From Rhodothermales bacterium (GTDB lineage: Bacteria > Bacteroidota > Rhodothermia > Rhodothermales > JABDKH01): DNA of 37,453 nt. How positions within the stretch are numbered: position 1 is the stretch's first letter; each line of letters begins with the position of its first letter. The position numbers and the translations under genes are program-made. The notes under the pieces are model-generated. The model saw nothing but the letters and a program-made list of their open reading frames with translations. It did not search any database and was not told where the DNA came from. Where the stretch lies: assembly GCA_013002345.1 (NCBI GenBank), contig JABDKH010000008.1, positions 1 to 37,453 of the forward strand. Reading direction: 5' to 3'. This document shows positions 1 through 37,453 of this stretch, piece by piece.

Positions 1-766
1 ATGACAGGATCGTTACAAGGCGAATCGACTCCCCGCGTGGATTAGATGTTTGTTGCAACAATCGTTCCGCAATGGTGACGGCCCGCTCATAGTCCGCCTC
101 GCCAACGGCCCGCTGCAACTCGAACACGTTGAACTCCCTCGTCTGTCCACTCGCACAGATGATGTCGTCCTCTTCAATCTGCCTCCGCTCCCCTATAAAC
201 GAGGTTAGTTTCTCGATTTCAGCCGTCGCCGCCTGCAAATCCGTTCCGACGAGGTCGGCCAGCATCTCACACGCCCGGGGGGTGATCGACAGGTCCTTTG
301 ACTTGACGTACGACCCGATCCAACCCGGTATCTTGTTGACGTGCAGAGGCTTAATCTCGGCCCAGACGGCCTTTCCCTTTAATGCCCGGTATGGGTGGGC
401 ATTCAGATTGGGACGCCCCCGACAAACAAGCGCCACAACGGCCGTCGGATTCGGTCGCTCCGCGTACGACTTGAACAGCGCATTCTCCTTCATCTTCTCG
501 AAGTCACGCACGATGACGAGCCGACGAGCCGCCATCATGGGATAGGCACTGCAGACTGCCAGGGCCTGCTGTGCCTCCACCTCGGCACCATAGATAATGT
601 CAAGGTTAAAGTCGCGCTCGCCCGGTTCGAGCGCATTCTGGAGCAGTGTCTCCTGCAAGGAGTCAATCAGAAACCCTTCCTCGCCGTACAGGAAATACAG
701 GGGCGCGAAGTCTCGACGCCGGAAGGAGGTATCTAGCTGACTGTATGTCTGACCACCACGGGCCAT
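1..766 (-). CDS. holA: DNA polymerase III delta subunit, 3' end cut by window edge
   Basis: This is the clamp-loader subunit that opens the beta sliding clamp. I read it by translating the minus strand from an ATG at 766; the frame stays open for 255 codons to the left edge, so the C-terminus is missing. The N-terminus has the expected FAPLYFLYGEEGFLID element (a HolA-type nucleotide-fold start). About residue 180 there is an LVGTDLQAATAEIEKL segment, the 'bacterial delta' signature (D-L-x-x-x-x-x-E-I/L-x-K-L), followed by the linker into the helical collar domain (REFNVFELQRAVG). It lies 145 bases downstream of the DinB-like gene on the same strand. No good Shine-Dalgarno precedes the ATG. 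The family call is confident; the exact start is less so. Confidence 0.88.
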   Translation of the reverse strand, partial: MARGGQTYSQLDTSFRRRDFAPLYFLYGEEGFLIDSLQETLLQNALEPGERDFNLDIIYGAEVEAQQALAVCSAYPMMAARRLVIVRDFEKMKENALFKSYAERPNPTAVVALVCRGRPNLNAHPYRALKGKAVWAEIKPLHVNKIPGWIGSYVKSKDLSITPRACEMLADLVGTDLQAATAEIEKLTSFIGERRQIEEDDIICASGQTREFNVFELQRAVGEADYERAVTIAERLLQQTSNPRGESIRLVTILS

Positions 767-911
767 ACGGGGATGCTCGGAAGGTTAATGCGCGTCGGCG
801 GGCGTAGAAAACGGCTCGTCGCCCCGATTATTGTGCAAATCAGTGGGAAGATCTGCACATGCATCACCGACGATGTGTCGGCAAAATAGAAAAACGCCGA
901 ACCGAATCCGA

Positions 912-1472
912 TCAGTGCGCAGTGAATCCGGGCAGGCCGGCCGGCAGCGACTCGTGGATGCGCTCGGCCACCTGGCGCAGGACGAGGGCGTCGTGCTGAA
1001 CCACCTGATTCAAATACTCAATCGGCGTCACTTCTTCGCCCTGAAGGCGTCGTGTGCGATCCCAGGCCGTACGGGCCACCTCACGAGCAATCTCGATCAG
1101 TTCTTCCCTCGATTCCCGCAACGACGTCAGGATCTCAGCCACATCAATGGCATCCTCCTGACGGGCCGGCTCAACATTGCCGGACTCCAGTTCGGCCTCC
1201 GTCTCCGACAGGAACCGCGAAAGGTTGGCACGTCGAACTCCCCTTTCGAGATCGACGAGTCCGCCAAGCATCTCACGTATCGACGGCACACCATCAAAAG
1301 GGCGACCGTGAATGATCTCATCCGGGACCGCCTTCAGCAGTGTTGCAAGAGCGTTGGCCTCGTCGACAAGAACCGCGAGCTGACCCAGCATCGCTTCCTG
1401 CGGAGAACTCGTCCTCCACCATCTTTCCGTGGATGTCGTGTCCTCTCCCGGCGACGCGTCGCGACGAACCAT
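912..1472 (-). CDS. DinB/YfiT-like helical-bundle protein
   Basis: This is a 186-residue soluble, helix-rich protein. It has the look of the DinB superfamily: an early WxIxE-like segment (SIREMLGGLVDLERG, about residue 55) and a C-terminal HDALVLRQVAERI helix, which resembles the metal-binding His helix of DinB four-helix bundles. Known members are thiol transferases or damage-inducible proteins; its substrate here is unknown. I chose the ATG at 1472 because its A is the last base of the TGA of the upstream nuoI (TGATG overlap), which suggests translational coupling. The frame stays open further upstream, but that part would lie inside nuoI and is arginine- and tryptophan-rich nonsense. The DinB assignment rests on pattern only and is moderate. 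Confidence 0.6.
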   Translation of the reverse strand: MVRRDASPGEDTTSTERWWRTSSPQEAMLGQLAVLVDEANALATLLKAVPDEIIHGRPFDGVPSIREMLGGLVDLERGVRRANLSRFLSETEAELESGNVEPARQEDAIDVAEILTSLRESREELIEIAREVARTAWDRTRRLQGEEVTPIEYLNQVVQHDALVLRQVAERIHESLPAGLPGFTAH

Positions 1473-2110
1473 CACGGGGTCGCGGATCCGGCAGCGTCCG
1501 TGGCACCACCATCTTCCAGCCACTTCAGAAACGGACGGTCCCTGAGGCTGTGAATGTTGTTGTCTTTCTGGAAGTCCCAGTTCTGGCCATACTGTTTGTT
1601 GCGTGCCATTTCCAGGAACTCGAGTCGGTCTACGATCCGCTCCATCGGTACAAGCAGTTTATCGAGACCAAAGATCGCTTCGTCGCGATTCTGGAACGTC
1701 ATGTCGTATTCCTTCGACATCACGATGGCTTCCTCCGGGCACACCTCCTCACAGAATCCGCAATAGATGCACCGGAGCATGTTGATCTCAAACCACTCGG
1801 GCTCACGCTCCTTGGGTCCCTCAATCTCTTGCGACTGCATCGAGATGGCCATCGGCGGACACGCGCGGGCACACAGATTGCAGGAGACACAGCGAGGACG
1901 GCCGTGCTCTTCGACCAGAACGGGGCGACCCCGATAGCCGTCCGGCGGGTACCACTGCTCCTCCGGGTACTGCACAGTGTAGCTCGGCTCTTTCACCATC
2001 TTGCGGAAAGAGTAACCGAGACCCCGGGCTACCTCGGGAAGATAGAGCCGCTCCCAGAAGTTAAGCTTGCGCTCATTCTTCTTCGCGGTGTTGAGAGGCG
2101 TTCCTGGCAT
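1472..2110 (-). CDS. nuoI: NADH-quinone oxidoreductase subunit I (complex I, two [4Fe-4S])
   Basis: This 212-residue subunit carries the N6a/N6b iron-sulfur clusters in the peripheral arm of respiratory complex I. Two CxxCxxCxxxCP motifs are visible: C74, C77, C80, C84 and C114, C117, C120, C124. The N-terminal amphipathic stretch [20 protein letters not shown] matches the membrane-contacting helix of the family, and the pairing of [18 protein letters not shown] with [12 protein letters not shown] is typical of NuoI. No other nuo gene is next to it. It is followed by the DinB-like gene with a TGATG overlap, and the gene-poor block beginning about 108 bases upstream has foreign character. From memory, complex I genes are also split among several loci in Rhodothermus, which would make an isolated nuoI unsurprising. 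Confidence 0.93.
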
Positions 2111-2217
2111 CGCGGCAGAAGGAAGTTGATGATTAGGACGGCGTCGATTTGATCGCTAAATCTAACACTATCCGGAATAACTTGAATGAACCCTTTTCGT
2201 GCCCGCGGAACAGGGTA

Positions 2218-2231
2218 TTCAACGGATATTA
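2218..2231 (+). repeat. Left 14-bp direct repeat (candidate attL)
   Basis: TTCAACGGATATTA is identical to 3903-3916. It lies about 110 bases upstream of the nuoI start and at the left edge of the AT-rich block. A chance 14-bp match within about 2 kb is uncommon (roughly one in a hundred for random sequence), but the pair was found by looking, so the att-site reading is tentative. Confidence 0.45.
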
Positions 2232-2411
2232 CGTATTCGATAACATCAGACAGTCTAGCTCGCTGTTGGCCAAAGCGATATGATATTTATAGAAAGGATA
2301 ATTGTGTGTCAAAAATCGAAAATCGATCTGTAATGTGACATTACTTGCAACACGATGACACATGATCTTCCTAGTACATTGGTCAACTGATATGTAATCG
2401 GAGGAGGTGTT

Positions 2412-2528
2412 ATGAACAGAACAAATGCTAGTATTTACGACAGGAATGGAACGTGGTATATCAGCTACTACGATCAGGATAGAAATCCCAAACGACTGAC
2501 CTACAGACAAGATATCACGTGCCAGTGA
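2412..2528 (+). pseudogene. Truncated tyrosine recombinase: N-terminal arm-binding fragment (38 aa)
   Basis: A 38-codon frame starts at an ATG 3 bases after a near-perfect Shine-Dalgarno (GGAGGAGGT, 2400-2408) and ends at TGA 2526-2528. Its core, SIYDRNGTWYISYYDQDRNPKR, split as SIYDRNGTWYISYYD and QDRNPKR, is what the beginning of Bacteroidota/Rhodothermota phage-type integrases looks like (the arm-type DNA-binding domain: SIY-x-RNG-x-WYISYYD-x-x-x-x-PKR). The core-binding and catalytic domains, with their R...HxxR...Y residues, are absent: the following bases give only a short unrelated frame ending near 2611. I read it as the leftover of an integrase after deletion. An alternative is a real mini-protein, because the ribosome site is so well preserved. 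Confidence 0.6.
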
Positions 2529-2620
2529 CGAGGAGGTTTTGATCAGTGGGTGCGCGTGCACAGAAGTACTAAGGAACTTCAAACCAGACATGACTCAAAT
2601 TGCCTTTCGGTGAGGCTGCT

Positions 2621-3667
2621 ATGCTGGGACATACCTTTTGGACTGAACTAAGGACCTATTTGTACCTGGGTATAAAGTTCGGAATATCACTGGCGCTGAT
2701 TGGTGCTGCGGCGCACATGTTGTGGGGCACTTCGGAAACAGTCCTCTACACAATGTGGACTGGTTTCTTGATCGGACTTCTCGTGGGATCTGCAGAAATC
2801 GCCTTCTCCCACCCGCTCGCCGGCCGTTTTCCTTATTCGATCGTCCTTCTGGTAAGAACGACCTGTTATTTCGCCGTCAGCCTCGTAGGTATTTACGGAG
2901 TCCTCCTTCTCTATCTGAACAAGATCGGAATGACTTCGATGGCACTTCGCGACCCGCTGGTTTTCGCCGACATAAGTACGAAATACTTCCTGACGAACGT
3001 CAATGTGCTCTACATCCTGTCCCTTACGCTGGCAACGACAGTCGTCTGGCAACTCAAGTCATTCTTCGGAAAAGGTGTGCTCTTCAATTATCTAACTGGC
3101 AGATATCACAAACCAAGAATCGAGGAGCGCATCTTCATGTTTTTGGACTTGAATGATGCGACCACGTTGGCGGAGCAGCTCGGTTCAAGACGATTCAGCT
3201 CCTTGCTGGGAGACTTCTTCAAGGATATCGATGCTGCGATCACGCGATCAAGGGGGCAGGTTTTTCAGTACGTTGGTGATGAAGTTGTGGTTGTGTGGAA
3301 ACCACAGTACGGTCTCATGAACAGCAATTGTGTGAATGCATTCTTCATGGCAGAGACAATGGTGGAGCGTCGAAAGGGCTACTATCTCACCAAATACAAT
3401 AGCGTCCCATCATTCAAGGCTTCCCTGCACCTGGGAGAAGTAACGATCAGCGAGGTCGGTATCTCAAAAAGGGAGATCGCGTACCACGGCGATACGATTA
3501 ATACGGCCTCCCGGATATGTAGTGCAGCCCACGTTCTTGGAAAGCGTCTGCTATTGTCCCGAGCGGTGCGAGACCAGATATCTCAAAACGGAGATATCTA
3601 CTTTGATGACTTAGGAGAACACGAGGTCAAAGGGAAATACGATAGAATACATCTGTACTCCGTGTAG
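2621..3667 (+). CDS. Membrane-anchored class III adenylate/guanylate cyclase
   Basis: A 348-residue protein, predicted to make a cyclic nucleotide from ATP or GTP at the inner membrane. Residues about 12-145 form four hydrophobic segments (near 13-34, 43-62, 72-98 and 126-144), followed by a class III catalytic domain. Metal-binding aspartates are D176 (FLDLND) and D220 (YVGDE). K266 (FKASLHLGE) sits where the base-binding lysine is expected, and N294 and R298 in GDTINTASR supply the transition-state Asn/Arg pair. The residue that normally fixes the base (Asp or Thr three before GDT) appears to be Ala, so the substrate is open. I chose ATG 2621 because a GGTGAGG lies just upstream; an in-frame ATG at 2600 has no such site. 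Composition is more AT-rich than its neighbours and its strand is opposite. Confidence 0.87.
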   Translation: MLGHTFWTELRTYLYLGIKFGISLALIGAAAHMLWGTSETVLYTMWTGFLIGLLVGSAEIAFSHPLAGRFPYSIVLLVRTTCYFAVSLVGIYGVLLLYLNKIGMTSMALRDPLVFADISTKYFLTNVNVLYILSLTLATTVVWQLKSFFGKGVLFNYLTGRYHKPRIEERIFMFLDLNDATTLAEQLGSRRFSSLLGDFFKDIDAAITRSRGQVFQYVGDEVVVVWKPQYGLMNSNCVNAFFMAETMVERRKGYYLTKYNSVPSFKASLHLGEVTISEVGISKREIAYHGDTINTASRICSAAHVLGKRLLLSRAVRDQISQNGDIYFDDLGEHEVKGKYDRIHLYSV

Positions 3668-3935
3668 TCGGACTGGAATTGCTGCCCACGGGTTTTGACA
3701 TTCGAAGCTTTGAATGAAATTCCAGCCGGGCCCAGGTCAAATGTGCAATCCTTGCATCATCCCTTGAGATCTTGTTGCACGTCAGATAGATCTGGACGAG
3801 ATTCAGAGATTGCGATTAGCGCGTGGCAGTTGGATCGCTTTCTGAAGGGACCGTCACACAAGAATCAACGTTGACTTTGTCTTTCTGGACGGGTGCAACA
3901 TCTTCAACGGATATTAAAGGTGCCGGACGCCCGCC
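3668..3935. other. Intergenic stretch between cyclase and der, with no credible gene
   Basis: The stretch separates two convergent genes. A short plus-strand frame begins near 3823 but has no family likeness and runs into der, so I do not call it. The only structured item is the right copy of the 14-bp direct repeat at 3903-3916. No hairpin followed by a T-run is visible for either gene. Confidence 0.5.
3903..3916 (+). repeat. Right 14-bp direct repeat (candidate attR)
   Basis: A second perfect copy of TTCAACGGATATTA, 20 bases beyond the der stop codon. Flanking bases on either side do not match those of the left copy, so the identity is limited to 14 bases. This is the pattern expected of a site-specific integration core or a target-site duplication. 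Confidence 0.45.
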
Positions 3936-5240
3936 TCACTTCTTCCGAAACACGATTGAAAGCGGGACACCCTCGAATCCGAACGAATCACGTATCTGGT
4001 TTTCCAGATACCGGCGATACGACTCCCGTATCCCGTCCGGATAGTTGCAGAAGAAGGCAAACACCGGCGGGCCGACACTCACCTGCGATACGTACTTGAT
4101 TCGAACAAACCGATTCCGGTGTGTCGGCGGGTACGACCGTTCGACTGCGGCCAGCATCGTATCGTTGAGTTTGCTGGTCGGTACTCGTTTCGAACGTTCA
4201 TCAACAATTTCTAGCGCCCGATCCACCAGCTTGTGGGTTCGCTGCTTGGTCAGCGCCGAGATGAACACAACCGGCACGTAATCGAGCGTCTGCAATCTGT
4301 CGTGGATGGCACGCTCCACATCCCGTGCCGTATTGGTCTCCTTGTCCACCAGATCCCACTTGTTCATTCCGATCAACAGACCTTTTCGCAGGCGCTCCGC
4401 CTCCTTCAACACTCTGATGTCCTGGGCCTCCAATCCATCGGTGGCGTCGATGAGCAGAATGGCGACGTCGCACTCCCGGATGGCTCTCTCGGTACGAAGC
4501 ACGGAATAGAATTCAATATTCTCGCGGACCCTGGCTTTCCTTCGGAGTCCCGCGGTATCCACGAGCGTGATCTCACGGCCGTGATACTTCATCACCGTGT
4601 CGATGGAGTCACGCGTGGTCCCGCTGACCTCAGTAACGATGGTCCGATCAACGCCCAGCAAGGCGTTTACGAGTGACGACTTCCCGACGTTTGGGCGCCC
4701 GATGACGGCGATCCTGGGACCGGACGACTTCGCCACCGACGCTCCTTCAGTCGGCAGCTGACGCGTAATGTCGTCAAGCAACTCGCCCGTACCGGTGCCA
4801 TTGGTAGCACTGACCGGAAAGACCTCACCGAGTCCGAACGAATAGAACTCACTTGCATCCCATCTGAGCTTCTCGTTGTCGGCTTTGTTAGCCATCACGA
4901 CTACGGGCTTGGACGATGACCGGAGCAGCGCTGCCACACGATCGTCCAGGTCCGTGACGCCCGCCCTTACATCCACAACAAACAAGACCAGGTCAGCTTC
5001 GTCGACGGCAATCTCGACCTGCTCTTTTACCGCTTGCTCAAACCGGTCGGTCGACGCTTCGACGTACCCCCCGGTATCCACGACGTCGAAATCGACACCA
5101 TTCCAGATGGCATTGCCGTACACCCGATCGCGTGTCACGCCGGACTCATCGTGCGTGATCGCCGCACGTGATTCCGTGAGTCGGTTGAAGATGGTCGACT
5201 TGCCGACGTTCGGACGACCTACGATGGCAACAAGGGGCAT
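3936..5240 (-). CDS. der: Ribosome assembly GTPase Der (EngA)
   Basis: An essential tandem GTPase acting in 50S subunit maturation. With the start at ATG 5240 the protein is 434 residues, the usual family length, and opens directly with MPLVAIVGRPNVGKS. G domain 1: P-loop 8-15, DTGG 55-58, NKAD 118-121. G domain 2: P-loop 181-188, DTAG 228-231 followed by LRRKARV, NKWD 293-296. The C-terminal KH-like domain (about 352-434) contains THRNRFVRIKYVSQ and the usual PPVFAFFCN strand. The frame is open 31 codons further upstream, but that extension has no family likeness. An imperfect dyad lies just upstream at 5268-5293. The end of the gene is intact although a foreign-looking block begins 20 bases past its stop. 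Confidence 0.97.
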   Translation of the reverse strand: MPLVAIVGRPNVGKSTIFNRLTESRAAITHDESGVTRDRVYGNAIWNGVDFDVVDTGGYVEASTDRFEQAVKEQVEIAVDEADLVLFVVDVRAGVTDLDDRVAALLRSSSKPVVVMANKADNEKLRWDASEFYSFGLGEVFPVSATNGTGTGELLDDITRQLPTEGASVAKSSGPRIAVIGRPNVGKSSLVNALLGVDRTIVTEVSGTTRDSIDTVMKYHGREITLVDTAGLRRKARVRENIEFYSVLRTERAIRECDVAILLIDATDGLEAQDIRVLKEAERLRKGLLIGMNKWDLVDKETNTARDVERAIHDRLQTLDYVPVVFISALTKQRTHKLVDRALEIVDERSKRVPTSKLNDTMLAAVERSYPPTHRNRFVRIKYVSQVSVGPPVFAFFCNYPDGIRESYRRYLENQIRDSFGFEGVPLSIVFRKK

Positions 5241-5267
5241 GAAAGAACCGCGTGTTCGACTGAAATT

Positions 5268-5293
5268 TTCGGATTCCGGGCTCGGAGTCCGAA
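5268..5293. promoter_or_regulatory. Dyad in the ecsC-der gap
   Basis: TTCGGATTCCG at 5268-5278 and CGGAGTCCGAA at 5283-5293 form an 11-bp stem with a 4-base loop; one position is T opposite G (wobble on the plus strand, A opposite C on the minus strand). It sits 28 bases upstream of the der start and about 77 bases past the preceding gene's stop. On the transcribed minus strand it is followed by AAAATTTC, not a T-run, so it is not a standard terminator. It could be an operator, a leader hairpin or an RNA processing site. Confidence 0.3.
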
Positions 5294-5369
5294 GCGGAAG
5301 GAAAATAGCCCGCTGCCGTTGTGGGCGAAACAAGGGCCCGCGAACTTCCCACCAATGATGAATGATGAC

Positions 5370-6185
5370 CTAGACGCGGTCCTTGCGCTCGATGTGAAGA
5401 GCTCTGAACAGCATATACGCCGCGTTCGCCGTTTCGGTCGTAAACCAGTAGTTCACACCGGCCCCGACTGCAGCACCTGCTATCGGTATCGCCTGAGCAA
5501 TCTTTCGGCCCAGGACGTTCTTGACAATCTCGCGAGGGGCATGCCGATTCTGATCTTTGAATGATCCACGGACGCGGCCCTTGTACTCGAGATCGTTCGC
5601 AAAGGCCGCCGCCGCAACGCTGATCTCCCGGACGGCGCTGCTCTTCGATTCGCGCCCTCCCGTTGCAGCAACATTGAATACCGACAACACAAGCGGCTGG
5701 AACTCGGGGCCACTCAACTCGAATCCGTAGCACGCGGCGATCTGTTGAATGAGTCTGAGGTTGATCCCGAACAGCAGCGGGATGTCCGCCGCGATCAAAA
5801 CGAGTCCACCCAGACCTGCGCCGCCGCCTTCGATGGCCGCCATCACGACGTTCTCCGTGAAGCGTCCCTGCGCCAGCTCGTCCAACTTCTCCATGGACTG
5901 ATTTCTCAGATCACTGATCTGTTCCACCTCCAGCCCGAGGGCCTTCGCCTCCGCGATGACGTCCTCGGTGTTGTGGGTCCACTCCGATGCATCATTGATG
6001 ATCGAGAGGAATTGGGACACGATCTGATCGGCTTGCTCCTCGATTTCCGGAGAAACCACCTGTCGAACAACCCAGTCGAGCGGCTGCATGGCCCAGTTGA
6101 CGGCCTGCATAACGAGTGAACCTTCCGTCCGCTGCCAGTCCTCGATCTCCCGCTGGACGCCCTTTTCGTAAGATGTGAGACGCAT
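5370..6185 (-). CDS. EcsC family protein
   Basis: A 271-residue protein of the EcsC family, named after a protein encoded with the Bacillus Ecs transporter; its biochemical role is not known. Recognisable features are the N-terminal YEKGVQREIEDWQRTEGS segment, a central glycine- and alanine-rich hydrophobic stretch (AAIEGGGAGLGGLVLIAADIPLLFG, about residues 125-150) that may associate with the membrane, and the C-terminal KIAQAIPIAGAAVGAGVNYWFTT segment shared by family members. It lies 45 bases downstream of the response regulator on the same strand, so the two are probably cotranscribed. Family call good; function unknown. Confidence 0.85.
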   Translation of the reverse strand: MRLTSYEKGVQREIEDWQRTEGSLVMQAVNWAMQPLDWVVRQVVSPEIEEQADQIVSQFLSIINDASEWTHNTEDVIAEAKALGLEVEQISDLRNQSMEKLDELAQGRFTENVVMAAIEGGGAGLGGLVLIAADIPLLFGINLRLIQQIAACYGFELSGPEFQPLVLSVFNVAATGGRESKSSAVREISVAAAAFANDLEYKGRVRGSFKDQNRHAPREIVKNVLGRKIAQAIPIAGAAVGAGVNYWFTTETANAAYMLFRALHIERKDRV

Positions 6186-6230
6186 GGTGTACCTGATCGG
6201 CGATCACCACGTCCCCGGGGTCAACGCCAG

Positions 6231-7706
6231 CTACTGCATGATATCGTATTTCTTCAGCAGCCGATACATCGTCGCGCGGCCAATTCCCAACTCTACCGCG
6301 GCACGATCCACATTGCCTTCGCATAGCTGATAGGCACGCTCAACAGCCTGCCTCTTGAGTTCGTCAAGCGACATGATGTCTTGCTCGTCGGTTCCAAGAA
6401 CCACCGCCGAGGCGGGCATCCGACTGCTTCCAGCACCTTTACTGACCGGAGGCCTGTCAGGTTGCATCCCGACCGCTCCGCCTTCACCCGCACGTGCCAT
6501 TACGGCACGCTCGATCCACGGCGATACGGCGACGCGATCAAACAACATCAGATCGTCGGCCTGCATTTCGTCGCTGTCGGCGATGAGAACGGCCCGTTCC
6601 ACAGCGCTTTTGAGCTCGCGAACGTTACCCGGCCAGGCGTAGTCCAGAATTGACCGCTTTGCGCTGGACGAGAGGTGCTTCCCGCTGAATTCGGGATGTT
6701 TTGAGATGTATTCCTTCAGGAAATAATCCGCCAATCGAAGAATGTCCTGGCCACGCTCGCGCAGCGGAGGTAGCGTGATCGGGAACTGGAACAACCGGTA
6801 GTAAAGGTCCTCCCTGAACTTCCCTTCCCGAATCCTCGCCATGATGTCGCGGTTGGTCGCACTGATCACGCGAGTGTCAAAGTGAATGGTCTCATTGCCG
6901 CCTACCCGAGTGAGATCATACGACTGCAGCGCCCGAAGAAGTTTGGCCTGCAGATCCAGATCCAGCTCTCCGATCTCGTCGAGGAAAATCGTACCACCGT
7001 CCGACTGTTCAAACTTGCCAATCTTTCGAGCGTGTGCCCCGGTGAACGATCCTTTCTCATGACCGAAGAGCTCGCTCTCCATCAGCTCACGCGGGATGGC
7101 CGCACAGTTGACGATTACGAACGGACCCTTCTTCCGGGCGGAGTTGTAGTGTATAGCCTTAGCGACCAGCTCCTTTCCTGTACCACTCTCGCCCTGGACG
7201 ACTACCGTCAGATCTCCCTTCAGCGTCTTCTCAATGGTCTTGTAAACCTGCTGCATGACGGGGCTCTCCCCTACAAGTCCGCTGATCGAGTAGCGCTTCT
7301 TGACCTCTCCCCGGAGATTGTTCAGCTCGCGCTCCATCGCAACTTTTTCCCGAACATTCTTCACGACGGCGTCGAGCTTCACAAGCTCGTCCTGCCCCTT
7401 GGCGATGTAGTCGTACGCGCCGGCCTGCATCGCCTCGACAGCAACGTCGATCACACCCTGGGCGGAGATCATCACGACCGGAACTTCAGGATGACCTTCC
7501 TTCAACTGCCGGAGGGTCTCCATGCCGCCGATGCCCGGCATCATGATGTCGAGCAGGATCATGTCGGGCTCGCCGGAAAGTTGCTCCAGCATCTCCTCCC
7601 CGCGGTTGAAGACGTGCACGTCATGATCGACGTTCTTCTCCAGCCGGAAGCTCAACATGCGGGCGTAGTGTCTGTCGTCGTCAACAACGTAGATCTTGAA
7701 CTTCAT
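6231..7706 (-). CDS. NtrC-type sigma-54-dependent response regulator
   Basis: A 491-residue transcription activator with three domains. The receiver (1-120) has an acidic pocket at D9-D11, phospho-acceptor D53 (LLDIMMPG) and conserved K103. The AAA+ domain (about 140-380) has Walker A GESGTGKE 172-179, sigma-54 contact loop GSFTGA 219-224 (Ser in place of the usual Ala) and Walker B D243-E244. The C-terminal Fis-type helix-turn-helix contains DRAAVELGIGRATMYRLLKK. It would activate RpoN-dependent promoters after phosphorylation. No histidine kinase is nearby, so its partner is encoded elsewhere. No convincing -24/-12 site was found in the neighbouring gaps. EcsC-family gene follows after 45 bases. 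Confidence 0.95.
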   Translation of the reverse strand: MKFKIYVVDDDRHYARMLSFRLEKNVDHDVHVFNRGEEMLEQLSGEPDMILLDIMMPGIGGMETLRQLKEGHPEVPVVMISAQGVIDVAVEAMQAGAYDYIAKGQDELVKLDAVVKNVREKVAMERELNNLRGEVKKRYSISGLVGESPVMQQVYKTIEKTLKGDLTVVVQGESGTGKELVAKAIHYNSARKKGPFVIVNCAAIPRELMESELFGHEKGSFTGAHARKIGKFEQSDGGTIFLDEIGELDLDLQAKLLRALQSYDLTRVGGNETIHFDTRVISATNRDIMARIREGKFREDLYYRLFQFPITLPPLRERGQDILRLADYFLKEYISKHPEFSGKHLSSSAKRSILDYAWPGNVRELKSAVERAVLIADSDEMQADDLMLFDRVAVSPWIERAVMARAGEGGAVGMQPDRPPVSKGAGSSRMPASAVVLGTDEQDIMSLDELKRQAVERAYQLCEGNVDRAAVELGIGRATMYRLLKKYDIMQ

Positions 7707-8005
7707 AATCGTGGGTCGGCGAACAACCGCCTGCCAACCGGCTGGTAGGCGTCCGGACGGCGTATCAAATTGAGATTACAACTGCCCTATTATTCGACTG
7801 AGACAGCCAATTCTTAAGGCGTTGCGCCTGGCCCGACAGGTCGCCGCAGCAGTACCGGAGCGCCTCAAATGGATCAAGGCGGGAGCGACCTGGCTGCGCC
7901 GTCACTCTACCCGGATCCACCCGATAAAGCCAGTTATTTTCGCAGATCCGAAGGGGCTTCGACGGCCCGCAATTGTGCCCGGGGAGCAGGGAAAACCCGC
8001 GGGAA
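7707..8005. other. Gap of 299 bases upstream of the response regulator
   Basis: The gap lies between the uppP stop and the response-regulator start, both on the minus strand, and must hold the regulator's promoter. Two overlapping plus-strand frames (from about 7822 and 7869) have no family likeness and I treat them as chance. No strong hairpin, tRNA or repeat was seen. Confidence 0.4.
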
Positions 8006-8821
8006 TCAGGCCTGGATGAGCCAGAGGCCGATTCCGCCGACGAGGAAGCAGTAGATAGCGAAGTACTGCAATCTGCCCCGGCGTATCACGCTAAGCAGAA
8101 TCTTGATTGCCGCAATGCCTGACGCGTAGGCCACCAGAGTACCGAGCAATATGGGCACCCATTCGGCCTGAATACCCAACTCGAATAATTCCAGTGCTTT
8201 GATAAGGGTGGCACCGAGAACAACCGGAAGCAACATCAGGAACGAAAAGTTGGCTGCACGCTCGGGATTCACGTTCTGGTACAGCGCCGTGCAGATGGTG
8301 GCGCCGGATCTGGAAATCCCCGGTATCATTGCGGCTGACTGCGCGATTCCAACGATAAAGGCCTTCGGCGCCGTCATGTCGCCACTCGGGTCCTTTCGCA
8401 GTACCGTCAGGACAAGCAGAATCCCGGTCAGAATCAGCATCCAGCAAACCAGTCTCGGGTCACCAAACGCGGCCTCGAGGAAGTCCTTGAACAGCACGTA
8501 GACAACCCCGGTCGGGATCATCGTGACAAGAATCTGCATCGCCATTCTGAAGGACTCGTCTTCCCTGTAGCCGGTAGCTACCGTCGAGGGCGTTCGGACG
8601 GCATCGAGAACGGACACGACCATGCGTCCGACCTCTCGCCGATACACGGTCAGGATGCTGAGAACGGTGCCAAAGTGCACGAACACCTCAAACGTCACAT
8701 CCGCACCGCCTGAGATGTCCAACAGATACTGGATCAGGACAAGGTGACCCGACGATGAAATCGGAAGAAACTCCGTCAGCCCCTGGACAAGACCAAGCAC
8801 GATTGACTCCCACCACAACAT
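8006..8821 (-). CDS. uppP: Undecaprenyl-diphosphatase (BacA/UppP)
   Basis: An inner-membrane enzyme that dephosphorylates undecaprenyl pyrophosphate, recycling the lipid carrier for peptidoglycan and other surface polymers. The 271-residue length is typical. The first signature is QGLTEFLPISSSGHL (E17, SSSGH 22-26), and the second is PGISRSGAT 167-175 with catalytic R171. The rest is a series of hydrophobic segments ending with a Gly-rich final helix. The start at 8821 gives the standard MLWWESIVLGLVQG opening. It lies between rqcH and the response regulator; the long gaps on each side suggest separate transcription. Confidence 0.97.
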   Translation of the reverse strand: MLWWESIVLGLVQGLTEFLPISSSGHLVLIQYLLDISGGADVTFEVFVHFGTVLSILTVYRREVGRMVVSVLDAVRTPSTVATGYREDESFRMAMQILVTMIPTGVVYVLFKDFLEAAFGDPRLVCWMLILTGILLVLTVLRKDPSGDMTAPKAFIVGIAQSAAMIPGISRSGATICTALYQNVNPERAANFSFLMLLPVVLGATLIKALELFELGIQAEWVPILLGTLVAYASGIAAIKILLSVIRRGRLQYFAIYCFLVGGIGLWLIQA

Positions 8822-8974
8822 ATCCGATTGCCTCTGCTGGTATTCCGGTGCGGCCGGAAAATAGTGACGCTCGCCGACAAACGAACGTGCAACGAAAACC
8901 GACGACTATCGGCCACCGTGCGATCCCTTCCACCCACACGCCCAGAGGTGAGCATCGGTCAGCCGCTGCCGACC

Positions 8975-10606
8975 CTAAGTCGACGGCAGTGCCGGCGGGA
9001 CAATCACGACTTGCTCTCGCTCGACGATCACCTTGCCGGCATCGCCACCACGAACCTTGCGAACGTATTTGCGCTCAGTGTACATCACGGGCACGAGCTC
9101 GCTCCCGCGCGCCTTGCTGTAGTACGCAGCTATCGAGGCGGCCGCCTCCATCACATTAGTACCGGGTTTTGACTCCCGACCCGGAAGCCGCAACACCACG
9201 TGCGAACCACCGACACCGCGCGCGTGCATCCAGATATCGAACTTCCGTGCAAATCCGAACGTGAGTTCATCGTTCTCTCGAGCATTCCGCCCCACGTAAA
9301 CCTCAAAGCCACCCGCCAGCGCATGGCGCCGAAATGGTACATGACTCTTCGCGGCCGCACTACCTCTGGATGAGATCACGTCTGCGTGTTTCTTTCTGAA
9401 CTCGCCGAGACCATCCATGTCGGTGACCAGTGCAAGAGCAGCGGCGGTCCTGCGCAATTTCTCGAGGTCGTCGCTCGCCCTGTCGAGTCTTTCCCGCGCG
9501 ACGCGTCGCGACTCCCGGCTGCTTCGTGCACGCTCATAGTACCGCTGAGCATTTGTCATGACCGACAGACTCTCGTCGAGAGGTATCGATACAGTCTCTC
9601 CTTCAGTAAACACGTCGGGCATCTCGAGCTTCGTGATCCCCTGCTCCTGACCCCTGCCCGACGCCATCAGAAGATGTCCGTAGCGTTCCAGATCGTCGGC
9701 GCGCGATGGCCGCGCCAGGTGACTCCGCACCTCTTTCAATCTCCTCTCGGATTTCTGCAACCGGTCGCCGACTGCCTTGCGAATCGGACCGATCTCCTTC
9801 GAGAATCGCATTTCGCGCAACATCATTCTGGAACAGACGCGTACCGCCGAATCCACATCATCGAACAATTCGAATTCGTGTCCCTCGAGATAGCTCAACT
9901 CGATCAACGAGAAGACGATCGTCCCGTCCTCGTGTCTATAGATTCGACCCGAACTCGCAGTCTCCACCTGACTCTCGATTTCGCGCGCTACTTCGTACAG
10001 GTGCCCTCCTGACTCAAGCGCCTCTTCGACCGTGCAATCCTTCGAAATACCGGAGCGGTGAAGCGCCTCGCGCGCCAGGACGGCGTCAAACAACTTGAAT
10101 CCCGAGGTGACGGCCTTGATCGGTGTCTTCGAAGCGCGGGCCAGCCCGAGGAATCTGTCGGCAGAATCGACAAGTGCGGCCGGCCTCGAATCGGGAGCCG
10201 TCTTGCCTCGAAGCCGGACTGCATCTTTGAACGCATCGACGACAAGGCCTTCCCTGACGAGGAGCATGTTGCTGCGGCCGCCAAAGAGCATGAATCGAAT
10301 CTCGCGTCCATCGGCCAGATCGATCGACAGGACACGGTCGCGCGTCGCCACACGGACAGCCGACAGCCGCGCACCCACCCCGTCATTCATCAGGCCCGTC
10401 ACATTTCTCCGCGGTCGTCCGGAGCGATCAGAACGAAACAGGTAGCGGAATGCGCCCCGAGACCCAAACACGAGTGCCGCGCCGGACGCCAGCTCGATCG
10501 ACACCTCGTTCTTCCTTGTAGAATAGATTGCAGCTACGCTGTCGCCACGCAGGGCCTCGTCCCACTCTGCCGAAAGGGCTCTGTACGTGTAGTAGGTTCT
10601 CAGCAT
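8975..10606 (-). CDS. rqcH: RqcH/NEMF-type ribosome quality-control protein (NFACT domains)
   Basis: This family binds stalled 50S-peptidyl-tRNA complexes and adds C-terminal alanine tails that mark the nascent chain for degradation; it was formerly annotated as fibronectin-binding protein. With ATG 10606 the protein is 543 residues. The NFACT-N domain contains the DR pair required for tail elongation (D90-R91, RDRVLSIDL). A central helical coiled-coil region follows (about 270-410, rich in Arg and Glu). The NFACT-R domain is at the C-terminus (GGFEVYVGRNARENDELTF, then DIWMHARGVGGSHVVLR). The frame opens eight codons earlier, at 10630, but MLRTYYTYRALSAEW fits the family start. A small membrane protein gene lies 54 bases upstream on the same strand. 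Confidence 0.9.
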   Translation of the reverse strand: MLRTYYTYRALSAEWDEALRGDSVAAIYSTRKNEVSIELASGAALVFGSRGAFRYLFRSDRSGRPRRNVTGLMNDGVGARLSAVRVATRDRVLSIDLADGREIRFMLFGGRSNMLLVREGLVVDAFKDAVRLRGKTAPDSRPAALVDSADRFLGLARASKTPIKAVTSGFKLFDAVLAREALHRSGISKDCTVEEALESGGHLYEVAREIESQVETASSGRIYRHEDGTIVFSLIELSYLEGHEFELFDDVDSAVRVCSRMMLREMRFSKEIGPIRKAVGDRLQKSERRLKEVRSHLARPSRADDLERYGHLLMASGRGQEQGITKLEMPDVFTEGETVSIPLDESLSVMTNAQRYYERARSSRESRRVARERLDRASDDLEKLRRTAAALALVTDMDGLGEFRKKHADVISSRGSAAAKSHVPFRRHALAGGFEVYVGRNARENDELTFGFARKFDIWMHARGVGGSHVVLRLPGRESKPGTNVMEAAASIAAYYSKARGSELVPVMYTERKYVRKVRGGDAGKVIVEREQVVIVPPALPST

Positions 10607-10660
10607 CGACTCGTGTCCACCTGTCTGCAATCAGCCACTTCGCGGACACCCACGGACCGC

Positions 10661-10978
10661 CTACTTTCTTCGCAGCACGAGATAAGAGACGAGCCAGATG
10701 GCGGCCCAACCGCCCGCAACCAACCACCAGCGCGCCGCCAGAAGCAATACAACGTTGGCGGCATAGAGCAGGTGGTAAAACCACTCGGGTGCCTCCTCCT
10801 TCTTGGCCGCGCCTTTCTTGACTACGGTGGGTCCGAAGAATGCCCCGATTTTTAGCAGGAGAATAAAGGGCGTGTAAATCCAGATCACCCAGCGTGCCCA
10901 CTCCACATCCATGAAGGCAGCCGCGACGATACAGGCCGTCACGGCGACGTCGACAATCGTGGTCTTGACCCAGTTCAT
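10661..10978 (-). CDS. Small integral membrane protein, unknown function
   Basis: A 105-residue protein with hydrophobic segments at about 7-25, 29-48, and a long one at 68-100 that could be one or two helices, separated by a basic/acidic loop (VVKKGAAKKEEAPEW). I do not recognise the family. It is probably expressed with the TPR lipoprotein gene, whose stop lies 18 bases upstream, and with rqcH downstream. The frame's codon pattern fits the genome and a competing frame in the same place looks like nonsense, so the gene is probably real. Confidence 0.6.
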   Translation of the reverse strand: MNWVKTTIVDVAVTACIVAAAFMDVEWARWVIWIYTPFILLLKIGAFFGPTVVKKGAAKKEEAPEWFYHLLYAANVVLLLAARWWLVAGGWAAIWLVSYLVLRRK

Positions 10979-10996
10979 ACCGAACGTCCTTCGTTC

Positions 10997-12328
10997 CTAC
11001 GGAATCCAGCGAAGCATGGTCGAATATACCCTTTCCGCCACCTTCGCAGCCAACTGATCCGCCATCGCCTCCTCCAGCGCATCTTCCTGAAGACGGATCT
11101 CCTCCGAATCGAAGTACGACAACTCGCGACCCGAGAGGTCAAGGTCTCGATAGTCGCCCGCGTACTCGCCTCGCTCGAATCCATCCTCAGCGGATGCGTC
11201 TACCCGACCGTCGTAAAGCTCTCGCCCGGACCGTACGTCATAGATGCGTACTTCGACGCGCGTATAATACAGGACGCGCACTTTGCGCAAGACGTAGCTC
11301 GTGTCGAGCGGACTACGACCACGCGTCTTGACGTTGACGCGATCACGATCCCGCTCCCGTTGGTCGCGATCGAAGCGGACCAGATCCGCTACAAAGACCC
11401 AGTCGGCATCCATCGCACGGCCGACTGCCACAGCTTCGCCTTTCGTGACCACCCGACCGGACCGGCCCAGCATGGATCGAATCTCCCGACGTACCTCCAC
11501 CGGATCCGCCACCAGCACAAAGGGTGGAGGCGTCGCCCAGTGATCGTACGCCAGTATGTCGTTCAAATCGGAAAGAAAGAGCGTACCGGTTCTGCGGCGC
11601 ACGTCCTCGGTCGCAGCCACGGGCAACATGGCGACAAATCGCGAGCCCTCCTCCAATGCGGAAGCCTGCACCCGGGAGAAGCGTTGCGACAGTGTGTGTT
11701 CTACGCCGACCAGATCCAGAGCCTGCTGAGCCTTGTCGAACGCAATCCTGTAGTAGCGCTCCCTCAGCGCCTGCTCGGACCAGCCCGCCAGAACCAGGAC
11801 GCGCGACTCCCGGACCTCCGCGACTTCTGCCGCTGTCAGGCGACCCCGCTGCAGCGCCTGGTCGTACAGCCCGAGTGATTTGGCCCAGTGGCCGTCCAGC
11901 CGGGCGCGATCCGCCTCGCTGAGCAGCTTGCGCACCGCACGGTCCTCCATACGGTCTCGCCGATTCCTGAAATCGGGCGGCAATTGCAGATCCGCACGTA
12001 CCGAGTTCGCGCGCGCATGAAAGGCGGAAATGCGATCCAGCATGTTGGCGGACTCAACATACCTCTCGGCATCTTCGAGTCGTGATGCCTCTCCCAGAAG
12101 ATTCTCGATTACGATCGCGCCGGTGCGACGCAGTCCGACCAGTGCCTCTTCCCAATCGGGTTCTTTCTGAAGAACCTGAATGTAGTGTCCGGCGGCCTCT
12201 TCGTAGTGTCCCGCCTGCTCCGCCTTCACACCCCGGTCGAACCGCTTCTGGGTGCTGACGCAGCCGGCAACTCCGACTATGAGAATGATCGCCGCAGCGA
12301 GAATGACTTTGTCGCGCAGGTGAGTCAT
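10997..12328 (-). CDS. TPR-containing lipoprotein, unknown function
   Basis: A 443-residue predicted lipoprotein. The lipobox is VAGC with lipidated Cys23 after a hydrophobic stretch (ILAAAIILIVG). Residues about 27-70 form a tetratricopeptide-like pair (RGVKAEQAGHYEEAAGHYIQ), and a second repeat-like segment lies near 145-165. The C-terminal half contains a RFVAMLPVA strand and an AMDADWVFVADLVRF strand, followed by a strongly charged RDQRERDRDR run. This loosely recalls CsgG/LpoB-type envelope folds, but that is a weak resemblance. ATG 12328 was preferred over 12340 because it leaves a normal short n-region. Likely anchored in the outer membrane or facing the periplasm. It lies 35 bases downstream of the aminotransferase gene. 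Confidence 0.72.
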   Translation of the reverse strand: MTHLRDKVILAAAIILIVGVAGCVSTQKRFDRGVKAEQAGHYEEAAGHYIQVLQKEPDWEEALVGLRRTGAIVIENLLGEASRLEDAERYVESANMLDRISAFHARANSVRADLQLPPDFRNRRDRMEDRAVRKLLSEADRARLDGHWAKSLGLYDQALQRGRLTAAEVAEVRESRVLVLAGWSEQALRERYYRIAFDKAQQALDLVGVEHTLSQRFSRVQASALEEGSRFVAMLPVAATEDVRRRTGTLFLSDLNDILAYDHWATPPPFVLVADPVEVRREIRSMLGRSGRVVTKGEAVAVGRAMDADWVFVADLVRFDRDQRERDRDRVNVKTRGRSPLDTSYVLRKVRVLYYTRVEVRIYDVRSGRELYDGRVDASAEDGFERGEYAGDYRDLDLSGRELSYFDSEEIRLQEDALEEAMADQLAAKVAERVYSTMLRWIP

Positions 12329-12363
12329 GAGTCCATCCAATTAGTTCCGTCCAGTATCGGCCG

Positions 12364-13554
12364 CTACGCTACCTCATCAAGTACCGCGCAGATCGTGACC
12401 AGCGTTTCGTCCAACAAGTCGAACGGTATGTTGAGCGGCGGCGCGATTCGAACGAGTGAATCTGAGTGCAGCGTCCACCCCAGTAGAATCCCCCTTTCGA
12501 GGCATCGGCGTACAACGGTCTCTGTAATCTCCCGGCTTGCGAGCACCATTCCGAGCATGGCACCACGGCCGCGAATCTCACGAATCCGCGTGTGCCCGAG
12601 GGCCCCTCGCACGCGCTGCTCTATAGTACTGGCTCGTTCAGCGAGTCGTTCGTCGATGATCACTTCGAGTGCTGCATGCGCAGCCGCACACGACACCGGG
12701 TGGCCGCCGAACGTCGTCACGTGAGACAGGGGCGGGTTATCGCGCAGGGTGGCCATGATCCCGGCGCTCGCCACAAAAGCACCCAGCGGCATTCCCCCTC
12801 CCATCGCCTTGGCAAATGTGATGATGTCTGGAACCACACCGAAGCCCTCGAAGGCGAACAGGGTTCCGGTGCGGCCGAAGCCCGTCTGGATCTCATCGAA
12901 GATCAACAGGGCGCCGGTCTCTGTGCATCGCTCGCGCAGCCGCTTCATCCAGTCGTGCGACGGCACCCGAATCCCTCCCTCTCCCTGAATCGGCTCGACG
13001 ATGACGCACGCCGCTTCCTCGGAGATGGCATCCAGCGCCGTCATATCATCGAACGGAAGGAACGTCACACCCGGAAGCAGAGGCTCGTACGGCGCACGGT
13101 ACACGTCACGTCCCGTGACCGAAAGCGACCCGTGTGAATCACCGTGATACGATCGCTCGAATGCAACGAGACCCGTCCGACCCGTGTGTTTCTTCGCGAG
13201 CTTCAGCGCGCCCTCGTTTGCCTCAGTGCCGGACATCGTAAAGTAGACGACCTGAAGGGCCGGCGGAAGGTGGATGGCCAGCAGCTCGGCAAACCGAACC
13301 TGAGCGCGCAATACAAACTCACCGTACACCATTACATGAAGATGCCGATCCACCTGCTCGCGAATGGCCTCGACCACGCGCGGATGCCTATGACCGACCG
13401 AGGACACTGCGATGCCGCTTATGAAATCAACCAGCTTGCTGCCATCCGACAGATGGATGTACGGGCCGTCGGCGGACAAGACCTCCACGCCGATGGGTGA
13501 ATCACTCGTCCAGGCTACGTGCCGACTAAATGCTCGCGCTAGATCAGAGGACAT
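12364..13554 (-). CDS. Class III PLP-dependent aminotransferase (acetylornithine/4-aminobutyrate type)
   Basis: A 396-residue fold-type I transaminase. Key features are SGTEANEGALKLA (phosphate-binding, about 108-120), FDEIQTGFGRTG (D220 contacts the pyridine N), and the PLP lysine K249 in FAKAMGGGMP, followed by TFGGHPVSCAAA. The class includes acetylornithine, ornithine, 4-aminobutyrate and putrescine transaminases. Sequence alone does not separate them here, and no arginine-biosynthesis genes are nearby, so I give no symbol. ATG 13554 (MSSDLARAF) was taken because the 22 codons upstream do not resemble the family. The gene is divergent from the phosphofructokinase gene with a 166-base gap holding both promoters. 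Confidence 0.88.
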   Translation of the reverse strand: MSSDLARAFSRHVAWTSDSPIGVEVLSADGPYIHLSDGSKLVDFISGIAVSSVGHRHPRVVEAIREQVDRHLHVMVYGEFVLRAQVRFAELLAIHLPPALQVVYFTMSGTEANEGALKLAKKHTGRTGLVAFERSYHGDSHGSLSVTGRDVYRAPYEPLLPGVTFLPFDDMTALDAISEEAACVIVEPIQGEGGIRVPSHDWMKRLRERCTETGALLIFDEIQTGFGRTGTLFAFEGFGVVPDIITFAKAMGGGMPLGAFVASAGIMATLRDNPPLSHVTTFGGHPVSCAAAHAALEVIIDERLAERASTIEQRVRGALGHTRIREIRGRGAMLGMVLASREITETVVRRCLERGILLGWTLHSDSLVRIAPPLNIPFDLLDETLVTICAVLDEVA

Positions 13555-13720
13555 GATGACGACAGGAAGCAAGGTGGGTGCTCCGACACGACGACAAAAT
13601 AGTGCGTCCTGCATACCCATACTCGCGCCTGCGACCGGATGTGATTCTGAGCCGCCATGCTTAGTTTAGTTGGTTGGAGTCGCTAGCACCGAAAATCAGA
13701 GATTGAAAATCAGCAACATC

Positions 13721-14911
13721 ATGAAGGGCACAATCGGAATTCTCACGGGTGGCGGCGACGTGCCCGGACTCAATCCTGCTATTCGTGCTGTCACCGTACG
13801 GGCAATCCGCGAAGGCTACCGTGTTATCGGACTTCGCCGGGGGTGGGCAGGGCTCGTTGACATGGTTCGCGACAAGGACGCCGACAACTCAGACAACTTC
13901 AGTGTTCTGACGGAGGAAATCGTGAACCGCGCCGGACGAACAGGTGGCACGTTTCTCCACACGTCGCGAACGCGACCCAGCAAACTCCCGGGTGCCGTCG
14001 TGCCCCCGCATCTTCAGGACAAGTACTCGGACGAAATCAACGACATCACCGAGGACGTTCTCAAGAACCTCGAGTGGCTGGGAATAGACTTTCTGATCCC
14101 GATCGGTGGCGACGACACGTTGAGCTACGCCTACAGACTGCATAAGGAAGGCGTCAACGTGGTGGCGATCCCCAAGACTATGGATAACGACGTGCCCGGT
14201 ACCGACTACTGCATCGGTTTCGGCACATGTGTCACACGGACGATCGAACTCACGCACACTCTAAGGACGACTGCCGGTTCGCACGAACGTTTCCTCGTGC
14301 TCGAGGTCTTCGGTCGCTACGCCGGCTACAGCGCACTCCTGCCAACCATGGCTGGCGCGGCCGACCGATGTGTGATCCCCGAGTGCGAGTTCGACATGGA
14401 ACTGCTTACCGAATTGCTGTCCTATGATCGGACTCGTCACCCGAGCAACTACTCCGTCGTCCTCGTGTCAGAGGGTGCAAAAATCAAGAACGACGACAGC
14501 ATGTCGTTCGAAGGCTCTGACGTGGATCAGTACGGGCATCGCAAACTGGGAGGCATCGGCGACCGGGTTGCGACGCGCCTCAAGGAGCTTTCGCCCAAGT
14601 ACAATAATGGCCGGCGAATCAACGTTGTAAACCAGAGGCTCGGCTACCTTGTGAGATGCGGAGACCCGGACGCGCTGGATTCAATTGTACCGATGGCGTT
14701 CGGAAACCTTGCGCTGGACCTGGTCCTCGAAGGCACTTCTGGCCGACTGGTAAGCATTCGCAACGGCGTTTATGATACCGTATCGCTCGAAGTTGTCAAT
14801 AGCCCGCACAAGGTTGTCGACGTCTACAAATACTACAACGAAGACCGACTAAGGCCCAACTACAAAACATTCTACCAGAAGCCGCTGTTCATTATGACCA
14901 GCGATAACTAG
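13721..14911 (+). CDS. pfp: Phosphofructokinase, pyrophosphate-dependent type by signature residues
   Basis: A 396-residue PfkA-family enzyme converting fructose 6-phosphate to fructose 1,6-bisphosphate. It opens with GILTGGGDVPGLNPAIR. The two positions that separate phosphoryl donors both carry the pyrophosphate form: D132 in GGDDT (Gly in ATP enzymes) and K152 in PKTMDND (Gly in ATP enzymes). The catalytic Asp is D155. From family knowledge this predicts PPi-dependent, reversible activity. ATG 13721 gives the standard short N-terminus; the 17 in-frame codons upstream look like leader. No clear Shine-Dalgarno is seen. It is divergent from the aminotransferase gene. Family call very strong; donor specificity inferred. 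Confidence 0.93.
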   Translation: MKGTIGILTGGGDVPGLNPAIRAVTVRAIREGYRVIGLRRGWAGLVDMVRDKDADNSDNFSVLTEEIVNRAGRTGGTFLHTSRTRPSKLPGAVVPPHLQDKYSDEINDITEDVLKNLEWLGIDFLIPIGGDDTLSYAYRLHKEGVNVVAIPKTMDNDVPGTDYCIGFGTCVTRTIELTHTLRTTAGSHERFLVLEVFGRYAGYSALLPTMAGAADRCVIPECEFDMELLTELLSYDRTRHPSNYSVVLVSEGAKIKNDDSMSFEGSDVDQYGHRKLGGIGDRVATRLKELSPKYNNGRRINVVNQRLGYLVRCGDPDALDSIVPMAFGNLALDLVLEGTSGRLVSIRNGVYDTVSLEVVNSPHKVVDVYKYYNEDRLRPNYKTFYQKPLFIMTSDN

Positions 14912-14999
14912 AGAGAATCGATAACATTCTTGCGGTTCCGGCGTACATAGCGATCCCGCGAACGCTGGCCCGCTTTGTCGAACAGATTCCCACCTGCCG

Positions 15000-16316
15000 A
15001 TGTTCGAATCGATCGCCGAGGCACTCCATGCGGAGTTGCTAAAATCCTGCCCGCCAGACCGAGCCTACACCCTGGCCGATCTGAAGGCCCGTACTCTTCC
15101 CGAACCGGTAGGTCTCTATGCGGCCGACCTCGCGAGAAAGGCAGCTGCCGCTGAACTCAAGTCGGCTCACCCGGAGCATCTGCGCTGGACGGACAATGTC
15201 GAGGATACCGTTGCAACCTTCGAGCGGCATGTTGCGACCTCCCTCACCAACGCCGTCGTACCGGCTGAAGAATGGGAGCAAGTGCTTCGGGAGGCGACCG
15301 GAAGAGCGATTGAGCATACGGTTCGGCCCCGAAGCGGCCTGGTGTCTGCCGTGTTTGGAGACTCAGACGACACGCTCGACCAGCCTGAGCTAATCGCCCG
15401 GATGAGCCTCTACCACGCAGGCCTTCCTTTGAGGGCTGCCGTCGTCCGCGCCCTGAAAAAAGGCGGTGCCCAGAAACTCGATCGTGATCAGTTCATGTCC
15501 ATGGTGGACCGCGCTCACGACACGATCACGTTTGACTTCGGCCGAACAGAGTGGCATCGCGACCTTGAAACCCTTGTATCGCTGCTGGCGACTGCCGGTG
15601 TTGAAGGTGATGTTCCGATCGAAGTCGCGACCGCTCTCCTCGATGATGTCGAACAGACTACGGCGGCAGAGTCTTTGCGTGCTGCCAGCTTGACCTCGGT
15701 CAACGTCCAGGAAATCGTAGACCTCCTGGCCGGTCCGGAGGACGAAGATTTTACAGAAAGACAGATCGATATCTTTGAGAGCGCGCCAGACGCCGAAACG
15801 GATCCGGGAAATGTACCCCTGTGGCGACGCTTTCAGAAGAACCTTAATGAGCCCATCGTCTCCTCGGCGAAACCTCTCTCGGCTCACATGGATTTGTCGG
15901 TGCGACCGGAGTCGGAAAAGCGTCCGGCCGCCGCCGCCGTGAATGGACCGTCTACCACACCCCGGCCATCGAGTCCGAGTGAGGAAGAATCACAGAAACC
16001 GCTCTGGCAGAAGTACCACGCCGGAGCGGAGCCTGGCGACCCTGACGTCTCGGAGCGCGAAATAGAATTCCGGACACTCGGCAGAGACGGCACCCGCAAC
16101 CGGGACACGTTCATCGCTGAACTGTTCGAGGGCGATGAGCAAACGTATATAGAGGTGCTCCACGAGCTTCAGCACTCCAAGAGCTGGCCCCAGGCTTCTC
16201 GCGTCATTGCGGAGAGCGTCTTCAAACGCTTCCAGGTGAATATCTACAGTGACGAGGCGGTCGCGTTTACAAATGCGGTCGAATCTCGCTTCCGCGTCAA
16301 GGAAGCGGGTAGCTGA
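15000..16316 (+). CDS. Conserved protein of unknown function with two PLW motifs
   Basis: A 438-residue soluble protein that I do not recognise. Residues 1-250 are mostly predicted helix. Residues about 265-345 form a Pro/Ser/Glu-rich, probably disordered linker carrying two similar short motifs, PLWRRF (273-278) and PLWQKY (334-339). Residues about 365-435 form a compact C-terminal helical domain (FIAELFEGDEQTYIEVL, then SKSWPQASRVIAESVF and IYSDEAVAFTNAVESRF), which resembles the end of hypothetical proteins I associate with this phylum. It lies 88 bases downstream of the phosphofructokinase gene and 66 bases upstream of the carboxylase gene, on the same strand. Coding by composition and length; function not assigned. 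Confidence 0.8.
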   Translation: MFESIAEALHAELLKSCPPDRAYTLADLKARTLPEPVGLYAADLARKAAAAELKSAHPEHLRWTDNVEDTVATFERHVATSLTNAVVPAEEWEQVLREATGRAIEHTVRPRSGLVSAVFGDSDDTLDQPELIARMSLYHAGLPLRAAVVRALKKGGAQKLDRDQFMSMVDRAHDTITFDFGRTEWHRDLETLVSLLATAGVEGDVPIEVATALLDDVEQTTAAESLRAASLTSVNVQEIVDLLAGPEDEDFTERQIDIFESAPDAETDPGNVPLWRRFQKNLNEPIVSSAKPLSAHMDLSVRPESEKRPAAAAVNGPSTTPRPSSPSEEESQKPLWQKYHAGAEPGDPDVSEREIEFRTLGRDGTRNRDTFIAELFEGDEQTYIEVLHELQHSKSWPQASRVIAESVFKRFQVNIYSDEAVAFTNAVESRFRVKEAGS

Positions 16317-16382
16317 TGACAATCTTTCGCTCGCCGTAGCTGGCGACTACCTTTAGTACCCCTACTCACCACGGCCCAGGCG

Positions 16383-17939
16383 ATGACCGACCAAGAGAGC
16401 CATCTGATTCAGGACCTGAATTCCCGGCGTCAGGAAGCCTTCGAAGCTGGGGGCAAGCAGCGTATTGATCGCCAGCATGAAAGAGGAAAGCTCACCGCCC
16501 GTGAAAGAATCGAGATACTTCTCGACGAGGGTTCCTTCGAGGAGATGGGCATGTTCGTCCGCCACCAGATCACCAAGTTCGGTCTGGAGAAGAATCGTCC
16601 GTACGGCGACGGCGTCGTAACCGGTTACGGCACGATCGACGGTCGACTGGTTTACGTCTTTTCGCAGGATTTCTCGGTATTCGGCGGATCGCTGGGTGCG
16701 GCCCATGCACAGAAGATCATCGATATCATGAAGCTGGCGCTGGATAACGGCGCGCCCATTATCGGACTGAACGATTCAGGCGGCGCCCGCATTCAGGAAG
16801 GGGTCGATTCGCTCGGTGGATATGCGGATATCTTTCTGCAGAACACACTGGCATCCGGTGTCGTCCCTCAGATTTCGGCGATCATGGGACCCTGTGCCGG
16901 AGGGGCCGTGTACAGCCCGGCCATCACCGACTTCATTTTTATGGTGCGCGGAACGAGCTACATGTTCGTCACCGGACCGAACGTTGTGAAAACGGTGACA
17001 CAGGAAGATGTGACTTCCGAAGAACTGGGCGGCGCAGATGCACACGCCGGAAAGAGCGGTGTCGCACACGTCACAGCTCCGAACGACGCGGAGTGCCTGC
17101 TTGCGATTCGGGAGATGCTCGGCTATCTGCCACAGAATTGCGAGGACGCGCCACCCCGGTTCGAGAACCGACCTCCGTCCGAATCGGACACGATGGAGCT
17201 CGATACGCTCGTCCCCGAGAGTCCGAACAAGCCGTACGACATGCACGACGTTGTTAGTCGAGTCGTGGATGCCGAGTCGTTTTTTGAAATCCACGCCGAC
17301 TTTGCCCAGAATATCCTGGTCGGCTTTGCGCGCATCGAGGGGCGATCAGTCGGGATCGTTGCGAACCAGCCCGCCGTGCTGGCGGGCGTGCTGGACATTC
17401 AGTCGGCCGTCAAGGGCGCCCGATTCGTACGATTCTGCGACGCATTCAATATCCCGCTTGTCGTCTTTGTTGATGTCCCCGGATTCCTGCCCGGTACGGA
17501 TCAGGAATGGGGTGGAGTCATCCGGCATGGCGCAAAGCTCTTGTATGCATTCTGCGAGGCCACCGTACCGAAGATGACCGTCATTACGCGCAAGGCATAC
17601 GGTGGCGCGTACGACGTCATGAACTCAAAGCATATTCGGGGTGACTTGAATTTCGCATGGCCGACGGCTGAGATTGCGGTGATGGGATCCCGCGGAGCCG
17701 TCGAAATAATCTATCGAAAGCAGATTGCCGAGTCGCCGGACCCCGAGGCGACCGAAGCTGCCTTCATCGACGACTACCAGAGTCATTTTGCGAATCCGTA
17801 TGTCGCCGCCGAACGCGGCTATATCGATGACGTGATTCTGCCGTCGCAGACGCGCGAGCGCCTTGCACGCGGACTTCGAATGCTTGAAAACAAGGTTGTT
17901 AATAATCCTCGCAAGAAACACGGTAACATCCCTCTATAG
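16383..17939 (+). CDS. pccB: Acyl-CoA (propionyl-CoA type) carboxylase beta subunit
   Basis: A 518-residue carboxyltransferase subunit that moves CO2 from biotin to an acyl-CoA. It has the two crotonase-like halves: the N-terminal half with [17 protein letters not shown] (131-147) and [11 protein letters not shown] (170-180), and the C-terminal half with [23 protein letters not shown] and [15 protein letters not shown]411 in GGAYDVM corresponds to the Asp that favours propionyl-CoA in characterised PccB proteins. No biotin-carboxylase or biotin-carrier gene is in the window, so the alpha subunit is elsewhere. It would feed methylmalonyl-CoA toward succinyl-CoA. The methylmalonyl-CoA decarboxylase alpha subunit is a close paralogue and cannot be wholly excluded. 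Confidence 0.93.
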
Positions 17940-18024
17940 CCTGACCGGACGACGACGATTCCTTCCCTGTTGGGCACCCCGACACGCGCCCAGCGCCCCC
18001 CCTTTTTCTTAACCCCCCCAGAGC

Positions 18025-20172
18025 ATGCGCACGTACTATCCGTGGTTATTCCTTGCAGCACTTGTCCTCAGTCTCCCTCCGCGTGGCATGGCCCAGACCA
18101 GCGGAACCACTGATGACGCAGATCGCGCAATCGATCTCGTCCAGCGAATCCCGGGTGATGGTGAAATCGCAGACGACGAAGCCCTTGACGAGCAGGATTT
18201 CACCCGGAAGGAGCTGTTTTCGCTCATGTCCAGCATCTACCGGTCGCAGGCCGAAATCCTTGCAGCACATGCACGTGCGGACAGCAGCAGTGTCGAGGCC
18301 CTGATCGACGAGGCGCTTGAGGACCTCCTGCGGCTTTCGCGGGCCAGCGGAGTTGACACGCTTGCCAGGTATCGAGAACTGTTTCGCAGCGTGGTATCAG
18401 AGTACGAGGACTACTACGGCACCACCGATTCCCTCTCCCCGGCACTCGGCAACATCTTTGGATTTCGGACGCGGATGTTCGCCTCCATGAATGAGCTTTC
18501 GGAGCCCCTTCTGGAGGATGTGAGTCTCCTGAATAATCTCGGACCCGTCTCGACGACGGTGCCGATGACCATGAATCGACTTGTGGAATCGAGTATCACC
18601 TACCTGATGCGTGAGCCCGAGCGACACGTCCACGGCTGGATGTCCCGGTCGGACACATATCTGCCGATGATTGAGGAGATCTTTGCTGAGGAAGGTGTAC
18701 CCGACGAACTGAAGTACCTGGCCATGATCGAAAGCGGGCTTAACCCGAGAGCCCGGAGCTGGGCGCGTGCCGCAGGCATGTGGCAGTTCATCGGTGCAAC
18801 GGGAAAACACTACGGTCTCCGCGTCGACAACTGGGTGGACGAACGCATGAACCCGGAGAAGTCGACGCGTGCCGCCGCAAGGCATCTGAAGGATCTGTAC
18901 AAGATGTTCGGCGACTGGCATCTGGCGCTCGCCGGATACAATTATAGTCCGGGCAAGCTCCGCCGTCACCTGCGCCGTGTCGAACGGGACCTCGGACGGA
19001 AGGCCACGTTCTGGGACGTGTACCGCTACATCCCCAGGGAGACCCGCAATTACGTACCGATGTTCATCGCAACGGCACTTGTGATCTCACAACCCGACGT
19101 CTTCAAGATCGAGAAGACCGAAACGGGCCCTGCCTACGAGTACCACCACGTGCCCGTGTACGGTGCGTTGAGTCTGGCCAGGATTGCTGAGATGACCGGT
19201 TCAACGCAGGCGGCGATTCGTGCGCTGAATCCCGAGCTTCGCCGATCCACGTTGCCTCCGTCGAAGACACCTTACTGGGTCCGGATTCCCTATGGCACAT
19301 ACGACGCGTTTGCTGAGGCCTATGGTGAACTGCCACAGTCGGCTCGACGGCCGCTCGATGTTCATGTCGTCAAAAGTGGAGAGACGCTGAGTCAAATTGC
19401 ATCCCGATATGGCGTTGGATGGCGTCAGTTGATGCATAGCAACGAGCTGAAGAATTCCCGCATCCGGCCGGGTCAACGGCTGGCCGTTCCGCTGCGCGAC
19501 TACGGTGCGCCGGCGAGTGGCGATCTGGCCTCTGAGGGTGGTGTCACTGTGCGATACGGGACTCGATTGGTCCGACCCATTGCGGCCTCCGAGGCCACCG
19601 ACATCCCCGCTACCGCTGCACGACTCGTCGAGCAGTCGCAGAACGAAAAACGCCAGACTCAACAACGGGCTGCGAAGCGATCACAACCGCCCGCGGGCCG
19701 AACCCGAATCGTGTATACCGTACGCAAGGGAGACACGCTCGGGGAGATCGCCGAGCGATACCGGACATCCGCGCGGCAACTCCGCTCCTGGAATAACATC
19801 CGGGGAAGCAGAATCAAGGTCGGGCAGAAACTCTATCTGTATGTCGAGTCGGATGCGTCGAGTCGCGCTACGACGTACACGGTCAAACGCGGAGACAACC
19901 TCGCAGGGATTGCGTCGAAGCACGGGGTATCCGTCAGCTCGCTCAAAGCGTGGAACAACCTCAAGAGCTCTGTCATCCACCCGGGACAAAAGCTGATCCT
20001 CTCGGCAGACGCTGCAGCATCCGGAGAGGTCACTATCTACAATGTCCGGCGAGGCGACACACTTGGCCGGATTGCCGCGAAGCACGGAGTGACGGTGAGC
20101 CAGTTGAAGACGTGGAACGACCTTCGTTCAACGAAGATCGCCGTCGGTCAGCAACTCAAGATACGGTCGTAG
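18025..20172 (+). CDS. mltD: MltD-like lytic transglycosylase with four LysM repeats
   Basis: A 715-residue secreted murein hydrolase that cleaves the MurNAc-GlcNAc bond to give anhydro ends. The signal peptide is residues 1-23 (cleavage after GMA). Residues about 30-200 are helical and of unknown role. The SLT domain spans about 208-325, with catalytic E236 in LAMIESGLNP, then AAGMWQFIGATGKHYGL and the ALAGYNYSPG motif. A degenerate LysM-like segment lies at about 377-425, followed by four clear LysM peptidoglycan-binding repeats near 446-490, 562-607, 617-660 and 670-714 (each with a GDTL/GETL start and an I-x-x-GQ-x-L end). There is no lipobox, unlike E. coli MltD. It is convergent with sdhB, 31 bases away. 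Confidence 0.93.
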   Translation: MRTYYPWLFLAALVLSLPPRGMAQTSGTTDDADRAIDLVQRIPGDGEIADDEALDEQDFTRKELFSLMSSIYRSQAEILAAHARADSSSVEALIDEALEDLLRLSRASGVDTLARYRELFRSVVSEYEDYYGTTDSLSPALGNIFGFRTRMFASMNELSEPLLEDVSLLNNLGPVSTTVPMTMNRLVESSITYLMREPERHVHGWMSRSDTYLPMIEEIFAEEGVPDELKYLAMIESGLNPRARSWARAAGMWQFIGATGKHYGLRVDNWVDERMNPEKSTRAAARHLKDLYKMFGDWHLALAGYNYSPGKLRRHLRRVERDLGRKATFWDVYRYIPRETRNYVPMFIATALVISQPDVFKIEKTETGPAYEYHHVPVYGALSLARIAEMTGSTQAAIRALNPELRRSTLPPSKTPYWVRIPYGTYDAFAEAYGELPQSARRPLDVHVVKSGETLSQIASRYGVGWRQLMHSNELKNSRIRPGQRLAVPLRDYGAPASGDLASEGGVTVRYGTRLVRPIAASEATDIPATAARLVEQSQNEKRQTQQRAAKRSQPPAGRTRIVYTVRKGDTLGEIAERYRTSARQLRSWNNIRGSRIKVGQKLYLYVESDASSRATTYTVKRGDNLAGIASKHGVSVSSLKAWNNLKSSVIHPGQKLILSADAAASGEVTIYNVRRGDTLGRIAAKHGVTVSQLKTWNDLRSTKIAVGQQLKIRS

Positions 20173-20203
20173 GTGGGTACGGGAACGGGTCGAGCGCGGC
20201 CGA

Positions 20204-20965
20204 TCACGCTTCCCCAGCCACCATCGCCTTGAGGTACTCGCGCCGCATGGAGGCGATCGCCGAAATGGAGATTCCTTTGGGGCAGACGGCTTCGCACTCG
20301 GCATGGTTGGAGCAATCTCCGAATCCCTCTTCGGCCATCTGATCGACCGCCAGGACCACGCGCCGGCGGCGCTCGGGCTCACCCTGCGGAAGTAGCGCCA
20401 GCTGTGCAATCTTGGCACCGGTAAACAGGGATGCCGAGGAGTTCGGGCAGGCGGCAACACACGCGCCACAACCGATGCACGACGCATAATCGAAGGCGAC
20501 GTCGGCCACTGCCTTCGGAATCGGAATCGCATTGGCATCGGGCGCGCCACCTGTATTCACAGACACGTAGCCACCGGCCGCCATGATCCGATCGAACGCA
20601 GTACGGTCGACAACGAGGTCCTTGATCACCGGGAATGCCTGCGCTCTCCACGGCTCGATCACGATGGTATCGCCGTCATGATACTCCCGCATGTGCAGCT
20701 GGCAGGTCGCTGTTCGCTTCCACGGGCCGTGCGCCGTTCCGTTGATGACGACTCCGCACGATCCGCATATACCCTCACGGCAATCGTGATCGAACTCGAT
20801 GGGCTCCTCGCCGGACTTCATCAGTCGCTCGTTCAACACGTCGAGCATCTCCAGAAACGACATGTGCGGATTTGCATCGGGCACAGTGTAGTCCCTGAAC
20901 GCTCCACGATCCTTCGGCCCATCCTGCCGCCAGATCCTCAGGTTGATCGTCATAGTGTCTGCCAT
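20204..20965 (-). CDS. sdhB: Succinate dehydrogenase/fumarate reductase iron-sulfur subunit
   Basis: A 253-residue electron-transfer subunit of complex II. The plant-ferredoxin-like domain carries the [2Fe-2S] cysteines C62, C67, C70 and C88 ([11 protein letters not shown], then TATC). The second domain has C163, C166, C169, C173 and C218, C224, C228 for the [4Fe-4S] and [3Fe-4S] clusters ([16 protein letters not shown] and [15 protein letters not shown]). This arrangement is the Bacteroidota/epsilon-type. It is last in the sdhC-sdhA-sdhB order, 27 bases after sdhA. Confidence 0.96.
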
Positions 20966-20992
20966 AGCTCGATAACGATTTTCAATCGGTGG

Positions 20993-22905
<1,913 letters not shown>

Positions 22906-22906
<1 letters not shown>

Positions 22907-23616
22907 CAGCTCATACCTCCGCTAAAGAAAATCCACAGGGGCAGCACGAGGAAGCCGATCGCAATAAGCGCAGCCAGAATCCCGCCGGCTGCGTAGACGA
23001 CCGGCGTCAGACGTGGGCTCATCGCTCCCAGCGATTGCAGCGCACTCCAGATTCCGTGCCTGAGGTGAAACGCCAGCAGAATCATGATCGCTGGATACCC
23101 GAAGGCGAATAGCGGGTTCTGAAAGGTCTCGACCATCAGGCGCTTGAGATCGCGCATCATCACGCCATCAGCCGTAATCACATAGCCTTCGGCGAGCCCC
23201 GGCCCGTACTTGAACGACATGACGTGGAATACCAGGAAGGCGCCGAGGATCACACCGGTCACAATCATGGACCGCGAACTGATCGTCTGCCGACTTGGCT
23301 CTCCCGCTGAGTGATATTCCGCGTAGTCGATGGGCCTCGCCGCCTGCTTGCCCAGGTAGATCCGAACGCCAAGCACAATATGTACCAGCACGACGGCCAC
23401 CAGGCCGAGCTCGACGATGTACAGGAGCGGCCCGAGACTCAGCAGCGTATGTGAGTACTCGTTGTACGCGTTGGGGTTTGCACTGAAAAAGGTCAGATTC
23501 CCGATCATGTGGATGATCACGAATAGCGTGAGCGCAAGGCCCGTGATACCCGTGAGCAGCTTCCTTACGATGGGAGAATCAAACAGCGACTTTGGCTTCC
23601 TACCTGAACTGGCCAT
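22906..23616 (-). CDS. sdhC: Succinate dehydrogenase cytochrome b subunit (SdhC, b558 type)
   Basis: A 236-residue membrane anchor of complex II of the single-subunit, five-helix type found in Bacteroidota, Bacillus and epsilonproteobacteria. Hydrophobic segments fall near 21-42, 59-81, 115-137, 170-188 and 206-230. Histidines in these helices ([41 protein letters not shown]) are candidates for the two heme b sites. ATG 23616 ([19 protein letters not shown]) fits the family; a 15-codon upstream extension does not. It overlaps sdhA by TGATG. An 8-bp inverted repeat lies in its leader at 23660-23683. Confidence 0.93.
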
Positions 23617-23659
23617 ATCTGAACATTGACCCGTGGAATCAGAAAAGCTTGAAGGACCC

Positions 23660-23683
23660 AACTTTCAAAAATTTCTGAAAGTT
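23660..23683. promoter_or_regulatory. Perfect 8-bp inverted repeat between gltA and sdhC
   Basis: AACTTTCA (23660-23667) and TGAAAGTT (23676-23683) are exact reverse complements with an 8-base AT-rich spacer. The dyad lies 44 bases upstream of the sdhC start and 86 bases past the citrate synthase stop, in the direction of transcription. No T-run follows on the minus strand, so it is not a typical terminator. An operator for a TCA-cycle regulator or a processing hairpin adjusting gltA versus sdhCAB levels are both possible. Confidence 0.35.
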
Positions 23684-23768
23684 CCGTCGTCCCCCTCAAA
23701 CATGCGTTCCGAAGTTAATAATTCGCGGTGACTTGGAAATGAAGGGGATTCACCGGCGGGCATGACAG

Positions 23769-24917
23769 CTATCGCCGGTCAATCGGTACCACAGTGAGCC
23801 CGCGCGCTCCCACGTACTCGGCCCGCGGTCTGATGAGCCTGTTGTCTTTCCATTGTTCGAGAAGATGCGCCGTCCAGCCCGTAACACGACTCATCGCAAA
23901 GATGGGAGTGAACAGATCGATATCGATGCCCAGCATATAGTAGACTGACGCACTGAAGAAGTCGACGTTGGGATACAGTCCTTTCTCCTTTTCCATGGTT
24001 TCCATGATTTCGACACTCATGTCGTACCACTTGCGCGAGCCGCGCTCTTCGCTCAGCTCTTCTACCATGTCGCGCAGAATGGCGGCCCGCGGGTCGAGTG
24101 TCTTGTAGACGCGGTGGCCGAAGCCCATAATCCGGTCCTTATTGCGAAGCTTCTCTAGCACGAACTCCCTCGGGCGCTTTCCTGATGCGTCGAGCTGCAG
24201 CAGCGTCTTCATCACTTCAATGTTCGCCCCTCCGTGGAGTGGGCCCTTCAGCGCCCCGATCGCGCCGCTTACGGCCGAGTAAAGATCTGACAGCGTCGCT
24301 CCGATGACCCTGCCGGCGAACGTCGACGCATTCAGTCCGTGCTCCGCGTGAAGGACGAGACATACATCAAAAGTCTTTTCCGCGGCCTCGCCTGGTGGTT
24401 CACCATTCAGGAGATACAGGAAATCGTGGGCGGTCGACCCGGTCCTCATGGGCTTCAGGGGCTTGCGGCCCTTGCGAAAGCGATCGAACGTAGCGACGAT
24501 CGTTGGCATTCGTGCCGTGAGCCGGAGCGCCTTTCGATAGTTCGCCTCCGCCGAAGCCACATCTGCTTCCGCATCAAAATGTGCCAGGGCGGACGTGGCG
24601 GTCCGCAGCGCGGCCATCGGATTGGCATCCTCCGGTGTGGCCCGGAGAACATCCATGATCATGGGCGCCAGTGTGCGCTCGGCCTGCAACTGAAGCATCA
24701 GCTCGTCGAGCTCCCGCCGATTCGGTAATCTCCCTCTCCACAGCAGGTAGCCGACCTCCTCAAACGAAACTTTCCCGGCAAGCTCCCGAATGTCGTATCC
24801 GGCGTAGATCAGTTCCCCCTTGAGGCCGTCGATAAACGAGATCGAGGTTTCGAGTGCAACGACGCCTTCCAGCCCACGGGCCTTCACCGGCTCCACTTGT
24901 TGCTTCACATCCTGCAT
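23769..24917 (-). CDS. gltA: Citrate synthase (short, type I dimeric form)
   Basis: A 382-residue enzyme condensing acetyl-CoA and oxaloacetate. Expected residues are visible: H193 in LHAEHGLNAST, catalytic H228 in GPLHGGAN, H268 in MGFGHRVYK and D319 in NVDFFSASVYY. The short form is shared with 2-methylcitrate synthases, so some propionyl-CoA activity is possible, more so since a PccB is nearby. The adjacent sdhCAB operon favours citrate synthase. ATG 24917 was chosen over 24971 because the 18 extra codons are unlike the family. A 152-base gap with an inverted repeat separates it from sdhC. Confidence 0.93.
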   Translation of the reverse strand: MQDVKQQVEPVKARGLEGVVALETSISFIDGLKGELIYAGYDIRELAGKVSFEEVGYLLWRGRLPNRRELDELMLQLQAERTLAPMIMDVLRATPEDANPMAALRTATSALAHFDAEADVASAEANYRKALRLTARMPTIVATFDRFRKGRKPLKPMRTGSTAHDFLYLLNGEPPGEAAEKTFDVCLVLHAEHGLNASTFAGRVIGATLSDLYSAVSGAIGALKGPLHGGANIEVMKTLLQLDASGKRPREFVLEKLRNKDRIMGFGHRVYKTLDPRAAILRDMVEELSEERGSRKWYDMSVEIMETMEKEKGLYPNVDFFSASVYYMLGIDIDLFTPIFAMSRVTGWTAHLLEQWKDNRLIRPRAEYVGARGLTVVPIDRR

Positions 24918-25711
24918 ATGGCTCTGCCACCTCAACGACCTTATGAAAACCCGGCACTGTTCGATACTCATCCCTGGCGCCCGGCCTGTTCATCGGACCC
25001 TCGGAGTGCGGGGGAGCCAATGATACGAGCGAGCGAAAATACACGGCCCGACGAAGTCGACGCAAAGATATTCTCCTAAATCGACCTCGTCCCCGGGATC
25101 CTTCGCCCCCTCGGAAGGATACAAGTTGGACGCCAAAGGGGCCGCTCGGACCGCTGCGACGCGCCTGGAATTGAGTTCAAGCAATTGATTAACATCCAGC
25201 GTGTCTTGATTGAGGCACATCCGGATCGTACTTTCCGAGTCGACCCCACCGTTGCGAAGCCCGTGGCTTTTTTGACCACGAGGTGACGCATCAGCAAGTG
25301 CAGCCACCAGAGTTGGTTGCACCACAGAGATTTTGAGTAAGGCTTCGAAGGAAGCCCGGTCGAGACTTCACTCATGCATTACGCCGGCAGTCCTGGTCCA
25401 GCAATTATGTGGATCCGTAGCGAAATACGCTCGGTGGCATGCCTGCTCTCGACACTTTCACAGTTTATCAAGCACTTCGCGGTTCAGCCTACGAGGCCGA
25501 GCCGGATTAACAGACCCGAACGACCTCATTTGCGTCGACACAACGTCGTCCTTGAAATCGTTCCGGTATTTGTCGGGCGACCCGGTCTGTACCTGTCAGG
25601 CCAACTCTCTTCGCACTCTCCGCCCGCGTCTGTTGACCGGCACATTGCATTGCCCCCATATGGCCCCCCTGAGTACGGTCGTTTCGGCCGGACCGCGCAC
25701 ATTATGGATTT
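24918..25711. other. 794-base gap between divergent gltA and rng, no credible gene
   Basis: This is the longest gene-free stretch in the window. Open frames on both strands exist (for example minus 24990-25325 and plus 25333-25841), but their codons lack the G/C third-position bias of the neighbours and the proteins resemble nothing. One minus-strand start (VQPTLVAALADAS) faintly recalls the opening of HU proteins but does not continue. Visible structure: an 8-bp stem with one G-T pair at 25299-25321 (TGCAGCCA, loop of 7, TGGTTGCA) and GGCTTC-GAAG-GAAGCC at 25341-25356. Neither has a T-run. The region must hold the promoters of gltA and rng; a small RNA is possible but not shown. Confidence 0.5.
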
Positions 25712-27658
25712 ATGGCAAAGGAAATTGTCATCAACGCAGAGAAGGATCAGACGCGTATCGCCATCGTCGAGAAAGACGAGCTGGTTGAAATGTATTTCGA
25801 GGGCCCGGAAAACGAACGTACCCTCGGCGATATCTTTCTAGGGCGCGTCCGACGCGTCCTCCCCAACATTCAGGCGGCCTTCGTAGACATCGGACAGAAG
25901 TCCGATGCCTTCCTTCACTTCTCTGATCTGTCCGACAACCTCCCGCTCATCAACGAGTTCTTGAGCGCGGAGCATCCCGAAGTCGGCACAACGAAGATCA
26001 CGGCCAGCCCGCACAAGCGCATCCGTCGCCATCGCCCGTTGCACGGCAGACGACGGAACGGTGCCGGCCAGGCTCCAAAGTCCGAAGACCGGCAAAAACG
26101 CTCGGGATCGAGACCGACTGCCGAAGAAAGACACCGCCGACGGTCCGCACAGCGCCGCCCTGCACATACCGCGAACCAGAAGTCCCAGGGCGATAACAAG
26201 CAGAAGCAGGCGCAGCCACCAGTCAGTCTGGAGACCCTGTTGAAGCCCGGCAGCTCCATCCTCGTGAAGATCGTCAAAGAGCCGATCTCGAATAAGGGAA
26301 GCCGCGTCTCCACCGACATCTCCCTCGCCGGACGATTCGTAGTGCTCGTGCCCCTCGGCGACTACGTGGCCGTCTCCCGGCGGATCCAGTCGTACAAGGA
26401 ACGACGACGCCTGCGTGCACTCGCGAAGAGCCTGCTACCGAAGGGTTTCGGACTCATCGTGCGGACCGTAGCCGATGGCCAGAATGCCAAGGCGCTGGAC
26501 ACCGACATGCGACTTCTCCTCGAGAAATGGAGACGCATCGAGAAGAAATTGCAGGAGAAGGCGCAACCGCCCGTCCTCCTTCATGAGGACGTAAGTATGG
26601 TCTCATCCATAATCAGAGACCTGTTTTCCGAAGAGTTTGAACAAATTCTCATCGACAACCCGCGACTACACCGAAACGTCAAGAACTACATACATGCGGT
26701 CGCACCTCACGTGGCTCCACGAGTGAAACTCCATAAAGGACCCGAACACATATTCGCCCGCGCAAAGATCGACAAGTCCGTTCAGGAGGCCTTCGAGTCT
26801 CGCGTGAACCTCGCGTCAGGCGGGTACCTGATTATTGAACACACAGAGGCCATGCACGTCGTCGACGTGAACTCGGGGCGCGCCGGAAAAGGCCTCAGCC
26901 AGGAAGAAAACTCGCTGCGCGTAAATCTCGAATCTGCACGAGCCATCGCCAAACAACTGCGACTTCGCGACCTGGGTGGAATCATCGTCGTCGACTTCAT
27001 CGACCTCCGGGATGACCGGAATCGACGCAAGGTTTTCGATGAACTCAGAAGGGAATTCAGGAAGGATCGCGCAGTTACAAAGGTCCTCCCTATGAGTGAC
27101 TTTGGACTGGTGCAGATCACACGACAACGACTTCGACCAAGTATTACGACGACGAGCACTTCGACGGGGGACGCCGTGACCGACAACGGAAAGCCTGCCG
27201 AAGTAGAACTGGCAGTGCCTCAGGATCTGCCGAAAGCAGTTGTGGAGAAAAAGAAAGACCCGCGTCGTTTCGAGACGCCGGACAAAGTCGTCAACCGGAT
27301 GGAGAAGTGGCTTGAGCGATTCAGGGCGGCCCGCAAGAAGGGGCCACTATCGCTGCACGTTCATCCGTTCACAGCTGCCTTCCTGACGCGCAACGTGCCC
27401 AGCCAGCTTACCAAGTGGAGCCTCAAGTATCGTCTGCGGATTCACCTCGTCAGCAACGACGACATCGATCCGATGAAGTTCAGCTTCTTTGACCGGGCCG
27501 GTAACGACATTACGTTTCCGAAAAGAACCGCCAAGACCGACGGGACTCCCCGGTCCGAGCGGAAAGATGGCGGCCCGCGTGCGGTCAAACCGCGAACACC
27601 GCCGAGGAAACAGGGACGGCCGGCGGGCAGACCCCAGCCGAAGAAGGCCGAGAACTAA
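25712..27658 (+). CDS. rng: Ribonuclease E/G family endoribonuclease, cysteine-free
   Basis: A 648-residue single-strand-specific endoribonuclease for rRNA maturation and mRNA decay. The N-terminal S1 domain (from about 35) is split by a basic, low-complexity insertion at about 93-172, rich in Arg, Lys and Gln. The 5'-sensor and RNase H-like regions follow. The catalytic metal aspartates are D385 (VVDVNSGR) and D428 (IIVVDFIDL). After VQITRQRLRPS, where the family normally carries the CPxC zinc-link, there is a Ser/Thr/Asp stretch, and I find no Cys anywhere in the protein. The C-terminal domain (LSLHVHPFTAAFLT) and a basic tail end it. It begins a plus-strand run with short gaps. Confidence 0.94.
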   Translation: MAKEIVINAEKDQTRIAIVEKDELVEMYFEGPENERTLGDIFLGRVRRVLPNIQAAFVDIGQKSDAFLHFSDLSDNLPLINEFLSAEHPEVGTTKITASPHKRIRRHRPLHGRRRNGAGQAPKSEDRQKRSGSRPTAEERHRRRSAQRRPAHTANQKSQGDNKQKQAQPPVSLETLLKPGSSILVKIVKEPISNKGSRVSTDISLAGRFVVLVPLGDYVAVSRRIQSYKERRRLRALAKSLLPKGFGLIVRTVADGQNAKALDTDMRLLLEKWRRIEKKLQEKAQPPVLLHEDVSMVSSIIRDLFSEEFEQILIDNPRLHRNVKNYIHAVAPHVAPRVKLHKGPEHIFARAKIDKSVQEAFESRVNLASGGYLIIEHTEAMHVVDVNSGRAGKGLSQEENSLRVNLESARAIAKQLRLRDLGGIIVVDFIDLRDDRNRRKVFDELRREFRKDRAVTKVLPMSDFGLVQITRQRLRPSITTTSTSTGDAVTDNGKPAEVELAVPQDLPKAVVEKKKDPRRFETPDKVVNRMEKWLERFRAARKKGPLSLHVHPFTAAFLTRNVPSQLTKWSLKYRLRIHLVSNDDIDPMKFSFFDRAGNDITFPKRTAKTDGTPRSERKDGGPRAVKPRTPPRKQGRPAGRPQPKKAEN

Positions 27659-27674
27659 CCGAAACAATTACACC

Positions 27675-27968
27675 ATGAAGGCAGAGCAGATACTCAGGGA
27701 GCTTGAAGATGTGGCCCGCCGCCTGGGTGTAGACGTGCGCATCGAACGAGGAGGATTCCGCGGAGGACTCTGCCTCATAGACGAAGAGCAGGTTATCGTT
27801 CTGAACAAGCGACAGCCCGTCGAATCCCGGCTCGCCATACTCGCACAAAGCCTGAAATCGCTCCCGGTGGACACGGTATTCATGCGTCCCGCCGTGCGCG
27901 AAGCCCTCGAATCGTCCTGGAAAGATCAGAACGAAGTCGAGCTTGATACGGCCGACTTCGGCGAGTGA
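27675..27968 (+). CDS. Conserved 97-residue protein of unknown function
   Basis: A small soluble protein with an N-terminal helix (AEQILRELEDVARRLGVDVR), then RGGFRGGLCLIDEEQVIVLNKR (given here as RGGFRGGLCLIDEE and VIVLNKR), and a C-terminal ILAQSL...MRPAVREALE segment. Proteins of this length and layout (FRGGLC...LNKR...LA...L...RPAVREALE) are widespread hypotheticals; no catalytic motif is apparent. The true start is ATG 27675, because a longer upstream frame lies within rng. It is 16 bases after rng and 6 bases before the metallo-hydrolase gene, so all three are probably cotranscribed, which hints at a job in RNA or nucleotide metabolism. Confidence 0.82.
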   Translation: MKAEQILRELEDVARRLGVDVRIERGGFRGGLCLIDEEQVIVLNKRQPVESRLAILAQSLKSLPVDTVFMRPAVREALESSWKDQNEVELDTADFGE

Positions 27969-27974
27969 CACCGA

Positions 27975-28757
27975 ATGAAGGTCAGACTGCTCGGCACAGG
28001 CACCTCGACCGGCATTCCAGTGATCGGATGCACCTGCGCCGTGTGCACGTCTTCCGACCCGCGCGATCGACGGCTGCGATGTTCGTGCTATGTCGAGACA
28101 AACGGCGTCCATGTCGTTATTGACACCGGACCCGACTTTCGTCAGCAGGCGATCGCGTACCGAATACCACGCGTCGACGCCGTGCTCTATACGCACCATC
28201 ACTTCGATCACGTGGTTGGCCTGGACGATCTGAGGCCGTTCTGCTTCGACACCGAACGTCCGATTCCCTGCTACGCTCGCTCCAACACGGCCGCCGTCCT
28301 GAAAAACATGTTCGGATACATCTTCGGGGAGAGATCGTATCCGGGCATTCCAAATCTTCAGCTCCGAACAGTGAGCGAACCGTTCGCCGTACACAGCCGC
28401 TACGACTCAGCGAAGAGCATTCACGTTCTTCCCGTCGAGGTCGACCACGGCAACATGAGCATGCTCGGCTACCGGATCGAAAACTTCGCGTACGTCACGG
28501 ACACGAATAACATCCCTGATGCAAGCCTGAAGATGCTGACGAATCTGGACGTCCTGGTTCTGGACGCACTTCGCGACCGACCTCACCCGACCCATTTTAC
28601 GATCGAGGAGGCCGTCGATGTCGCGCAGCGTATCGGGGCAAGACAAACGTACTTCGTTCACATGACGCACAGCGTGCTTCACGAGACCGCCGAAGCACGT
28701 TTGCCGAAAGGTATTTCTCTCGCCTACGATGGCCTTGCGATCAATATCGACTCCTGA
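27975..28757 (+). CDS. PhnP-like MBL-fold metallo-hydrolase
   Basis: A 260-residue metallo-beta-lactamase-fold phosphodiesterase-like enzyme. The metal motif HxHxDH is H74, H76, D78, H79 (THHHFDHV). The N-terminus has GTGTSTGIPVIGCTCAVC, in which C19, C21 and C24 match the structural zinc site (CxCxxC) of PhnP. Further metal ligands are likely in VEVDHGN (His) and VTDTNN (Asp) and the late HMTHS. PhnP itself is a cyclic phosphodiesterase of phosphonate breakdown, but no phn genes are present, so the substrate here is not known; members next to RNase genes may act on cyclic phosphates of RNA, which is speculation. Six bases follow the preceding gene. Confidence 0.88.
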   Translation: MKVRLLGTGTSTGIPVIGCTCAVCTSSDPRDRRLRCSCYVETNGVHVVIDTGPDFRQQAIAYRIPRVDAVLYTHHHFDHVVGLDDLRPFCFDTERPIPCYARSNTAAVLKNMFGYIFGERSYPGIPNLQLRTVSEPFAVHSRYDSAKSIHVLPVEVDHGNMSMLGYRIENFAYVTDTNNIPDASLKMLTNLDVLVLDALRDRPHPTHFTIEEAVDVAQRIGARQTYFVHMTHSVLHETAEARLPKGISLAYDGLAINIDS

Positions 28758-28810
28758 ATTCGCGACTTTTGATACCTTGACAGATGTCTCAGCCACCGGG
28801 AGACCCCATC

Positions 28811-29242
28811 ATGAACGTACTCGTGCTCAACGGTCCCAATCTGAACCTCCTCGGCAAGCGCGAGAGCGCGATCTACGGAGAAGATTCGCTGGACGCACTG
28901 AAGGATCGGCTCGCAAAGACGTTCCCGAACGTGAGTTTCTCGTTTTACCAGAGCAACCACGAGGGCGAGTTGATCGATCGACTCCACGCGGCGGCCCGGG
29001 ATGACACCGATGCGATCCTGTTCAATCCTGGCGGTTATACCCACACGTCCGTGGCCCTGCGCGACGCCGTCGCTGCAATCGAGACGCCGGTCATCGAAGT
29101 GCACATTTCGAACGTCGCTGCTCGCGAGCCCTTTCGTCAGATTTCGATGATTGCTGCGGCGTGCGTCGGCCAGATCGGTGGACTCGGACTCGACAGCTAC
29201 GTGGTGGCGACCCATGCGATGGAGCTTCGTCTGGCGAAATGA
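28811..29242 (+). CDS. aroQ: 3-dehydroquinate dehydratase, type II
   Basis: A 143-residue shikimate-pathway enzyme converting 3-dehydroquinate to 3-dehydroshikimate. The family start MNVLVLNGPNLNLLGKRE is present, with catalytic Tyr22 (IYG), then SNHEGELIDRLH, FNPGGYTHTSVALRDA and the histidine-bearing EVHISNVAAREPFR. ATG 28811 was chosen; an ATG nine codons upstream (28784) is possible. It sits 53 bases after the metallo-hydrolase and 61 before the flippase, in the same direction. No other aro genes are near. Confidence 0.96.
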   Translation: MNVLVLNGPNLNLLGKRESAIYGEDSLDALKDRLAKTFPNVSFSFYQSNHEGELIDRLHAAARDDTDAILFNPGGYTHTSVALRDAVAAIETPVIEVHISNVAAREPFRQISMIAAACVGQIGGLGLDSYVVATHAMELRLAK

Positions 29243-29303
29243 GGTAACCCAGGCCGATGTTCGACCAACGCGATGATAGTATCGATTCCGAAGGAGCCGC
29301 CCG

Positions 29304-30896
29304 ATGAGCCTGGTACCGCGCGTAAAGAAGTTGGTGTCCGAGACAGCGATCTACGGGATCTCTTCCGTGGTGGGCCGGCTCATCACGTTTCTTCTCGTCC
29401 CGTTCTACACACAGTTCTTCGCCCCGGATGTCTACGGCGTCGTCATTCTGATCTACACGGCGTTCGTCTTCCTGAACATCGTGTACACGTATGGTTTTGA
29501 GTCGGCGTATCTGAAGTTCGCATCCGGCTCCGAAGGGCGAGAGAAGGCGCGCGAGGCGTTCAGCGCTGCCACGTGGTCGCTACTCCTGACGTCCGTCCTC
29601 CTGTCACTCGTGCTCGTCTCGATGAAAGGGGCAGTGGTCGCGACGATCGGCATTGAGGCCCGGTGGTTTCATCTTGTCTATTACGCCGTCGCGATTCTCA
29701 CTCTCGATACGCTGGGCGTCGTTCCGTTTGCCGAGCTCCGATTATCGAATCGGCCGTTGATGTTCGCCGGGATCAAACTGGCGAACATCGTCACGAACGT
29801 CGGCCTCAACGTGTTCCTAATCGTTGGGCTGGACTGGGGTATCGAAGCCATTTTCGTTGCGAATCTGTCCGCGTCCGCATTGTCGATTGTTCTGCTCCTG
29901 CCGTTGTACGTGCGTCTGCTGCGGCCGCACTTCAATGTCGCCCTGTGGAAGAAGATGCTTGGCTTCGCGCTTCCGTTTCTCCCCGGCGGACTCGGCTATG
30001 CTCTCACTGACCGCGTCAACCTGTTCTTCCTCGGCCGCATGAGCCGCGAGAACGTGCTCCGGTTATATGGTGATCAAATCGATACCGCCCAGCTGGCCGA
30101 TCGCGCGAGCGCCGTTGCCACTAAGACAAGCGGCGTGACTGCCGAAACGGCTCAGCAGGTTACCGACGCCGTCTACGGACAGTATGTGGCCGGAACGTTC
30201 GGCACGATATGGAAACTGGGCATCTTCATGATGCTTCTCGTCCAGATGTTTCGATTCGCGTGGCAGCCGTTCTTTTTGCAGCATGCCGAAGACGAGGACG
30301 CGCGACCGCTGTTTGCCCGCATCTTTACGCTGTTCACCGTTGCCGCCCTGTTCGTGCTGCTCGGCGTTTCTTTCTTCGCGGAGGAGCTGGTCGCGATTCC
30401 ACTTCCGGGTGGGCGCACCCTGATCGAGAGATCATACTGGCTAGGGCTGAGTGTCGTGCCCATCGCGCTTGTCGCATACTTCTTTCAGGGGTGGTACTAC
30501 AACTTCTCTGCCGGCGCCTACATCACGAGCAAGACGCGGTATTTCATACACAGTACGGTAGCCGGCGGGCTTGTGGCCGTGGTTCTGAACGCCGCCTTCG
30601 TGCCGACCTACGGAATGATCGCAGCAGCCTGGTCAACCGCTGCGGCATATGCGGTCATGGCATTGGTGCTCGGCGTCATCATGTATCGCCACTACCCCCT
30701 TCCATACGAGTGGGCGCGCGTGGGTGGACTGCTGGTTCTCGCCGGCTGCCTGTTCGGAGTGTGGGAATTCTGGACTCCTCAGTCGCTGCCGTGGGAGTTC
30801 GGGCTGCTGCTTGTCTTCGGACTCGGTGCAGCAGCGTTCGGCCTCGTGCCGTGGCGCAGAGTGCTCAGCGGAAGTGACTCTCGCGGGCCTGCCTAG
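29304..30896 (+). CDS. Polysaccharide/lipid-linked oligosaccharide flippase (Wzx/MOP type)
   Basis: A 530-residue polytopic membrane protein of the MOP superfamily, predicted to move lipid-linked sugars across the inner membrane. The N-terminus (ETAIYGISSVVGRLITFLLVPFYTQFF) is the standard opening of this family, followed by about 14 hydrophobic segments. A soluble loop of about 50 residues (near 262-300) interrupts the helices (DTAQLADRASAVATKTSGVTAE in part), an unusual insertion between two membrane helices. No glycosyltransferase genes flank it, so its substrate is open. Start ATG 29304 lies 61 bases past aroQ. Confidence 0.88.
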   Translation: MSLVPRVKKLVSETAIYGISSVVGRLITFLLVPFYTQFFAPDVYGVVILIYTAFVFLNIVYTYGFESAYLKFASGSEGREKAREAFSAATWSLLLTSVLLSLVLVSMKGAVVATIGIEARWFHLVYYAVAILTLDTLGVVPFAELRLSNRPLMFAGIKLANIVTNVGLNVFLIVGLDWGIEAIFVANLSASALSIVLLLPLYVRLLRPHFNVALWKKMLGFALPFLPGGLGYALTDRVNLFFLGRMSRENVLRLYGDQIDTAQLADRASAVATKTSGVTAETAQQVTDAVYGQYVAGTFGTIWKLGIFMMLLVQMFRFAWQPFFLQHAEDEDARPLFARIFTLFTVAALFVLLGVSFFAEELVAIPLPGGRTLIERSYWLGLSVVPIALVAYFFQGWYYNFSAGAYITSKTRYFIHSTVAGGLVAVVLNAAFVPTYGMIAAAWSTAAAYAVMALVLGVIMYRHYPLPYEWARVGGLLVLAGCLFGVWEFWTPQSLPWEFGLLLVFGLGAAAFGLVPWRRVLSGSDSRGPA

Positions 30897-30933
30897 CCTC
30901 AATCGGAGCCAGTACCCGCTCGTACCTCCACGG

Positions 30934-31263
30934 CTACTCGACCGTCTTGTCCCACGAAAGGACTTCGAGATGAGCCCACGCTCTCCCCTGCCATGAGTCT
31001 TTGTAGAGGCGCCCCTCAACGCGGAATCGGCCGGGTGCCATTCGCTGCATCTCGGACCGGAGCTCTTTCGAACTGAAGGTGAGCACGTACGAGTTTCTGC
31101 CGTCCGTCGTGATCATCATCTCTGTGAAGGGTTCGTTACCCCTCACGGAGGCAATTCCTTCGACGATGAGCGTGTCGGGAGAAACGGGTGCACGCGACGA
31201 CAAACAGCCGGCACAGATGAAGACGATTGAGACCAGAAACGCGGTCCCTGACGGGAGGGACAT
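30934..31263 (-). CDS. Small lipoprotein, unknown function
   Basis: A 109-residue predicted lipoprotein: hydrophobic segment [15 protein letters not shown] ends in a lipobox, with the acylated Cys at about residue 20 from the ATG at 31263. The mature part (about 89 residues) has alternating beta-like segments ([26 protein letters not shown]) and may form a small beta-barrel or OB-like fold. I do not recognise the family. It is divergent from the secreted metallopeptidase-like gene and convergent with the flippase gene, so it is its own unit. Confidence 0.7.
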
Positions 31264-31486
31264 GATTTCGCGAACAAAACGCATATCAAGGGGTCACAAA
31301 GATTCTTGGGATGTCACGCTGGACGTTACGTGACCGGGCAATCGGGTCAAACGCGAAGGTAACACAGGCCGAGCGGAACGATCAACGGTCGGCACAATAA
31401 GTCCCCGGCAAATCAGCTTCCGGGATTACTTACCCTCGCGTACCGATCTCTCCGTCATTCTTCATATTCAAATTCTTCACAGCCGA

Positions 31487-33877
31487 ATGAGACGAATCGT
31501 ATTGATGGTTGCACTGACGATCCCGGTGTGGATGGCAGCGGCACAGCAGGCCGTTCAACCTGAGCAGCGAACAAACGCCGGTGTATCTGAGGACCAGCCG
31601 CGCATCATTCATGTCACGGACATGCTGAACTCAACGCCGGAGGCGATCGCCGCCATCAACGAGTTTCATCGGCTGAAAGCTGCCGGTCTGCTACCCCACC
31701 CGTCCAAGACCTTCGACGCGCTGGCGGTCGGCGATACCGTCAACTTCAGGCAATTGAGTTTGACGACGAGCGAGTGGCTCGTCCGACCTTTCATTCTCAT
31801 GGCAGAGAGCAGTGTCGCCAACGTGTGGCTTGCGGTAAGCGAATCGGATGGTCCGGACGGCAACGGCCATGTGACGGCGGCGGATGCACAGACGTTGATG
31901 GACGGCCTGGCGACCTCAACACCTGCGGGATCGTTCAACCCTTCGGCTGGAATCGTCGTCAACAATCGTGCGGTCTTCGGTGACCCGCCCAACGTCGACG
32001 GTGACGGAAAGACAGATATCCTTCTGTACGATATCGATGATTCGAGATCTGACGGAAGCTACGTCGCGGGATTCGTGACCGGCGCTGACCTGCCCGCGGG
32101 CGGACCCGGGAATGGACGGGACGTGCTACACCTCGATTCAAATGAAGGGATTTTTCGAAGAGGAGGTGTGAACGATGGAGCACTGGGCACCGCTGCTCAC
32201 GAACTGCAGCACCTGATTCACCTGAACTACAGCACCAGTGAAGAGACTTTTATCAACGAGGGCCTGTCCGAATATGCCGAGATCGTGAACGGATATTCGG
32301 GGCGATCGATGACGTACCTCGCGATGACGGCTGAGCAACAACGTTCCATGTTTTACTGGGATAGTCGAATCATAGACTACCAGCGTGCAGGGCTGATTAT
32401 GACGTATCTCGGGCAAAGGTCCGACCCGCTGACTGTCGGTGCGATTACGAGAGATAACGCCAACGGAAGAAGTGGAATCAACAACGCCCTGGGTACGGTA
32501 GGCCTCTCGCTCGAGAGTGTGCTCGTCGACTTTCACACAGCGACCCTGTTAAATGGAACGGGGCTGTCGACCGATCCCGATCTTGGTTTGAGTGAGCCGA
32601 CATTTGCGAATGCGCGAGCGACGATCGACCCGGGATCGATCGTGGATGGCCGCACAGCCAGCAGTACGGCGAGACGCGATACCGCCCGCGGCGGCGGTGT
32701 GATGTACCGCAGATGGGACCAGGTTGAGGACTTCTCTCTGGATATCAGCGTGGTGAACGAGCCCGGCCAGATCGAGAGTCTCACGCTGGGGCGGGTTGGA
32801 CTGCGTGCGATCGCCGAGTATGCGGATGGCACCGTGGAGATAAGAGACCTTAGCGTTCAGCTCGATCCGGCCGTTGAGACGCATAGCTTCCCGGGGATGG
32901 TGGACCGGCTCACGCTGATTCTCGCTCACGTAAAGCCCGTATCGAGCGGAGCGATCGGCCCTACAACGACCAGTGATCGTGCGATTTACCCGTATACGGC
33001 AACGTGGAGTGGCGGCTCGGAAGTCACGCTGGCGACGACACAATACGATGCCGGTGTTGCCAGTGGTTACTTCAGTGTTCCGGCCGGGCAGCGTTTTACA
33101 ACGCGCTTTCAGATTGCGGACTCGAGCCGGATGACACTCTTCGACGTCGCTCTTCCGATCTACTACCTGAACCAGTTTTCCGGCGGTCCGGTCGACGAGT
33201 CGCCCCGGGATTTTACAATCCACGTATGGGAAGATGACGCCGGTTTGCCCGGGGCAGAAATATTCTCGAAGGAGATTGTAGACACGAGACCGAATCAGGA
33301 CGTATTTCAGAACGATCCGCTTCGCTTTCTCGATGTAAGCCTCAGCGACGAAGATATCCCGCCGTTACCGTCCGTCATCCACATAGGAGCATCCAATGCC
33401 GGCGCGGATGGCAACACCATCGTCACGGGCCTGGCCGAGTATGCCGACGAGAATCTGTCGCACCTTTTCTCGGGTCTCGGAGGATCGTGGGGCACGTTCT
33501 GGGATGTGGAGTTGTCGAGCGGCGGCGACCTTGTCGGAGAGATGTCGCCGGTGAGATTGACCGTGAGTGTAGCGCCGGAAATTGTAGCCATCGAGGATGA
33601 GGGCGAGGTGCCCGCAGAGTTCTCGCTGGATCAGAACTATCCGAATCCCTTCAATCCGACTACGACGATTGCTTACTCGCTGCCACAGGCCGGCGATGTC
33701 CAGCTCGTCATCTACGATGTGTTGGGCCGTCAGGTCGCTTCACTCGTGAGTGCGACAATGCCGGCGGGGCGTCATGAGATTTCGGTCGATGCGACGGGCT
33801 GGGCCAGCGGGTTGTACGTGTATGATTTGCGGACCGATGACCAGCGGCTGACGCGCAACATGGTGCTGCTGCGCTAG
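31487..33877 (+). CDS. Secreted HExxH metallopeptidase-like protein with C-terminal sorting domain
   Basis: A 796-residue exported protein. The signal peptide is residues 1-20 (cleavage near AAAQ). A calcium-type loop, VDGDGKTD, sits at 170-177. The zinc motif HELQH is at 238-242, followed by INEGLSEYAE with E258 or E262 as third ligand; this spacing resembles gluzincin-type secreted peptidases. The middle (about 400-700) is beta-rich. The last roughly 80 residues form the Bacteroidota/Rhodothermota secretion tail: FSLDQNYPNPFNPTTTI, then VQLVIYDVLGRQV and GLYVYDLR. This tail targets proteins to type IX-like export and cell-surface attachment. Substrate unknown. The start is supported by the signal peptide. 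Confidence 0.88.
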   Translation: MRRIVLMVALTIPVWMAAAQQAVQPEQRTNAGVSEDQPRIIHVTDMLNSTPEAIAAINEFHRLKAAGLLPHPSKTFDALAVGDTVNFRQLSLTTSEWLVRPFILMAESSVANVWLAVSESDGPDGNGHVTAADAQTLMDGLATSTPAGSFNPSAGIVVNNRAVFGDPPNVDGDGKTDILLYDIDDSRSDGSYVAGFVTGADLPAGGPGNGRDVLHLDSNEGIFRRGGVNDGALGTAAHELQHLIHLNYSTSEETFINEGLSEYAEIVNGYSGRSMTYLAMTAEQQRSMFYWDSRIIDYQRAGLIMTYLGQRSDPLTVGAITRDNANGRSGINNALGTVGLSLESVLVDFHTATLLNGTGLSTDPDLGLSEPTFANARATIDPGSIVDGRTASSTARRDTARGGGVMYRRWDQVEDFSLDISVVNEPGQIESLTLGRVGLRAIAEYADGTVEIRDLSVQLDPAVETHSFPGMVDRLTLILAHVKPVSSGAIGPTTTSDRAIYPYTATWSGGSEVTLATTQYDAGVASGYFSVPAGQRFTTRFQIADSSRMTLFDVALPIYYLNQFSGGPVDESPRDFTIHVWEDDAGLPGAEIFSKEIVDTRPNQDVFQNDPLRFLDVSLSDEDIPPLPSVIHIGASNAGADGNTIVTGLAEYADENLSHLFSGLGGSWGTFWDVELSSGGDLVGEMSPVRLTVSVAPEIVAIEDEGEVPAEFSLDQNYPNPFNPTTTIAYSLPQAGDVQLVIYDVLGRQVASLVSATMPAGRHEISVDATGWASGLYVYDLRTDDQRLTRNMVLLR

Positions 33878-33915
33878 GCGAGTGTCATTCTGGGCCGAAA
33901 CGTGGTCTCCGGATC

Positions 33916-33952
33916 GCCTGCACCCGCTCTCTGACCTTGTGCCCGGCCCTTG
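33916..33952 (+). repeat. 37-bp direct repeat, copy 1
   Basis: Identical to 34127-34163. It begins GCCTGCACCCGCTCTCTGAC and ends in the 13-bp tandem units. It lies 39 bases past the stop codon of the secreted peptidase-like gene. Confidence 0.8.
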
Positions 33953-33962
33953 CGCCCGGCCC
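33937..33962 (+). repeat. Two 13-bp tandem units
   Basis: TTGTGCCCGGCCC and TTGCGCCCGGCCC in direct tandem. The related cluster at 34148-34186 has three units, so copy number differs between the two sites, as expected of slippage-prone repeats. Confidence 0.75.
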
Positions 33963-33966
33963 TTGC

Positions 33967-34006
33967 GAATGCGAGGGAATGCGAGGGAATGCGAGGGAAT
34001 GCGCGG
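33967..34006 (+). repeat. Four 10-bp tandem units GAATGCGAGG
   Basis: Three exact copies and a fourth with A to C (GAATGCGCGG). A single further GAATGCGAGG follows the second 13-bp cluster near 34191, so the two arrays share one ancestral order (13-bp units then 10-bp units). Confidence 0.8.
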
Positions 34007-34044
34007 GATCGGGGATGCATTGGAGCGATGACAGCCGCGACGTC

Positions 34045-34065
34045 ATCCCCGACTTGATCGGGGAT
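34045..34065. repeat. REP-like palindrome
   Basis: ATCCCCGA and TCGGGGAT form a perfect 8-bp stem with loop CTTGA, preceded by CGTC. This resembles the GTCATCCCCG...CGGGGAT palindromes scattered between genes in many bacteria. It could act as a transcription end or RNA-stability element for the upstream gene. Confidence 0.6.
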
Positions 34066-34126
34066 CCATTGGAGTTACCGCCGTTGTCGGCTGGGTCCTC
34101 GCTTGCGCAAGGATGACGTGTGACCT

Positions 34127-34163
34127 GCCTGCACCCGCTCTCTGACCTTGTGCCCGGCCCTTG
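34127..34163 (+). repeat. 37-bp direct repeat, copy 2
   Basis: An exact second copy of 33916-33952, continuing into three 13-bp units (34148-34186) and then GGAATGCGAGGG. The spacing between copies is 211 bases. Confidence 0.8.
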
Positions 34164-34264
34164 TGCCCGGCCCTTGCGCCCGGCCCTTGGGAATGCGAGG
34201 GTACGCGGAGGATCGGGGATCCGTGAGAGACTGTGACGTATCTTTGATCAGTCCCACGACAGGT

Positions 34265-34690
34265 ATGGCACGCCTCATAAAGACAGATACGCCTGCAAAA
34301 GCGCGGCACGAACACATGCGATCGTGCGCGGAGGTTCTACGTTTGCTTGCGCAGAAATCGGCGTTCGATGACGAGGCAAAGGACATGAGTGCATTCCTCG
34401 TCTTCAACCTGCGCGACATCTATCGGATCATCGACGAGAGCGCGCAGGTGTGGGACGAGCGGAACTACTGGAAGAAGTCGGAGAAGCTGCGACATGACTG
34501 GCGCTGGAGCCGGCTCGCTGCGGACCAGATCGCCAAGACGATAATCCAGAACCGTTGGAGTGAACTGCCGGAGTTTCTGATTTCCCTGGTGCCGCATTTC
34601 TCGTCGATCTCCGTATCCACCATTACTCGCGATTCCGACTGGTGGTGCGGAGCACATCGGGCACTCCAAAAAGAGCAGCGTTCCGGCTAA
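34265..34690 (+). CDS. Hypothetical 141-residue helical protein
   Basis: A soluble, helix-rich protein I do not recognise. It opens with MARLIKTDTPAKARHEHM, continues with long amphipathic helices (DDEAKDMSAFLVFNLRDIYRI) and a charged, Trp-rich centre (WDERNYWKKSEKLRHDWRWS), and ends near a short segment DSDWWCGAHRAL. No catalytic motif is evident. A possible DNA or RNA binding role would fit the basic helices, but this is guesswork. ATG 34265 lies right after the repeat-rich region; the frame upstream of it consists of repeat sequence and is unlikely to be translated. It is followed by the YqgE/AlgH gene after 33 bases, so the two may be cotranscribed. Confidence 0.68.
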   Translation: MARLIKTDTPAKARHEHMRSCAEVLRLLAQKSAFDDEAKDMSAFLVFNLRDIYRIIDESAQVWDERNYWKKSEKLRHDWRWSRLAADQIAKTIIQNRWSELPEFLISLVPHFSSISVSTITRDSDWWCGAHRALQKEQRSG

Positions 34691-34723
34691 AGAATCCGCT
34701 GCCGCACAAGGCGCTGACAACCC

Positions 34724-35281
34724 ATGGAACTATCAGACCATTCGCCGGGACCCGGAACACTGCTGATCGCGCCGCCAGCCGTGATGGATCCCAATTTCTT
34801 TCGGGCGGTCGTGCTGCTCTGTGAGCACACGAAGGACGGATCGTTCGGACTGATACTCAACCGCCCTATCGAGGTAGAGATAGATATTCTGAGCGGAGAA
34901 CTCGCCGGATTTGAAGGAGGCCTGTCGTTCGGCGGGCCGGTTCAGCCCGACACCCTTCATTTTCTGCACCGCCTCGATCTTCCCGAGACAGCGTCCGTCA
35001 TGGACGGTGTTGGCTGGGGTGGCGACTTCGACACGCTGAAGGCTCTTCATCGAGAGCAGTCACTCACCGGTCAACATCTCAAACTCTTCCTAGGCTATTC
35101 AGGCTGGGGCGCCGGGCAACTCCACGATGAAATTCAGGCAGGAGGCTGGATCGTCGCAGAGGCCGACTCCGCCGCGGTGTTCAAGGATCCGCCAAAGGAG
35201 CTCTGGAGAAAACGCCTCCGCCGACTCGGCGGAGAATTCGCCGTGCTCGCGAACTTTCCCATCGATCCGCGGCTCAACTGA
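34724..35281 (+). CDS. YqgE/AlgH family protein
   Basis: A 185-residue protein of the YqgE/AlgH (UPF0301) family, whose biochemical role is unsettled. Family marks are GTLLIAPPAVMDPNFFRAVVLLCEH at the start (split here as GTLLIAPPAVMDPNFF and RAVVLLCEH), GSFGLILNRP, LSFGGPVQPDTLHFLH, KLFLGYSGWGAGQL and ELWRKRLRRLG near the end. Length is normal. It is convergent with the short-chain dehydrogenase gene, with only three bases between the two stop codons. Confidence 0.94.
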   Translation: MELSDHSPGPGTLLIAPPAVMDPNFFRAVVLLCEHTKDGSFGLILNRPIEVEIDILSGELAGFEGGLSFGGPVQPDTLHFLHRLDLPETASVMDGVGWGGDFDTLKALHREQSLTGQHLKLFLGYSGWGAGQLHDEIQAGGWIVAEADSAAVFKDPPKELWRKRLRRLGGEFAVLANFPIDPRLN

Positions 35282-35284
35282 TCG

Positions 35285-35992
35285 TCAAAGGTCTCCGTCG
35301 CGGGGGCGAATGACGATCTCCTCTACGTCAGTGCGATCGGACAGGCGATAGATCCCGATCACAGCACTTGCGACATCCTCGGACGGTATGAACCGTTCCG
35401 GAGGCAGATCCGATCCCTCCCAGCTCGGCGTCAGCGTTGCGCCAAGAATGATGGCCGTCGATCGAACTCCCGTCCCTCGCGTCTCTTCGCGGGTCGCGCG
35501 GGCGAGTCCGAGCAGCCCGTGCTTGGCAGCGCAGTACGCTACGCCACCCGGATACGCCTTGATGCTCGCAACCGATGCCGTGAAGAACACGTCCCCTGTG
35601 CCGCGTTCCATCATCATGGCGAGAAACGACCGGGTCATGTAGAAAGCGCTGTTCAGATTGACCTCAACCTGGGTTCGAAAATCTTCGGCCGACGTCGCCA
35701 CAATCGACCCTGGCTGAAACTGGCCTGCGTTGTTCACAAGCACATCGGGTACGCCGAACGTGTCAAGGATAGTGCGCGACGCTGTCGCCACCGCCTCGAC
35801 ATCGGTTACATCGCACGGGAGGACGAGCGCCTCTCCGCCGAGAGCCCGACATTGGTCCGCAACGAGTTCCAGCTTCTTCCTGGACCGCGAGAGCAGCGCT
35901 ACCCTCGCGCCGGCTTCCCGGGCAAACGCCAGCGCAACCGACGCTCCGATTCCCTGACTGGCTCCTGTAATTACGACGACCGGTTGGCTCAC
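35285..35992 (-). CDS. Short-chain dehydrogenase/reductase in a pterin gene cluster
   Basis: A 235-residue classical SDR. The NAD(P)-binding motif is GASQGIG (10-16), then NNAG (87-90), a catalytic Ser at 140 or 143, and Y153-x-x-x-K157 (YCAAK). The R36-S-R38 after the second strand suggests NADPH. The likely start is the GTG at 35992, five bases past the folE stop; the ATG at 36118 would lie deep inside folE and add 42 non-family residues. Position behind folE and near a PTPS-type gene suggests a sepiapterin-reductase-like step, but SDR substrates cannot be read from motifs. A 3-oxoacyl reductase or unrelated alcohol dehydrogenase is possible. Confidence 0.88.
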   Translation of the reverse strand: MSQPVVVITGASQGIGASVALAFAREAGARVALLSRSRKKLELVADQCRALGGEALVLPCDVTDVEAVATASRTILDTFGVPDVLVNNAGQFQPGSIVATSAEDFRTQVEVNLNSAFYMTRSFLAMMMERGTGDVFFTASVASIKAYPGGVAYCAAKHGLLGLARATREETRGTGVRSTAIILGATLTPSWEGSDLPPERFIPSEDVASAVIGIYRLSDRTDVEEIVIRPRDGDL

Positions 35993-35997
35993 GTTGT

Positions 35998-36651
35998 TCA
36001 GCTGCCGTTGATGAGTCGCATGAATTCCGAACGCGTCGCAGGATTTAGAAACTGCCCGCTCATCGCGCTTGTCGTCGTTACGGAGTGCTGCTTCTCCGCT
36101 CCCCGCATCATCATGCACAGATGCTGTGCTTCGATGACCACAGCCACACCGTCCGGCTCAAGCACGTCGTTCACGGCATCTCGAATCTGGATCGTAAGTC
36201 GTTCTTGAACCTGCAATCGCCGCGCAAATACATCCACGACACGCGGCAGTTTGCTGAGTCCCACAATTCGTCCGTTTGGGATGTAGGCCACGTGCGCCTT
36301 CCCGAAAAACGGAAGCATGTGATGTTCGCAGAGGGAATACACCTCGATGTCCTTGACGAGGATCATCTCACTGTAGTCCTCCTCAAACAAAGCCGACGTC
36401 AGGATCTCGTATGGATCCATGCGATAACCCTGAGTCAGGAACTGATACGCCTTTGCCACGCGCTGTGGCGTTTTCACGAGTCCCTCGCGTTCAGGATCCT
36501 CACCCAGAAGCGAAAGCGTCTTCGAAACGTGGGAAGACAGTTGCTCGGTGGTCTCGCCGTCGTATTTCTCTACGCGCTCGTACAATTTCTGACCGAAATC
36601 GTCGTCGTCTAATAATGCGTGATCGCTCAATGATACACCATTCGGATTCAT
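35998..36651 (-). CDS. folE: GTP cyclohydrolase I
   Basis: A 217-residue enzyme converting GTP to 7,8-dihydroneopterin triphosphate, the first step of folate, biopterin and queuosine-type pathways. The zinc ligands are C108 and H111 ([10 protein letters not shown]) and C179 ([11 protein letters not shown]). [24 protein letters not shown] (split as [11 protein letters not shown] and [13 protein letters not shown]) and TRSEFMRLI are diagnostic. An N-terminal extension of about 30 residues is acidic and variable, as in other members. It lies 37 bases downstream of the PTPS-type gene and five bases upstream of the SDR, so the three look like one operon. Confidence 0.97.
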
Positions 36652-36688
36652 TTGAGTCCACTATTTACTGATGATTGGCTGATCGTGG

Positions 36689-37102
36689 CTAGTCCCCTCT
36701 GTACTCAGCCGAATTATTATCCGTCTCCCGTACCCTGACACTATACAGTGTTCCCGCCGGGAGATGAGATTCGATCTGTTTCCAGATCTGGATCGCGAGG
36801 TTTTCCGTCGATGGAAGAACACCGTCCAGGAAGTCCACGTCGAGATTGAGATTGGAATGATCCAGTTTCGAAATGACCCGGTCTTCCACCACCTTTTTCA
36901 GGTCCCCGAGATCGACCACATAGCCCGTGTCAGGGTTCGGTTCGCCGGCAACCGTAATCTCCAACGTATAGTTGTGTCCGTGCCAGTTCGGACTGTTACA
37001 CTTGCCGAAGGTTGCGGCATTCCACTCGTCCGATTTCTTCGCGTTGTGCAGCCGGTGAGCAGCGTTGAACTGCATTTTGCGCGTGATGTAAACTTTCGCC
37101 AT
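36689..37102 (-). CDS. 6-pyruvoyl-tetrahydropterin synthase (PTPS-II-type; QueD superfamily)
   Basis: A 137-residue T-fold enzyme that converts dihydroneopterin triphosphate. Zinc histidines are H16 (AAHRLH), H41 and H43 (HGHNY). Catalytic residues are C35, D81-H82 (KLDHSNL) and E126 (RETDNN). The spacing C-x5-HGH (GKCNSPNWHGHNY) is that of the PTPS-II form known from animal biopterin synthesis, whereas QueD typically has C-x3-HGH. ATG 37102 gives the compact family N-terminus; the in-frame ATG at 37165 adds 21 residues unlike the family. It leads the folE-SDR set. A queuosine role remains possible, since bacterial members of this type are often labelled QueD. Confidence 0.92.
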   Translation of the reverse strand: MAKVYITRKMQFNAAHRLHNAKKSDEWNAATFGKCNSPNWHGHNYTLEITVAGEPNPDTGYVVDLGDLKKVVEDRVISKLDHSNLNLDVDFLDGVLPSTENLAIQIWKQIESHLPAGTLYSVRVRETDNNSAEYRGD

Positions 37103-37257
37103 CTTCACTTCACTGTATCGTAGGATCTGGACAGCGCTTACAGACGCCCTGATCGTTTGTTGCACCGCATAATACGAAAAACGTTCAAATCGTCCAAGTG
37201 ACTCGCCCGAGGGTTGTCGGGCCGATCGCCACCCGTTTCAGCAGAAAACACGTATTA

Positions 37258-37453
37258 ATGAGCGAAAAGACCCTATTTCAGAAGATCGGGGACGGGGAGA
37301 TACCGGCTCAGATGGTGTTCGAAGACGATTCGTGCTTCGCTTTCCGCGATATCAATCCGCAGGCCCCGACTCACATCCTTGTGTGTCCGCGCAAGGCCAT
37401 CCCGGGCCTCGACGACATCACGGAATCCGATGTCGAACTCATCGGCCACATGT
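37258..37453 (+). CDS. HIT-family (HinT-like) protein, 3' end cut by window edge
   Basis: 65 codons run from ATG 37258 to the right edge. The frame shows the family opening: LFQKIGDGEIPAQMVFEDD, then CFAFRDINPQAPTHILVCPRK. The histidine triad itself lies beyond the window. Members hydrolyse purine nucleoside phosphoramidates and related adducts. It is divergent from the PTPS-type gene, with a 155-base shared promoter region. Confidence 0.92.
   Translation, partial: MSEKTLFQKIGDGEIPAQMVFEDDSCFAFRDINPQAPTHILVCPRKAIPGLDDITESDVELIGHM

Follow-up and report, generated by a model that had tools for sequence, protein, structure and literature searches.

A probable remnant of an integrase-type island with an intact membrane cyclase between nuoI and der

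Introduction

Between nuoI and der of a 4.1-Mb draft genome lies a stretch of about 1.7 kb whose sole substantial gene encodes a membrane cyclase, and the locus raises the question of how this DNA came to be there and whether the cyclase arrived as the cargo of a mobile element. The window, i.e., the whole stretch of DNA that was analyzed, is one whole contig of 37,453 bp. An earlier note had read the stretch as a small element that inserted between nuoI and der, lost most of its recombinase and left a signalling cyclase behind as minimal mobile cargo. The present analysis upheld the insertion, the integrase start inside the left repeat and the disappearance of the remainder of that gene; the cyclase as minimal cargo was not supported. 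We read the stretch, with a probability of roughly 0.68, as the remnant of a dead integrase-type island with a horizontally acquired, intact membrane cyclase. The features are collected in Table 1.

Table 1. Features between the two repeat copies, and the copies themselves, in window positions
Feature	Position	Strand	Basis or remark
Left repeat copy, putative attL core	2218–2231	.	Exact 14-mer match
A+T-rich leader, left repeat to integrase start, 180 bp	2232–2411	.	
N-terminal remnant of a tyrosine integrase, 38 codons	2412–2525	+	Profile E 3.9e-7, six-frame window search
Junction, integrase remnant to cyclase	2526–2620	.	No integrase sequence in any frame
Intact class III nucleotidyl cyclase, 348 aa	2621–3664	+	PF00211 E 2.2e-12, alignment, hydropathy, tree
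Gene-free stretch, cyclase to right repeat, 235 bp	3668–3902	.	No recognizable gene
Right repeat copy, putative attR core	3903–3916	.	19 bp beyond the der stop codon

The direct repeat

The perfect 14-bp direct repeat claimed for both edges of the block was recovered: TTCAACGGATATTA is present at 2218–2231 and 3903–3916 with 0 mismatches between the copies. These were the only two copies in the 4.1-Mb draft genome, both at the island edges, with 0 on the opposite strand of the genome and 0 genome-wide for a reversed control sequence. The element thus has att-like direct repeats at its two ends that form a unique pair, and the frequent occurrence of the 14-mer elsewhere, which the earlier note had named as evidence against its reading, was not seen. 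When the 1825-bp nuoI-der gap was simulated with a first-order Markov model, an exact repeat of at least 14 anywhere in it arose in 18 of 3000 simulations (~0.6%), and 0 of 20000 had a 14-mer common to the leftmost 130 bp and the rightmost 40 bp. About 15 further exact 14-mer repeats occur by chance in the 37,453-bp window, mostly unlinked or far apart, so the repeat alone is insufficient for the claim and other evidence is needed. Elsewhere in the window, at 33935–34189, there are short G+C-rich tandem repeats with units of 13 and 10 bp, in two related blocks.

The 14-mer was also sought, with up to one mismatch allowed, in the cyclase and integrase neighborhoods (loci L084–L159), where it had 0 matches. 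A 16-mer containing the repeat had single matches in 18 viral contigs; two of the 18 also hold an integrase, but the match neither covers the N-terminal domain nor lies beside the 16-mer site. A transposon with terminal inverted repeats was considered and discarded, since neither inspection of the repeat ends nor the repeat search revealed any. The site has no tRNA, intact or degenerate, and an Rfam search gave nothing above threshold.

Composition, gene direction and the gap in relatives

The block differs in composition from its surroundings, and its gene direction is reversed, both as the earlier note had it: 17 of 60 positions are G or C at 2281–2340, G+C of 2232–3902 is 0.476 versus 0.580, and the sliding window of 1671 bp with the lowest G+C of the contig (0.473) falls within 2232–3902. 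By part, G+C is 0.422 in the leader (2232–2620), 0.493 in the cyclase and 0.494 in the DNA after it. The cyclase is on the + strand and flanking nuoI and der are both on the - strand; no gene other than the cyclase and the integrase remnant was recognized between the repeats. The leader at 2232–2411 would be the expected place for attachment or arm sites and the integrase promoter.

Five relatives, from the same family or order, have nuoI and der as like-oriented neighbors separated by 180 bp (G001), 262 bp (G002), 78 bp (G006), ~200 bp (G009) and ~300 bp (G013), and neither the cyclase nor the 14-mer is present in any of these gaps. The gaps being short and cyclase-free, ~1.7 kb was gained in the window genome, which together with the unique repeat agrees with an element inserted between the two genes. 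The closest relatives compared belong to other genera and their gap sequences are too diverged for alignment; flank DNA searched against 30 relatives gave only chance-level matches. A cyclase beside nuoI or der was found in no relative searched, so the counterexample that the earlier note had asked for, a relative with the cyclase at the same place and no repeat, did not turn up. An assembly artefact is unlikely because both flanking genes are also neighbors in relatives. Three other relatives have different, unrelated genes in the gap (3.7 kb in G004, locus L043; 4.4 kb in G008, locus L045; 1.7 kb in G025, locus L048), and the gap therefore tolerates insertions or gene gain.

The integrase remnant

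The open reading frame at 2412–2525 is preceded by GGAGGAGG, carries the N-terminal sequence MNRTNASIYDRNGTWYISYYDQDRNPKRLTY and has its TGA stop at the end of this range or directly after it. Its 38 residues matched nothing in Pfam, PHROGs or NCBIfam. Searched against 30 genomes, they gave top matches that were individually weak (E 0.01–0.07) but fell at the N-terminal ends of full-length integrases belonging to a single family. Of 1137 six-frame segments from the window, a profile of N-termini of this family picked out the remnant as the sole significant match, at E 3.9e-7 against 0.045 for the runner-up; this profile is order-specific and a few of its alignment rows are not genuine N-termini, with the window match still far above the next. 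The profile of the full-length integrase matched at E 5e-6, with the alignment placed right where the integrase begins. No further integrase part was found in any frame of the window, and the remaining ~330 codons are missing. The claim that the block holds the start of an integrase and has lost most of the recombinase is thereby sustained: the recombinase gene survives as an N-terminal remnant only, the catalytic domain is gone and the element is not an active member of its class.

Against phage records the fragment had seven matches (E 4–7), four of them from Helicobacter, of which three are annotated as integrase at the matched place and the fourth as "bacteriophage-related integrase"; against plasmid records it had 0. 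The window genome gave no match at E 1e-20 to the integrase family of the remnant, and no intact copy of this family turned up in that genome. The only piece of the family found in it is a frameshifted C-terminal half on another contig (C58, 7769–8490, locus L106), which ends ~110 bp from a tRNA-Lys-like gene and is probably a second decayed island. The same genome has a pair of integrases of a different type that closely resemble each other (L108 490–1617 on contig C116 and L109 6726–7853 on contig C44), one of which is broken by a stop or frameshift.

Geometry of the island ends

Five islands of the same order that have a full-length integrase and clear terminal repeats were used for comparison. 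Their integrases read inward from starts that lie 104, 131, 142, 165 and 219 bp in from the left repeat; the window remnant starts 180 bp inside the left repeat in the same inward direction, with end position and orientation as in the relatives. This agreement, which was beyond the reach of the earlier note, is the strongest single support for taking the 14-mers as copies of an attachment site.

It also bears on whether the 14-bp repeat could be accidental, the cyclase a lineage-specific gain in a variable gap and the integrase fragment unrelated debris. The unrelated genes in the gaps of G004, G025 and G008 would fit such a history, as would the ~0.6% of simulated gaps that contain a 14-mer repeat, but placement at the edges was never reproduced in the 20000 simulations, and the position and direction of the integrase relative to the left repeat match the islands of relatives. 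We consider an accidental repeat quite improbable.

On the island reading, a small integrative island would have been inserted by a tyrosine integrase through site-specific recombination at the 14-bp sequence just downstream of der, and the insertion would have duplicated the 14-bp core at both ends. The integrase gene lay 180 bp inside the left end and read inward, as comparison with its relatives shows. A later deletion would have removed the ~330 codons that the truncated gene lacks, and perhaps other cargo, bringing the first 38 integrase codons up against the cyclase gene, and the island remnant (2232–3916) can no longer excise itself. Being a remnant, the element may once have been larger. 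We count as weak points of this reading the 14-bp repeat, the non-tRNA target, the unalignable gaps of relatives from other genera, the possibly separate arrival of the cyclase and its long, unsupported branch in the tree.

The cyclase gene

The cyclase has its stop codon at 3665–3667 and an alternative TTG start at 2600. Hydropathy predicts about four membrane helices followed by the catalytic domain. As in class III cyclases, both metal-binding Asp motifs (FLDLND and YVGDE) and the Asn/Arg pair (NTASR) are present. The positions usually taken by the adenine-selecting Lys and Asp are Gln and Ala; in the aligned cyclase family Gln is typical at the Lys position, and a small or hydrophobic residue stands at the Asp position. 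The mycobacterial adenylyl cyclase Rv0386 has a Gln/Asn pair, so the Gln/Ala substitution is compatible with a cAMP product. The protein is probably still made and, going by its family, would convert a nucleotide triphosphate, most likely ATP, to a cyclic mononucleotide, a reaction that the membrane domain would influence.

The cyclase family is widespread, with matches in 23 of 60 genomes searched and three other close members in the window genome. In the tree these three copies cluster, at high support, with members of their own taxonomic family, and the window cyclase stands alone on a long unsupported branch, with no orthologue in the taxonomic family. The missing orthologue is what would be expected of a foreign gene; the long branch is hard to place.

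Whether the cyclase was island cargo

Integrases were sought near other cyclases of the family with four integrase types as queries and were found in 0 of 25 neighborhoods, some of them on short contigs. Conversely, a cyclase of the window's family was present in 0 of 20 stretches with a full integrase. These counts, and the fact that the element is a remnant, give no support to a signalling cyclase as minimal mobile cargo, or to the past existence of a mobile element with a cyclase alone. Were such a cyclase carried regularly, mobile islands would be linked to host second-messenger signalling; the survey argues against this.

The cargo of two full-integrase islands includes Thoeris-type TIR proteins, a SIR2-STALD protein, a type I restriction subunit and an AAA/DUF4435 ATPase. 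The tRNA-Cys island of ~18 kb at L148 (G047, contig C1) has two Thoeris-like TIR proteins, a SIR2-STALD protein and a type I restriction R subunit. The integrase family thus carries mixed, partly defence-type cargo, and the window cyclase is a single observation.

The same counts would suit two separate events, in which an integrase island decayed to a scar and the cyclase, never its cargo, arrived by ordinary recombination, and the higher G+C of the cyclase (0.493) than of the leader (0.422) points the same way. However, the cyclase lies wholly inside the repeats, 95 bp past the integrase remnant, the DNA after it matches it in G+C (0.494) and a single event is simpler; we hold separate arrival to be unlikely. 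Under the preferred reading, in which the cyclase would have come with the island, the locus is a genomic scar of an ordinary kind, in which the gene that survived is somewhat unusual. It offers a small, readable case of an island worn down to a scar in which a single gene is still intact, here a membrane cyclase with no orthologue in its taxonomic family, and of a 38-codon remnant that becomes assignable once a profile and the island geometry of relatives are considered jointly.

Defence readings

The cyclase might be a defence gene on a defence island that, in the manner of Pycsar, produces a cyclic pyrimidine or another signal upon phage infection. This reading concerns the function of the cyclase and may hold together with the island remnant. 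PADLOC PycC models match the catalytic domain (best E 3.4e-10), but PycC is itself a class III cyclase and a moderate match is expected for any member of the class. Islands with related integrases do carry the TIR, SIR2, restriction and ATPase genes named above, although this cyclase family is common and located away from integrases. Pycsar would also call for an adjacent receptor, with a cyclic-nucleotide-binding domain and a transmembrane or TIR effector; none lies beside the cyclase, whose neighbors are nuoI and der. The pocket residues of PycC are R142/Q144 in clade E and K104/F109 in clade D (PMC11224242). In a comparison by offset from the catalytic Asp, covering clades D and E only, the window cyclase has Gln, Val and Val at the R142/Q144 or K104/F109 places, and the base-pocket residues of these clades are unmatched save for a Phe that is also present in ordinary cyclases. 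We give a Pycsar-like function hardly any credence.

Very improbable, too, is that the cyclase is the cargo of a mobile defence-type island in the form of a one-gene membrane sensor that raises a cyclic nucleotide alarm read by host receptors. If so, mobile elements of the order would spread signalling cyclases that plug into the cyclic-nucleotide network of the host.

Comparison with known systems

With PycC the window cyclase has in common the class III catalytic domain and the metal-binding Asp residues, whereas it is fused to membrane helices, has no receptor nearby and lacks the clade D/E pyrimidine-pocket residues. Class III membrane cyclases with a short membrane domain, which occur in Bacteroidota, in the window's order and on Rhizobiales plasmids, share its domain order, metal Asp motifs and Asn/Arg pair; the window protein is ~30–42% identical to its nearest relatives, with no orthologue found, and has Gln and Ala at the base-recognition positions.

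The tRNA-targeting islands of the same order (for example L140, L144, L148, L149 and L155) differ from the window element in length (3.5–18 kb versus 1.7 kb), in their integrases (full-length versus 38 codons), in their terminal repeats (37–75 bp versus 14 bp) and in their sites. Their repeats lie at tRNA genes or parts of them, a target that is usual for this integrase family and not required of integrative islands generally, whereas the window site is intergenic and has no tRNA. They are like the window element in the N-terminus of the integrase, in an inward-reading integrase just inside the left repeat and in direct repeats at both ends.
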